Assembly: GCA_963575645.1 (NCBI GenBank)
Contig: OY754464.1
Span: 60,982,948 to 61,046,947, forward strand
From: Xanthostigma xanthostigma
Taxonomy: Eukaryota > Arthropoda > Insecta > Raphidioptera > Raphidiidae
Direction of reading: 5' to 3'
Length of the DNA: 64,000 nt
Shown: piece by piece, positions 1-64,000 of the stretch
How positions within the stretch are numbered: the stretch's first letter is position 1
Layout: every line of letters begins with the position of its first letter
Position numbers and translations under genes: made by a program
Notes under the pieces: model-generated
The model's database searches: none
Told to the model about the DNA's origin: nothing
Seen by the model: the letters and a program-made list of their open reading frames with translations, nothing else

Positions 1-416
1 AAATTGATATTTTAAAAGGTTATATGATGCGCCTTCGCTTTGCTCTTTCTCGCTTTGATGAAGTTCTATTAAATTAAGTAAATTAATTAATTGAAAGAGG
101 CTCAAAAGAAATTATTACACTTTTGCTATAGGTTGCAGAAAGCATGTCGAAAAATCTGATTTGACAAATGATCTTAGATTGTGATCATATAAAATTGGAG
201 GTCATGAATGTAGAGAACGATTTGTATTCACTATTCACACAAAAATAAATGATAGATCGACATAAAAAAATCGCTTTTCAAGGTAAATTTTGAACAATGT
301 GCGGAGGAAAATGTTGTTTCGAAGTAGATAGACAGTTTAAAAAAATCATTAACATTATTTTTCGAACAGTATCGATTTAAAATTCTACAATGCTTTTCTC
401 ATACATAAACATATTA
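1..416. other. no gene seen
   Basis: AT-rich sequence with no convincing coding frame. Around 150-290 it resembles 45420-45860: both carry a dispersed phrase like GATCATAT, a stretch with AAATGAT(A)GATC and CGCTTTTCA. This suggests an old dispersed repeat. Nothing else is supported. Confidence 0.4.
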
Positions 417-656
417 TGGTAACCATAGAGATATTAGACGAGTACGCGAGTGAGCCGTGAAAGTGTCTGCAATTCAGAGAGAGAAAAGTTCCTTATCTCT
501 ATGGGAACTAATGATACAAAACAATGCTGATTTGTGTAAACATATATCTGGCTTTCTGGATCCGCTGCAGCGTTCTCTCTCTCAACTGAGGACACTTTCA
601 CTTATAGAAACCTTGCGAACTAGCGAACTCTAGTTACTTATATTTCTATGGTGATA
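417..656. mobile_element. small inverted-repeat element (MITE-like)
   Basis: The outer ends are imperfect inverted repeats (ACCATAGAGATAT on the left, ATATTTCTATGGT on the right). Inside them GTGAAAGTGTC plus GAGAGAGAA at 457-484 faces the complementary TTCTCTCTC plus GACACTTTCAC at 571-602. The element is about 240 bp with no coding capacity. No target duplication was identified, so the superfamily is unknown. Confidence 0.5.
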
Positions 657-1020
657 ACAAACTACAATGATAAGGGAACAGTCTGTTGGACGTCAATACT
701 AAAATGCTTCCCAATAAATAAGTCTACTGAAATCTGTCAAAAACTTCAAACCAAAATGAATTATTACTCGATACTATTTCAGGATAGACTATATAGTGTT
801 CACTCAGAAAATGTTCATAGTCTTTTAGCTGTAGAATGACTGTTAGCTGAAGTATGGCAAATTTCGAAAGTTTTCGCCGGATGTTTTGTATTGTACTATG
901 TTGTACGCGTCATTATTTATTTACACTTTTAAGTTTTCTTTTAACAATTTTTACTAAATGGATAAGTATTATTGAAATTGCGCTATTGTCGGTATAAGTA
1001 TTCACCATTTCTTAAACCAT
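657..1020. other. no gene seen
   Basis: AT-rich; the one short open frame starting near 648 shows no protein-like composition or motif. Nothing else recognised. Confidence 0.4.
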
Positions 1021-1190
1021 TAGTACAAATTTTCTGTATCGTGCTCACATACTAACAGACGCACAGTTTTTCTAAAAATATTTTTTTTTTTTGATTCAAA
1101 GGACCTCAAAACGAAAAGATTGTAAAATTTTGAAAAGTGATTTTTGACCTAAACTAGTAACCACTTATGGATTGGAATGATAAAAATGGC
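1021..1190 (+). repeat. fragment of a dispersed repeat (third copy of the 48.7-49.0 / 59.8-60.4 kb family)
   Basis: TGTATCGTGCTCAC, then CAACAGACG-like sequence, the phrase TCAAAACGAAAA, and TGTAAAATTTTGAAAAGT occur in the same order as at 48838-48960, and in reverse complement at 59812-59950. The shared order shows a truncated third copy of this family. Confidence 0.6.
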
Positions 1191-1260
1191 ACAGCACACA
1201 AACCAAAAAAAAAATAATTTTTTGCGCCGTTATCATTTAAAGTCAACGCAAATACATATC

Positions 1261-1895
1261 ACAACGATAAGTGACTGACTTCACTGTAGTGACGTGTCGC
1301 TCCTGAGCGAGTTGTTCATAATGAACGACTCCTTTCTCGGAGCGGAGCGAGTCGCTCTTTTTTTGTGACTCACTCGGAGCGCCATTGCTCTGTGCTGAGC
1401 TATTCTGTACTGTTGCATTCGCACATTTCCAGAACGCGCACAGGACACAGAGGCACTAGTGAACTTTTCATGTACAGAGTTATCTTTGCTGAGTCGTTTA
1501 GTGTTAAATGACACCCTGTTTACAATGACTTAAACCATTCACATTGACGTCGTTGAGAAAGATATAATATTGTTTGTAACAATAAACATTAATATTGTTA
1601 AGCTTTTATTATACTTTATAGTTTATCCGAAATGCGAATAATATAAAATCAGAATCATATGAAAATGAGCTCAGAGCTGAGTGTGTGTATTGTGCTGTGC
1701 AATGCTACGTGACTCCTGAGCAGTGAGCATGCATGATGACAGCTCACACCTCTGCAGTCTGCACTCTTGTGTAGTGCGTACTGTCTAGTGTCGCTCCTTT
1801 GAACGACTCCCTCTGAGCGACTCTTTTTAGTGAGCGGAGCGCACGGAGCCAGCTCCCAATAAAGACTCAAGTGGACACATCACTACTTCACTGCG
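1261..1895. repeat. imperfect inverted repeat rich in GAGCGACTC motifs
   Basis: The left end (TAGTGACGTGTC near 1287) faces its complement (GACACATCACTA near 1875). Internally GAGCGA/TCGCTC and CGGAGCG words recur on both strands (1307-1380 and 1790-1850). This gives a roughly 620-bp element resembling a hAT-type non-autonomous transposon, but no 8-bp target duplication could be matched. Two open frames inside read the palindromic motifs and are not treated as genes. Confidence 0.4.
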
Positions 1896-2853
1896 ATCGT
1901 TGGCAGTCCAATTTAAGTAAGCTCAGCGTTTCTGCACTGAGTCTAAACGTAAATTTTAATTTAACGGAACGACCGAACAAACCCTTTCACTATAATGGAA
2001 TCGCCAATTGTGTGTAACAGTTACAGAACATTAATGAAAACACACGATTATCGAAATAATATCCTAATGTATAATGCAACAGGGATTTACATAATATAGT
2101 TAATAATAATCATCACAGGTTTCACAACATTACTTCATAATAACTGCACAAATATAAGCCCTGCTAATTCGAATTACCATCTGGATATTTAAAACATACA
2201 AGCCGTTCTCTGTCGACATGTCAGCCAACGGGTGCCTTCTCAAACGGTTTACATTTTTTTGAAATTTTAGACGCGTTTTGTGAATTTCGCGAATGTGTTG
2301 CTCGGTGAGTTTGTGTTACGAATTTTTTGCGCGCCGCCGGCAGTATAGCGCATCTATAGATTATAACACTCTGTATCTATATATCACGAAGTCTGTAATC
2401 AGGAGACCCAGCTCGAGAGTAGCGGTGGACCGATATCTGTCGCATGAGCGTCAGCTACTGGGTAACGCACACACGTTCATGGCTTATATTATGTGTGTAT
2501 TGTCTGTGAATTTAAACAACTTTGGTAACTATGGCGAAAACAGGTGGAAAGAACCGAAGTTTTCCCAGGTAGTGATAACAGCGCCATATCGCGTACGCCA
2601 GAAAACGGTCCGTCTCGAAACACGGCAAGCATAGGAAGCTAGGTCTCGTGGTTACAGACTTCGTGCTATATAAAACGAAGTCTCTCTGCCGCGTCTGTCT
2701 GAACGCGATCAAATCAAAAAACTACCGAACGGATTTTCATACGGTTTTCACTAATAGAAAGAGAGATAAATGAGGAAGGTTTCTGTTTGTACTTTGTAAA
2801 TATTTCGTACAAAATGGCTCAACTATGACGGTGTTTTGTCAAAAAAAAAAAAC
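1896..2853. other. unassigned, probably repeat-derived
   Basis: No gene supported. The stretch 2650-2770 (TATAAAACGAAGTC, TCTGTCTGAACGCG, ACCGAACGGATTTTCATACG) has the look of the 5' end of an insect transposon, and CATACGGTTTTCAC recurs at 30380. The open frames at 2293-2634 and on the opposite strand overlap each other and show no domain. Confidence 0.35.
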
Positions 2854-3470
2854 GGTAATTATACACTTTCACGGTCACCTGGTTTTTTGGCTCTAGAAAA
2901 TCGAAAAATAGATGGATTTCAATGATCTCGGTCTCAAAAAGTTCCATTTTACGGCGGATTTATGAAAAAAATTAGTTCACCCCGGAATTACAATTCGCAT
3001 ACCCGTTTATCATTCACCTCGGAATTGTTTTTTTATAAACTCCACATTTGCCCCTTCCCGTTTCACTGCGAGACAATTCGCATACCCCTTTATCGTTCAC
3101 TCCGGAATTACAATTCGCATACCCCTTTATCGTTCACTCCGGAATTACAATTCGCATACCCCTTTATCGTTCACTCCGGAATTACAATTCGCATACCCCT
3201 TCATCGTTCACTCCGGAATTACAATTCGCATACCCGTTTATCGTTCACCCCGAAATTACAATTCGCATACCCGTTTATCGTTCATCCCGGAATTGACGTC
3301 AGAATTAAAGTAATGAAACTGTGAGAAATATTGATTTTTTCAATTTTCGTATTTTTTTCCATAAATCCGCCATAAAAACGAAGATTTAAAAAAAAAATTC
3401 ATCGAAATCGGATGATTTTTCGATTTTCTAGAGCCAAAAAATCAGGTGACCGCGAAAGTGTATAATTACC
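2854..3470. mobile_element. MITE with ~57-bp terminal inverted repeats and an internal minisatellite
   Basis: The left end begins GGTAATTATACACTTTCACG and the right end is its complement (CGCGAAAGTGTATAATTACC). Homology continues inward through GGTCACCTG, the GGCTCTAGAAAATCGAAAAAT motif and a ...GGCGGATTTATG / CATAAATCCGCC pair. Poly-A flanks hide any target duplication. The 617-bp element has no transposase, so it must be mobilised in trans. Superfamily not determined. Confidence 0.75.
2987..3296 (+). repeat. 37-bp minisatellite, about eight units
   Basis: The unit contains ACAATTCGCATACCC, then TTTATCGTTCA, then CCCGGAATT or TCCGGAATT. Successive copies of ACAATTCGCAT start at 3073, 3110 and 3147, exactly 37 bp apart, with further units to about 3296 and one at 2990 separated by a diverged spacer. 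Because 37 is not a multiple of three, the array stays open in several frames and creates spurious 80-120-codon frames. It sits inside the MITE at 2854-3470. Confidence 0.9.
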
Positions 3471-3646
3471 AAAAAAACTGTTTTCGTACGCTTACATGGT
3501 TAACGCTGGCCAAATTTACATCAAAACACTTGTATACTTTAATAGTTCTGCTATATGTGTAGATGGGAAGGTCAATATAATATTTCCAGAACAGTTTTGT
3601 ACCTACTCGGTTGAAACGGGGACGGGCCGCTATTATATATTTAATA

Positions 3647-4077
3647 CCGAGCGGTGCAGCGTAGTGGTGAGAGCACTAGAATCGCATTCGGTAGGTACCG
3701 GGTTTGAATACTGGTGAGGGCAGATGTGGCTGGGACTTTTTCTGCTGCCTCTCGCCGAGAAACGGTAATTCCTGTACCGGTCATCTTGTTGAGGTTTTCC
3801 ATGGTTTCCCTCAACAATTCCAGATAAATATCTGAGATGGTTTCTTATTCAAGGCCATGGCCGATTACCTGTCAAACTCCTATGCTTAAAATTTGCCTAC
3901 CTTATACTAATTTCCTAAAAAATACTTCATTCGCCCATTGCTATTAAGTTGAAGTTTAAAAATTGTAGAAAATAACGGGAAGTGTGGTAGAACAAAAAAT
4001 AGTAATGGTGCGAATGGCGTCTGTTATGACATAAAGTCGAGAAACGGATGTTAAACGCATTATTATTATTATTATAT
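3647..4077 (+). mobile_element. tRNA-derived SINE
   Basis: The head carries a pol III A-box-like segment (GTAGTGGTGAGAGCACT, 3661-3677) and a B-box-like segment (GGGTTTGAATACT, 3700-3712). A body follows with GAGGTTTTCCATGG and AAGGCCATGGCCGATTACC, a SINE body type I recall from other arthropods. The end is GTCGAGAAACGG, then GTTAAACGC and an (ATT)n tail at about 4061-4077. It is presumably transcribed by RNA polymerase III and moved by a LINE. Target duplications were not resolved. Confidence 0.65.
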
Positions 4078-4383
4078 AACAATGGATTACAACGTTCACA
4101 TACTGCGCGAGTTGTTTTTAATGAATTATACAGAAATCGGTTGAATGATTACAAATAAATAAAATCCTGGAGCGATTTTTCAGTTTTCATCATTTTTTGT
4201 CTGTTTATTTATTTGTTTACAGTATAAATATAAAACACTGTAAACCTGACAGTATAATATGTAGGTATTGTTTACATGTTTTACTTTATCCGCGCGTAAA
4301 GGTTACACGCGCACTCTTTTATCGACGCTTTTTGGTAATGAATGTTTCATTACCTTTTTTTAAATTCTGAATCTGCTTTTTTG

Positions 4384-4545
4384 AGTACTTAGAGTGTTGG
4401 CCTTTGAATTAAACTATGTCGTGGGTTCGAATCCCACCTACGTTCATGCGGATATTTTGTGATGCCGTTTAATTTAATTTGATGTAATTAGACGCTAACA
4501 ACGACCTTATAGTTATATAATCTGCAATAAATAAATACCTGCCCT
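4384..4545 (+). mobile_element. partial SINE with tRNA-Gln-like head
   Basis: TGTTGGCCTTTGAATTAAAC followed by GTCGTGGGTTCGAATCCCAC is the 3' two-thirds of a tRNA-like head (CTTTGAA anticodon loop, B box GGTTCGAATCC). The following GGATATTTTGTGATGC matches the body of the reverse-oriented SINE at 42280-42535. The 5' part of the head is missing, so this copy is truncated. It is not a functional tRNA gene because the acceptor and D arms are absent. Confidence 0.6.
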
Positions 4546-4689
4546 TCTTTTTATATGCTTGTGTATGAATGGGATTTCATCGGAACTGCTCGGAGAAATT
4601 CAAAGCGAGCAACCGAACATACATGAGGTATGAATCCGGTGTTATCTAACCGCTCGGCGAAGCTGAAAGCAAGCGATCAAAAATGCTAA

Positions 4690-5225
4690 AAAGTAGCGTT
4701 CAGAATTGTTTCTTTAATAGCCATATTCATCGAACGTAGTAGTTATAAATAGCGATAATTTAATTCACCACACTTAAGTATGTTTACTGCAAGTATAGAT
4801 CTATTCTGTCTTACTTCGAGGGTATAAATATTCGCCTAATAAAATAATAATGGCCGCCAAATAGATCATGATACCTAACCTATAAACGTGGACTATTATT
4901 TCTACAGTTGTTCTTGTGAAATGATTTATGTGTCGTTTATTAACCTTTTATGAAGTGTATAGTTGTAAAATCATTAAAGTTAGTGGAAGTTTTGTGAACG
5001 ATTATAGGTTAGGATAAAACATTATTATTTTGGGAAACTTTTTTTGACGTTTACACTAACGCCATCGGTCGGATTTTTGGGTGAACATCAAAATATTCAA
5101 CAAAAAGTGCAAGGAATATAGTGAAGTGTATATTTATTGTTTAACTAACTTTTCTACCTGATATTTTGTTTGTGAATTGAAAGTAGATACATTTTATTCT
5201 AACGAATAAATTTGTTCCAAGAAAA
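4690..5225 (+). repeat. dispersed repeat, copy A (inverted partner at 11275-12195)
   Basis: Shared landmarks are GGTATAAATATTCGCC, AATAATAATGGCC, CTATAAACGTGGA, AAAGTTAGTGGAAGTTTTGT, GATAAAACATTATTATTTTG, ACACTAACGCCATCGG and TAACTTTTCTA. All recur in reverse complement, in order, at 11275-12195. Copy A is uninterrupted, so it is the empty-site reference for the insertion at 11457-11910. No coding frame; class unknown. Confidence 0.75.
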
Positions 5226-5259
5226 CTTTAATAGTGTTATATTTATGAGCATAAAATAA

Positions 5260-5598
5260 TCTATGTAATATATAAAGCTGAAGAGTTTGTTTGTTTGTTT
5301 GGTTGAACGCGCTAGTCTCAGTAACTACTGGTTCGAAGTTCGAATTGAAATTTTTTTTTTGTTGAATAGTCCATTTATCGAGGAAGGCTATAGGCTATAT
5401 AATATCACGCTACGACCTATAGGAGCGGAGCATCAATAAAAAATGTTGGAAATATAACTAAAAATTTATCCGTTCTACAAAAACTTTTGAACGGTAACTC
5501 CGATCATCATATCGGTAAACTAAGATGAATGTGCATACTTATGTCCCTCCCCCCAATTCGTTCATTTGCACCTGGGCGAAACCGGGTGGGACCGCTAG
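5260..5598 (+). mobile_element. non-autonomous Helitron (339 bp)
   Basis: It begins TC (TCTATGTAATATATAAAGCTG) after a host A and ends CTAG before a host T, the Helitron A|T insertion rule. The 3' subterminal hairpin is the imperfect GGGCGAAACCGGGTGGGACC just before GCTAG; other copies have the clean CCCGG-GTGAAA-CCGGG stem-loop. Inside are GAGTTTGTTTGTTTG, TTTATCGAGGAAGGCTATAG, AGGAGCGGAGCATC and TTTTGAACGGTAACTCCGAT, which define the family. It encodes neither Rep nor helicase, so it depends on an autonomous partner. Confidence 0.85.
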
Positions 5599-6539
5599 TC
5601 ATATATAAATACGGTATTCATTATGATGTGTACGAATTAACACAGGTAAAATCGATTCAGGAGAAAGTCATATAATGACAAAAGAACTTCAATTACACAC
5701 ACAAACTTAAAAATATAATGAATTTATTATGGTCGACTTTCGACCACTTGGCGACCACCGGTATAAATAAATACAACTATTTTTTTTATTTCTAAGATTT
5801 TTTTTAAATATCCGAACCTCGTGTAATTTCAACGGGATCAGCCTTAGTAAACAGATGAACAGACAAACATGACGAAATATCAGACGACCATGCAAATATT
5901 GTGCAATCGAACTCATAATTATTGATTTTATGTACATTTCAAATTAGCATTGTCATCATGGATAGTAGAGAGACTAATATATCATCATATTTCGAAGCTA
6001 TATAAGACCCCGAGTAGAGTGGGCAACCGGACGATTAGAATATTGTTCTTTTTGCAAAATAGAAATAAGCGAACTTAAAAAAAAACATAATCGATCATAG
6101 TAACTGACAGTAAACAATACCACGTTGCCTTTGGGCTAGTTCATACTTTCATGGAGACTGACTCGGTGCGCAGAAGATGAAACAATGCACAAGACTCGGG
6201 GCCTTAAAGCTATTGCGAACTCATTATCGATTTTCCGGACACACGTTTCGCAATGCGGCCTGCCGAGATCAGTCTCCTTTCTTCTCTATCCTCCTTGGTT
6301 GCTATTTCGACTATATATTCCGGATGACTGATTGAATAGATGAATAAATTTGGATTTGTTCAATAAAAATTTCTATTTTGAATTTTTCCGAAATAACTGG
6401 AGTATCTATGTTATACGAGGTGAAATAAATAATTAGTGTGTAAAAACATGCCAAGTGACAAAAGGCAGCCTTGTATGTTTTTAGTGGGATATCAACGCGA
6501 GACTTGGCTTCATTTTTGTTAGAATTTCAATTCTATTTG
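5599..6539. other. no gene seen
   Basis: AT-rich. A weak inverted pair (GGAGACTGACTCGG near 6150 and the complement of GGAGACTGATCTCGG near 6265) may mark a decayed element. No coding frame has support. Confidence 0.35.
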
Positions 6540-6654
6540 TAGAATAATAAAGAGTTTTCCAATAGGAACTTCCGAACTTTGATAGCGGCCATCTTGTTGA
6601 AGCTACATCTGTCAAACTGGCTGTCATTTATTCAGTCTGTTTTGCCAAATCACC

Positions 6655-6771
6655 ATGGACGGATATAGCGTTAAACAAAACGCGCAAATGATAAAATTGT
6701 TTTATCAAAATGGGTGTTCTGTTCGGGCAACGTTCATTGAAAAATCATCTTTAATGAAAAACCTGATATAA
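6655..6771 (+). pseudogene. N-terminal helix-turn-helix remnant of a mariner/IS630-type transposase
   Basis: A 38-codon frame starts MDGYSVKQNAQMIKLFYQNG and continues CSVRATF before homology is lost. This spacing (a start, then YSV-Q, then IKLFYQNG-SVRATF) is the first helix-turn-helix of mariner-like transposases and of the DUF4817-type proteins derived from them. The upstream phrase TTTTCCAATAGGAACTTCCG and a GCGGCCATCTTG leader resemble the leader of such elements. The DNA after codon 24 no longer matches, and no DDE catalytic region follows, so this is a 5' fragment of a dead element. Family assignment is from pattern recognition alone; the reading frame itself is certain. Confidence 0.5.
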
Positions 6772-7250
6772 TACTAAAATAGAAGTTTTTCTTCGACTAT
6801 ATAGGTGCCGCGACAGCAGCCTTTTTTTTACTAGGCTTTGTGCATTTAGCGAAAATTAAAGTACATTGACAGTCGTCGCCTCTGATTTCGTTTTAATTAT
6901 GTGAACCTTCTTCAATTATGGTTGTCGAGCGTCTATAATTTACAACTGGATTTATTACAATTTGATTTATAAGGAAAATTTCGTATCACACTCAGAGTAT
7001 GCGATTACTTAATATAGTTGACCCGCGATAATCCGACAAACGTTTTGCAAAAACGGTGTCGAATGAACGAATTTGTAGGTCTAGAGTAGTATTGCCACCG
7101 ACCGCGACTCCTTGTAGTTCGGAACTTTTTTGAAAAGGAGTACTTGTAATCCGACAAATTGCATACACTATAAGTCACGGTGCCGCAATCAAGTCACATG
7201 TTTAAGCATTAATTGACGAAGATTTGCTGCAATAAATGTGCTTTGTATGT
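6772..7250. other. no gene seen
   Basis: AT-rich sequence without a recognisable feature. TGTCGAGCGTCTATAAT near 6925 recurs at 21030, suggesting a shared old repeat fragment. Confidence 0.35.
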
Positions 7251-7252
7251 GC

Positions 7253-7555
7253 TGTTATACGCATGTCAGATTATAAGTGGTGCCTAATCTAACACTAAAA
7301 ATCGGTGAACATATATAAAAAACATTATGCGTGCCTTTGAAATTTGAGAGTTTCCCTCGATTTCTCCGGATTCCACCATCAGATCCTGACTTGGTTCTGA
7401 TGGAACCACCTCTGAGGTGCACTCTTTCGAATAAAAAAAATATTTGAAAATCGGCCCATAATTGACGGAGAAATCGGTGATAATACATAAAAAAAAAATA
7501 TACAGACGAACATAGAACATCCTCCTTTTTGTTGAAGTCGGTTAAAAATCAATTT
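7253..7555 (-). repeat. dispersed repeat of the 'ACCGACTTCAACAAAAAGGAGGA' type (minus copy)
   Basis: Read on the minus strand it starts near TTTAACCGACTTCAACAAAA, then GGAGGATGTTCTATG, CACCGATTTCTCCGTCAATT, CAGAGGTGGTTCCATCAG and ends ATTTTTAGTGTTAG. The plus copy at 19141-19412 matches along its whole length. Two overlapping 77-78-codon frames here are products of the repeat. The class is not certain; I recall similar sequences from many insect genomes. Confidence 0.7.
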
Positions 7556-7559
7556 TGTT

Positions 7560-7989
7560 AATTTTATATATCAAACCTCGTATGTTTGGCCGCCATGTTT
7601 GCATTAACACAAACATATAGTAGCGTACGTTATGTGACATATGTTTATGCAAGGATAAAGTTCCCAGAGCTGTTTTCCACGGTGTCTGTTTAAAACAGTA
7701 GAGATCAACTGATGTTCCAGCAGGATTCTAGTCGATTTGTGCTAATAAAAACCCATTTGCAAATACTCGCATTTTTCTATAATATATTTGAATAAAGTAA
7801 TCTGAATCCAAACAAACTAATAAACTAGTAAAAAATTGACATTATTCTTTCTAAATTTTGTTCAGTCGTTTGAATTATTGAAATAAATCAACAAAACCTG
7901 CAAAAATATTATAATTTTTCAGTAAATAAACACCTAAGCAGAAATAACAATAAATTGTTGAACTTACTAAATAATATTTTATACTTCAT
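7560..7989. other. no gene seen
   Basis: Highly AT-rich; nothing recognised. Confidence 0.35.
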
Positions 7990-8330
7990 GTTATATTATC
8001 GTTTTATAGTCAGAGTGCCCGTCGGCAAAAATTTTATTGACACAAACTCTCCCCAAACTTTGTATATGGCTTCATTAGGCCTAGTCTGACACCTATTTCC
8101 TCTATGACTTTTCTTGATTTTGGGGCGTTTTCCCTCTAAATTTTCCGAAAGATGTCGTTTTGACGACATGTAAAAATTTATAGATACTGTTTGTTTTTTT
8201 TTAGGATAGCTTAAAAACTTCAACCGAAATGCTAAAATAATGTTCTCTGACAAATAACATGAACCATTTAAAATGTCTGACACCTCGAATATGTTTCGGA
8301 CATATTCGAGGTGTCAGACATTTTAAATTA
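7990..8330. repeat. fold-back repeat, copy 1
   Basis: A left unit (GTCAGAGTGCCCGTCGGCAA ... CATTAGGCCTAGTCTGACACCT) is followed by a 230-bp interior (GACTTTTCTTGATTTTGGGG ... AAAATGTCTGACACCTCG). It ends in a short palindrome centred at about 8294, where CATATTCGAGGTGTCAGACA repeats the interior's end in reverse. Copy 2 at 20480-20795 has the same left unit joined to the interior in opposite orientation. The 95-codon minus-strand frame (begins MSDILNGSCYLSENIILAF) is partly shared with copy 2, where a frameshift breaks it; it may be decayed coding sequence, but no family is recognised. Confidence 0.65.
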
Positions 8331-9747
8331 TCACAATATGATTTACACAAATTAATTGCAATTATTATTAAAATACAACACATTTACAATAGAAAGATAT
8401 TCAAAGACAAGCACATTACAGTCACTGTTTACTCATAGAAGATTACCACTGAAATTTTCATCCTACAGAATCTTTGTTACCTTCTACCCTACTGTGAAGT
8501 GGTTCTAATTTATTAGTTATGGCTTTCGTGCGACCAAATGCAAAGTCCTGTCTTATATCTCTCAACGACTGCCCTTATATTATCTATAGTTTGTTATATT
8601 AACATCTTTGTTGGTGAGGATATAATATTTTTAAGTAAAATATCAACTTTACAAACACCCACAAATAATATTTCTTACACTTTAATACTTCAATTTTATT
8701 AATTTCCTAAGAAAAGCCGTTTTACGAGTGAATTACCTTAAGTTATTTGTACATATTTATCCTATTTGATTTGAAAGAAATAGGTTTAAAAATAAAATAT
8801 TTTGATTTACAAAGGTCGACCGATGAAGTTTTAATTATTTATAAATGTTATAATTATGATTATTTACACAAAAAACAGTGAACGCGATACATCAAAGCGT
8901 ATGATATTCAATTATCGTGTTTAAAGTGACAGCTCCGGTATAAAGGCAAAATTAATAGAACATTCTACTTTGATGTGCCGTTAGCTGGCAGTTACCGATT
9001 CGGTTGATGTGTGTTGAATGTTGATATCCTTCTTTACGCATGCCATTTAAACTGGATGGAATGTTCCGGTATCCGCGTATCCTGTTAATGTTATCATGGA
9101 ACAATATCTATAGACACAAGGCAAAATGATGTATGTCATTATGTCTATACAAGGCCGTGGTGCTGAGTAGTTTATCCTAGCACCGAAACGAAATCGTCAC
9201 CTGTGCCACGGCAACTGCGTTCAAAAAAACTGTACAAGTACATTTTATTTGTGTAGCAAACTTCACTTTATTTTTACTTTAGGCACTAGTGCTAAATAGG
9301 TTATTTTACCACTGCTATGCATTAAACGACATGCGTGCATGAAAAGTAGCTATTTTATAGGGGATAGAGTTAAAATAGTTGGCAAATCAAAAGTGTACAT
9401 CCCGCCAAGTTTTTTTCACTGTATGATAAAAATTGAGAAAAAGTTTTCTGCAAAGTTAAAATAAATAAAAAAAATTATAAGAAATATAAATATCAAGTAG
9501 ATATAGAATAAAAAGGATTAGAAAAATAAATCGATGATGTCGGCAGGTTGAGAGGGTCGCCGTGTTGTTCATGGTACCTATAGAAGTGTAGCACTTATTC
9601 TACGGTAATTTACTACAGTAATTATTATATTATTATTTTTTTAACTATTAGCTGTCAAAAATAGTCAAATAAAACTGTTTATAAAAATTAAATTGAACGA
9701 ATTTTGGTGAACAAGATTCTAGTCTGATAGTTAACAAAGTGAATCTA
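8331..9747. other. no gene seen
   Basis: AT-rich intergenic or intronic DNA. Around 9280-9360 the phrases GGCACTAGTGC and CATGAAAAGTAGCTATTTT resemble 61826-61875 and the 27.9-28.0 kb repeat, so a small dispersed element fragment is likely. No coding frame has support. Confidence 0.35.
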
Positions 9748-10233
9748 TCTTCTTTATATATAAAAATTACGTGTCACATGTTTGTCCGCGATGAACTCCT
9801 AAACTACTGAACCGATTTTAAATTTGATTTGCACACCGTGTGCAAGTCGACCCAACTTGAAAGATAGGATAGCTTACATTTCAATTTATAGTCGCAATAT
9901 TATTTTATTGCAAATTATTTGTCTATTCCTTGACAGTCATAATTATCTGTTGACTGGATTGAGTGAATATTCAATAGATGGCGCAACATTTCATATAAGC
10001 TACAATTCAATAGCATAACCACCACGTGTTGCTGAGGTTAAAGTATCGAGCACGACGGCGCAGCCGGAGTGCTCAGCTCCAAAGGATTCTAACAGATGGC
10101 GATACCTGTTGACTGGATTGAGTGAATATTCAATAGATGGCGCAACGTTTCATATAAGCTACAATTCAATAGCATAACCACCACGTGTTGCTGAGGTTAA
10201 GGTATCGAGCACGACGGCGCAGCCGGAGTGCTC

Positions 10234-10288
<55 letters not shown>

Positions 10289-10376
10289 CGCGTTAAAATA
10301 AAAACGCTTTTCGTGGAGACCAACTTTGAAACGGTGGAAATCTACAAATTCGAGCGAAGCCGAACCGGGCCGCTAG
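9748..10376 (+). mobile_element. non-autonomous Helitron with an internal direct duplication
   Basis: It starts TCTTCTTTATATATAAAAAT after a host A (9747), a Helitron-type 5' end, followed by GTGTCACATGTTTGTCCG and CTAAACTACTGAACCGAT. It ends CGAAGCCGAACCGGGCCGCTAG at 10376. A segment of about 130 bp (from GTTGACTGGATTGAGTG to GGCGCAGCCGGAGTGCTC) occurs twice, at 9948-10077 and 10107-10234, with only two or three differences. An (AT)n run at 10235-10285 follows the second copy. No protein is encoded. Confidence 0.75.
10235..10285. repeat. (AT)n microsatellite
   Basis: About 25 AT units in a row directly after the second internal duplicate of the Helitron. Confidence 0.95.
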
Positions 10377-10710
10377 TACTAATATATAAAGCTGAAGACT
10401 TTGTTGGTTTGTTTGGTTTTCTCAGGATTTACGAAATGAATTTTTTTTTGTTGGTTAGCCCATTTATCGAGGAAGTCTATAGGCTATATAATATCACGCT
10501 ATGACCAATAGGAGCGGAGCATCAATGAACAATGTTGCAAAATGTAACTCAAAATTTGTCCGTCCGACAAAAACTTTTGAACGGTAACTCCGATCATCAT
10601 GAAATTTGCACACAACATTCATCTCGTTAACAAAGATGAATGTGCGTACTCATGTCCCTTCTCCCTCATTCATTCTTTTGCACCCGGGTGAAACCGGGCG
10701 GGGCCGCTAG
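10377..10710 (+). mobile_element. non-autonomous Helitron abutting the previous one
   Basis: Same family as 5260-5598: TACTAATATATAAAGCTGAAG at the 5' end, then TTTATCGAGGAAG-TCTATAG, AGGAGCGGAGCATC, GAACGGTAACTCCGATCATC, and the 3' hairpin CCCGGGTGAAACCGGGCGGG before GCTAG. The 5' dinucleotide is TA rather than TC. It starts on the T that follows the CTAG of the upstream Helitron, so one inserted directly at the other's 3' end. Confidence 0.8.
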
Positions 10711-11274
10711 TAAAATATAAACCTATAAGCGATCCGATCAAAATTACGATCTGTAGAGCTCGAACGTACGTACGTACAGACTAACCCATGGTGTTCGCGA
10801 TTTTCAACTATAATTTTAGGAGTAAATATTAACACGAATCAATCTAAAAATGGTAACGTTTTATAGAACAGAATCTCCCTTTTTTTTAAATACTTCAACT
10901 TGAATGGATTTCGTGCGAAATTAACCTAGATATAACTTCTTGTATGAACGAAACTCAGCGCTGTAAGTTATTTTCTTTTTGGTGAGCTGACTTCAAAACA
11001 TACGGTATAGAATATGTAGGTATTTGTTCTTAGATGGAACCTACAGGTTGCTATCCTTAACACGTCGGGTCATTGTTATGATCCTTGGGACTAGTCGACA
11101 AGCACAAGAGTGGAAAAGACGAATTGCATTGCACTGTCCGTCATAAACATTATACAGTGCCACCAAAAATTCTTTATTTATGCGGTCGTTTGCATTTGCA
11201 ACATTACAATGTAACACGTATATTTTTTTCCATTTTTGCCTATATTGACCGCACACTATTAAAGATAGAAGTTA
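10711..11274. other. no gene seen
   Basis: No supported feature apart from a short (ACGT)n run near 10763. Open frames at 11041-11360 overlap on both strands and show no motif. Confidence 0.35.
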
Positions 11275-12195
11275 CTAATCTTGGAAGGAATTTATTCGTT
11301 AGAATAAAATTTACTTTCAATTCATCAAATTATCAGATAGAAAAGTTAGTTAAAGAATAAAATTATACACTGCACTATACTCTTTGCTCTTTTTGTTGAA
11401 TATTTTCACGCTCACCAAAAAATCCAACCGATGGCGTTAGTGTAAACTTAAAAAAAAGACGGGTTACACTCCGGGAGTGCCGGCAGAAGTGAAAACTTGA
11501 ATCTCCTCTGTATCGTTCCAATTTTGTATATGTACTGCCGAAGCAAGTACGGTAGACGTGCCTCAACAACTCGTACTTACCGTTACTCAGAAATCCACTA
11601 CCTACCAGTGAGAATCGTTTTTACAAACATTTGATTTTGTCAAAATATATTCATTAAATCAAAAAACTGTTCCTTGCATTTGAAAGACAATTGCTTACTC
11701 CATTAAAATATGTGATTACATTTTGTATTTATTTTAAAATAGCTAAGCAAAAAAAAACAAAAAAGTTTTCGTCTTACGAATTTTGTCTTACGCATTTTCG
11801 ATCAGGTCTTACGTCTTACGAATTTTCGATCTGACGCGAGTTTAACATTTTTTACCCATTACAAAAAAAGTGTACAACGCCGCTAAAGAAGTTTTCACTT
11901 CTAAAAGTTTCACAAAATAATAATGTTTTATCCTTACACAATTGCACACAAAACTTCCACTAACTTTAATGTTTTACAACTATACACTTCACAAAAGGTT
12001 AATAAACAAAACAAATAAATTCACAAGAGCAACTGTAGATATAATACTCCACGTTTATAGATTAGGTATTGTATGATCTGTGTGCTGGCCATTATTATTT
12101 TATCAGGCGATTAAATATTTATACCCTGGAAATAAGACAGAATAGATTTATACCTCCAATAAACATGGTTGGTGAATTGAATTATCGCCATTTAT
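11275..12195 (-). repeat. dispersed repeat, copy B, interrupted
   Basis: Reverse-complement partner of 4690-5225. The segments 11275-11456 and 11911-12195 match copy A in order. The 450 bp between them are absent from copy A, so they are a later insertion. Confidence 0.75.
11457..11910 (-). mobile_element. insertion in repeat copy B, probably a retrotransposon 3' fragment
   Basis: It is defined by comparison with copy A (4690-5225), which runs straight through the equivalent point. On the minus strand it starts GAAGTGAAAACTTCTTTAGC and contains GTAATGGGTAAAAAATG and repeated CGTAAGAC words. The phrase GAAGTGAAA-CTTCTTT also occurs at 50388 and 58265. No intact frame; I infer a truncated non-LTR element but cannot prove the class. 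Confidence 0.5.
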
Positions 12196-12647
12196 TCGGA
12201 GGAACAGTTACCTGAAGAACAAATGAACCGAATAAATAACTACTTACGTTCGGTGAATATGACCATTAGTGGGAATAAGTTTTTAGTTAAATTTTGTTTT
12301 TGAAAGCGATGTTTCGAACACATGAATTGTATTTTGCATATCGAGAGAAACGAACCACTTTTCTTTACGTTTCGACGGTAGTACACGATTTTTTAACCAC
12401 GATATTTTTTGTTTAGGAAATAACACGTCACATTTTCATATCCTCGTAATCCGTAAATTCAGGCGTGAATTTTCTACACAGAAAACTTTTACAAAATAGG
12501 TATATAAATATAATTCGTTATCTAAAATACATAAATACATACAATATATATACTTTTGTACATTACATTTTACCTCATTCTAGCTGTGTAAAACATTAGG
12601 TATGTAAATTTTCGCAACTTTTTTGCCACGGGTGGAAAGTTATAGCC
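12196..12647. other. no gene seen
   Basis: AT-rich; nothing recognised. Confidence 0.35.
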
Positions 12648-13268
12648 CAAGAGCCCGCGGCAGCCAGACCTTCGTATTTTTATAAAAGCTGAAAGTTTTT
12701 CTATGGATGTCTCCAATACAGGTAAGAATGATCCCCACCCATGAAACCTGAGTAGTGGTGGCTTTGGCAGGTAACAGGTAGCAAAGGTGTATAAAATTCC
12801 ATCTCAAATTCGTCATTGTATAAAACTCAATTTTTTTATATTTCATTCGTAACAATATTAAAACTCGCGTCGCTCATTGCCCGACACTTAGAATGGTTCC
12901 AACCCCCTGCCCGACACCCTTAAACTATTATAATTTGTAATTATATTTACGTTATTTTATAAAAGCTGAATTTTATATATATATTTTTGGAGAACTATTA
13001 AATAATGTTTCATTAGTAGCCATTCTAAGTGTCTGGCAATGAGCGACGCGAGTTTTAATATTGTTACGAATGAAATATAAAAAAATTGAGTTTTATACAA
13101 TGACGAATTTGAGATGGAATTTTATACACCTTTGCTACCTGTTACCTGCCAAAGCCACCACTACTCAGGTTTCATGGGTGGGGATCATTCTTACCTGTAT
13201 TGGAGACATCCATAGAAAAACTTTCAGCTTTTATAAAAATACGAAGGTCTGGCTGCCGCGGGCTCTTG
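12648..13268. repeat. 621-bp palindrome with 249-bp nearly identical arms
   Basis: The left arm (12648-12896, starts CAAGAGCCCGCGG) and right arm (13020-13268, ends CCGCGGGCTCTTG) are reverse complements. The one clear difference I see is GCCCGACACT against GCCAGACACT. The 123-bp spacer is AT-rich. Near identity means the duplication is recent or kept by gene conversion. The same translated frame appears on both strands only because of the symmetry. No target duplication was found, so this is either a fold-back element or an inverted duplication. Confidence 0.9.
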
Positions 13269-13629
13269 TTCTATTAGCTAAAGCTTGGTTCTATCGCTCA
13301 CCACATATTATAAGTGCGTTCACACTAATCGAGTGTCTATTTTATGCGATATATTTATTTATTCACTCTGCGGATCTAATGCGCGATTTTCCCACAAGTT
13401 AATTTCATAATTTTAAATGTTAAAAACGAGTTAGTAAACCGTTCTGAAATTTTATGTAGGTACCTACTTATTGCAGATATATTACGAAATAAATTGACAA
13501 AATTTCATGGTGATTTGAGACACTTCTCATACATCCTTATTCTAGATGCGACAAGGGACATACTTTTGTCTACAATTGTATCTTCCACTCCCAAGCATTC
13601 AAATTCGGTAAAAAAACATTTATGAATTA
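13269..13629. other. no gene seen
   Basis: No supported feature. Confidence 0.35.
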
Positions 13630-13915
13630 TTCAATAAATTAAAATTATCGACCAATTTTTCAGACAATACCTATATTAACAAAAAATATAATTAATACAT
13701 TAACGTTTAAATTTTAATTTTTTCAATATTTTGATACTAATTAATAAATTTGAAAGAATTTTATATAAAGCGAATTAGAAACTACATATTATTTTTTATA
13801 TTTTTTAGATCAGTTCTGAAGAAGGTCCAAATCCGGATTGAAACGTTAATGTATTAATTATATTGTTTGTTAATATTATATTGTCTGAAAAATTGGTAAT
13901 TTTATTTATTGAAGA
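13630..13915. mobile_element. MITE with ~75-bp inverted arms ('GAAACGTTAATG' family)
   Basis: Left arm ATCGACCAATTTTTCAGACA ... ATACATTAACGTTT faces right arm AAACGTTAATGTATTAATTA ... TGTCTGAAAAATTGGT. A single right-arm copy is at 21530-21645, and diverged arms flank 26030-26850. CCGGATTGAAACGTT is a shared internal phrase. No coding content. Confidence 0.7.
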
Positions 13916-14340
13916 GTTCTAATCAGACGTTAATCAAAGATTTGAATTTATGAATTATGTTACAATTCTGTCAATGTATGCTTTTCTAATTTAAGTTTAT
14001 TGGTCAATTAAATAATTGATCATTTGGGGATAGTTAAAATTATTGTCTTCATGCGTATAGTAATAAGTGAAGGAGGTATAAGGGACTATACAAAAATGTA
14101 AGAAAGTAAAGATCTGACCCTGCATTTTTTATCCAAAGCAACCCACAGGTCCATTTTGCGATAAATGTGACACTATCCTTATGCGGACACAGCTTGTATA
14201 CATAAATGAATAAATAGGGTTCGTGTGGAAGGCGATATTGCGTGAGTGTTCCGAACTGGTCAGAGTGCAACCCACTTTCGCCGCCGCGCCGCCTTTTGAC
14301 TAGCGGCGATCGTATAATATGGACAAGTGCCTATACACCT
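13916..14340. other. no gene seen
   Basis: Nothing recognised. A GC-richer patch (CGCCGCCGCGCCGCC) lies at 14280-14295 without any associated gene signal. Confidence 0.35.
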
Positions 14341-14348
14341 GGTGGATG

Positions 14349-14847
14349 CAGTGTTACCAACCCTACTGTCTTAACAGTAGATTTGCTGTTTTTACATTGA
14401 TGCCCCTGTTTTCTGTTTCATTCCTAATTTTTACTGTTTTTCAATTAGCGTTCAGCGCCACCGTGGAAAATTTTCAGTTATACAAATATCTATTATAAAA
14501 ACCAAATTACGCAACAGAATATCGACTACAACTTTTAAAGGATCATTACACACTAAATCCGAAATATAGCCGCGGTTTGCTACTTATTTAGGTATAAAAA
14601 GAAAAATGAGTCTGAAAATACTGAAGATGAGGCAGTTGAGGATGAAAGTGGCAAATAATTTACTTTAATTTTTGTTTTTTATTATGTTGTAATCAATATT
14701 ATAATATAACAATGTATGGAGTCCTGTAATTGTTTTAATTATATGAGAAAAGTATGAAATCTGCCTTTTTTCACTTTACCTACTGTTTTCTCCTGTTTTA
14801 TTATTGGTGAGCTGCTGTTTTTTAGTTTTTTTGGGTTGGCAACACTG
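14349..14847. mobile_element. non-autonomous hAT element with 8-bp target duplication
   Basis: Terminal inverted repeats CAGTGTTACCAACCC (left) and GGGTTGGCAACACTG (right) differ at one base. GGTGGATG flanks both sides (14341-14348 and 14848-14855), the 8-bp duplication expected of hAT transposases. Near 14595-14655 the plus strand reads an acidic tail (SENTEDEAVEDESGK then stop) that may be the C-terminus of a lost transposase. The 499-bp element has no RNaseH-like core or BED finger and so cannot move itself. Confidence 0.9.
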
Positions 14848-15200
14848 GGTGGATGACCTACGGAGTTGACGACACGTGATCATCTATCCCCTATGCGCGC
14901 ACCACTTGAGAGTGAAATGTCAAGTGCCGCAGTTTTAAATTTAACGTCTAGTTCATTTGTCAGGCTCCAGTCTTTGTGGCCCGGTCGTATCTGGTAGCAA
15001 AATCTAAACATAATGCATACAGAATTGTAACAACATTGACAAAACTGTTCTTAACTGGTGATATATTTATTTACAAAAAGAAACGTTAATAAAACAAACT
15101 AAAAAGTACTTCTCAAATAATAATGAAAAATGAAATAAAATAAATAACGAAAATAAATGAGTTCTAAACTACAATAACAACAATAAACTACTATGTACAG

Positions 15201-15408
15201 CAGTGATGTCAAACACGCGGCCCGCAGGCCGCATACGGCCCTCAAATACATAGATTGCGGCCCGCCGAGACGTTAAAAACATTGAGTCTTATAATGTTCA
15301 TTCTACAATCGTGTTTTATTAATATATTTAATAATATTAAAAACATGCGGCTCCTAGTACAAAATAGATAATGTGGCCCGCAATATCATAATTTGAGTTT
15401 GGCATGCC
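15201..15408. mobile_element. short hAT-type MITE with 8-bp target duplication
   Basis: Starts CAGTGATGTCAAACACGCGG and ends TTTGGCATGCC; CAAAC/GTTTG and ATGTC/GGCAT pair as terminal inverted repeats. ATGTACAG is present on both sides (15193-15200 and 15409-15416). The interior is rich in GCGGCCCGC words, like the hAT-type element near 52700-52943. At 208 bp it carries no gene. Confidence 0.85.
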
Positions 15409-15416
15409 ATGTACAG

Positions 15417-16490
15417 TGTACACAGAATATTTATGTCTCACAGATGTTTATTTATCTTGTAACAGTTATTTATGTCACTATATTTATTTATGTCGCGCAC
15501 CGTTCATTGTTACTGACACTGACTTCTGACTGACTGCCCTCCCTTCCACAGTAGCGCTGTTTATATAAGTTTTCCAGCCGCTTTCTGGAACAATTTTCGG
15601 CATTCTTTTATGTGATTCCGATGACAATGAGTGTAACAATACGCGCGTTGCTGTTTTTGTGATTCCGACAACAATACAAGCATTGTTGTCTACGCGGCTG
15701 TGACAACAATGCACTGCGTCTCGTTAAGTATAATCGTGTGATTGTTTTTTTTCTTCAGAAATCATAGTAAAACACTTTTCTTGCAGAAAAGTAGAAAAGT
15801 TTGACTTACAGCCTTACGATACATTTTTTAAATTTTTTATTCGTTCCATGTCGCCTTATCGATTACGTTACAAATCGACTCTTCCCGTACGCTAAATTCC
15901 AATGAAGTAAGTTTTGACTTTTTTGTCGAATCCCAATACAGATTGAGAGTAGAGGTGCCCTCGCTCGGACTTCACTTCATTTTTTTCTAGGCTCGTTATG
16001 GTTTATTTCCCGTGGAATCGAGAACCGTTGTATCTTTTTATTCAGCCTGTATCTAGAACATAAGAAAGGACAACGGTATAATTTGTCTCGGTAGACTATT
16101 AGCGAACTTAGGGTAAAGATATATTTCGAACGGTGTCATGAATTTCCCGACCTGTTGAGAAAAGAACTACTGCGTCTTCTTCAATTATATAGGTCATAGG
16201 AGAAAGCACTCCCGTCTGCCTCATCCCGATCCCTATGGACCAATCAGATCTCATGCGTTTTGATAAGCCACAGGCAACCCGCAGACAAGCTCTCACAATT
16301 GCTACAGGCCACAGGGTATCTTATTTTTCTAACAATTTAAATACAAATATTTCCAAAAATCGTTCCAAATAGCTTAGGAGGGTATAAAACGTCAAGAAAT
16401 TTTAGTCCGATCTCTAGGTCCCGGCATCCGACCGACGCCAATAGTCTATGTGCCATATGGCAAGTATTCTAAAAAAAAATGTAAACACAA
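15417..16490. other. no gene seen
   Basis: No supported gene. Near 16376-16470, TTAGGAGGGTATAAAACG, CCTAGGTCCCGGC-type wording and GTGCCATATGGCAA match 44773-44845, a shared dispersed fragment. The minus-strand open frames at 15484-15714 and 16108-16296 have no recognisable domain. Confidence 0.35.
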
Positions 16491-17459
16491 CCGTCATTTG
16501 GGGTGATTGTAGACGTCGGGGTGATTGTAGACGAAACTTCATCATCACAAAATGAAATATCTAAAATTTTTAATTACCGATAAATTCAAAATCTATATTC
16601 AGCACACGTTACAGTATTGAACATATTCTTAATTCATCGTATGGAACAAAAATATCTGTTGTGTTGACGTCGCTACACCGCCTTGAAGTTGATTTTTTTT
16701 CCAATGAAATTTTCTCCCTCCAAAAACTTGTGCTAGTGTGCGATGATGTCATTGAGCGCTTGTCAACATACATATTTATTCTTGTGATTTAATCGTAACA
16801 AAGAAACCGTGTTTGAATTTTAGTTTGTTGTGTAAATTAATATAGAAATTTCTATTTTTTTTGTTAAAAAAGATTTTAGGGGTGATTGTAGACAATATTT
16901 TGGTATTATTTTCACAATGCCAAGAGTATATAAACCAGAACCAGGTTCAAAAAAAAAGGATTGGAAAAGGCTATAAAATGTGTGAATGAAAAAAAAAATT
17001 TCGCTGAGACTTGCTACTAAAAAGTTTTGTATAGATAAAAGTGTGTTATCCAACCGAATTCGTGGTAAACATTCGAAGAAATTGGGTGGACAACCGGTGT
17101 TAAAACCCGAAGTTGAGAATGAATTAGTGAAAAATTTAATGTTAGGTATGTGCTGAAAGGGGCTATCCGCTTGATATTAACTAGAGATCAAGAAATATGT
17201 GTTTTCCTAATTTTACAGGTCTTTATCCATATTCTGACTAGGTGTCTACAATCACCTCATTTTGCCATTTCAGAAAAAACGTGATATTTTGAATTTTTAA
17301 AAATATTTCTCCTATGGATAAAAACGAATGAACGGTAGGTGGTTGGAGTGCTACCACAGGGCTATGAAACGCAGTTGTTTTCAGACTGATTCATTAATTC
17401 TAAGTTAAAGAAATTTTGGTGTAAAGTTCGAAACTGTCTACAATCACCCCAAATGACGG
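16491..17459 (+). mobile_element. pogo-like DNA transposon remnant with reiterated GGGGTGATTGTAGAC
   Basis: The ends are perfect inverted repeats of 24 bp beginning CCGTCATTTGGGGTGATTG. The core word GGTGATTGTAGAC occurs at the left end, again 18 bp inward (16518-16533), and at 16880-16893. Its complement occurs at 17240-17258 and at the right end. These could be transposase-binding sites. A right flanking TA at 17460 fits the TA target of pogo/Tc1 elements; the left flank reads AA, perhaps mutated. The interior carries the broken HTH frame at 16917-17155. Confidence 0.8.
16917..17155 (+). pseudogene. pipsqueak/CENP-B-type HTH N-terminus of a pogo-like transposase, frameshifted
   Basis: From the ATG the frame reads MPRVYKPEPGSKKKDWKRL and stops. 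After a short A-rich stretch with a frame change it resumes as LATKKFCIDKSVLSNRIRG, then KHSKKLGGQPVLKPEVENEL and VKNLM before the stop. This is the N-terminal HTH_psq-type DNA-binding region that opens pogo/Tigger/jerky-family proteins (short basic lead, helix with ATKKF, recognition helix SVLSNRIRGK, then the GGQPVL linker). The second CENP-B helix domain and the DDE catalytic core are missing. At least one in-frame stop and one frameshift in the A-tract make it non-functional. It sits centrally in the 969-bp element whose TIRs it would once have bound. Confidence 0.75.
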
Positions 17460-17870
17460 TACGTTGGTAGTAGATAAGTACATTATATTTTATTACTTAA
17501 TTTTTCTGAACTGTTTCGTTGGGTATAGATATCTACATAATTAATAGCATAAATGAAACAATGAAGAATGAGAAACGTCATTTAAATGGTAAACAACAGG
17601 AAATTGCTTTATTATAATGGAAAACAGAACACTGATCGAGCAGTACCTATATATTTTGAATTAATAAATTATTGACGCTCAACTCCCAGCGTGTTTATCG
17701 AATAATGAAAACATTTTTGTTTATATTTTGTCTCCCGTTAGCACTTTCACTACCCGTCTGAAATTGCGTACCTAAATCCAACCACTCACGATCCACCGAC
17801 GCGGTACGATTTTGTATTCTGCAATTGCAGTACAATTTTGTTGGAAATCGGATGACTCGATACACGTAAC
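17460..17870. other. no gene seen
   Basis: No supported feature. Confidence 0.35.
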
Positions 17871-17873
17871 AGT

Positions 17874-18706
17874 TAGCGGACGGTGACAGAAATGCTCAGG
17901 AGCTGCAAATCCGCTTAGTGAAATAGGGGTCTAGCGCTTTGTGATATGACGCTGGGGCCTTTTAAAAAAACGACAAAATTCAAAATTCCTCTACTAAATG
18001 GCAGAAAATGACTGAAAAACATCTGGGGGGATCTTCTAATTTACTCCCTGCAGCGACTTTAAAAAAATCTAAAAAACACGTCAAAAAAATTTGAAATATT
18101 TTGCAATTTGAAGTTGAAACTTGACGGAATGGTTGATTGGGTGGCCCGGAATACGAGAAAAAAATTTCCGTTCCTCCAAGTGACCTCACTTCCTTTCGAT
18201 GATTCTTCAAAATTTGCATAGGCAAAAATTCAAAAAATCTTCGCTCGGTGGCAAAAATTCTTACCAGACTTTCTATTAGTACCCAAAAAGTTTGTGAAAA
18301 TTATTATCTGCCAATTTTGTCACTGCTAGATCACAATTTGCCAATTTAATCTACTTGTCCTTAATTTTGCAAGGTCGCTTTTGGTAGAAAACTGTACCTC
18401 GAGATTCTCTATAAGAAGACAAACTGTTTGAGCTCGGTTTCACTCACCGAGCTTTTTTTTAAATTTATTTATTTTGTATTTATTTATTATACTCTGCAGG
18501 AGGTTAATTGACAGAAAATATTTTTTCTGTCATTTTCTGCCGTTTAGTCTAGACTCTAGAGGAATTTTGAATTTTGCCGTTTTTTTTTTAAAGTGTCCCA
18601 GCGTCGTTTGGCAACCGCGCTAGATCTCTACTCCAGTAAGCGGATTTGTAGAGGGGGACTCACACTACACGAAAGAGAGCATTTCTGCCACCAAAGTGCT
18701 CCATTT
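17874..18706. mobile_element. long-TIR MITE (~830 bp)
   Basis: Left-arm landmarks GGTGACAGAAATGCTC, CAAATCCGCTTA, TCTAGCGC, GACGCTGGG and CAAAATTCAAAATTCCTCTA recur as complements in reverse order at 18700-18550. The centre contains GAGCTCGGTTTCACTCACCG and a PyT-rich run. Divergence between arms is considerable, so it is old. No coding region; the minus-strand frame at 17980-18225 is arm sequence. Confidence 0.7.
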
Positions 18707-19140
18707 CTTGTACCGCCCTCTAACTATAACTGCCTTGCTTTTTACTTTACTGAACTTTTAGTGTTTTTAATTTAATTTGTATTTAATTTAATATGAGATA
18801 AACTGAGCATAAAAATAATTTTAATTTTTTCCAAGTCTCAGAAGACAGAATTAGAAAGAACGTATCATAAGAGAATTGAACTGTGTACAATTATATATAT
18901 TTTTTGTAGTAAATTCGCCTTTAAAAGATCTCGGAACTTCATAAAACAAATTATAAAGTTCTTGCAACGACACTCCTCAAGTCTCAGCAGGGCTTCACAA
19001 CTCTGTAACAGTAATTTAACTTATTAGAAACTTTGTGTTACATTATTACAAAATGTTGCAGTTCTGGTTGTACTTTGTCTGAGTGTTCTTTATACAGAGT
19101 GTCCTAGAACTAACGCATGGATTAATTAATAAAAGCATAT
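18707..19140. other. no gene seen
   Basis: AT-rich; nothing recognised. Confidence 0.35.
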
Positions 19141-19412
19141 TTTTAACCGACTTCAACAAAAAGGAGGAGGTTCTATGTTCGTCTGTATATTTTTTTTTTA
19201 TGTATGTTCACCGATTTCTCCGTCAATTATGGACCGATTTTCAAATTTTTTTTTTATTCGAAAGAGTGCACCTCAGAGGTGTTCCCATCGGAACCAAGTC
19301 AGGATCTGATGGTGGAATCCAGAGAAATCGAGGGAAACTCTCAAATTTCAAAGGCACGCATAATGTTTTTTATGTATGTTCACCGATTTTTAGTGTTAGA
19401 TTAACACTAAAA
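19141..19412 (+). repeat. dispersed repeat of the 'ACCGACTTCAACAAAAAGGAGGA' type (plus copy)
   Basis: Full-length match to the minus copy at 7253-7555, from TTTTAACCGACTTCAACAAA to TTTTTAGTGTTAG, including CAGAGGTG-TTCCCATCGGAA and CACGCATAATGTTTTTTATG. Open frames within it belong to the repeat. Confidence 0.75.
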
Positions 19413-19417
19413 AGAGA

Positions 19418-19625
19418 AAAATAAAATATTTTTAACAAAAAAATTGAACCGACTTCACACTAAAAAGTAAAAAATAATTGCGTATTGAAATGTTTTGGAG
19501 TCGGTGTAGTTCTCGGAATAGATTTCATTTTGGCTGACACCGACTCCGAAACATTTCAATACGCAATTATTTTTTACTTTTAGTGTGAAGTCGGTTCAAT
19601 TTTTTTGTTAAAAATATTTTATTTA
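19418..19625. mobile_element. near-perfect palindromic MITE (~208 bp)
   Basis: Arms of about 85 nt (AAATAAAATATTTTTAACAA ... TGGAGTCGGTG and its complement) flank a spacer of about 35 nt. The phrase GAACCGACTTCACACTAAAA is in each arm. It abuts the repeat at 19141-19412 and shares ACCGACTTC with it, so the two may be functionally linked. RNA from it would fold into a long hairpin. Confidence 0.85.
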
Positions 19626-19985
19626 AATTACAAATCATAAAATCCTTTTTTGTATCCAAAGTGTGTATAGATTTAGGAACCTTATTGTGCAATAAAAAAT
19701 TAGGCGAGTTGTGTCGGGGTCCAAACCGCGTACCAGGTTTTACGTGAATGCTTGGCTCTAGTGCTGGACTGTTTAGACCAAGTTCGCGTGCAGAATGCGA
19801 GCTTGGTGTATAAACGAGGCCTCGAACTTGTTACAAGTTTGTCCGAGTTCGCTCTAGAAGCGATATACATCAAATGGTTTGCTTTGAACACAAGTAGAGA
19901 TCAGTCGCGAACTGGATTTGGTCCATTTTGTTGTTGTGCGGTGAACAGATATTATCTGTTATTCAGATAAATTTACATTTATTTC
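19626..19985. other. no gene seen
   Basis: A relatively GC-balanced stretch, open on both strands at 19700-19970, but neither frame has a recognisable domain or splice signals. Confidence 0.3.
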
Positions 19986-20165
19986 CAGAGGCGGCTTTCC
20001 ATAATGCCGACTGGGCCAGGACCTAGGGCGGCCGTGCGGTGAGCACGGTGTCGGCCGGCGCGCGGCGTGGTATTTTCCGTGAACGCCGCGCGGGCTTACA
20101 CCCTAGCCGCGGCTGTCTGCTGGAAGGCCGTGGAATGTGAAATGCTTGCCAGTTGCACCCGTAAC
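19986..20165 (+). repeat. GC-rich hAT-like fragment
   Basis: Starts CCAGAGGCGGCTTTCCATAA-TGCCGACTGGGCC, a hAT-style terminus, and continues in GC-rich sequence with short inverted words (GCGGCCGTGCGG, CGGCCGGCGCGCGGCG). No right terminus or target duplication was found. It is the most GC-rich patch in the window, yet no exon or promoter is apparent. Confidence 0.4.
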
Positions 20166-20479
20166 AAATAAGTTTATATTATATCTTAGCTCAGTAAATA
20201 ATGGAACGAGCTATGACGGCTTATCAAATAGTAATATAAACACAAAACTTTTTCACTATGAAGGGAATATTTTCTGGCGGGTGCAAGTTGAATTGAACGC
20301 AATGTTGTTTTCGTAAGTAGATACATTTTTAAGCTGCAAAATCAGTAGAAAAGGGCGGCTACTACGAAACGCCCAAGGGTGACCGAGACTGCTAGTCCGT
20401 CTCTGTTTATTTCTGAATTGGCATTTTATATTATTCTTGAATTATTGTTATATTTCAATGTAACTTATCTAAAGTGTAT
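20166..20479. other. no gene seen
   Basis: No supported gene. GGGCGGCTACTACGAAACGC near 20354 looks repeat-derived. Confidence 0.3.
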
Positions 20480-20795
20480 TTGATAGTCAGAGTGACCGTC
20501 GGCAAAAATTTTACTGACACATACTCTCCCCAAACTTTATATATAGCTTCATTAGGCCTAGTCTGACACCTATATATATGTCGAAACATATTCGAGGTGT
20601 CAGACATTTTAAATGGTTCATGTTATTTGTCAGAAAACATTATTTTAGCGTTTTGGTTGAAGTTTTTAAGCTACCCAATTAAAAAAACAAACATTATCTA
20701 TAAATTTTTACATGTCGTCAAAACGACATCTTTCGGAAAATTCAGAGGAAAAACGCCCCAAAATCAAGAAAAGTCATAGAGGAAATAGGTGTCGG
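20480..20795. repeat. fold-back repeat, copy 2 with interior reversed
   Basis: The left unit (GTCAGAGTGACCGTCGGCAA ... AGGCCTAGTCTGACACCTA) is followed at once by GTCGAAACATATTCGAGGTG and then the interior in the orientation opposite to copy 1, ending CATAGAGGAAATAGGTGTCGG. Either the interior was inverted between the GACACCTA inverted repeats, or copy 2 lost one half of an originally palindromic element. The shared frame of copy 1 is broken here. Confidence 0.7.
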
Positions 20796-20799
20796 AACA

Positions 20800-21005
20800 C
20801 CCACTTTTAACCTTAATTTATGAGAAGGCATTTAACCCTCTTAGGGGTTAGTTTTTGAAAAAAAGAAGTATTTTTATGTCCTTCCCCAGAGCTCTAACTA
20901 TCTCCATATTAAATTTCATTACAATCGGCCCAGCGGTTGGACTGTGAAAGCGTAATAGACAGACAGACAGATATGATTACTTTCACATTTATAATATTAG
21001 TAGGT
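20800..21005. repeat. 3' tail of a dispersed element (RTE-like or Helitron end)
   Basis: AAATTTCATTACAATCGGCC, CAGCGGTTGGACTGTGAAAG, GACAGACAGACAG and then TTTATAATATTAGTAGG are the usual components of a very common insect repeat tail. Read on the minus strand, CCTACTAATATTATAAATG is the 5' end expected of a lepidopteran-type Helitron. The sequence alone does not decide between the two. Confidence 0.5.
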
Positions 21006-21529
21006 TGGATCATAATTGTGTACTCATCTGTCGAGCGTCTATAATGTACAAGTTGCACTACATATGCCCCACGCTAAAAACACTAGTGTAACATTAAATA
21101 TTTATATCGTTTTACATGTGTTATCTGTTCTGTTTTCTCTTGGTGGGTACATTCATATGGACCGTTTTCCGGCTGAGGAAAGCGCTTTATCGACAAAAAC
21201 ATATATTAGTACTTAGTACAGTTCTTGCCGGCGTACAATCGTTATAAAAGAATAATTCTATCTATATATATAAATATACTTTGTAAAGAACTGGAGCGTG
21301 ATTACTGAAAAAAGTGAGTCAAATTCGAATGAATAATGCAATATATATATAGGGCAACTGGATGTGAAATCTATCTCGGGAGAATTGTCAAAGACGATAC
21401 TTTGTGAGAAATAGCATCTGCAACTCGTTACAGTGTCTAAGCTGAAAAATGGTGTTTCTTGTTTTTTTTTTATCTGTTTTTTTTTAATCGTGAAAAATTT
21501 TATTCAGACCAGGGTAACCTGGAACTCAT
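21006..21529. other. no gene seen
   Basis: Contains TATCTATATATATAAATA near 21260, which could be a Helitron 5' end without a matching 3' end. Nothing coding. Confidence 0.3.
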
Positions 21530-21645
21530 CGAAACGTTAATGTATTAATTATATATTTTTTTGTTAATATATTGTCTGAAAAATTGGTCGATAATTATAT
21601 TTATTGAAGAGTTCTAATCAGACGTTAATCAAAGATTTGATTATA
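21530..21645 (+). repeat. solo arm of the 'GAAACGTTAATG' MITE
   Basis: CGAAACGTTAATGTATTAAT, TATTGTCTGAAAAATTGGTC and TTATTGAAGAGTTCTAATCA match the right arm at 13840-13945. The left arm is absent. Confidence 0.7.
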
Positions 21646-22720
21646 GTAATTAAATTGGCACCGACTTCAAAACTTTAATATTTTTCGTTTTTAGTGGCTT
21701 TTTTGAAGGAGGTTAATTGTTTTGTAAGTTATGTGAAATTTATTGACCTGTTTATACTTGAGTGTATGAAAACTACTGCGTTAGTTTTCATTTTTATATG
21801 ATATATAAATGTCTTGCCTTTATTACATTTTGCGGAGGCAATTGTATCCATTACATTACTTTTAATTATTTTCTCTCTCAAGGAGAATATCCGTTGCTCG
21901 TTTCTTGTAACGCTAACCAGACGCTCGTTTTGTTTTAATATCCCTATTTTGCGTTCCCATTACTTTTATGAGAGCATTTGTTCGAGAAAACACTCAAAAA
22001 ATATACATGATAATTTATATACTAAATGTTCAGTGAAGCTTTTTTAGTGAGAGATACAATTTGAAGCGGTTAAGTTTCCCTCCTTTCTTGTTTTGTACCA
22101 TTTTTTCACACGTATATATTCAAAATAATACTATATCACTATCATCCCCCAGGAGTCAATGACAACTTGCAAGGGGTCCATGTCAGCGAAAACAAAAAAA
22201 TTGGGGGTCCATTAAATAAAGATAAGGGTCAACGATAGTGGATCTCCTTACAAAAAAAAAGAAACAAATTGGACATCGTTAACCGAGGAGATATGTGAGA
22301 TTAAACCTAACTAAATTGATGCCAAATATTGAAAATTTATTATTAAAAGCATCAGGTTCATCCCTTACACAAAAAGCATTTTTTAGTTATTTTATGTAAC
22401 AGAAAGTAAATTTTAATTTGGTTCGTTTTAATTTCAATTTAATTAATAAACGTGTAAAATTTAACATGTGTTATTTTTTTAAGTTATTCACACTACACTT
22501 CACTACCGTTATAAATGTAAATCTTTCAAAGCGAGTAGCACTATACCGGCTGTCAAAAATACATTTGAAGTTAAATGAATTTGCAAAAAATCAATTTCAG
22601 ATAAGCAGGGGTCTACCCAAAACCGAAAAACAAGGCAAGTGGTCTACGAGACAAAAAAGTTCGGGGACCTCTGATCCAATCCATACAGTGGAAATTATTA
22701 ATGCAATAGTGAAAATCATT
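21646..22720. other. no gene seen
   Basis: AT-rich. The end of a hAT-like element may lie at 22600-22675 (GGGGACCTCTG, complement CAGAGGTCCCC), without a left partner. Open frames here are AT-rich and motif-free. Confidence 0.3.
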
Positions 22721-23191
22721 ATACATTGTAACCTCTTTATAACGCACTTCGTTATAATGAAAAACTCCATATAACGTAGAAATTCTTACAATTTGGTTGG
22801 TTTACCTTAAAACCCATACATTAATACCATATTTATAGCGCAACAGTCATTCTCTATTAGGAGGAAATATGTTCATATTTAGGCCTCAGCAAATATTTAC
22901 AGACGTAAAGAAGATGATTCTGAACCATCTCCAACTATTCAACAAGCACTTGATGTCGCCAAACATATCGAAAAATTCCTATTGTTTAATGAAGATGATT
23001 CCACCACATCCCAAGGCATGCATAATATACTTAATAAAACTCAAAACAAATATTGGCATAGCAAAAAATGTCAGGCAAAGTTAACAGACTGGATGTGTTT
23101 GGATAAATTAACCATATAACGAAAATTCTTTATAATGAAAAAAAAAAATGCTAGGTCCCTTGAGACTCGTTATAAAGAGGTTGCACTGTAC
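22721..23191 (+). mobile_element. pogo/Tigger-like transposon, internally deleted
   Basis: Ends are TACATTGTAACCTCTTTATAACG (left, from 22721) and the complement of TACAGTGCAACCTCTTTATAACG (right, to about 23191): the CAGTG-CAACCTCTTTATAACG terminus typical of Tigger/pogo elements, with TA at both outer edges. A second CGTTATAATGAAAAA-type motif lies inside each end. The 471-bp copy keeps only the C-terminal part of the transposase (22901-23119). Confidence 0.75.
22901..23119 (+). pseudogene. C-terminal fragment of a pogo/Tigger (jerky-family) transposase
   Basis: This frame is read without a start codon. It gives RRKEDDSEPSPTIQQALDVA, then KHIEKFLLFNEDDSTTS, a Q-M-N-I-L-x-K linker and YWHSKKCQAKLTDWM near the stop. 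The pattern (acidic EDDSEP lead, QALDVAKHIEKFLL, then a basic C-terminus ending KLTDWM/F) is characteristic of the tail after the DDE domain in Tigger/jerky transposases. The DDE catalytic domain and the N-terminal HTH are missing, so the element is dead. The frame remains open for 72 codons, suggesting the deletion is fairly young. The shorter ATG-started frame at 22869 is an out-of-frame shadow. Confidence 0.75.
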
Positions 23192-24469
23192 CTACTTAAA
23201 ATGCAATATACCCCGAAAAAAAACACACCTGACAAATAAAATTTTAATTAAGAAAATGGAAATTACATTAAGTCTTCAAAAATATCACCAACAGCTCAAC
23301 AGTATTATAAACAGTATAATAAGTGAAGTACAAACCCGATTTAAGGAATGAAGGGAGTGGGATTCAGCAATTAATAGAATATATTTAAAATGACACTTTT
23401 ATGGCTGAAATTTTACAAATTATTTTTGATAATTCTGGTGTGGCTGCTTGGAAGAAAAATCCCGAAGGCAGATAACTCCAGATGCTTCTTATGTATGTAC
23501 TTATAAATATTTCATAATATTATGTTGAAGGGATACTTATCTTCGAGATGCTATAAAACCTGAAACACCTGGACCCCGCATTATTTTTTATTTTTTTAAT
23601 CTTTTAGTTTTCTTAAAGAATAACTTCTTCCTAGACAAAAGAAAAATATGTTCCCAATTTTTTTTTTTTTTTTGGGCTTGTAATAGAGGAGTCACACTTA
23701 TTAACAACGGCATCTCTACACGCTGAACTATTCCCAAACTCCGAAAACATATGCGTTATTTTTGCAGTAGATCGAAATTTTGGCAAAACTAGTACCTAGA
23801 GATAAAAACACTATTTAAAATATATGATCGTGTCGTTTCTTTTTTTTATTGCAAGTATAATCACGCAACTACTAAAGTGTTAATTAAAACACCTTAAATA
23901 AAAAAATGTAAAGTGGCCCATTACGCACTAGTGCGGTAATGTTAAGCAATTCTACAGAATACACCACTGTTTATCGCTTGTTTTTTATAACCTACTACGT
24001 TAGTTCAGAAGTGAACTATAAAAGATTTTGTAAATGAAGTGAAAACCGACTAGTGCAAAAAAAAATACAGCTTCTGTGCCTGTTAAAACTCGTTAGCACT
24101 CGTTTTACACATATGTCACGACTCGCCGTAATATAACCCATTACGACACTAGGATATACAATCTACGGGTTTTTTTTTTATATTTAGTTTATGGCAAAAT
24201 GAATGTGTCGCAGTCCAAATAAGAAATCAATACACCCCGTTTATTCAGAACCTTCTTAAAACAAGTATGCTTTGATAGGTATTGAAAAACTATGTAAACC
24301 TTATAAACTTAGAGTACCCAACACATAAATTTCAACGTTCAAGTTTTTATGCTAATATAATATATAATACTTAAGGAAAAGTTCAGCAGAGAAGCGTAAT
24401 TTGTATTTTAAGGCAGATACTTTTACTGAGAACAACAATTATTTTTAATAAAAAGGAAAGTTATTGTTT
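23192..24469. other. no gene seen
   Basis: AT-rich. Around 23926-24135 CGCACTAGTGCGGTAATG and related words recall the GTGCGGCA repeats near 28.2-28.6 kb. Otherwise nothing recognised. Confidence 0.35.
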
Positions 24470-24720
24470 ATTTATTTGTCATTTGTTCACCCAAATCTCC
24501 TAAACTACTGAACCGATTAGAAAAATTCTTTCGCTATTTAAAAGCATGCTTCCTTCCAATTATTATGGGCGCTAATATTATTACACTAAGCCAAGGAAGA
24601 ACAGTGAGCTAAAATGAAAAGCGAGTTATGGATCCTTCAGGGATAACTCGATCGAGCCAGTGAACCGAGCGAGATCGCTCGTTAAAACTGGATTGTACGA
24701 TTGTACGAAGACAGTGAAGT
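24470..24720. repeat. Helitron-like internal fragment and shared repeat
   Basis: CTCCTAAACTACTGAACCGA followed by AAAATTCTTTCGCTA resembles internal Helitron sequence (compare 9806 and 53025). GTGAGCTAAAATGAAAAGCG recurs near 37888-37910. No termini found. Confidence 0.4.
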
Positions 24721-24932
24721 TATGTTTTAAGCATCATCTAAAACAATGTCTGTCGATTTTTTTTTTCTGCCATCTGTTAGCGAGCTAAGAATTTCCTCTG
24801 TATTTGTACCGCGACTCTATTTGTTTCTTCTTATCTTCATAATAGGCATGATGACAGTATAAAATAATCAAAGAATAAATGGTTTTACAGAAAAACATAA
24901 TATGTTGAAAGGATTCTAAAAAATGACCCAGT

Positions 24933-25530
24933 GTTAATATAAGCATTGAGATTAATAAGATTTTTAATAAAAGTATAAAATATACTGCAATCGGCCATGT
25001 TGACTGAAACACCAAATGACGTCACGCCTTCTTAAATCAAAAAAATATTAAGACTTGACTTCACCGTGTCGCTTAAATTTTTGTTGCGATCATTCACTTA
25101 TCTTCATTATTTAATTAGTTGATTTGTTGTTTCGTTTTTTTTATGATATTTTATAACACTTATCTCATGGGTTATTTTTGAGGTTAGTTAACTTGCAACT
25201 ACAAAAGAAAATCGTACTATTTTTACTACGAAGTACCTACTTTTAAGAAAGTACTTAATATATAAATCGTATCATTAAGTAAATTTACAAACCATTCTAA
25301 GAAATGCCTCTGCAACACAATTTTGCACCCATAAATACAACATCTAATGTCAACTGTTACTAAGGTGTGACGTCACAAGCGTTTTCGAATTACTTCAAAA
25401 TGGAAAGATAAAATGCAATAATTTGCGTTAAAATTTGATTTATTGCTGAAATTATGTTTTTTCGGAAATAGACGTGTAATCTGTATACATTATAGAACGG
25501 GATTTTAAAATCTGTCGTCATACCTATTAC
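24933..25530 (+). repeat. dispersed repeat, copy 1 (uninterrupted; empty site for the THAP element)
   Basis: Starts AATATAAGCATTGAGATTAA, includes TGACGTCACGCCTT, TTTGTTGCGATCATTCACTT, GGTTAGTTAACTT, CTTAATATATAAATCGTATC and ends ATAGAACGGGATTTTAAAAT. It is collinear with 29238-30350 except for the 543-bp insertion there. No coding region. Confidence 0.85.
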
Positions 25531-26029
25531 TTCGCTCACGCTTCTTCCATACTCGATCAGAATCACTCCTTTCTGTCACGTCTAAAGAAGCTTAATTCGT
25601 TTTTTAAACGTTTGACAGACAACTGACTTCTCCCGTCACACATTTTCCTTACACAGTGATAAGATTCATTCCTGCCCAACGCGCCTAAAGAAGTTTAACC
25701 TCATTGCTTATTTCGACGCTTCTTCGTTGTTTTTCTTTTATCTCTCTCTCTCTTTGTCCGTGAGTTTTCTGTCTTCTACTGCCGTGGCTTACGTTGGGAA
25801 GAAGAGTATATAAAAGATGCTCGCATAGCAAGAAGTTGAGACGGCGGTTTTAACTTTGCGACTCCAGAGCGGATTATTATATTTCATTTAGGCATTTCGA
25901 CGGAATATAAATAGCGTTCAAAGTTGTCATTAAATATTCTGTTTATATAGGTAGGTACTACTGGATTTATTTTCGAAAATATATCATGTAACGCACTTCA
26001 TTTTTAACAAAAAACGGAACACTTATGGA
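25531..26029 (+). promoter_or_regulatory. possible TATA-type core promoter at 25806-25815; otherwise no gene
   Basis: GAGTATATAAAAGATGC at 25804-25820 is a good TATA box. It is followed after a usual distance by a GC-richer segment (AGAAGTTGAGACGGCGG). It has no recognised gene downstream, so it could equally be a retrotransposon LTR or chance. CCTAAAGAAG-TTTAAC words repeat nearby (25585, 25685). Confidence 0.25.
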
Positions 26030-26850
26030 ATCAAATAAATAAAATTATCTACCAATTTTTTTCAGACTATAGGTATACCTATTGACAAAAAAATAAAAAA
26101 AATATAAATCAATATTTCACTAGATGACGTTTTAATCCGGATTGAAACGTCATCTAGTGAAATATTGATTTATATTTTTATTATTTTTTGACGTGATAAC
26201 GTCTTATAAATTGATGAAACACCGGCTGCATGCACGAAAAAGTGTAACGTTCCTAACGTTCCGCCTGACCCTGTGCGTGCTTTTCTCGAAAACGGCCCTA
26301 ACGATTTGGATGAAATTTACTGAAAAGGGATTTTGGGGGGCAAAAAATCGTTTTAGCTAGGTCTCATCTCTCGAAAAAATCGTTTTCATACAAATTTTAT
26401 CATTATAAAAATCAATTTTTTGACGTATGAAAATATTTAAATATTGTAAGTAGGTTTTGGAATTTTATATAAACAATGAAACAATTGTTTTCAAAATATT
26501 ATGACAGTTAATCTTTGAGACTTAAAATAAATACCTACGAAAGAAAGAAAGTTAAAAAAAAACAATTTTTATTATAGGTGGTGAGTAATTTCATTAAATA
26601 AAATTAACCTAAATTTGAAGCGAAAGATGCAATATCATAGATTCGAATTATTATAATTATTATATGTAGAAGAGAAATAGAACATAAATTACGTATTACG
26701 GAATACGTTATCACGTAAAACTATCGTCCGTAAACCGACTTGACAGACAACCAATTTTTTTTTTGTCAATATATATTAGTGTGAAAAAAATTGGTCGATA
26801 ATTTTATTTATTTGAAGAGTTGTATTCAGACTTTAATCAAAGATTTGACT
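26030..26850. mobile_element. MITE ('GAAACGTTAATG'-related) split by another element
   Basis: The outer arms are AATAAATAAAATTATC-TACCAATTTTT at 26035-26062 and the complement AATTGGTCGATAATTTTATT at 26790-26815. A small hairpin at 26100-26180 (ATATTTCACTAGATGACGTT arms around TTTAATCCGGATTGAAAC) lies just inside. The interior from 26190 to 26755 is a different repeat, also found alone at 57092-57690, so one element is nested in the other. Confidence 0.6.
26190..26755 (+). mobile_element. dispersed DNA element, copy 1 (partner at 57092-57690)
   Basis: Starts TTTTTGACGTGATAACGTCT and ends ACGTTATCACGTAAAACTAT-CGTCCGTAAACC, so ACGTGATAACGT forms short inverted termini. GCATGCACGAAAAAGTGTAACG, CTCGAAAACGGCCCTAACG and GGGATTTTGGGGGGC are shared with the second copy, and identity is high. 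No transposase. Superfamily unresolved. Confidence 0.7.
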
Positions 26851-27839
26851 TATGGAATCACTTTCGTGTTCATCCGTCCGTCTGTCACAGGCGATTTTCT
26901 ATTTGTCGTAAAAATTTGAAATTGGGCACAGATATAGAGTGTGGTGGCACAAATACAGACGTGAAGTATAAAAAGTAGAATTTTGATTTTGGGGCTTAAT
27001 TTCAGGGGGTAAATTCGGAAATGTAAAAAACATTTTTTTTTAAGATCATCGTTCAGGGTCCCAAATAAAAGCTTATTGAAGCACGAATTCAACAAATTAT
27101 AGTATGATGTATTTTTTCATTTTTTAAATATATTTTGCAGGAAAAACTGCAGTTAAAAATTGCTGAAAAAATGTATCAAAGCTGAAAAAATACTTGGTTT
27201 TTGAAAAGCCACAAAGTAATGTTATTAGTAAAATAATTACTTATGAATACCCAGTTTCTTTTTAATTAATAGAGTCTACAAAACAGTATCAAATACTGCC
27301 ATGACGCAAATTTAAGTTAGGGTTTGATATTTACCAAGCAAAGATTGCGACCCGCATAAATACGTCATACAAACACTACGGAACCTTATCATATGTGTCT
27401 CCAAGACGTTCTCGGCCGGGTTGTTTTTTGTAACCTGTCCCGAAATTTGACATACTGAATTTGACAACATTAGTCAAGACCATTTTAACGAAACTTCATT
27501 AGTCAAGATCGGTCTATCCGTTTCAGCTCTAGAGCGTATAACCTCCGGACATAGACACCATTTCATTTGCGTACCGCTGAATAATATCAAAATAAAAGAC
27601 GGAATTTGTCATTTTTATTAAAGCTCGAGAAATCGTAAATAAGTGCAACATTATTATTTTGAAAATTCACAAACAGATTCATATAAAGGTATCTTTTATA
27701 CTACTTTGTTTATTGAGAAACTAAGATCAAAGTTAGCATGTGATATAGTGGAACCTCATTTTCCCGTTCTCGATTAAATTATATATTCGTACCTGAAATC
27801 GTCTTCTGTCTAGAAAGGTAGTGTCAGATGTAGACACTA
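26851..27839. other. no gene seen
   Basis: AT-rich. GAAACTTCATTAGTCAAGATCGGTC near 27490 is a typical repeat phrase. Nothing coding. Confidence 0.3.
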
Positions 27840-28680
27840 ACTAAATATTGTTTTTATTACTCATGCGGGAAAAGTGGTATCTTTACGCATGCTGTTACGG
27901 TTGAAAAGTGACTATTTTCATTTGCGTGCACAAACTTTATTTTTATTACTCATGCGGGAAAAGTGTTATGTTTACGCACGCTGTTACGGTTGAAAAGTAG
28001 CTATTTTCATTTGTGTGCGGAAACTTTATTTGTCGCACTGAAATTATTGTTTGCCGCACGCAAATTCAGAGTTACCATAGTTACCAATACAATAACAATT
28101 TTAACTGAATTTTCAACTTTTTAATGATTTTAATTTTTATTACTTCTATTTTTTTTTTAATTCGTAATAAAATTTTAATTTAATTTAATTCGTAATAAAA
28201 AATAGTATGTGCAACTAGTGCGGCAAGTTGTCGACTGCCCACGAAAGCGAAGTTAAACGCACGAGCGAATGCCGCACTAGTTGCGCAATATACTATTTGC
28301 CACACTGAAATTATTGTTTACCGCACGCAAATTTCATTTGCGTGCGCAAACTTTATTTGTCGCACTGAAATTATTGTTTGCCGCACGCAAATTTCATTTG
28401 CGTGCGCAAACTTTATTTATCGCACTGAAATTATTGTTTGCCGCACGCAAATTTCATTTGCGTGCGCAAACTTTATTTGTCGCACTGAAATTATTGTTTG
28501 CCGCACGCAAATTCAGAGTTACCATAGTTACCAATAATGAATGTGACAGCAAAAACTGTGTATTTTAAAATTGAACATTTGTTCTGGGAATTTTAATTTA
28601 TTCGTAATGAAAAATAGTATGTGCAACTCGTGCGGCATTGTCGCACTTGTTGCACAATATAATATTTTCTTTTTTAAACA
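27840..28680. repeat. repeat block with GTGCGGCA hairpins and a 60-bp array
   Basis: TTTTTATTACTCATGCGGGA ... GTTACGGTTGAAAAGT occurs twice in tandem (27855-27920, 27940-28005). A hairpin at 28200-28315 has arms AATAGTATGTGCAACTAGTG / complement. A second, shorter one lies at 28612-28675. The 60-bp array lies between. The pieces look like one MITE family arranged head to tail. Confidence 0.7.
28302..28515 (+). repeat. 60-bp tandem repeat, ~3.5 units
   Basis: The unit contains CCGCACGCAAATTTCATTTG, CGTGCGCAAACTTTATTTGT and CGCACTGAAATTATTGTTTG, with a period of exactly 60 bp (units at 28321, 28381, 28441). Each unit holds the inverted word pair GCACGCAAA / TTTGCGTGC. Since 60 is divisible by three the array stays open and gives an artefactual 95-codon frame. 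Confidence 0.95.
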
Positions 28681-28782
28681 CGGTGTTCTGTCCAGTGCGC
28701 AGCTTATAAAATTTACGATATCTATACTACGGTTCGCTTATTCTGGATAGTGACTAATTCACTTATACTCCATAATCTCTAC

Positions 28783-29235
28783 TAATATATAATGCTGAAG
28801 AGTTTGTTTGTTTGGTTGAACGCGCTAATCTCAGGAACTACTGGTTCGAATTGAAAACTGTTTTATTTTGTTGGATAGCCCATTTATCGAGGAAGGCTAT
28901 AGGTTATATATCACGCTACGACCAATAGGAGCGGAGTAGATGAGTTTTTTAATTTCTTTTAAAGTGTTATCTACTTGTTCTTTTATTTATTTATTTATCA
29001 GTTATATTGTTATTATTTTATTCACTACTGTATGACTGCGACTACACAGTACCTCCTCTTCATTGCCGAAAATAAATATTATTATTATTTGCATTAATGA
29101 AAAATGTTGTAAATGTAACTCAAAATTTGTTCGTCCGACAAAACCTTTTGAACGGTAACTCCGATCATCATGAAATTTGGACACAATATTCATCTCGGTT
29201 AACTGAAATGAATGTGCGTACTCATGTCCCCTCCC
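28783..29235 (+). mobile_element. Helitron truncated at 3' end, with an insertion
   Basis: TACTAATATATAATGCTGAAG, TTTATCGAGGAAGGCTATAG, AGGAGCGGAG and GAACGGTAACTCCGATCATC identify the family of 5260-5598. The homology stops at about 29233 in CATGTCCCCTCCC, without the hairpin and CTAG. About 150 bp (28940-29092) interrupt it. Confidence 0.75.
28940..29092 (+). mobile_element. short retroelement-like insertion inside the Helitron
   Basis: Absent from other family members, where GGAGCGGAGCATCAATGAA is continuous. It ends CGAAAATAAATATTATTATT, a polyadenylation-like signal plus (ATT)n tail, so a SINE or truncated LINE end is likely. Confidence 0.5.
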
Positions 29236-29538
29236 ATAATATAAACATTGAGATTAATAAGATTTTTAATAAAATAAAAGTATAAAATACTGCAATTGGC
29301 CATTTTAACTGAAAGACCGAATGAAGTCACGCCTTTTTATTAAATCAAAGTTAGAGAATATAAAACTGGAAGTAAATAATCACCGTGTCGCAAAATTTTT
29401 GTTGCGATCATTCACTTCTGCATCATGTAATTAGTTGATTTTTTGTTTATTCGATTTTTTTGTGATATTTATAACACTTATGCCATGGTTATTTTTGAGG
29501 TTAGTTAACTTTAAACTAAAGAAAATACTTAATATATA

Positions 29539-30081
29539 CGCTAGGTAAGTATCTTTTGACAAGCGACTTTTGCGCCCTCTCGTGGTTTTTTTCTCTAATC
29601 TGGTACAGATGTTATACGTACATTTTAATAAGGATTAATTGTCGAATAAAATGGCTAAAAAGCTATTAAATCGGAAGTGCTGTGGTGTTGATTGTAAAGA
29701 TACACCAACTAAACATCCAGAATTACAATTCCACCGTTTTCCTGGATTTTCTTATGAATTAGAAAGAAAAAAATGGACTGCAGCAGTACGTCATCAAGGG
29801 TAATTAAATTTTATTTTACGTCCTGTAATCATTATTAAATACATGAAAAATATCATAATTATTATTATTTTGTTAACAAAAATAATATTAAAAAAAATTT
29901 AGAAAGTATAAAAATATATATCATTTATGTAGTTTTTTTACTGACATTTTGCATAAATATTTTGTTATAATTAAGAATAAAGCTGGTTTCCATGTGTTTG
30001 TAAGTTTTGGGTGAACCACTTTTGAAAAAAATCAAACACGAGATAGTGCGAACGTCGCGTGTCAAAGATACTTTCCTAGCG
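29539..30081 (+). mobile_element. THAP-bearing DNA transposon with TATA target duplication
   Basis: Terminal inverted repeats: CGCTAGGTAAGTATCTTTTG on the left and the complement of CGCTAGGAAAGTATCTTTGA on the right, continuing GACA-GCGAC. TATA flanks both ends (29535-29538, 30082-30085). Copy 1 of the host repeat (near 25259) has a single, uninterrupted AATATATAAATC here, so the insertion and its 4-bp duplication are directly shown. The 543-bp element contains one THAP exon and no catalytic domain. THAP domains occur in P-type and Kolobok-type transposases, but a TATA duplication is not the canonical target of either, so I leave the superfamily open. Confidence 0.8.
29651..29800 (+). CDS. 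THAP zinc-finger first exon (partial, within a transposon)
   Basis: The 50-codon frame reads MAKKLLNRKCCGVDCKD, then a short basic linker, LQFHRFPGFSYELERKKW and TAAVRHQG. It has the first half of a THAP (C2CH) zinc finger: the paired cysteines C-x(3-4)-C near residues 10-15, the FHRFP motif at about 28-32 and the invariant tryptophan at 42. The second C-x2-H pair and the closing AVPTIF-type box are missing. The frame runs into CAAGG-GTAATT, a plausible splice donor at 29800, where I recall THAP proteins often having an intron. No second exon is visible before the right terminus at 30081, so the element seems internally deleted. It could bind transposon ends as a truncated protein, but a half finger should not fold; more likely it is a fossil. 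Confidence 0.7.
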
Positions 30082-30350
30082 TATAAATCATATCATTAAG
30101 TAAATTTACATACATTTCTAAAAAATGCCTTTGAACCACAGATCTATACTCATAACTATAACATCTAATGTCAGCTGTCACAGAGACGTGACGTCACAAA
30201 CGTTTTCGCGATTACATCAAAATAGAAAAAATGCAATAATTTGCGTTAAAATGTAATTTATTGCTGAAATAATGTTTTTCTCGGAAATAGTAGACATATT
30301 GTACCTACATTATAGAACGGGATTTTAAAATCTGTCATCATGGCTATTAA

Positions 30351-30839
30351 GACTCAGAAATATTTCCATCGAAATTCATACGGTTTTCACGATTAGCTAG
30401 AGAAAGTATTGGAGAAAATCGATGCTCGTTTTCTGGCAATGTCGGATTGATATAGGATAATTGAGATTCCACTGTACGCCTTTAATGTAGTTCTTTGTTC
30501 TATATTCACAAATTCTGAAAGATGTTTGATATTTTATTTAGTATTCCTGCATACGCTTGAATTGTGAAAGCTCATGGAGCACCTGTTGTGTAAAAGTCAC
30601 AAATATTTAATAAGATTTTTCGAAAGACGTGGTACATTCAGGAACAAAAGTAATAAATTGTTTGCCGTTGTTTTTACGGAATCCTTATGGCTTAGCTACC
30701 ACTTAAAAGTTTGAAAACAGTAGCAAATGTTTAAATAAAGGGTTTTTTAAAACCATATCAATAAATAAAATGAAGCCCTCAGTTTCCAGGTTCTAATCCG
30801 AGAACTGGTTAAAATTTTCAATTTATTATTAAAATATAA
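30351..30839. other. no gene seen
   Basis: AT-rich; GAAATTCATACGGTTTTCAC at 30370 is shared with 2735. Nothing coding. Confidence 0.3.
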
Positions 30840-31330
30840 TCTATATATATAAAATTCTCGTGTCACAGTTTTCTTTGCCATACTCCTCCGAAACGGCTTG
30901 ACCGATTTTGATGAAATTTTTTGTGCTTATCCGGTATCTATGAGAATCGGCCAACATCTATTTTTCATCCCCCTAAATGTTAGGGGTAGTCCACCCCTAA
31001 TTTTTTTTTTTATTTTTTAGACAAAATTTTTAATTTCTATTTTTTTATGATACAACATACAAAAATACATACAATCCTCAATTTTCACCCTTCTACGATC
31101 AACCCTTATTTTTTAATAGCCATTTTAGTAATTTAATCATTTTTCCTCTCCGGTCGAAAACTGATCAATCGTCATTTAATTAGTTATCCCCGCCAGATGT
31201 CTACAGGTGTCACTTCGCCAACATCTATTTTTCATCCCCCTAAATGTTAGGGGTAGTCCACCCCTAAATTTTTTTTCTTCCTTCCCCATTCGTTCTTTTG
31301 CACCCGGGTGAAACCGGGCGGGACCGCTAG
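30840..31330 (+). mobile_element. non-autonomous Helitron (491 bp) with internal duplication
   Basis: Begins TCTATATATATAAAATTCTC after A30839 and ends in the hairpin CCCGGGTGAAACCGGGCGGG-ACCGCTAG before T. The 5' body GTGTCACAGTTTTC...CCGAAACGGCTTGACCGA differs from the family of 5260, while the 3' end is the same. GCCAACATCTATTTTTCATC through GGGGTAGTCCACCCCTAA is present twice (about 30950 and 31218). Confidence 0.85.
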
Positions 31331-31939
31331 TATGATACAATAGTAATAGTATGGTTGGAAAATTCCTAATTGATTTTTTTGTACGTGATGTATTTTTTCT
31401 TTACGTGGAATAAAATTATTATTATTATTAATAAACTGAAAATATGAATTGTTACCAGGTACAAATAACTCGAGCTGTTGATGGCCTTAAATAATTAAAT
31501 AGTATGTATAATAATTATAACAGGACTTCTGTTTCTAATTTAGTTTTCCTGTCGTTTTTGAGTCCTGTATGAAAAACTATGTTTCAAGAAATGTTTTAAT
31601 CATTTAAATGTGAAACATCTAATGGCGACTTGGCAGTAGAACCGTGCAATTAGCGCGACACTTTTATGGGAGGACGTTATGTTTGTGTGCGTTGAATTAA
31701 ACATGGCATTTAAGGCGAAATTTAGTTACTAGTTCAGCTTCCTAGTTACTTAATATTTCGTTAGATGACAGCGCATAACGCTTGCTGTGTGTATGCGTTG
31801 GATTGTAACATGGCTTTTGTTGACGGGAACATCTAACAGATTTATTAGTTACCAGAACAGTCACTGGCGCTGCTAGTAACTTAAAATTGCAGTCTCCATA
31901 GGGCTTTATGAAGTATCCGTAGAGTGTCTATAGGGTTTT
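31331..31939. repeat. dispersed repeat fragment (partner at 45150-45350)
   Basis: GTGAAACATCTAATGGCG, GTGTGTATGCGTTGGA, AACATGGC-TTTGTTGA and GGCGAAATTTAGTTACTAG are shared, in order, with 45150-45350. Upstream of 31600 nothing is recognised. No gene. Confidence 0.6.
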
Positions 31940-32185
31940 AGGAAGTGTACGCACGTTCACCCTAGTTTACCGAGATGAATGTTGTGTTCAAATTTCATGA
32001 TGATCGGAGTTACATTTTGCAACATTTTTCATTGATGCTCCGCTCCTATTGGTCGTAGCGTAATATTATTATATAGCCTATAGCCTTCCTTGATAAATGG
32101 ACTATCCAACAAAAAAAAATTATTCGAACCAGTAGTTCCTGAGAAAAGCGCGTTCAACCAAACTCTTCACTTTATATATTAGTTT
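31940..32185 (-). mobile_element. Helitron 5' fragment, minus strand
   Basis: On the minus strand it reads ACTAATATATAAAGTGAAGAG, GAACGCGC-TTTTCTCAGGAAC, AGGAAGGCTATAGGC, AATAGGAGCGGAGCATC, GTAACTCCGATCATCATG. It stops before the CTAG end. Confidence 0.75.
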
Positions 32186-32237
32186 AAACTATGATATTAT
32201 ATTGCTCTTGATTATTTCTCTGCCAAACTGAAATCTA

Positions 32238-32265
32238 CTCGGGCGAAGTCCGGCCGGAAAGCTAG
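32238..32265 (+). mobile_element. isolated Helitron 3' terminus
   Basis: CTCGGGCGAAGTCCGGCCGG, then AAAGCTAG with a following T at 32266: a Helitron hairpin and CTAG end. No matching 5' end was found just upstream. Confidence 0.5.
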
Positions 32266-32529
32266 TGTTTAATAAATGAAAACAATATTGCTTCTGAGTG
32301 TAGGTTAGCATAATATGATATAAATAATTCATAGACAACGTTCATATTTATTGCAGTGCATGTTACATTATGCACATTGCACATGCAGCTATGATATACA
32401 TATAATGCTGTCTATATAGAATAGAATATACTCGTGTAATACGATATTCATTTTATAAGTCAATAAGTCATCTTAACCTTGCAGCAAAGACCAAATATTT
32501 CAGCTAAAGCATGGAAGGTTGTTTGCTAT
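32266..32529. other. no gene seen
   Basis: AT-rich, nothing recognised. Confidence 0.3.
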
Positions 32530-33040
32530 AGATGTGTGGATGCCACAGCTTCACTTCACTGACGCTTTGTTACGACTGAGAGCGTAACGAAAATTGAAAC
32601 ACGACCGTGTTACGTGGCGGTTTACTTCGCAAATGGGTCTCGATATTCCTTTTTTCTTACTGATGCACGTGGCGAGTATATGGCGTTTCACTTTTCGTTA
32701 CTCTTCCATTTACTAACATGTGAACCGACAGTATTGTGCCATAAGTCCGACTTTTGAGTTACTTCGCAAGGAGTGGGACTTTCGATATTTCCTTCTTCTA
32801 TGACTCCCGCTGACGTACTGAGTAGCAAGTCTAGTCGTTTCACTTTCGTTACGCTTCCATTTCTTAAAATGCGAACTGTATCTTTACAGAGTAATTTTGA
32901 CTTTACTGGCAGTTTACTTCGTGATGAATGGGATGGTCGATATTCCTTTCACCCCTAACTCTAACTGACGCACTGAATAGCGACTAGATATAATCGTTTC
33001 ACTTTTCGTTATGCGTCCATTTCTATAACTATAACACACC
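32530..33040 (+). repeat. degenerate ~155-bp tandem repeat, about three units
   Basis: GTTTCACTTTTCGTTAC-CTTCCATTT begins near 32685, 32837 and 32996 (spacings 152 and 159). Between them GTTACTTCG, GGGA-GTCGATATT and TGACG-ACTGA recur. The 61-codon frame at 32773 reads one unit and is not a gene. Confidence 0.75.
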
Positions 33041-33922
33041 GTGACTAGAGTTGTGGATTTTCTGGAAAATTTTCTAAGCCACTAAATTAATAATAAGGTA
33101 CTAGCGTGACCTGTGCGAATTATTCGCACTAAATAAGTATAATAATTATCAGTTTACAAAATTATTTTTTAAATATGATTGCAGGTATTTAATTCGTTTC
33201 TAATTTTGCACACTGCTTATAACGTTCTCTTTTTGTTGTAAAGAAATATTTTACTAAAATTGTCATATAGAGGCGCAAGTAGCAAAAACGTTGTTCAGCG
33301 TTGCCCGTCAGATGGCAGTATACAGTATTTACAATATGAAGGTCAGATGACAGATCGAAGTGTTAACGTTACGCCGTCAGATGGCAGACGTTGTTCAGAG
33401 TTTAATTAATTTAATTAATTTACAAAAATAATAGCAATAATAAATTTTTTAGTTGTTGATGTCAGTAGAGCAAGCAATTATCTGTAAAATGATATATAAT
33501 TTATGTGGAGAAATTGTGTGGTTTTTTCTAAAAAGGGAGGCAAACATCTTAAACCTTAGCGTATTAATATATATAATGATTGTAAAATTAAACTCTCGTT
33601 TACTAGAGACTACAATTAAACAAAACTGGAGTCTTTTCATCAGCTCTGGACGTGATGCCCTTTTGAGTTTTTCCCTTCCAACAAAAAACAATAATCTAGT
33701 GCTGTTTACATTAGGGGAATTCCCTTTATAACTGCAGTACAGTGGTGCCATCTTCTGGCCACTACCTCATTACTATCAAATAACAAGAGAAACGGGTGAT
33801 TCATTTTCTACGTGCTCTTTTATTATGAAATAGGATGAAATTATTTGTTATGAGTTGCAAATTTTTTTTTAATATCTATAAAAAAAATTTGAAAAGTAGT
33901 TTGACCCTGCAGGCCATCCCTG
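33041..33922. other. no gene seen
   Basis: Contains CGTCAGATGGCAG twice (33307, 33367). The two opposed 92-100-codon frames at 33449-33751 overlap almost completely and show no domain. Confidence 0.35.
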
Positions 33923-34033
33923 TAACTTCCCGCTATTTTCGAGTTCAAAACGCTCAAAAATATATCAAATATAGCAAGAAGTTTATTTTTTAGCTCTTCG
34001 AGCTCAAAAAAAAACACTTTGTTACGAAATTTT

Positions 34034-34740
34034 CGTTCACGATATCTCATGAACAAATAAACCGATTTTGATGCGATTTGCGGCAGTCGACGCAATTTTT
34101 TAACCTTAAAAAGTAATTTAATACAGAAAAATCGATCTCATAGGAATTTTACGAGCAATTTAAAAAAAACTTTTTTTAAAAATTTTTCGTTCACGATATC
34201 TCGTGAACAAATAAACCGATTTTGATGCGATTTGCGGCAGTCGACGCAATTTTTTAACCTTAAAAAGTAATTTAATACAGAAAAATCGATCTCATAGGAA
34301 TTTTACGAGCAATTTAAAAAAAACACTTTTTAAAAATTTTTCGTTCACGATATCTCGTGAACAAATGAGCCGATTTTGATGCGGTTTGCTGCAATCGACG
34401 CAGTTTTTTTAACCTAAGAAAGTAAATTATTACAAAAAAATCGATTTGATAAGAATTTTACGAGTAATTTTAAGAAATTACTTTTTTCCTTATTTTTCGT
34501 TCACGTTATCTCATGAACAAATGAACCAATTTTGATATGGTTTGCGGCGATCGACGCAGTTTTTTTAGCTTAAGAAAGTAATTTATTACAAAAAAATCAA
34601 TCTGATAACAATTTTAACAGTCATTTTAAAAAAACACTTTTTTACGATTTTTTCGTTCACGGTTTCTCGTGAACAAATGAACCGATTTTGATGCGGTTTG
34701 CGGAAATCGACGCAGTTTGTTAAGGAGAAGAGCTGATTAG
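34034..34740 (+). repeat. 154-156-bp tandem array, five units
   Basis: CGTTCACGATATCTC-TGAAC begins at 34034, 34188, 34342, 34498 and 34654. Each unit carries the palindrome GTTCACGA-TATC-TCGTGAAC, then AAACCGATTTTGATGCG, GCGGCAGTCGACGCA and a T/A-rich end. The first two units are almost identical, the last three diverge progressively. Confidence 0.95.
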
Positions 34741-34948
34741 TTTTTGGAATTAATCGGTTTAGTAGTTTAGAAAATATTTTACAAAAACAAATTTTTAAAA
34801 ATTTTTGAAACTTGTTTTTTTAAGATTTCTCAAAATTTTTTGGGCCGAATCGTTTCAAATTTTCAGGAAATCTAAGTTCACCAAGATCACGTCAGATGCC
34901 GCAAACCGCGTTTCAGTCGGACACTCCGTTCAAAAGATATAAAAGGTT

Positions 34949-34956
<8 letters not shown>

Positions 34957-35004
<48 letters not shown>

Positions 35005-35007
35005 TAC
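34957..35007. repeat. (CA)n microsatellite
   Basis: A run of about 20 CA units flanked by CATA repeats. Confidence 0.95.
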
Positions 35008-35169
35008 AGCCCTACGGACATCATCGCCAAAATAGTTTCAATAGCTTCCTAGGACCTCAAAACGTCGAGATCTGGCGAAAACTCGATTTTCGAAAATCGG
35101 GGTGAAACCAATAACTTCCCGATTTTTGAAAAAAAAATTTTTTTTTTTTTTTTTTAAAGCGGGAAGTTA

Positions 35170-36649
35170 AAAATTTGACCTTTGTCAGTTGCAAATTAAA
35201 CAATTCGACAAATCTTAAGTAAAACAAAATCAAACTTAATTTTATTCATGTTGATTACAAAGTCAAAATTATAACCTATTGTTTTTGTTTAAATGGTACA
35301 GAAATTGACTAATATGCATTATGCAGTGTGGAAATTTCACTTATGGCCTTTATAATATTTACTAAAAAATTGCCTTTTTAATACTGAAAATTTTCGGGAA
35401 AATTTTCCTCCCCACATAACTAACCATGACATGGAACTTCAAAATTTTATCTAAGCCTATTAGTCAATGAAAACAAAATTGGAAAATTTTCGACGAATCT
35501 CATGTTGTCGTCCTGAATTTCCAAGCCTTAGTTTTGGTAACAACATACTAACAGTACTAGGGTTTTATATTTCCACTTCATCCTTATTTTTGCGAAAAAT
35601 CACCTCTATTGGCATTTCAGGGTCACCGAGACAAAGTACAAGTAGGTTTGGGATGTAGTATGTTAAATGTATGTAATAAGATCTGCGTCTAGACAGTGTT
35701 GAAAGCATCAATCCCGAAGTTTTTCAATATCACATTATCATTTAATATTACACTATATAGTTAAACGTGCCAATGGAAGATAAAATAAATGTAGAGCAAT
35801 CACATCTGATGAAACATGAATATCAGATATATATTTTTTTGTCTATCAATTCTCGGCACCAAAGAGTTGTTAATTGATACAGCCATGTCGCTTGACTGTA
35901 TCAGTCAGCGGTGTTAGATATCGTCACGATACATTTACCTCACATTTAATTAAGATAATTAACATGCGTCTTGACTGCACACTTCTGCGAGGTCCGACCA
36001 ATAACTTTTGCGGAAAGTTCAATTCAGTTGATAAGTTTTCGTGTCTTCAAAACGCAATATTTTTAAGTCATAGTAAACTCTAGTCCCAGACTAAATTTTT
36101 CGTTAATTTTTCTTTTTAATTCGATGATACATAACGAAGAAATAAAGCTTTTGTTCTTTCGATATTTTTAATCGGGAACGTTCACTGCTGTGACGTCAGC
36201 TGTAGCTTTACTGTAGTGTGATAAGCGGAGTCGCAGAAGAAAACAAAAGAAGATCATACATCAAAGAAGTATTATTCTTATAAAAGAAATTTGGATTCTT
36301 ATTAATTGTAAATTAGAAGTTCTTAAAAAAAATAATTTGGAATAGTTTTTAAGTATTTCTAATTTACAAGTAATGATACATAGCTATTCTTTTATTCCAA
36401 GATATATATTATGTTTATTTAAAATTTCATTGAAATCCATTCAGTCGATTAAGCGTGAAAAAAGGACAAACAAACGAAATTTGACTTTTTAAACGATTTT
36501 TTTCTTCACGTTCCGTATTATAAGTATTTGTGCATGCATTTATTTGTTTGAAAACTATGACCTATTTTTTATCCACTCCCGTTATCCGATTTTATTGAAA
36601 TTGTGCACACAATATGTGTAGTTACGATGACAATACAGTATCATGATAA
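35170..36649. other. no gene seen
   Basis: AT-rich. The open frames at 35467-35658 and 35874-36083 show no domain or splice context. Nothing else recognised. Confidence 0.35.
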
Positions 36650-36682
36650 CTAGCTAACCCGTCTGGGTTTCGTCCGGGTACA
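36650..36682 (-). mobile_element. Helitron 3' terminus, minus strand
   Basis: CTAGCTAACCCGTCTGGGTT-TCGTCCGGG: on the minus strand this is a GC-rich hairpin followed by CTAG and T. No 5' end assigned. Confidence 0.5.
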
Positions 36683-36833
36683 AATCGAATTTTTAATAAA
36701 GCACACAAAAAACTAAAGATTAAAATAAGTACCTACTACACCTCGAATGAAAACAAATAAGTCGATTTGTGCGAACATTAGCCGCGGGATGTCACTACCG
36801 TGCACACATAAATTGCACCTCGTTTATAAATAA

Positions 36834-37523
36834 CTAGCGGTCCCGCCCGGTTTCACCGGGTGTAAAAGAACGAATGTGGAAGGAAGGGACATGAGTACGC
36901 ACATTCATCTTAGTTTACCGAGATGAATGTTGTGTCCAAACTTCATAATGATTAGCTTTACCGTTCAAAAGTTTTTGTCGTTAAAAAGCAGTATTTATAC
37001 TTTTTTAAGTAATAATTAAATTCTTTTAATATAATAAATATTTAATTGAAAACACTGTAGGAAAATTATTTTTATATAGATGCCTAATGCCTATAGTTGA
37101 ATAGTTTTCAAATGATCTATTAATTAGATTTATTTAATTTTAATTAGTCGTAATAAAATTTTAAAAAATTGAAATGTAAGCCTTAGAAGAAAGCTATGTA
37201 GTAAATAAAAAAAAAATAAAAAACATATTCGCACTTTACCGATTGAGTTATCCGGGCTTGTACTCTAGGCGCGCTAATTTTGCAATATTTAGTTAAGGCA
37301 TTTCACCTGATAATATTTGTCGGACTAATTTTGAGACATCTTACGACATTTTTCATTTATGTTCCGCTCCAATTGGTCGTAGCCTAATATTATATAGCCT
37401 ATAATAGCCTTCCTCGATAAATGGCCTATCCAACAAAAAAAAATTTTTTCAATTCGAACCAGTAGTTTCTGAGATTAGCGCGTTCAAACAAACAAACTCT
37501 TCAGCTTTATATATTAGTATAGA
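36834..37523 (-). mobile_element. Helitron (~690 bp) carrying a tRNA-like insert
   Basis: On the minus strand it runs from TCTATACTAATATATAAAGC (end at 37523, host A at 37524) to the hairpin CCCGGTGAAACCGGGCGGG-ACCGCTAG (36834). The middle holds an AT-rich segment and the tRNA-Lys-like piece at 37233-37270. The same arrangement is seen in the copy at 63679-64000, so the insert was there before the two copies separated. Confidence 0.85.
37233..37262 (-). repeat. 5' half of a tRNA-Lys-like sequence inside a Helitron
   Basis: The minus strand reads GCCCGGATAACTCAATCGGT-AAAG, equal to a tRNA-Lys-type acceptor 5' strand and D arm. The anticodon arm and 3' half are missing here. The sister copy at 63965 keeps the 3' half. 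It is a fragment, not a gene. Confidence 0.6.
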
Positions 37524-38142
37524 TTAAATAATACGTAGTTTCCTAGTAATGCCCACATCAAAAAAACACTAAATTCTGCGTCAGATAAAAGGAGTAAAAG
37601 AAAGCGAAAGTTGTGAGAACTGTGAAGTGATGTATACGAAAACAAATGCTAGCGTTAACGATAATTGACGCCATTGTTTTAATGTAATGAGTCTATAAAC
37701 AGTCGATTGTAGATTGAAGTTCATTTTTGCTTAATTTAGTTGACTATACAATTCGTCTTTTGTGTACATCACAGAACTCTGTGGTGTACATATTTGCAAT
37801 GCAATGTCTATTTACTTAACTGATACTAAAGGCGCGTACATACATTGGCTATATTATATTATTACATTAGCGAAAAATGGGGATGAGTAGTGAGCTAAAA
37901 TGTAAAGCGAGTCGGGGATCCCGTACGAAATAATTTTATGTACGTTGACTAAACTAAGAGATAGTAACCCGAACCAAAATTAGCCCGGACTAAGTCACAT
38001 TAGAAAGATAGTGATACATTTACCTATATTATAAAATTAATTTGAACTTTTTGAGAATTGTTATTAAATTATCAAGTTGAAAAAATATTTTTTTATTTTT
38101 GTATAATCTTTATTTTTCTTCGCTTATACGACGGGAGATATA
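37524..38142. other. no gene seen
   Basis: No supported gene. GTGAGCTAAAATGTAAAGCG at 37890 is shared with 24607. Confidence 0.3.
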
Positions 38143-39352
38143 ATATTCAAAGCAATGGCACGTCATTCCGGTGTCGGAGAGGCAACCGGATGGCGAGTGG
38201 TAATCTGGGCCTATGAGTGGTGCAGAACTCCCTGGTAGCGGCCAAAGTGACCCCAAATGGACGGGGGCGGCGATATGGGGGTGGGTCAAAATCGAAAAAT
38301 GTTTGAAAAGGCAACCGGATAAAAATGCGGTTGCATTGAAGGAAATATCCTAATTATATAATAAATTTTTTTTGCCATCCGAAACACGCGGGCCGTTTTT
38401 GCACTAGCGAATAAAAAAAAAATAAAAAAAAAACTGAAAAGGCAACCGCTTCAAAATTAGTGAGCACACTTATTGACACCACCAAACGTTGGAAAAAAAT
38501 TGCCATCCGATCCTGATGGGCAGTTTCGGAGAAACAACCCCTCAAAGTCGCCGAAAAACCCTTTTTTTCGATTTTTTCAACAATAAGTAAGAAAAACACA
38601 CTAAAAATTGTTCAAATCGGATGGCATTCAAAATTTATACTGTCCTAAGTACAAATAATAGTGTGTATCAATGCCATCCGATTTCGATTAAATTTACCCC
38701 TATTTAGCCACCCCCAAAACTCATGAAAATAACAATTTTATGCAGCGTATGGCATTATTTTTCTTGTTATTGAGTTTTGGGGGCTGGCTAAATAGGGGTA
38801 AATTTAATCAAAATCGGATGGCATTGATACACACTATTATTTGTACTTAGGACAGTATAAATGTCGAATGCCATCCGATTTGAACAATTTTTAGTGTGTT
38901 TTTTTTACTTATTGTTGAAAAAATCGAAAAAAAGGGTTTTTCGGCGACTTTGAGGGGTTGTTTCTCCGAAACTGCCCATCAGGATCGGATGGCAATTTTT
39001 TTCCAACGTTTGGTGGTGTCAATAAGTATGCTCACTAATTTTGAAGCGGTTGCCTTTTCAGTTTTTTTTTTATTTTTTTTTTATTCGCTAGTGCAAAAAC
39101 GGCCCGCGTGTTTCGGATGGCAAAAAAAATTTATTATATAATTAGGATATTTCCTTCAATGCAACCGCATTTTTATCCGGTTGCCTTTTCAAACATTTTT
39201 CGATTTTGACCCACCCCCATATCGCCGCCCCCGTCCATTTGGGGTCACTTTGGCCGCTACCAGGGGGTTCTGCACCACTCATAGGCCCAGATTACCACTC
39301 GCCATCCGGTTGCCTCTCCGACACCGGAATGACGTGCCATTGCTTTGAATAT
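38143..39352. repeat. 1.2-kb palindrome with ~580-bp arms
   Basis: The left arm (from ATATTCAAAGCAATGGCACG) and right arm (ending CGTGCCATTGCTTTGAATAT) are reverse complements with only a few differences. They flank a core of about 50 bp around ATTTTATGCAGCGTATGGC. GGATGGCA/TGCCATCC and GGCAACCGG words recur in each arm. The two identical 81-codon frames, one per strand, are arm sequence. No target duplication was recognised. Confidence 0.9.
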
Positions 39353-39531
39353 AACAAGCTGTATAGGCTCAGTAATGAAAACAAAAGAAGAAAAGAAACA
39401 AATGGCATTCTTTGATTGAACACAAACATGTTTTTAAATTACGAAAATTTTCAATATAAAACTTTTCCGAATTGAATAACATACAATTTTTGTATGTACA
39501 AAATTCATGACGTCTTTTATTTCTGAGAATT

Positions 39532-40060
39532 GCAAAGGACCTCGCACAAACCTTATGGGATTTGGTTCTCGGTTTAATTGATCGAAAATGGTTTTATTTT
39601 ATAGTTTAAAGGTCACTAAGAAAAAGTATCCATGGTCGCATAGCCTAAAAACCAATAGATTTTTAGCTACAGATAATGTTAGCGAGATTTTAGATATAGG
39701 GATATCCATTGGATTCACAATCTTAAAAAATTCTAAGCTCTAGAAATATGTTTTCTAGAGCGCTGAGTCCGAATATGACATTATTATTTTATACAGAGGA
39801 TGACACCTTCCAACATTACCTAGTTTTCGGCTATTTTTCTATTTCTAAAAAAAAGCACAAAATTTGGTGGAACTTGTTTATGGATATCCCTACTTATATT
39901 ATCTCCCTAGAGTCTAGACATATCTGTAGCTAAAAATGTATTGGTTTTTAGGCTATGCGCCCATGGACACTTTTTTTTAGTGGACCTTTAAACTATAAAA
40001 TAAAACCATGTTTGATCAATTTAACCGAGAACCAAATTCCATAAGGTTTGTACGGGTTCT
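39532..40060. mobile_element. MITE with ~170-bp inverted arms
   Basis: CACAAACCTTATGGGATTTG, GGTTTTATTTTATAGTTTAA, GCATAGCCTAAAAACCAATA and AGGGATATCCAT on the left are matched in reverse complement from 39874 to 40060. Divergence is moderate. No coding capacity. Confidence 0.8.
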
Positions 40061-40518
40061 TGTAATGAATGATATTTTCGAAAAAAAAGTACTTAAAACA
40101 ACACGTCAATTTTTATTTTAAATATTTCTTGAGGGTTCGAATGAAGGCTTAAAAAATAAAGAAATACATTTACATAACGCTGGTATTTTGGACAAAATTT
40201 CGTAAGACAACTAGCATTTTATATATTAAGTAGAAATACGTTTTAGATAGATTATAAGACGTTCGAAAAATAAGTTGATGTAAATATTAACTTTATGGAA
40301 ACTGATAACGCTCACTATTTTGTCTTCTTATCACAGCAACATTACGTCGCTTTGTTTACTATAACATTGAATAACCAAATATAGCGCACTAATTGCTTTT
40401 TGATATTGTCTTAAATTATCAAATGAATGTTTGACTTTTGTCACGTTGGTATACTTGATATAAACAACAACTTCATATAATATAGTAGTGTTGATCCAAT
40501 AGAATGACACGATGAAGG

Positions 40519-40615
40519 AAGGTTTGATTATTGACCAGCTTGGGGCCCTGAAGATAAAAATACATTTTTCGAAACGTTGGCCACTAAACATTGGTAAAGC
40601 GTATTTCTTGATCGT
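40519..40615 (+). repeat. partial copy of the 45.6-kb hairpin MITE
   Basis: GGGGCCCTGAAGATAAAAAT, CATTTTTCGAAACGTTGGCC and CATTGGTAAAGC match the right arm at 45654-45712. Left arm missing. Confidence 0.65.
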
Positions 40616-40993
40616 CGACCAAACGTTCCTTCATCATAGACAGCAACGTTATTTGGAATTAGTTTTTAAATATTTTGATTTACTTTTTTTGAGACCGTCA
40701 ATAGCTGGGATTATTTCAATTCATATTTTTAATTATTTATTTACATTACCAATGATTTGACAATCTAATTGATACCTTTACCAGTTCTTTGTCTGGAACC
40801 CTGGGAACTGAAGAACCATATGGAAAGGCCACATAAAAAGGGGATATTCTCAGACCCCACGAAACATTTTTAAGGACCAATAATATTCAATTGTGTAATA
40901 CGCAGTTTAATAAATTGCGTTCACTTTCAATATAGTGTTTAGTAATAAACATTTTTTTTATGAAATATTAAATTATACTATTTTTTTTTTCAG
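40616..40993 (+). other. probable Trpm intron, 3' end
   Basis: AT-rich sequence that ends in a strong acceptor: a run of at least ten T at 40981-40990 followed by CAG at 40991-40993. Nothing else recognised. Confidence 0.5.
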
Positions 40994-41076
40994 CAAACAG
41001 CCCGCAGTTGGGTCGAGGCCACCTTCCAGAAACGGGAATGTGTCAAGTTCATTCCAAGTCCCAAAGATGAGCATCG
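40994..41076 (+). CDS. internal coding exon of a TRPM-family cation channel
   Basis: The 83-bp exon lies between a T-tract plus CAG acceptor and a CG|GTAAGT donor. Frame 0 reads QTAR, then SWVEATFQKRECVKFIP, then SPKDEH and the first two bases (CG) of an Arg codon. The block SW-[IV]-EA-x-FQKREC-x-KFIP is the conserved start of the cytoplasmic N-terminal homology region of TRPM channels, shortly before the CCCG cysteine cluster. That cluster would be encoded by the next exon, and the phase-2 end (CG|N) fits. TRPM proteins are six-transmembrane Ca2+/Mg2+/Zn2+-permeable channels of plasma membrane or vesicles. This exon belongs to the cytosolic N-terminus and contains no pore. No other Trpm exon is visible in the window, so the introns are long and full of transposons. 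A different open frame through the same DNA (from 40935) ignores the splice sites and is not the product. Confidence 0.88.
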
Positions 41077-41940
41077 GTAAGTGCCTTAAGTATTTTTTTA
41101 TATTATTTTTACTTATTGCTTCATACTAAACTCTTAATCAAAATTAACACTTCACTCGGGTTTAAAAAAAATAAAAGTATGTTTTGTTTTGTGGTGAAAC
41201 CAGAGTAATTTTGTAACAATTCCTTACCAGTACACCAATAGGTAGCACTTTGCTTCAACGTCCGCACAGAAATGCAAATCTTTCTCTACATCTTTGCCAT
41301 GCTCATCTGTTGGTTTCAAACCTACCTTCAACCTTGGCATACAAACAGAATTGTGTTAATTTTGACCAATTTTGTCCAATTAATCATATTTTGCGCTCGA
41401 TAATGAAAAAGAAATAGCATAAAATTTCTTGCAACTCGTTGCTTCGTTCGGCGCTTCCTGATTTCAACTTGTCCGTCAACGAACAAGGCGCGCTCTGTTA
41501 AGAAGCAACGCTACGAGCCAATTGTTCACGGAGGATTATAAAAATAATCCGTACGCTGTGTCATTTTGTAACGCTTATGTGAGAATCGTATCATTTAAAA
41601 ACGTGTAAACAATTATAAGCAACATTTGTTGTGCTGTGCTGCGCTGCGTTGCGAAGTGCTGCTAAATGCTGCTTAGATGGGAATCGTCCTTTTACTTAAA
41701 TATATATATATATTTACGTAATATGTATTTAACGACCGATGTTTTGTGAGCCGTTCGTTCGCCTGCAGCAAGGCTTATCGGTAGCGAACAGCTGGGCGTA
41801 GGTACCGACTCCATTTCATGCAGTATCTTTAGAACTTCCTTGACTCAATGACGAGACACCGTATCAGATAACTTATGTGTTACTGCCATATGAGGTTTTT
41901 TTTATTTACTATATGTAATTTTACTATGTTTAGTCTAGAC
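41077..41940 (+). other. probable Trpm intron, 5' part
   Basis: Begins GTAAGTGCC. No exon with the expected cysteine-rich continuation is seen here or further downstream. Around 41625-41665 GTGCTG/GCTGCG words repeat; no gene. Confidence 0.45.
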
Positions 41941-41941
41941 C

Positions 41942-42260
41942 AGGGATCACCAACTTTATGACAGCTGGCACCTTAGCGACCGCTGGCCCATTTAAATGAG
42001 CTTGTTACTATTTTACATCTGATATAAACCTGAATAAAATGACGCATTAGTATTTTTTTAATGTATTTGGTTAGGAAATTTTCGTGGTTTTTTGGATCAA
42101 AGAAAGCAGTACTTTTTTATAATTTCGTTTTATTCTTACGTTGCGGCAGCAAAATTATAAAAAAGTACTGCTTTCTTTGATCCAAAAAGCCACGAGAATA
42201 TCGTAACCAGATACTTCAAAAACAAACGGAACACGCCTCTACTACTAGTAGATTGGGAAA
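41942..42260. mobile_element. hAT-like terminus with an internal palindrome
   Basis: CAGGGATCACCAACTTTATG at 41942 is a hAT-style end; no right end is recognised. From 42055 to 42215 AGGAAATTTTCGTGGTTTTT-TGGATCAAAG, GCAGTACTTTTTTATAATTT and their complements form 65-70-nt arms around ATTCTTACGTTGCGGCAGC. Confidence 0.55.
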
Positions 42261-42279
42261 AAACATATTTTTTAATATA

Positions 42280-42535
42280 AACGTGAGAAAGAATTTTTTT
42301 TTTTTAAAAGGTATATCCAATTGTATATATCCACATATATAGAGCATATGCACATATACAAGAGAATATCACTTGGGGGGATGGCACTATCTCTTAGTAT
42401 CTGGCCAGTATCAATAAATATCAAAGCTAAGTCTAAACGACAAACACAAAATATCCATGAGCAGAGGTGGGATTCGAACCCACGACAGTATGATCCAAAG
42501 GCCAGCACGCTGACCATTACACCACGCTGTCCTCA
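42280..42535 (-). mobile_element. SINE with tRNA-Gln-like head, minus strand
   Basis: The minus strand reads GCGTGGTGTAATGGTCAGCG (A box), GCTGGCCTTTGGATCATAC (TTG anticodon position) and GTCGTGGGTTCGAATCCCAC (T arm and B box), ending CTCTGCTC. The T arm is perfect, but the anticodon stem does not pair and the acceptor pairs only partly, so it is not a working tRNA. A body follows (CATGGATATTTTGTGTTTGT ... GATATTTATTGATACTGGCC) and ends in TA-rich repeats near 42300. It belongs to the same family as 4384-4545. Confidence 0.75.
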
Positions 42536-42540
42536 AAAGA

Positions 42541-42904
42541 GAAAGAATTGAAAGTCATTATAAACTCAATCCTAAATTCATATTATGTCATTGATATCAC
42601 TTCCTAAATACAAAAAACCAATGTAAAACATTATAGTCCACGAAACTTGTGCTCAAAAATTGCAAGATTTTTCTAAAAGATAACATTTTGAGATTAGCCT
42701 AGTATTTAGGATATAAATAAATATACCACAGTCAACATGTCAGCGGTCGAGACATCTGATGTCGGGGCTCTTTAAAATATGGAATAGAAACTAGCGATCT
42801 GCAAAAGTTAAAATTTGATAGTTCATTTTATGAATATAATTTATGAAAATTATAGTGAAGCTTCATTTTGATAGAATTTGGTAATTATTATTCTAAGCCT
42901 CATT
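42541..42904. other. no gene seen
   Basis: AT-rich; nothing recognised. Confidence 0.3.
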
Positions 42905-43087
42905 TTTAGAGTTCCGTACCTTAAAAGGAAAAAAGGAACCCTTATAGGATCACTTTGTTGTCCGTCTGTCTGTCTGTCAAGACTCCTGGGAATTAAACCC
43001 TATAGAATAGAATAGAAATAGAAATAATTTTTATTTTTTGTGACCATTAGGTATACAAAAATATCAAGGGAAAAAAATAAATCAGAA

Positions 43088-43119
<32 letters not shown>

Positions 43120-43605
43120 CTTTCCGTTGACCTAGAATCATGAAATTTGGCACGAAGCAATGTCTTATCGCACAAGTAAAGGGAAAAATCCGATAACCGT
43201 TTTGTTGTTACATCACAAAAAAAAATGTTTTTAAACCGCAACAACATGCTATGCACGTGCACAGTAATAGATCTAATACAAAACAAGTGTCCGTTACCGG
43301 TACGTTTATACAGCACAATATGAGAACTCTCGCATACAACACGGTACGACAAGTAGCCTATCATATATAGTCACGAGTTATACAATACAGTTCAGTTGTT
43401 CATCTGCACTCATTGCAATTACACGCTTAGTTGCGACATTTGTCGATGTATGGCGACCAACAGTTTTCCAACGGCTAAGTGGGAAAAAACTTCGAGTTTT
43501 GATTCCCGTGGTGGACGAACTATTTACATACCTACACGTTTGTACGGAACCCTCCGACTCGCACTTGGCCGTTTTTTTTTTTTTTATTTTCCGTACCCTG
43601 TTAGT
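42905..43605 (+). repeat. dispersed repeat of the 'AGTTCCGTACC...CGACTCGCACTTGGCCG' type
   Basis: Begins GAGTTCCGTACCTTAAAAGG, GGATCACTTTGTTGTCCGTC-TGTCTGTC and ends GTACGGAACCCTCCGACTCG-CACTTGGCCG plus poly-T. The middle contains AGGGTACTTTCCGTTGACCT and GAAATTTGGCACGAAGCAA. A short (GAATA)n insert at 43003-43045 and a (TA)n run at 43087-43116 replace part of the body. I recall this type as widespread in insects. Confidence 0.75.
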
Positions 43606-43941
43606 CATGAACCTTCGTCTAGGTTTGGATAAGAGGTTATTTACTGTATTATAAGGTGACGTCGTATCATATAGTACACATGCAATATATAGAACGTGTA
43701 ACAGGTACCACCTGTCTATTTATTTTACTGTAATGTTGATTTTACTACCAACATAAAACTCACATGGATGGAAAATAAAGCTTTTATGTTTGACTTTTTC
43801 ATGAACGTGTCTACATCTCATGATGTAATGTTATGTTGTTTTATTTTACTACGTGAATTCCGTCGAATGCATTTTTATGCAATAAAATGGTAGCAAATGA
43901 AATTTAATTTTCGCACTTACGTATCGTTCAACTTTATGTAG
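43606..43941. other. no gene seen
   Basis: Nothing recognised. Confidence 0.3.
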
Positions 43942-45119
43942 GGCTAAAGGTACCCATTCACGCACAGTCGGCCGGCAGTCTCAGGACTGTACGATCTAAA
44001 CTGAAGATCTGAACTGTCGTGCGCCATACACGATTCAGTTTATCAAACGATGAGATCTTCAGTTCTTGGACTGACAGTTTTTGGACTGCCGGCGATCGCA
44101 AATTTCACCATTCACGTACATATCTGACAAGAGTTCCCGGACGTTCACAGTGGCGAAAACATGTTGAATAACAACGCTAGAAACCAACAATTAGCCGCAG
44201 TTCTTGTAATTCTTTTATTACAAGAAAGAAAAAAAAGAACAATAATTTGAATAAGCTTTACTTTTAATTTTCCTATTTGCTTTTATAGGCAATGTGGCTC
44301 TATTATATGAACTTAACTTTGTTTTTGGGCAAAATAAAAAAATTACCTCTCAATACACCCCTTAAAACAACATTTTTTTACTTAATTTCAATATTAATAT
44401 CAATTCAATATCTGTACCAAATTATATACGCCCTTCAGTATGTAAATCAATTTTAGTAAACTAGTGTTTTCAAAAAAATTGTAAGTCCGGTTCTGTCGGG
44501 CCGATTTTATTAAAATTTTAGCAGCACATTTTAATAATTACTAAAGGGTTAAATTTAAAATTTGAAACGATTCCGAGATTTTTTCGGTATTTTTGGACCT
44601 GAAAACTTTTTTCAACCCATAAATACCACCCTTAACATGCCCCGATTAGGCACATTTTAAATAGACTTCGTGCGGTGATAGATTCCCATATGTGGATCAA
44701 ATTACGTTTAAATCGATTAACTCTATACCTACTTATATATATAGACTTTTCCAAAAATGCTGCCAAACTCCTTAGGAGGCTATGAAACGCCGAGAAATTT
44801 TTGTCCGACCCCCAGGTCCCGCCATAAGTGCCTTATGGCAAATACACTAATAAATTCCGTTATAAATGAAGTTTTGCTGCTTGGATCTGCCGCATGTTCA
44901 AAACTGACGATCTATGAAATTTTCAAACTAGTTTGAAGTTTGAGACTGAAGGATCGGACTGCAGTCCGCGCACCATACACGTCAGTTTCACGTTGTTCTA
45001 AACAGACTGCAGGCGTAGACCTGCCGGCAAACTGTGAGTGTATTGTGAAACTTTAACTGCAGATCAAATCTGCAGTTCCGAACTGCCGGCCGACTGTGCG
45101 TGAATGGGTACCTTTAGCC
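43942..45119. mobile_element. TIR transposon (1.18 kb) with GGCTAAAGGTACCCATTCAC ends
   Basis: The termini GGCTAAAGGTACCCATTCAC-GCACAGTCGGCCGGCAG are perfectly inverted over about 37 bp (43942-43978 and 45083-45119). Further in, both sides contain CACCATACACG-type, GCAGTC, AACTGAAGATCTGAACTG and GATCTGCAGTTC-like words as imperfect inverted subrepeats. The centre is AT-rich and includes a fragment shared with 16376-16470. No transposase and no clear target duplication, so superfamily is open. Confidence 0.8.
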
Positions 45120-45129
45120 GCCTTAGCTT

Positions 45130-45370
45130 CCTGGAATCGATCTTTTGATGTGAAACATCTAATGGCGCTTAAGGTTGGGAGGAAAACCGTGCAATTGAGA
45201 CATGTTGCGTTTCATCTGCGCTCGCTGTGTGTATGCGTTGGACAGCTGTGTGTTAGTGTGTGTGTTGTAGTGGCGAACATGGCGTTTGTTGATAGTTTAA
45301 TTTAGTTACTCGAATTTCGTTAGATGACCAGGGCGAAATTTAGTTACTAGAATTTTGCTTTTTGTATTAC
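45130..45370 (+). repeat. dispersed repeat fragment (partner at 31600-31870)
   Basis: Shares GTGAAACATCTAATGGCG, TGTGTGTATGCGTTGGA, AACATGGCGTTTGTTGA and GGCGAAATTTAGTTACTAG with the 31.6-kb copy. The open frame at 45096-45305 runs across the junction with the transposon and is not a gene. Confidence 0.6.
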
Positions 45371-45547
45371 TCTTTTACGACGGCTTACATTTTTTTTTTA
45401 TTTACTGAACTGATGCTTGGTTTCAGAATGCAATGTCAGGAAATCTGTTTTGACGAAGACTTTCGATTGGGATCATATTGTGTCACAGTTTTTATTTACG
45501 TAGGAACAGTGTAATTGTTAGTAGAAGTTTTGTTCCAAAATATGTAT
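45371..45547. other. no gene seen
   Basis: Weakly similar to 150-230. Nothing else. Confidence 0.3.
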
Positions 45548-45754
45548 TGAAGGAGATTTATTTGGTTGAGGAACAATTGAAAATAAGCTTTACCAGTGTA
45601 TCGCTTGTGGCCAACGTTTCGAAAAATATAATTTACCATCTTAACTTGCATTGAGGCCCTGATGATGAAAATATATTTTTCGAAACGTTGGCCACAGGCG
45701 ATACACTGGTAAAGCTTATTTTCAATTGTTCCTCAACCAAATAAATCTTCTTCA
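45548..45754. mobile_element. hairpin MITE with GAAACGTTGGCCAC
   Basis: Arms of about 75-95 nt: GAGATTTATTTGGTTGAGGA, ACAATTGAAAATAAGCTTTA-CCAGTGTATCGC and GTGGCCAACGTTTCGAAAAA, with complements from 45676 to 45754. The central phrase is GAGGCCCTGATGATGAAAAT. A partial copy is at 40519-40615. Confidence 0.85.
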
Positions 45755-46733
45755 GAACAGTGTAATGTTCTTGTCAAACTCTTCCTTGTGTAGAACATTA
45801 GATTGTGTTCACAGAAAAACAAATGATCGATCCACATAGAATAGGATCGCTTTTCATGCTATAGTTTCATTATAATGCGTGGAATATTCTTATACGAAGA
45901 ATAAGTAATAATGATTATAATAATATTGTAACAAAACTGTAATAGAATTAATTCGTGACTCAAAGGGTTAAAGCAAATTCTCTGTAAGGGACTTTTTTCT
46001 TGCAACGATCACTGTAAAATATGTTTATATATTATGTAATCCCATAGCGCTTTCAATGCTGCTGTTTCATATGTCGCGTGTTCTTGAGAAAAATAATAAA
46101 TTGATAACATTTCCTTTGACATTTATAAAGTCCTTTTTCATTTTCTCAAAACATATCATTCTACCTATACACGCGAGTGTCCCACAAGTAACTTCGAGTT
46201 TTGAAGGCATAGTGAAATTCCAAATTGAAGAAGCTTTTGTCATTTTCGTCTCCGTCAATCTACCAGTATTTTTGTTTAGTTGAGAATGACTGCATCAATT
46301 CCGATAAAATTATTGTTAGACAAGTATTCAAAGAGTGATTGATCATTTTCGAAATACCCCCATAACATCCTTAAATCGCAATAATTCCTTGGTATCAGAA
46401 TGTAGTGCATAATTTTCCAATCAAAGCTTTGCGAACAATCTACAAGTTCCGACAGACCTTGGGGCCATTGCGGTGCCGTCGCTTTGCCTAACCTCAAACC
46501 CCCGTTCAGAATATCGAGCAGAGTGTTTCTTGACATTTAGAACGTTAATCATTATACTGTTATAAAGTCCTGGCCTCCAGGTAATGGGTCTCCCTTTATA
46601 TCCTATACGTACTGTCTTTGATCTCGGCCAACTCAAAGTAACGGAAATAGACACAGAAATTATAGCTTTACTTCATACAGCCTATATTTTGTTAAAGGCA
46701 GGTATAGGTACCTGGTACATATTTATGTGTTTA
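45755..46733. other. no gene seen
   Basis: Less AT-rich than average. Frames of 60-90 codons exist on both strands at 46056-46654, but they overlap, contradict one another and show no domain. No splice-bounded exon recognised. Confidence 0.3.
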
Positions 46734-46821
46734 ATAGTATATGGCACCACAAGGGCAGAAAGTTTGAGATTCTTGCATTGCAGTTCAAGGCTCTCAAACT
46801 TTCTGCCAGTGTGGAGTATAC
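46734..46821. repeat. 88-nt hairpin with perfect 16-bp inner stem
   Basis: GGCAGAAAGTTTGAGA (46755) pairs perfectly with TCTCAAACTTTCTGCC (46795), with a ~22-nt loop. The stem extends outward with bulges through CCACA/TGTGG to AGTATA/TATACT. Size and shape would suit a miRNA precursor, but a very small MITE is equally possible. Confidence 0.5.
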
Positions 46822-46963
46822 TATTTTTCTTCATACCTCGGTCGAAAGTACGCTTATTAACCTACATTAATTAATTAATTACTTATTAATTACATAAAAA
46901 CACAGAAAAATTCCAAGCAAGCAGCTTTAAGCTGAATGACTGCAGATGTTCGCGACTATTAGC

Positions 46964-47208
46964 TAAAATGTAATAGGGTTGGGAATCGACATCTACACAA
47001 CAGTTGATAGATTATTTTTTCTGTAATGCCGTTCGAAAGTACGTACTTCCCGCATCAGTGCGTGTAATCACACCAATGCGTAAATGTTAGATTTTCTGCT
47101 TTAAAATTGTTGCCGGAAGTACGTACTTTTGACCGTTATAATATGAAGAAAAAAATAATCAACTGTTGTTTATAGATGTCGTTTCCATAGCAACTCTATT
47201 ACATTTTG
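46964..47208. mobile_element. MITE with ~55-bp inverted ends
   Basis: AAAATGTAATAGGGTTG, CGACATCTA-ACAACAGTTGAT and GAAAGTACGTACTTCCCG on the left face CGGAAGTACGTACTTTTGAC, ATCAACTGTTG, TAGATGTCG and CAACTCTATTACATTTT on the right. AAGTACGTACTT is itself a 12-bp palindrome present on each side. Confidence 0.85.
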
Positions 47209-47649
47209 GTGTGATTTCCCGACAAAAAAAACCAACCGAGAAACTCAGCTCTACTGTAACATTTCTTCTTATGTCGTCCCCTCATCAACCAATACCTGCA
47301 CTATCTGACGGTTCTACCATAACTTTTCGGTCGTAAACATGTAGATATGACAAATGTCAGATTTTCGTGTTTGCCTTGTCGCATCATTGCCTGAAACTTA
47401 TTTATTTTATAGTTAACGATTCTGCGCACATTCAACTGACCTTCTTAAATTATTGATTCAATTTTAATGTCTGTATTATATGATTATAAACATTTTCAAG
47501 GTATAAGTATAATTCTATAAAAAGAATGGACTAAAAAGTATCGCACCTGACTGATGATATATTTAATTTTAAAAAACAACAAAAATGCACTCTTTATTTA
47601 ATACCTATGTTTTAGATACAAAAAATCACAACTTACATAAAAAATCTGG
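47209..47649. other. no gene seen
   Basis: No supported feature. Confidence 0.3.
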
Positions 47650-48026
47650 AATTTCGTTTTCTTAAAGGTTTATTGAAATTTTTTTATATAGTGTGACGTT
47701 TTCGTTTCCAAGATTTGTTATAAAGCTCTTGCAAATCGTGAGAAGATAATTAATTGAGGTAAACAAATTTATTGTTTCGCAACCTTTCGTCCATTCTTTG
47801 AACTTTATCAAGCTCTAGAAAAAAATTCCAACCAATTGGGCGACGGAACCATTCCAAAAATAATGATATTTGATATAATAGAGAGAATAAAATTTCTGAT
47901 ATCGCGTGAAGTGACGCAGGTAACGGCTAGTATAAATATGATATTTGCTATTCATTGCCATAGTTACTTAGGTACATAATATGCTCCACGTCATGTAAAA
48001 ATTAATCAAAGCATGCTTAACTAATG

Positions 48027-48571
48027 TATGTCTGATAGAATAGAATAGAATAGAATAGAAATTTTATTCACCATAACGTCAAACATAGTTTGAATATGAC
48101 AAGTCAATATACATACAAAAGTACAAGATTTAAAGCAGAATTAGAATAGAAATAAAAACGTACCATAAATACAACTTATGAGTTATAAAAATCGTCTAGG
48201 GAATAAAAACATTGCTCAATTAAAAATTTTTTTAAAATACGCTTGAAGCTGTTAAAGTCGTTGATGCGCCGGATTGATTCAGGTAATTTATTATAAATAG
48301 CACTGCCAGCACACACAGGACTTTTTTTATAAAAACTGAGCCGGTAATTGCCTATATAAACATTTTTGTTTTGACGCGTATTATAATCATGTACTTCATT
48401 ATTATGAATAAAGGAAGCAATATTCTGTTTCACATATTTAGCCATTTCCAAAATATAGATGCAAGGAAATGTAAGAATTTTGAATTTAATAAAGTAGGGA
48501 CGACAGGATACCCTAAACCAAGTTTTAAAATTTGTCTCAGTATACGCTTCTGAAGAATAAAAATTCTTTTC
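48027..48571 (-). mobile_element. 5'-truncated non-LTR retrotransposon (CR1/Jockey-like), minus strand
   Basis: Absent from the 59.8-60.4 kb copy, where AAGCATGCTTAACTAG runs on to the CAGCTG segment without it. On the minus strand it ends in GAATAAAATTTCTATTC plus (TTCTA)n at 48028-48062, a simple-repeat tail typical of such LINEs. Only the C-terminal coding end is kept. Confidence 0.75.
48176..48500 (-). pseudogene. C-terminus of a LINE reverse transcriptase polyprotein
   Basis: The minus frame reads (upstream) YFIKFKILTFPCIYILEMAK, then YVKQNIASFIHNNEVHDYNT, RQNKNVYIGNYRLSFYKKSP, VCAGSAIYNKLPESIRRIN and FNSFKRILKKFLIEQCFYSL to a stop at 48176. The H-x-YNTR motif, the SP-x2-G-x3-YNKLP block and the F-K-x-LK-FL ending are typical of the segment after the RT domain in insect CR1/Jockey-type LINEs. 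No RT palm (YADD) or endonuclease is present because of 5' truncation. The frame is intact for at least 108 codons, so insertion is fairly recent relative to the host repeat. An ATG-started small ORF here would be misleading, since this is read-through from lost upstream coding. Confidence 0.75.
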
Positions 48572-49195
48572 TACAAAACAAAAGAACAGCTGTTTTTTTT
48601 ATTTTCAAAACATTTGCGAAACTATAAAGTTTAGAAAAACAATTTTAACGAAACTTTTTTAAAAATATTAATAATAATAATAAGTCGTTATGAAAAGTAT
48701 ACCATCATTATCTCACCGTTATAGTATATATCTCTTCTGCGCATGCGCCGATTTTCCCCAAAAACAATAGAGCTCTTCATATTTGCATACCACACATGCT
48801 CCCTAAATTTAGTTTCAATCCGTTCATCCATTTGACCTGTATCGTGCTCACAGACCAACAGACAAATAAACAGACGCTCAGAATTTTTCCAAAAATATGT
48901 TTCTAATTTTTGGGGGACTTCAAAACGAAAATTTATTGTAAAATTTTGAAAAGTAAAATTTGACAAAATTAGTACCCCCTACTTGTGGGTTGGATTGGTA
49001 GGGTAGATGAACTTTTATCTGTAATTTCGTTTTTTTTTTAAATTTATTGAAATTGTTTTATATAGTGGGGCGTTTTTGTGTCCTAGATTTGTTATAAAGG
49101 TCTTGAAAATCGTGAGAAGACAATTTAAACAATTTAATTGATTAGAAACCTTTCGTCCATTATTTGAACTTTATCAAGCTCTCGCTAGAAAAAAA

Positions 49196-50028
49196 AATAC
49201 ATAGATTATGGAGCTTGCTACAGTCCGAATATTATGGACGAAACGTGGAGAATCAAATAATTTGTTTGTCTTTATTGTTCAACCTACGACTTTCATGAAT
49301 TATTTTTTTTGATATTTTGCATGATTCCTAATGAAAAAACGGGTTTCACTCTGCACTATACTTAGTTAACAAATCTGTATAAATATGCTTGGTCAGTCTG
49401 TTTCTATATCAAAGAAAGATAGAGATACTTTATATAAAAACGACGGATTGAGATATCGCACTAGTATGGGATTGGTCTGCTTTGCACTAGAGTGAGAGAT
49501 GGAGAAATGAACAAATTTCTATATCCCAACCTTTTAAAGGAAAATGACGAACATAGATTGTGTTCCATTACTTATTAGAGTCCCAAACTAAACAAAAAAA
49601 AAATACTTGTGGCACTCGGGGACTGCCGCGGTAAAGTTATTGCATATTCTTTTTAGGTCTTTAAGTTTTTCTTCTCTATAAAACGAAAATAGCTAGGTAT
49701 AAATAGTGTAATTACACACCAAAACAATTATTCAAAAAATTTGAACAAAAAGAACGATATTAAGAGTTTGATCATAGAATTTCGCGCGATGTACATTTAT
49801 ATAGATATAATATCGAAGAATCTCGCTAGAGATTCTTTTCTGTGCTAAATGCCAACGAATCTCTAGCGTATTCTTATACATTGATTTTGCCTTTGTCCCA
49901 TATAACGCCGTGTATATGAAGCAAGTTTCCAAGTTTTATAGTTCTGTGACCACGTGACTTTCATAGGACCGATTTTTCGTATCACCCATATATACTTCTG
50001 TACCATAATAACAGCTTATACTGTGTGA
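49196..50028. other. no gene seen
   Basis: AT-rich. GAATCTCGCTAGAGATTC (49816-49833) is an 18-bp palindrome, and CGAATCTCTAGCGTATTCTT follows 40 bp on. Nothing coding. Confidence 0.35.
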
Positions 50029-50590
50029 GTGCCCGTGGACGAGCGGGTTACGACGTAGGCTAGTAATAACTAATAATAGGGTCTTGAGTTCGATTCCCGC
50101 CAGCATCATTGAAAAATTTTTTTTTTCAATTTTAAATTTTTTTATGTTTTTAATTGTTTTTTTTTATTTTTAATTTATTTTCTCAATTTTTTTCTCATAT
50201 ATTTTAATTTCTTTTTTAATTTTTAATTTTTTTTATTTTCTTTTTTTTTGAAAAATTCACTCGTCAAATCTTTTATTAAAAAATAACAAAATATATGATT
50301 GAAGTTAGATTTAAATAAATTAATTTATTAAAAAACATATTTATCATAAAAAGTGCAACAAAAATTAAAAAGTGAAAAGATTACGAAGTGAAACTTCTTT
50401 TTTTAATGCAAAATAAGTATTTTACAATATGAAAAAAATTTGTATTTTTAATGGTGGGCCTTGTTCATTGATTTTTTTTTCATGCCTTCAAAATGTGCCT
50501 TCATGGAATCTTCAAGAATATCCATATTTCAAATGAATATAAATAAAAAAAAAAAACTAAAAAAAAAATATATATACGCGTCGACTTGAG
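50029..50590 (+). mobile_element. SINE with tRNA-like (Leu/Ser-type) head and T/A-rich body
   Basis: GCCCGTGGACGAGCGGGTTA-CGACG (A box and D arm) and GGGTCTTGAGTTCGATTCCC-GCC (T arm, B box) form a tRNA-like head at 50031-50103. A low-complexity T-rich stretch then precedes AAAAAGTGAAAAGATTACGA-AGTGAAACTTC. The GAAGTGAAACTTCTTT phrase recurs at 58265 beside another tRNA-like head. The boundary at the 3' end is uncertain. Confidence 0.55.
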
Positions 50591-51081
50591 AACCTCCTCC
50601 GTTCTTGTTTTTCGTCGGTTAATAAAAAAGAATCATGTATCACAGAGCATAGACTTGTTATAGCTCATTTTTATTTTTAATAGACTTCACATGGATTGTT
50701 TACAAATTGAATGTCATGGTATTCGCATGGAGGTGTGATGAGCCGATTGCACCGCGGCAGCACTGGACTACGCGGCAAAATATAAATGCACTTTTGTAGT
50801 AAAAATCAAAAGTCGATTATTGCAATTTCTATAACCGACTTTTGATTGTTACTTCTTATTTAACAAAATACATGAGAGACGCGCTCGAAACCACAGTTGC
50901 ATGGAGTAAGAATCGTGTTGTTTTTTACAATACATATTCTAATTTCGGAGATTCATTGCATTTAAATACAACAATATGAACACTTTTATTGCATTTAAAT
51001 ACAACAATATAAAAAATGCACATATGTTTATTTTGGAGGAAAAATAAAAATAATGTCTCACACTTTGGAAAAAGACGTGAA
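50591..51081. other. no gene seen
   Basis: Holds ACCTCCTCCGTTCTTG...GTCGGTTAATAAAAAAG near 50590-50632, a fragment of the ACCGACTTC repeat; a short hairpin at 50803-50850 (AATCAAAAGTCGATTAT / complement); and a 40-bp direct repeat of TTGCATTTAAATACAACAAT at 50956 and 50990. No gene. Confidence 0.4.
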
Positions 51082-51635
51082 ATCTTAAAAAAAAACTTCG
51101 GAGAAGTAAAAACTTCGTTCTGTGCTAAATTCAAAAACTTGAGGCGACTGAATCTTAAGATTATAACTTAAAAAAAAAGAATTTCGAGGCAGACAAGAAA
51201 TTGAAATCAAGCTCGAAATTCTGTGCGTAAGACGTCGAAAAAAAATGAATTTCGAGGCAGACAAGGAATTGAAATCCAACCTTGAAATTCTGTGCTTATA
51301 AAAGCTACAAGAGCAACAGCAAAAAAAAGTGCACAGACGGCGTTTTTTTAGTGATAACTAAAGGAGTTATGCGAACACCGTCTTTGCATTTTTTTTGCTG
51401 TTGCTCTTGTAGCTTTTATAAGCACAGAATTTCAAGGTTGGATTTCAATTCCTTGTCTGCCTCGAAATTCATTTTTTTTCGACGTCTTACGCACAGAATT
51501 TCGAGCTTGATTTCAATTTCTTGTCTGCCTCGAAATTCTTTTTTTTTAAGTTATAATCTTAAGATTCAGTCGCCTCAAGTTTTTGAATTTAGCACAGAAC
51601 GAAGTTTTTACTTCTCCGAAGTTTTTTTTTAAGAT
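51082..51635. repeat. 554-bp palindrome with ~260-bp arms
   Basis: Left arm (ATCTTAAAAAAAAACTTCGG ... GAGCAACAGCAAAAAAAA) and right arm (complement) are nearly identical and flank about 30 bp (GTGATAACTAAAGGAGTTAT). Each arm also holds two tandem copies of a 70-bp unit with GAATTTCGAGGCAGACAAG. The 116-codon frame is arm sequence. Confidence 0.9.
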
Positions 51636-52358
51636 CATATATACTTTCTCTGCACATAACCTAAATAATTTAGGTTATTTTTATAGCAGTATTATATATA
51701 AATTCATTTATACACAAATAAAGATAGAATCAGTTATGAGCAGTTATGGAGTTACGAGCACACAAACACCGTGCCGAAGTCTGCCGAACTGAAACGACGT
51801 TAGACGATGCACGGCTGTCAACGCCGCACCGCTGTGCCGGTCGGAGTGGGGGGTGTTAGGTTTTTTCGTTACGGAATTTCTTGATTCGGTCGCCGCGCTC
51901 AAAGCCCGCGATAGAAGCTATGCAATAGCTTAAAAAAAATGTTAGTTCTTTTTTCTTCTTTAAATCCTGATTTTCCCAGGTTGTTGTGATACGACGCACA
52001 GTTTAAACAATGTTACAAATTTTCAGTAGAATAGATACGGTTGACATCTGTACACATTGGTTTGCATTCAGGAATGCAGTTCCATTGTGGAATGCTCACT
52101 GTATGAACGAGCAATTCAATCTAAATTCACATTACAACCTACGACCAACTCTTTTTCTTTTTCACACCTTCTCTATTTCCCGCTTTTTCGATTATAATAT
52201 TCCTTTAATATACTGGATGGAATGCAACCTCATAAAGATGGAAAATTGGATATTTTTCATATCGCGCTTTTTCTTCTTTAAAAAAAAAACGACAACTATG
52301 TGGTTTATTTAGGCCTAGTATAAACCTCCATTTCCCGGTTTTTCAATTGTATTATACT
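51636..52358. other. no gene; GC-rich repeat fragment at 51760-51930
   Basis: GCACGGCTGTCAACGCCGCA, TTTTTTCGTTACGGAATTTC-TTGATTCGG and AAAGCCCGCGATAGAAG look like a known-type insect repeat (recognised by appearance). The frame at 52010-52312 has no domain. Confidence 0.4.
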
Positions 52359-52395
52359 AGCGACCCGATCTCGTTTCGCCCGGGACTAAAAATTT
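52359..52395 (-). mobile_element. Helitron 3' terminus, minus strand
   Basis: CTAGCGACCCGATCTCGTTT-CGCCCGGG: on the minus strand a CCCGGGCGAAACG-type hairpin, then CTAG and T. The 5' end was not located. Confidence 0.55.
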
Positions 52396-52699
52396 ATAAT
52401 CTTCTGTTTTTACTGGACACGGAAAAATACACGCGAGGAACTTTGCTTCATATATGTAGCCATTTGAATGAATCCTGAGCTCCGGAGCGAATAGATATAG
52501 CCCTAAATCTTCCCCAAGATATAACATTTTTTAGAGCCACCAACTATCAGGGTGTTCTGGGCCAATTACAAATTCATATTTTTAATTTATTATTGTCTCG
52601 AGAGTCAGATGAGAACCTGGGATCTAAAGGTTTGTAATAAACGAGTCAAATGCCCTAAAAGCAACAGCACTTCACAAATAACAATAATAATAATTTGTC
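52396..52699. other. no gene seen
   Basis: May be the body of the Helitron ending at 52359. Nothing coding. Confidence 0.3.
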
Positions 52700-52943
52700 G
52701 AACGTCAATAATCCGCCTGGGCAAATGGCGGCCCGCAGCACAATTTTGTCCGGCCCGCGAAGCATTTTATAAATTTTAGAAAAATAGTAAAGAAATAGCA
52801 AGGGCCAGAACAGCTTTTTTTTTAATCTCCAAATGCGGAAATAGAATGTGAGGACCTTTTTTTTTGCTCTGCAAATTTTTGGCCCGCGGTCACATTTTCA
52901 TCAGCTATGTGGCCCGTTGATCAAAAGATTTGCCCACCCCTGG
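52700..52943. mobile_element. hAT-type MITE
   Basis: Left CTGGGCAAATGGCGGCCCGC and right GCCCACCCCTG (complement CAGGGGTGGGCAAATC) are hAT-style ends. GGCCCGC words recur. Flanks GTCAATAA and GTCTATAT agree at only 6 of 8 bases, so the target duplication is decayed or wrong. Confidence 0.6.
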
Positions 52944-53164
52944 TCTATATTATTATATAACTAGATAAAATTTGTATGTTTATTTGTTTGTATGTGTGAG
53001 CTAATTTCTGAAATTAATGAAGCGATTATTAAAATTCTTTCACTAATAAAAAGCTACATTAAATTCGAATAATATAGGCTATATTTTGTTTTGAAAAAAA
53101 AAATTCCAAATAAACTGGTTAAATTTGAGTACGTGGTGGAAGTACAGTAATTCCGTGGTGGAAG
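52944..53164. other. Helitron-like fragment; no gene
   Basis: ACTAGATAAAATTTGTATGT-TTATTTGTTTGTATG and TAAAATTCTTTCACTAATAA resemble the 24.5-kb fragment. TATAGGCTATATTTT follows. Confidence 0.35.
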
Positions 53165-53251
53165 TACGGATATTTAAAATCCCATGTACAAAACTGACAA
53201 CTGTTGTCGTTGCCGAGCGGGACGCAGCTCCGCGAGGCAAGACTGTAATAT
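53165..53251 (+). promoter_or_regulatory. candidate core promoter and 5' UTR, severed by the transposon
   Basis: GGATATTTAAAATCCC (53167-53182) offers a TATA-like box. GTTGTCGTTGCCGAGCGGGA-CGCAGCTCCGCGAGGCAAGA follows within 20-70 bp and is unusually GC-rich for the window. Just upstream GTGGTGGAAGTAC is repeated (53133, 53155). If the 3.2-kb element is removed together with one target copy, this segment joins directly to the ATG at 56468. The promoter role is inferred. Confidence 0.4.
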
Positions 53252-54150
53252 AAGGTCTATAAAGTTAGTATATCCACATCAAAAGCCCACGAAGTTAATA
53301 GTACCATAATTTGTTGCTAATTTGTTACCCCAAAACTGATTTTGTTGCTCTGACCGTTTTCGAGAAACAATGGATACGGTAGCGTTATATAAAGATGGCA
53401 TAGCCAGTGGTTGTATCTCTATAAGTAGCTTAGATATACTCATTATGAAAGTACCATAATTTGTTGCTAATTTGTTGCTTTTGAATGGTGTAATCACTTT
53501 CAGGCTAAATGATAAGAGATCGGTAGGATGTAAACCGATCGAAAAAAAATGTTAAAAACAATAAAATTCATAAGGTTAAAGAAAAGCCTATGACACGAAA
53601 CAAACACTTTATTGCCACGTTCCGAGATTAAAAATAAAGAATTATAAAAAAAAAAAACAAATAACTATATATACTTGTATTAGCCAGTACGACTCGAAGC
53701 GACAAATCAACAGCAACAAATTCAGTCTTTGCGCATGATTTTGTTGCTAATTTGTTGCTCTGAGATTATATAAAAATTTATTTTGTTGCTGTGCACAGGA
53801 AACAAATTAACGATGTGTTAAGGCGTGTTTCCACCGGAGGAACATTGAGGAACTTTTGTGTTGCTGTTGCTTGTTCCCGAAAATGTTCCACAAAGTTTCT
53901 AAATGTTTCGGCAACAAATGTCGACTGTTTCTACTTGTCGCCGGTTTCCATTTTGAGCGGTAAACTTCAAAAGAAAATCGGCAACATGGGGAAACAAATG
54001 CGTGTTGCTGCCGCAGTGGAAACGGATGATGCAACTTGGTACGTTGTTGTGTCTAGCGTCTACTCTAGTTGGTATTTCGGTGTGCAGTGAAGTGAAAATA
54101 AATAAACAATTAAATATTTTGTATTTATAAATATTTATTTAAACAATATA

Positions 54151-54186
54151 ATGCCTTTTAAGTGGACGAATGAGTTAGTTGTTGAA
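54151..54186 (+). pseudogene. first ~12 codons of a MADF-type accessory protein
   Basis: ATGCCTTTTAAGTGGACGAA reads MPFKWTNELVVE and then loses similarity at the deletion junction near 54180-54186. W-T-x-E-L-V-x-E is the opening of MADF (Myb/SANT-like) domains. PIF/Harbinger elements normally carry such a DNA-binding protein gene beside the transposase gene. The fragment is too short to be certain, but its place and orientation fit. Confidence 0.5.
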
Positions 54187-54615
54187 TCTAAACAGATACA
54201 TCAACGAATGATAAGAGTCGCCTGTTGCAAGGAATCGCAGTGTGATAAGGAGTCGTTCCAATGGAGAAATAGCTTGTCTATAATTCGTGTCCTCTTTTTT
54301 AATTCGGGGAGCAACTTGACACAATAGCCATTCCATATCGGTGCTGGACATTCGTACAAAATTTTGGACACTACCATTAGCTATTCTTCCCGCATGTAAA
54401 TCATCCTTTTTTAGTACGCTGAGTAGCTGCATGCCACCATGCTGCTTCCTTTCCTGAAGGCATGGCTTAACCCAGTACTTGTGTTTTCTTTTTTGCTTTC
54501 TTGAAGATATAACTATGTACGCCGCCGCTGCTAACGCTACTTCTTCATCTTCCTCCATATTCCCGTATACTGTTTCAGCAGTGGAAACACTAGTTGCGCT
54601 CTCAAGAAACAACAT
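54175..54615 (-). pseudogene. N-terminal part of a PIF/Harbinger (HARBI1-like) transposase
   Basis: The minus-strand frame from ATG at 54615 has an acidic start (NMEEDEEVALAAAAYIV), then basic KQKRKHKYWVKPCLQERKQH, GGMQLLSVLKKDD, NFVRMSSTDMEWLLCQVAPR-I, and ends ISPLERLLITLRFLATGDSY-HSLMYLFRF. This series (YWV-P-L-ER--GG, FVRM----E-LL--V-P-I, R-AISP-ERL-ITLRFLATGDSY-SL-YLFR) is the N-terminal half of HARBI1-like nucleases, with residues up to about 143 kept. The DDE catalytic domain that should follow is gone. The frame ends three residues after the junction, so an internal deletion fused it to the tail of the neighbouring gene's start. It has no in-frame stop before that, suggesting a young insertion. 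Confidence 0.88.
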
Positions 54616-56467
54616 GCGACTATTGACAATTTTAGTTGCTTGAGTGGAAACAAAAAGTTTACGTATGTTGCCAAAAGTTTCTACTCATGGCAACTAGGAG
54701 CAACAAAAAGTTCCTCAATGTTCCTCCGGTAGAAACGTACCTTAAGATTGATAACGTTCTTACATTAGCCAGTACGGCTCAAAGCGGCAAAACAACAGCA
54801 GCAAATTTATTCTTTGCGTAAGATTTTGTTGCTAATTTATTGCTCTGAGATTATATAAAAATTTATTTTGTTGCTGTGCATAGGAAAAAAATTAACGATG
54901 TGTTAGGATTGATAACGTGCTTACATTAGCCAGTACGGCTCAAAGCGACAAATCAACAGCAACAAATTCATTCTTTGTCCATGATTTTGTTGCTAATTTG
55001 TTGCTCTGAGATTATATAAAAATTTATTTTGTTGCTGTGCATAGGAAAAAAATTAACGATGTGTTAGGATTGATAACGTGCTTACATTAGCCAGTACGGC
55101 TCAAAGCGACAAATCAACAGCAACAAATTCATTCTTTGTCCATGATTTTGTTGCTAATTTGTTGCTCTGAGATTATATAAAAATTTATTTTGTTGCTGTG
55201 CGCAGGAAACAAATTAACGATGTGTTAGGATTGATAACGTGCTTACATTAGCCAGTACGGCTCAAAGCGGCAAAACAACAGCAACAAATTTATTCTTTGC
55301 GCATGATTTTGTTGCTAATTTGTTGCTCTGAGATTATATAAAAATTTATTTTGTTGCTGTGCATAGGAAAAAAATTAACGATGTGTTACGATTGGTAACT
55401 AACTTACATCAGCCATTACGGCTCAAAGCGGCGGAACAACAGCAACAAATTTATTCTTTGCGCATGATTTTGTGTCTAATTTGTTGCTCTGAGATTATAT
55501 TTTTGTTGTTGATTTGTCGCTTTGAGCCGTACTGGCTTATGTAAGCACGTTATCAATCCTAACACATCGTTAATTTTTTTCCTATGCACAGCAACAAAAT
55601 AAATTTTTATATAATCTCAGAGCAACAAATTGGCAACAAAATCATGCGTAAAGAATAAATTTGTTGCTGTTGTTTTGCCGCTTTGAGCCGTACTGGCTAA
55701 TGTAAGCACGTTATCAATCCTAACACATCGTTAATTTGTTTCCTGTGCACAGCAACAAAATAAATTTTTATATAATCTCAGAGCAACAAAATCATGCGCA
55801 AAGACTGAATTTTTTTCTGTTGATTTGTCGCTTCGATCCGTACTGGCTAATACAAGTATATATACTTAGTTATTTGTTTTTTTTTTTTTTAATTTATAAT
55901 TCTTTATTTTTAATCTCGGAACGTAGCAATAATGTGTTTGTTTCGTGTCATAGGCTTTTCTTTAACCTTATGAATTTTCTTGCTTTCAACATTTTTTTTC
56001 GATCGGTAATATCCTACCGATCTCTTATCATTTAGCCTGAAACTGATTACACCATTCAAAAGCAACACATTATGGTACTTTCATCATGAGTATATCTAAG
56101 CTACTTATAGAGATACAACCACTGGCTATGCCATCTTTATATTATAACGGTACCGAATCCATTGTATCCATTGTTTCTCGAAAAGTTTTTATCCTACCTT
56201 ACCGATCTCTTATCATTTAGCCTGAAAGTGATTACACCATTCAAAAGCAACAAATTATGGTACTTTCATAATGAGTATATCTAAGCTACTTATAGAGATA
56301 CAATCACTGGCTATGCCATCTTTATATAACGCTACCGTATCCATTGTTTCTCGAAAACTGTCAGAGCAACAAAATCAGTTTTGGGGTAACAAATTAGCAA
56401 CAAATTATGGTACTATTAACTTCGTGGGCTTTTGATGTGGATATGCTAACTTTATAGACCTTGTAAT

Positions 56468-56537
56468 ATGGTGGAATCGAAGTCTTCACCATTGTTTCTG
56501 CTACTGTGTTTCATCTCAGTCGCGTACGGAGCCGCGG
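56468..56537 (+). CDS. candidate signal-peptide first exon of an unidentified secreted or membrane protein
   Basis: ATG at 56468 opens MVESKSSPLFLLLCFISVAY, then GAAG. This is a textbook signal peptide: short polar n-region with a lysine, a hydrophobic core PLFLLLCFISVAY, and a probable cleavage near AYG|AA. GCGG|GTAATG at 56538 is an acceptable splice donor; without splicing the frame stops after three more codons (TAG). The codons are less AT-rich than the surroundings. The ATG overlaps the target duplication of the transposon ending at 56461/56462: TGTAAT-ATGG. The equivalent pre-insertion sequence would be GCAAGACTGTAATATGG, joining the GC-rich 5' flank at 53200-53251. No second exon was recognised, so the product is unknown. 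It could be a gene nested in or following Trpm, both on the plus strand. Confidence 0.45.
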
Positions 56538-57091
56538 GTAATGACTAGTGTTAAATATTAAGGGAAGTTAGAATATCGTCTTTATCCTGTCCCATCTCGT
56601 CGAAACAAGACTAAAAAATCTCAACCTGTTACGAAATCCTAAGAAAACTGTCAGGTTCGAGCAAATGCACTCATCAGTTGCCGCCTGCTTTACTGCATTG
56701 GAAAATAAAATTTTTCTTCGTAAAATATCATCTTGCAAGAAGCTAAATGTGAAATCTGTCAAAAGAGAAAAAAAAAACAATTAATTATTGTGAAGAGGAA
56801 TCTAGTGAAAATTGAAATTATGTAAATTTGTGTTTCAAAATGACTGTCGAGTGGTCCGTGCTCAGCCCGTAGGTAATTTTCAATTAAATGATAAGCCGAA
56901 TGATGAATGCGCGTTGGTCTTAACTCCGTCTAAATTAATTGAGAGATATAGGTGCAGATATGTGTAAACGTCTAGACTGTAATATGACGGTCTCTAGTTA
57001 AGGACGACTCACTTTAACGAAGACTCGGGTTTCAGCTAAATCCCGACAAAGAAGTCGACGTGCACAATTAATGTTTACAATTCTATTATTT
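56538..57091. other. no gene recognised; possible intron of the preceding exon
   Basis: Starts GTAATGACTAG. The minus-strand frame at 56568-56780 has no domain. No acceptor-exon pair was recognised. Confidence 0.3.
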
Positions 57092-57690
57092 TTGACGTGA
57101 TAACGTCTTATAAATTGATGAATCACCAATCTTATAAATTGATAAAACACCGGCTGCATGCACGAAAAAGTGTAACGTTCCTAACGTAACGTTCGTAACG
57201 CGTAACGTTCCGCCTGACCCTGTGCGTGCTTTTCTCGAAAACGGCCCTAACGATTTGGATGAAATTTACTGAAAAGGGATTTTGGGGGGCAAAAAATCGT
57301 TTTAGCTACGTCTCATCTCTCGAAAAAATCGTTTTCTTACAAATTTTATCATTATAAAAATCAATTTTTTGACGTATGAAAATACTTAAATATTGTAAGT
57401 AGGTTTTGGAATTTTATATACTTAAACAATAAAACAATTGTTTTCTAAATATTGTGACAGTTAATCTTTGAGACTTAAATAAATACGGAAGAAAGAAAGT
57501 TAATAAAAAAAATTATTTTTATAGGTGGTGAGTAATTTAATAAATAAAATTAACCTAAATTTGAAGCGAAAGATGCAATATCATAGATTCGAATTATTAT
57601 AATTATTATATGTAGAATTTAGGTTATGTATTACGGAATACGTTATCACGTAAAACTATCGTCCGTAAACCGACTTTACAGACAACCAAT
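57092..57690 (+). mobile_element. dispersed DNA element, copy 2 (partner at 26190-26755)
   Basis: Starts TTTTGACGTGATAACGTCTT and ends ACGTTATCACGTAAAACTAT, CGTCCGTAAACCGACTT. It has a 22-bp duplication of ATCTTATAAATTGATGAA near the start and an extra CGTAACGTTCG block (57185-57205). Otherwise it is collinear with copy 1. Confidence 0.75.
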
Positions 57691-57734
57691 TTTTTTTTTC
57701 AGTGGAATTAATTGGGTATTAAGTTTACTATTAA

Positions 57735-57830
57735 TATTTTTTTTTAAATAAGCTTAAAAAGCGTGGGGCGCTTTGTTCCACATTTTCGTACATCGAGCGC
57801 CCCACGCTTTTTAAGCTTATTTTAAAAAAA
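57735..57830. repeat. hairpin with 26-bp perfect stem
   Basis: AATAAGCTTAAAAAGCGTGG-GGCGCT and its complement flank about 23 nt (TTGTTCCACATTTTCGTACATCG). It stands next to the SINE-like unit to the right, with which it shares the word AAAGCGTG (57860, 58153). Could be a short MITE or a structured RNA locus. Confidence 0.75.
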
Positions 57831-58390
57831 AATATTTTTTACTTTTTAGTTCGATATAAAGCGTGTTTTTTAGTTTTTTTAAACTATATTTATTTTCCAC
57901 TTTTTAGTTCGATTTATTATCAAAAATTTGCCGAAAAAAAACAAATTTTTTTTCGGCGTGGACGGGATTAGAACCCACGACCCGTGATGCCGAGAGTTGA
58001 CGTCAGCAAAGACCAGTGCCTTAGACCGCACGGCTGCCAGTGTACTTACTTTGCTGGCATATTATACCGCTATATAAACCACGTGCTGTAGTCCAAATGA
58101 AAGTTACAAACATACATACTTATATACATACATACAAGTGAAGTTAATATAAAGCGTGTAAAAAAAAAGGTGCGTCGGTTCTCGGAACATCGGAGCTGTG
58201 CTCCTTACGCATTTTATAAATAAAGTATACACAAATAGCAACAAAATTATTAAATTTTAGTTTTGAAGTGAAACTTCTTTCGGTGCATTTTTGTGAATTT
58301 TGCGAAGGGGCAGCTTTTGATTTGCCGTCATGAGATCTTGTTACATTTTTGCGCAATCTGTACTCCGTTTATAATTCTTTGAATATATAG
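57831..58390 (-). mobile_element. SINE with tRNA-Leu-like head, minus strand
   Basis: The minus strand from about 58045 reads GGCAGCCGTGCGGTCTAAGG-CACTGG (A box) and CGGGTCGTGGGTTCTAATCC-CGTCC (T arm, B box), with a long variable region as in class II tRNA. The body goes on through AAAAATTTGTTTTTTTCGGC and TCGAACTAAAAAGT repeats to about 57850. The right-hand part (58050-58390) shares GAAGTGAAACTTCTTTC with 50388. Anticodon stem is imperfect, so not a functional tRNA. Confidence 0.55.
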
Positions 58391-58605
58391 CGGATTATAA
58401 AATCCGCGTACTGCGATAGTTGTTTTTTACTGAATTATAGAGAAATTAGTTCAATTAATACAAATAAACGAAAACGTAACTTAATCTGTAATCGCAGTTG
58501 AATTCCTAGAATTTGCAGTTTTCATCAATTTTTTTTGCTTATTTATTTATCTGTATCAACTGCAGCTGTAAAAAACTAAACTTTGCGTGTTTGTACAGTG
58601 AAAAT
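58391..58605. other. no gene seen
   Basis: AT-rich; nothing recognised. Confidence 0.3.
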
Positions 58606-58613
58606 ATATTTTG

Positions 58614-59199
58614 TTGTGTCCGACCGAACTTTCGGTTTCGGCCTAATTCGGCAAAAAAACCAGTTTCGGATTAGTTTCGGTTTCGACTGCCATCCGGCCG
58701 AAACAGAAACTACATTCGAGAGGTTTCGCGCTTAAATGAGACATGTTCTTGTTGTATTTGATAGGTAGGTATACTTATTAATTTTAATTTTATTGTACTT
58801 CGTTAACAAGAGAAGAAATAATTTTGTTCTTAAGATGAAAGAGTGTTTTTTTTTTTTGTTTGTGTGCCTACTTAAACATATGTTTATTAAGTAAATACTT
58901 TTTACTAAAAAGTAATTTTGTTTTGTAACTTTTAATATTAAAAAAGTATAGCGTTTGTGCTTTTTGAAATAAGGGGGGTAATAATATGATATGATAAGTT
59001 AATGATTAGTTAAAATAACAGAAGCTGAATGATTGATGTGTGATTGATTTAAAAATTAAAAAAAATAAAGACTGATTATGTTAATGTTTACTTTATTTTT
59101 CCCACGAAAACATGAAATTTCGGTTCCGGCCGAAACTGAGACTGTAGCCGAATATCGGTTTCGGTTTCGGCCGTAAAAACTAGTTTCAGTCGGACACTA
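58614..59199. mobile_element. hAT element (586 bp) with 8-bp target duplication
   Basis: Left end TTGTGTCCGACCGAAC, right end complement TAGTGTCCGACTGAAAC. ATATTTTG flanks both ends (58606-58613 and 59200-59207). Near each end GGTTTCGG/CCGAAACC words are reiterated on both strands. The centre is AT-rich and non-coding. Confidence 0.88.
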
Positions 59200-59811
59200 A
59201 TATTTTGCAAAAAAATAATTGGGAGGATGAAGGATAAGTGGTAGAATGCAATAAGATCATTTTTGTTTGCTTTGTGAATTTCGCGAAGGGGCTACAACTA
59301 GCTCGATTTTAATGATATAAAGGAAGAATCTTTGCAATCAAGTAAAATAACAATCAACACAATTTGTCATATCCTTTCTCAGCTACATATAAAATTTATG
59401 AATACGTGTTAATTAATGCAACATGATTATAAAGGTTCTTTACACATCGAGTCTGTTTTATAATTATTCTTTATCTCTTTTCATTCAGAAACACTTTCCA
59501 GAATTATTCTTACTGAATTTTAAAAGCGATAATGGAAATTAATTAAACGAAAACAGTCGCTCCATTAACAAACAATCCAATTACACAGTACATAACTGCA
59601 TCCTAAGACGAAACAGTTGTATTCGATTCATTTCAAATCAGTTCAATTTATTCGAACTCACGAGCTTTGTTAATTGCTTAAATCGAATTTCCGAACCGAT
59701 AATTCAATGGATTTACAATTGAAGAATGTCGTTCCGTTTCGAGTTTTTTGACTTAAAAACTCGCTTTAGAAAAATCGTAAGGCTTATACTTATCCTTGTT
59801 TTTTTTACCAT
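59200..59811. other. no gene seen
   Basis: AT-rich; nothing recognised. Confidence 0.3.
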
Positions 59812-60450
59812 TCCAACCCATAAGTGGGGAACGGTACTAGTTTAGGTCAAAAATCACTTTTCAAAATTTTACAATATCTTTTCTTTTTGTGGTTCCCCGA
59901 ATCCAAGAAAATATTTTGCGAAAAATTCTGTGCGTCTCTGTAAGCATGATTTGGGTCAAACGAATGAGCGGATTGAAGTCAAATTTTGGGAGGATGTTTG
60001 GTATGCAAATATGCAGAGCTTTGTTGTTTTTGGGGAAAATCGCCGCATGAGCATTATTTATTATTATATTTGCTATAACTGTGTTTTTTTATATAATAAT
60101 GGTATACTTTTCATAACGGCTTATTATTCTATTTATTTTTTCAAGAAAGTTATTTTTTTTCTAATTATATTTTTGGAAATATTTTGAATAAAAAAAATCA
60201 GCTGCTATTTTGTTCTGTAGATCTGTCAAAAATAAACTAGTTAAGCATGCTTTGATTAATTTTTACATGGCGAACATATTATGTAGGTAACCATGACAAC
60301 GAATAGCAAATTTATCATATTGAATACTAGCCATTACCCGCGTCACCTCACGCGATATCAGAAATTTTATTTTGTTTATTATACTATATCAAATGTCAAC
60401 ATTTTGAAGTAGGAATGGTCCCATCGCCCAATTGGCTGGAATTTTATGAA
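59812..60450 (+). repeat. dispersed repeat, uninterrupted copy (partner of 47840-48990, minus)
   Basis: Landmarks in order: CATTCCAACCCATAAGTGGG, TTTTACAATATCTTTTC, GTATGCAAATATGCAGAGC, TTTGGGGAAAATCGCCGCAT, CAGCTGCTATTTTGTTC, GCATGCTTTGATTAATTTTT-ACATG, TCACGCGATATCAGAAATTT and CCCAATTGGCTGGAATTTT. It provides the empty site for the LINE at 48027-48571. The 85-codon frame at 59930 is repeat sequence. Confidence 0.8.
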
Positions 60451-62480
60451 AATGATTTACAGGTTATTAAAGATCTGTTACTAAACAATTGCTAATGTTT
60501 ATAGACTGTTATTTCCTTAATTTTTTTGTTTGACGTGAGCAGTAACGCCATCTCTCGGTGTAAAAATGAAAAGTCAGAATGCATTTGTATTCCTGTAAAT
60601 AAGGCTTTTTATTAGATCGTCTGTCTCCCGAGCTCGGCGATCTGCCGATCGCCTTGATCAGATCGAAACGCCATTCCTACCCACCGCGTCTAAAAAAGTT
60701 TCAACTTTAAAAACGTTTGTCGTTTGAACCACTTCGAGAGTCGTTCTGGATGGAAATTATCTTGTGACACCTTTTGCGGTATACAGCTGTCATATCGTCA
60801 CGTCTCAAATTATTGTCGCCCGAGCGTTGTGTTCTGTTTGTCTAAAAGCTCATAATCAAATATTAGCACAGCACTCATCGCCTAAGCTGCCGTCCCATTC
60901 AGGGTCGGCTTAAAAACAATTTCATAACAAGAGATTCTATCTGAAGGTCACACAGGGGTTTTACGATTTCCTGTCCAGTGTTTCTAGAGAACAGGGCCGT
61001 CCCACGCATCAAAGTTTGTCAATTTTGAACCGTGCACAGTGCATATTATTCCTCATACATACACGATAATAATGTAAATCAATTTTTTTGTCTTTATATC
61101 CTTCCTGTTAATTGCAATTAAAAATTAAAGAAATATTTGTATTTTAACCGCCATATGATAACGTCAAAGACATTCATGCTTCTTTATCTATAGAAGTAAA
61201 TGTATAGGTACAGATTATCTTTCTCGTGGTTCGATTTCAATTTGACAGATCACCGGACGTGACACAGTAGATCTAGTTAGTCAATTACATTTCCGGTAAC
61301 GGCATAATTCTATGTTTGAAATAGAGAAGTACGCACTTTTGGGAATTTTTTTTCTCTTAGAAAAAACATTGTTTCATAATCTTTTTTAATGTAGGTATCA
61401 AGAAAATAAAAATTTTGGACATCCCTATTTGAAAAAGCTAACGAAAAAATACAATTTGGGTCTGTCAGTATATTAGGTATTTTTAATACAAATACTTATG
61501 TATTTGAAAAAGTAGCATTAATAGTATAGTTTATGTACCTATCTCGATCGTAATTGAAGATATTGTTCGAAAGTAACATTATGTTAAAACGAGAAACTAG
61601 CGAGTCATAATTTTATTATACGAACATGTTACAATTTAACATACTACATGCTGATTTTCACATAATATTATGCATATTTGTAATTATTTACAGTACACGT
61701 TCGACCATATTAGAATATGTGAATTATTTATGAAGGAAACGCCTACTATGTATGCCTTTGTAGCTCTCATGGTTTCTAATGGCAAGTGACAAAGATATTG
61801 CTGGTGGATTGGTACTTTTGCTTTACTTTACGCACTAGTGCGAACATACATGAAAAGCAACCATTTTGTAGGAGATCGTGCAAAAAAGTATTTTAAATAT
61901 TTTGTAGTAGTAAGATACTATAAAATATTTATACTTTTGATTAATTTAAAATTTATTTTATTACATCAGTCCTGATCTGTTATTGTTTGCACAAACCGTC
62001 GGTGGCCACTTGATAAACGATTCTCGGATTAATTTTAATTACTAGTATTTAACTATTATTTGAACAGAAATTATTGATCTTTATAGAGAGATATCCTAAA
62101 TTAATAATACAATTGATTTTTAGCTGAATAACAATGTAAACATCCATATTAATAGCGGAGTGTTGAAAAAAATCTATGGTTGTGGAAAGAATGTCTGGTA
62201 ATTTCTCCATGAATAATGGATCCCTCATAATTTTTTTACGAGATTTTGGATTTTTGGATACTTCAAAATTTGTTTATCAAAATTGATCCAGCTTTTTTAT
62301 TGATGTCGTTTTTTTTTGTTAGGGAGTTCTGATCCGGAAGCACTGCAGCCTCTAGCTAAGACTTATTGTGCCAACTCCTCATCTCTTATATCACCCGTTT
62401 TAGTATTCTTGTTCCTTGTACTAGCTTGTACAAACCGTGAATGATGAACAGACAAGAATTCTGGAAACGTGTTCTTTCGT
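60451..62480. other. no gene seen
   Basis: AT-rich stretch of 2 kb. Near 60635-60700 CTCGGCGATCTGCCGATCGC is a short palindromic patch. At 61826-61875 CGCACTAGTGCGAACATACA-TGAAAAG resembles 9282-9355. No coding frame has support. Confidence 0.35.
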
Positions 62481-62484
62481 TCAG

Positions 62485-63136
62485 GGTGAGTATTCCCAAT
62501 ACACCTACCTTGCAACAGCTGGTAATAAAAGATATACCTGTTAAAGAAGTGGAAGAATTTTGTTATCTGGGCAGTATAATTAGCAATAATGGAGGAGTAG
62601 AAGTGGATATAGACAGTAGAATCAAAAAAGCATCCCAAGCGCTCGGAAGTTTAAATCGTATTTGGCATTCAAGCATGATTTTCGAAAAAACAAAGTTATG
62701 TATTTTTAACTCGAATGTAAAATCGATCCTTCTATATTGATCTGAAACCTGGAAAGTGACGAAAGACATAACAACTAAACTGCAAATCTTCATAAACAAA
62801 TGCCTCAGAATAATCCTCATGGTGAAATGGTATAAACACGTGTCGAACAACGAACTTTGGAAACGTGCATGTCTTGAACAAATCTGTATAACTATAAAGC
62901 GTAGGAAATGGAATTGGATAGGACACACGCTACGAAAGACAGATGACGACATAGCGAAGAAATCCTTGGATTCGAATCCACAGGGATACCAAAAAAGAGG
63001 AAGACCAAAAATATCTAGGAGAAGAACTTTTCGTGAAGAAGTTATGGAACAAGAAACTACCTGGCTTCAAGTCAAAAATATGGCAAAAGATAGGACTAGA
63101 TTCAAAACTTTCGTAGAGGCCCTATGCTCCACTTAG
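62485..63136 (+). pseudogene. C-terminal part of an endonuclease-reverse transcriptase polyprotein, one nonsense mutation
   Basis: The frame (open from an upstream ATG at 62441) contains EFCYLGSIISNNGGVEVDID-SRI, KASQALGSLNRIWHSS, LCIFNSNVKSILLY, a stop at 62738 where GSETW would be expected, then SETWKVTKD, LQIFINKCLRIILMVKW, RRKWNWIGHTLRK and GYQKRGRPKISRRRTFREEV to a stop at 63136. The YLGS-I, R-IKKA--ALG-L, LLYGSETW, F-NKCLR-I and R--WNWIGH-LR blocks followed by KRGRPK-SWRR are the familiar region after the RT palm in RTE/I-like elements that fill insect genomes. The RT palm and endonuclease are missing by truncation. One TGA (for GGA) is the only break I see, so it is young. Confidence 0.85.
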
Positions 63137-63167
63137 GAGTTAAAGGAATTTATTATTATTATTATTA
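62485..63167 (+). mobile_element. 5'-truncated LINE with (ATT)n tail
   Basis: Coding similarity begins near 62485 and runs to the stop at 63136. After about 15 bp of 3' UTR, AATTTATTATTATTATTATT forms the tail. Target duplications were not resolved. Confidence 0.7.
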
Positions 63168-63678
63168 CCTTGGCTTTGTATTCACTGATAGTGTACAAAG
63201 TTTCATTAAAATCAGCGTTGCCGTTTACGAGTGATATAGCAGTTCAAGCAGACAGACAAAAATTCTCGAAACGCGTTCCCTCAATGTGGATACCGTTCAT
63301 TAATACGCAGAATACTCGAAAAATTCGCAAGAAAACGTATATTATTGCAGATAAATGTTCCGTTGCAAGTTTCTGTATTAGTATTTATTACATTAGTTGT
63401 GAAAATACAAGCAGAAAGCATCGAATTACATAGGCGTGTAATAAAACAAAAGAATGTATATAATATAATACATTTATGATGATTCAACAGCTGGCAATTT
63501 TTCGAATAAGCTTACAGAATCCACTCTTTCTCGTCTAGTGAAAGCACAAGGATATACAAACTGTTCTTTTTCTCTTCGCCGCCATTCCTTTTATCCTTAG
63601 TTCTTACCGACGTCGCGACGGTAGAATTTTCCATCGTGTTTTATATTTTCATTGTTGTCAAATCAGATATATATAAGA
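63168..63678. repeat. probable repeat tail; no gene
   Basis: CAAAGTTTCATTAAAATCAG, GATATAGCAGTTCAAGCAGA-CAGAC is the phrase usual in insect RTE-like tails. The frames at 63170-63487 on both strands are shadows of it. Confidence 0.35.
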
Positions 63679-64000
63679 CTAGCGGTCCCGTCCGGTTTCA
63701 CCCGGGTGTAAAAGAACGAATGGGGAAGGGAGGAACATGAGTACACACATTCATCTTAGTTTACCGAAATGAATGTTGTCTCCAAATTTCATTATGATCG
63801 GAGTTACCGTTCAAAAGTTTTTGTCGATAAAAAGCAGTATTTATACTTTTTTTAACTAATAAATTTTTTTTAATTAATTAGTTAAAATTAAAAGAAATTT
63901 AAATGTAATTCTTAGAAAAAAGCAATGTAGAAAATTAAAAAAAAATAAAATAAAAATATATTCGCCCAACGTGGTGCTCGAACCCACGACCCTGATATTG
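63679..64000 (-). mobile_element. Helitron with tRNA-like insert, running off the window
   Basis: CTAG at 63679-63682, then GCGGTCCCGTCCGGTTTCAC-CCGGG (3' hairpin on the minus strand), GAACGAATGGGGAAGG, ACATTCATCTTAGTTTACCG and CGTTCAAAAGTTTTTGTCG. The AT-rich middle and tRNA-like 3' half at 63963-64000 match the layout of 36834-37523. The 5' end lies outside the window. Confidence 0.8.
63963..64000 (-). repeat. 3' half of a tRNA-Lys-like sequence inside a Helitron (cut by window end)
   Basis: The minus strand reads GGGTCGTGGGTTCGAGCACC-ACGTTGGGCG: variable-region end, T arm with B box GGTTCGAGCAC, and an acceptor 3' strand able to pair with GCCCGGAT. The T stem has one mismatch. The rest is outside the window. 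Confidence 0.55.

Follow-up and report, generated by a model that had tools for sequence, protein, structure and literature searches.

The 64,000-nt window analyzed here (Xanthostigma xanthostigma, contig OY754464.1, positions 60,982,948 to 61,046,947) contains, at positions 53252 to 56462, what is very probably a non-autonomous, foldback-type DNA transposon (class II, cut-and-paste) without recognized coding sequence of its own. The sequence has the features by which the foldback class is known: inverted repeats that make up most of the element, direct repeats inside those inverted repeats (here, units of 161 bp), and a target-site duplication (GTAATAT or TGTAATAT). An earlier note on this DNA had proposed a fold-back transposon at 53252-56461, and the long inverted repeats, the internal repeats, and the target duplication support that proposal well. 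The note had also treated the full 3.2 kb as one element. This part needs correction, in that positions 53818-54745 are a separate nested insertion (flanking TTAA copies included) and the foldback is the remainder of ~2.29 kb, or 2287 bp exactly.

The two ends of the foldback are 13-bp perfect inverted copies of each other, the right one lying at 56450-56462. The terminal sequence reported earlier, AAGGTCTATAAAG, occurs twice in the window, in inverted orientation, from 53252 on the left and up to 56462 on the right. Searched with up to three mismatches, a pattern of 24 positions including one N placed these termini nowhere else in the window, and the foldback is known from this one copy. Directly outside the ends, the sequence reads ...CTGTAATAT on the left and TGTAATATGG... 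on the right. The flanking duplication had been given as GTAATAT or a longer form, and both readings are indeed present in the flanks. Symmetrical ends (53252 to 56462) give a duplication of 7 bp, GTAATAT, at 53245-53251 on the left and 56463-56469 on the right; if the element ends at 56461 and its last T is given to the target, the duplication is the 8-bp TGTAATAT, at 53244-53251 and 56462-56469. A single copy fits 7 or 8 bp. The chance of a fixed 7-bp match between the flanks is ~1.2e-4 at the base composition of the window, which is 66% A+T by base count.

The left arm begins on the plus strand with an outer terminal inverted repeat (53252-53468) that is identical at 214 of 217 positions to its minus-strand counterpart at the right end (56246-56462). 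It continues through an inner part (53469-53673, plus strand), of which 53534-53665 recurs in inverted orientation at 55876-56007 with 93% identity, into the first 161-bp-type unit (d1; 53674-53817, plus strand), which runs up to the nested insertion. Beyond the insertion lies an array of direct 161-bp units, d2 to d6 (54742-55500, plus strand; 4.7 copies, making six units with d1), followed by the inverted units i1 (truncated), i2, and i3 of the right arm (55500-55884, minus strand) and by a 185-bp tandem duplication found in the right arm only (56010-56327, minus strand; copies at 56010-56142 and 56195-56327, 95% identical). All of the six direct and three inverted units claimed earlier are therefore present, with the last direct and the innermost inverted unit truncated, and the claim of arms several hundred base pairs long is borne out by the alignment of the two sides. 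For comparison, the foldback was divided into 1324 bp on the left and 963 bp on the right. The right part aligned to the left along its whole length, save for the one-sided 185-bp tandem duplication and small indels. The foldback accordingly has no unique middle, and its two long inverted arms meet almost head to head.

The left arm holds more 161-bp units than the right, and only the outermost pair of units matches up between the arms: i3 agrees with d1 at 143 of 150 columns, compared with at most 130 of 150 for the other five direct units (80 of 104 for d6, which offers fewer columns). A strict correspondence of unit order between the arms was considered and rejected, since it holds for this outermost pair only; i2 is closest to d5 (159/161) and not to d2 (153/161), and for i1 the units d3 and d4 tie (60/63). 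Folded as single-stranded DNA, positions 55064-55884 reach -371 kcal/mol versus a mean of -91 for 20 shuffles, a value that is expected of any inverted repeat and is no evidence of function. The longest stop-to-stop frames in the foldback outside the nested insertion have 103 and 90 codons and look like low-complexity arm sequence; none of at least 120 codons was found there.

The nested insertion is delimited by two copies of TTAA (53818-53821 and 54742-54745): a 161-bp unit reaches the first of these and resumes beyond the second. Its body (53822-54741, 920 bp) has the ends GGCGTGTTTCCACCGGAGG and GGTACGTTTCTACCGGAGG, which are inverted over 40 nt with 90% complementarity, TTAA included. PIF/Harbinger elements make a 3-bp TTA/TAA target duplication, and the TTAA flanks contain both TTA and TAA; a 4-bp TTAA duplication fits equally. 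The minus strand of the insertion carries a 169-codon stop-to-stop frame (54175-54684), the C-terminal half of which we take to be the N-terminal region of a PIF/Harbinger transposase that an internal deletion has truncated. A plus-strand start at 54151 (MPFKWTNEL...) is presumably the beginning of the second Harbinger gene. Pfam returned one sub-threshold match for the 169-codon frame (Nrf1, 17.6 bits against a cut-off of 23.5) and none for the frame at 54151, and the 169-codon frame had no relative among PDB sequences at E values up to 1. With 128 amino acids of this frame as the query, five stretches of viral contigs fit the search pattern and none was confirmed; the frame likewise gave 39 pattern matches in prokaryote genome contigs, none confirmed. 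The end pattern of the insertion gave no match in viral contigs. Given Pfam, PDB, and contig searches without a supporting match, the Harbinger name is provisional, and what is firm is that the stretch is an insertion. It looks like an internally deleted PIF/Harbinger element.

The most conspicuous small-scale feature of the foldback is a repeated word, given in the earlier note as the heptamer TTGTTGC with about 33 copies on both strands. The heptamer occurs 35 times in 53252-56461 (20 on the plus strand, 15 on the minus strand), 33 times in the foldback and twice in the nested insertion. The count of 33 thus stands for the foldback, and the word itself turns out to be the core of an 11-bp motif, AWTTTGTTGCY, that fits all 33 of the foldback heptamers and neither of the two in the nested insertion; the stricter AWTTTGTTGCT fits 32 of the 33. 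The window has 34 matches to AWTTTGTTGCY, a number reached by none of 100 shuffles, and the single match outside the foldback (58237-58247) is isolated. Because most of the 33 copies multiplied along with the 161-bp units, the fair count is that of the left arm before the nested insertion. These 566 bp include just one unit and hold eight heptamers against 0.157 expected, and none of 2000 dinucleotide shuffles reached eight.

Across the eight left-arm sites, conservation covers the heptamer, the three bases 5' of it, and the single base that follows, and then drops, although the contexts are not all independent because a 27-bp exact repeat includes two of the eight. The first heptamer is at element position 60 (its 11-bp site at 57-67), and the spacing of sites within the left-arm clusters is 11 and 31 bp, and once 42 bp. 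Helical phasing at 10.5 bp, assessed with seven plus-strand sites, was not significant (p 0.068). Nor did variable columns differ significantly in frequency between the motif and the rest of the unit, whether five units were compared (3 of 44 motif columns versus 11 of 100 others, p 0.33) or seven (5 of 44 versus 17 of 100, p 0.27). The motif array is far above chance, and its columns are without significant extra constraint. We infer from the array that AWTTTGTTGCY is a putative transposase-binding site, a role for which Galileo provides a tested parallel, transposase binding at repeated sites within inverted repeats, according to the sections of the study cited here (PMC3688188).

A structure of this kind raises the question of whether the foldback is an assembly artefact at a palindrome, which we consider extremely unlikely. 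The arms differ from each other by substitutions, by indels, and by the 185-bp duplication in one arm; the second element sits in one arm only; and the target duplication is present. These differences and the flanking duplication make a folded-back assembly error improbable. The worry does carry weight for three near-perfect hairpins elsewhere in the window, at 38143-39352, 12642-13274, and 51082-51635, because these are without convincing target duplications. Their arms measure 577, 255, and 247 nt, respectively, with 99-100% complementarity and spacers of 56-123 nt, and none of the three has the 11-bp motif. They are either very young or assembly fold-backs, and it is their presence in the same window, as artefacts or as genuine structures, that speaks for the artefact reading of the foldback.

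Seven hairpins outside the foldback were examined, and one of them, at 2854-3470, has an 8-bp candidate duplication, AAAAAAAC, which is weak because it lies in A-rich sequence. It is an element in its own right, 617 bp long, with inverted repeats of 121 bp (81%), the ends GGTAATTATACAC, and an interior of six copies of a 37-bp minisatellite. The window also holds a tandem array of a 154-bp unit, in 4.6 copies, at 34008-34718.

The right flank of the foldback points to a host gene. The last two bases of the right duplication are the AT of an ATG at 56468-56470, which has A at -3 and G at +4. This ATG opens a candidate first coding exon on the plus strand, outside the element (56468-56537), which would encode MVESKSSPLFLLLCFISVAYGAA and is followed by GTAATG, a possible splice donor. 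The encoded peptide is signal-peptide-like, with hydropathy up to 3.0 over nine residues; if unspliced, the frame from 56468 stops four codons later. The exon is a prediction, and a Pfam search of the three plus-strand frames of 56466-64000 found no downstream exon. The only family found in those frames was DUF6451 (E 6.7e-11) at 62441-63133, where the frames are presumably the C-terminal end of a non-LTR retrotransposon. Scanning the window for Rfam families and tRNAs returned nothing. The joined empty site, 134 bp made up of 60 bp of left and 74 bp of right flank, has 53% G+C and 12 CpG; among same-size windows elsewhere, 0.9% are as high or higher in G+C and 1.7% in CpG count.

Since the start codon of this signal-peptide-like frame and the right duplication have the AT in common, the insertion point appears to lie precisely at the junction of 5' leader and start codon. 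Any transcription still starting upstream would yield a leader with 3.2 kb and 54 ATG triplets; we would therefore expect a weak allele, or one driven by a different promoter.

Searches beyond the window covered collections of viral and prokaryote contigs, in which matches do not bear on the copy number in the host. A 17-bp terminus was found in 16 stretches of viral contigs. Comparison of the element with those 16 stretches by blastn gave only perfect end matches of 17-21 bp and a few matches of 24-26 bp at 88-92% in the same places, with a best E value of 7e-4, and two chance-level internal matches besides; all were taken as chance. Three further foldback patterns had no match in viral contigs, and one terminus pattern had none in prokaryote genome contigs. 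The terminus AAGGTCTATAAAG was not found in the open-licence literature, an absence that is weak evidence. For TTGTTGC in connection with transposon termini, the same literature returned a single paper, on CpG methylation and Sleeping Beauty. The foldback copy is real, and it probably represents a new family of a known kind of element.

The superfamily to which the foldback belongs is harder to name, and our ranking, with Mutator-like first, P-like second, and hAT third, is a guess. We tentatively put forward a foldback of the Mutator superfamily, like Phantom, FB, or Spectre, with the 8-bp duplication TGTAATAT. In the parts of the literature cited here, Mutator is the apparent home of most foldbacks (PMC4079207), Phantom, whose hosts include arthropods, has its duplication entered as "not indicated/8-10 bp" and its inverted repeats as absent or 18-613 bp long (PMC6446971), an 8-bp duplication is given for one complete aphid element of the Spectre type (PMC6446971), and Muta1 reinserts with 8 or 9 bp (PMC5225508). 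An 8-bp duplication, however, requires that the ends of our element be unequal by one base (AAGG versus AGG), the 7 bp given by symmetrical ends falls below the Mutator range of 8-11 as stated there (PMC6446971), and no Mutator transposase was seen within the window. The 7-bp reading leads instead to a Galileo-like element of the P superfamily, with a GTANTAC-like target and a first binding site ~60-80 bp from the end, which seems to us possible but rather doubtful. The symmetrical-end duplication GTAATAT fits GTANTAC at five of six specified positions (at a single site), and a Galileo target with the same last base, GTACTAT, is on record in the text cited (PMC2775673). Galileo duplications are described as 7 bp, or 8 bp in three D. 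willistoni copies (PMC4168063), and some of its inverted repeats as holding tandem repeats of ~140 and 210 bp (PMC3573991, PMC4168063); the first heptamer here, at position 60, compares with a footprint of +63 to +80 in Galileo-G (PMC3688188). Yet the target fit was judged post hoc on one site, and the window, counted in both orientations, has one GTANTAY per ~1200 bp; the published motif has the flanks AAN/NTT where ours has ACT/GGT, an agreement at two of four specified bases (motif as given in PMC4168063). No THAP transposase was seen within the window, and the comparison with Galileo is one by description.

The ends of hAT elements follow the rule YARNG, and hAT inverted repeats are usually short. 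A hAT-type element would account for an 8-bp duplication and for clustered short subterminal motifs, as in Herves, but we find this placement unlikely: by eye, ends that follow YARNG lie one base further out and leave a 5-bp duplication only, TAATA, and hAT inverted repeats are short in the example described for Herves, at 11 bp (PMC3143072). Very improbable, in our judgment, is a family outside the described superfamilies whose ends would be recognized mainly by the dense 11-bp array, not by the termini, and which would target the boundary between leader and start codon.

Returning to the reading of the locus as a non-autonomous foldback, its history may be sketched as follows. The ancestor would have carried long inverted repeats, repetitive within themselves, in arms that were once symmetrical. 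An internal deletion may have removed the middle, so that unit 6 of the left arm came to abut unit 3 of the right arm, and unequal exchange would have multiplied and reshuffled the inner 161-bp units. The element would have entered a 7-8-bp target directly 5' of the start codon. The left arm would afterwards have received another element, apparently the internally deleted PIF/Harbinger; the foldback is old enough for invasion by another element. Because the foldback outside the nested insertion has no frame of 120 codons or more, its movement would need a transposase supplied in trans; none with these ends was found in the window. Such a transposase may bind the array of 11-bp sites, of which the first lies at element position 57-67, pair both ends of the element, and cut at the AAGG termini, and the many sites may confer specificity in end recognition, as the Galileo authors propose.

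Taken alone, the foldback is a single copy, and its type is probably a known one. Its candidate binding site, sharply bounded and present in 33 copies, bears on why foldbacks carry long repeat arrays, and, as the foldback has apparently inserted at a start codon, the locus is also a test, set up by nature, of whether and how a gene tolerates a leader that contains a long palindrome. Foldback-like elements have also caused chromosomal inversions, as reported for Galileo in the portion of the work cited (PMC2775673).

Among named systems, the Mutator foldbacks Phantom, Tm1, and FB resemble our element in their composite inverted repeats with internal repeats, as far as the cited accounts describe them (PMC3169594, PMC6446971). 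The internal motif of Tm1 is given there as ~14 bp (PMC3169594), and the duplications, compared by description, are 9 bp in Tm1 and 8-10 bp in Phantom versus 7 or 8 bp here (PMC3169594, PMC6446971). Tetris/DAIBAM of Drosophila virilis is likewise a non-autonomous foldback with tandem repeats (primers exist for "TIR-220") inside its inverted repeats; in the sections cited, its authors placed Tetris in Mutator and did not find its autonomous partner, and, again compared by description, it differs from our element in its 8-10-bp duplications (PMC4079207).

Galileo, a member of the P superfamily in Drosophila, shares with the foldback the long, partly internally repetitive inverted repeats (PMC3688188, PMC3573991, PMC4168063, PMC2775673), and the same accounts, within the parts drawn on here, describe copies made up solely of the two inverted repeats, other elements nested within copies, and a 7(8)-bp duplication. 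This parallel is one of arrangement and not of sequence, and the target here fits GTANTAC only partly. The Galileo-G study, in the sections cited, shows the THAP domain footprinting one site in the inverted repeat and binding two further sites in the internal repeats in gel shift, and its authors suggest that multiple binding sites may supply specificity (PMC3688188). Compared with the three THAP sites described for Galileo-G (PMC3688188), the foldback presents 33 copies of one word.
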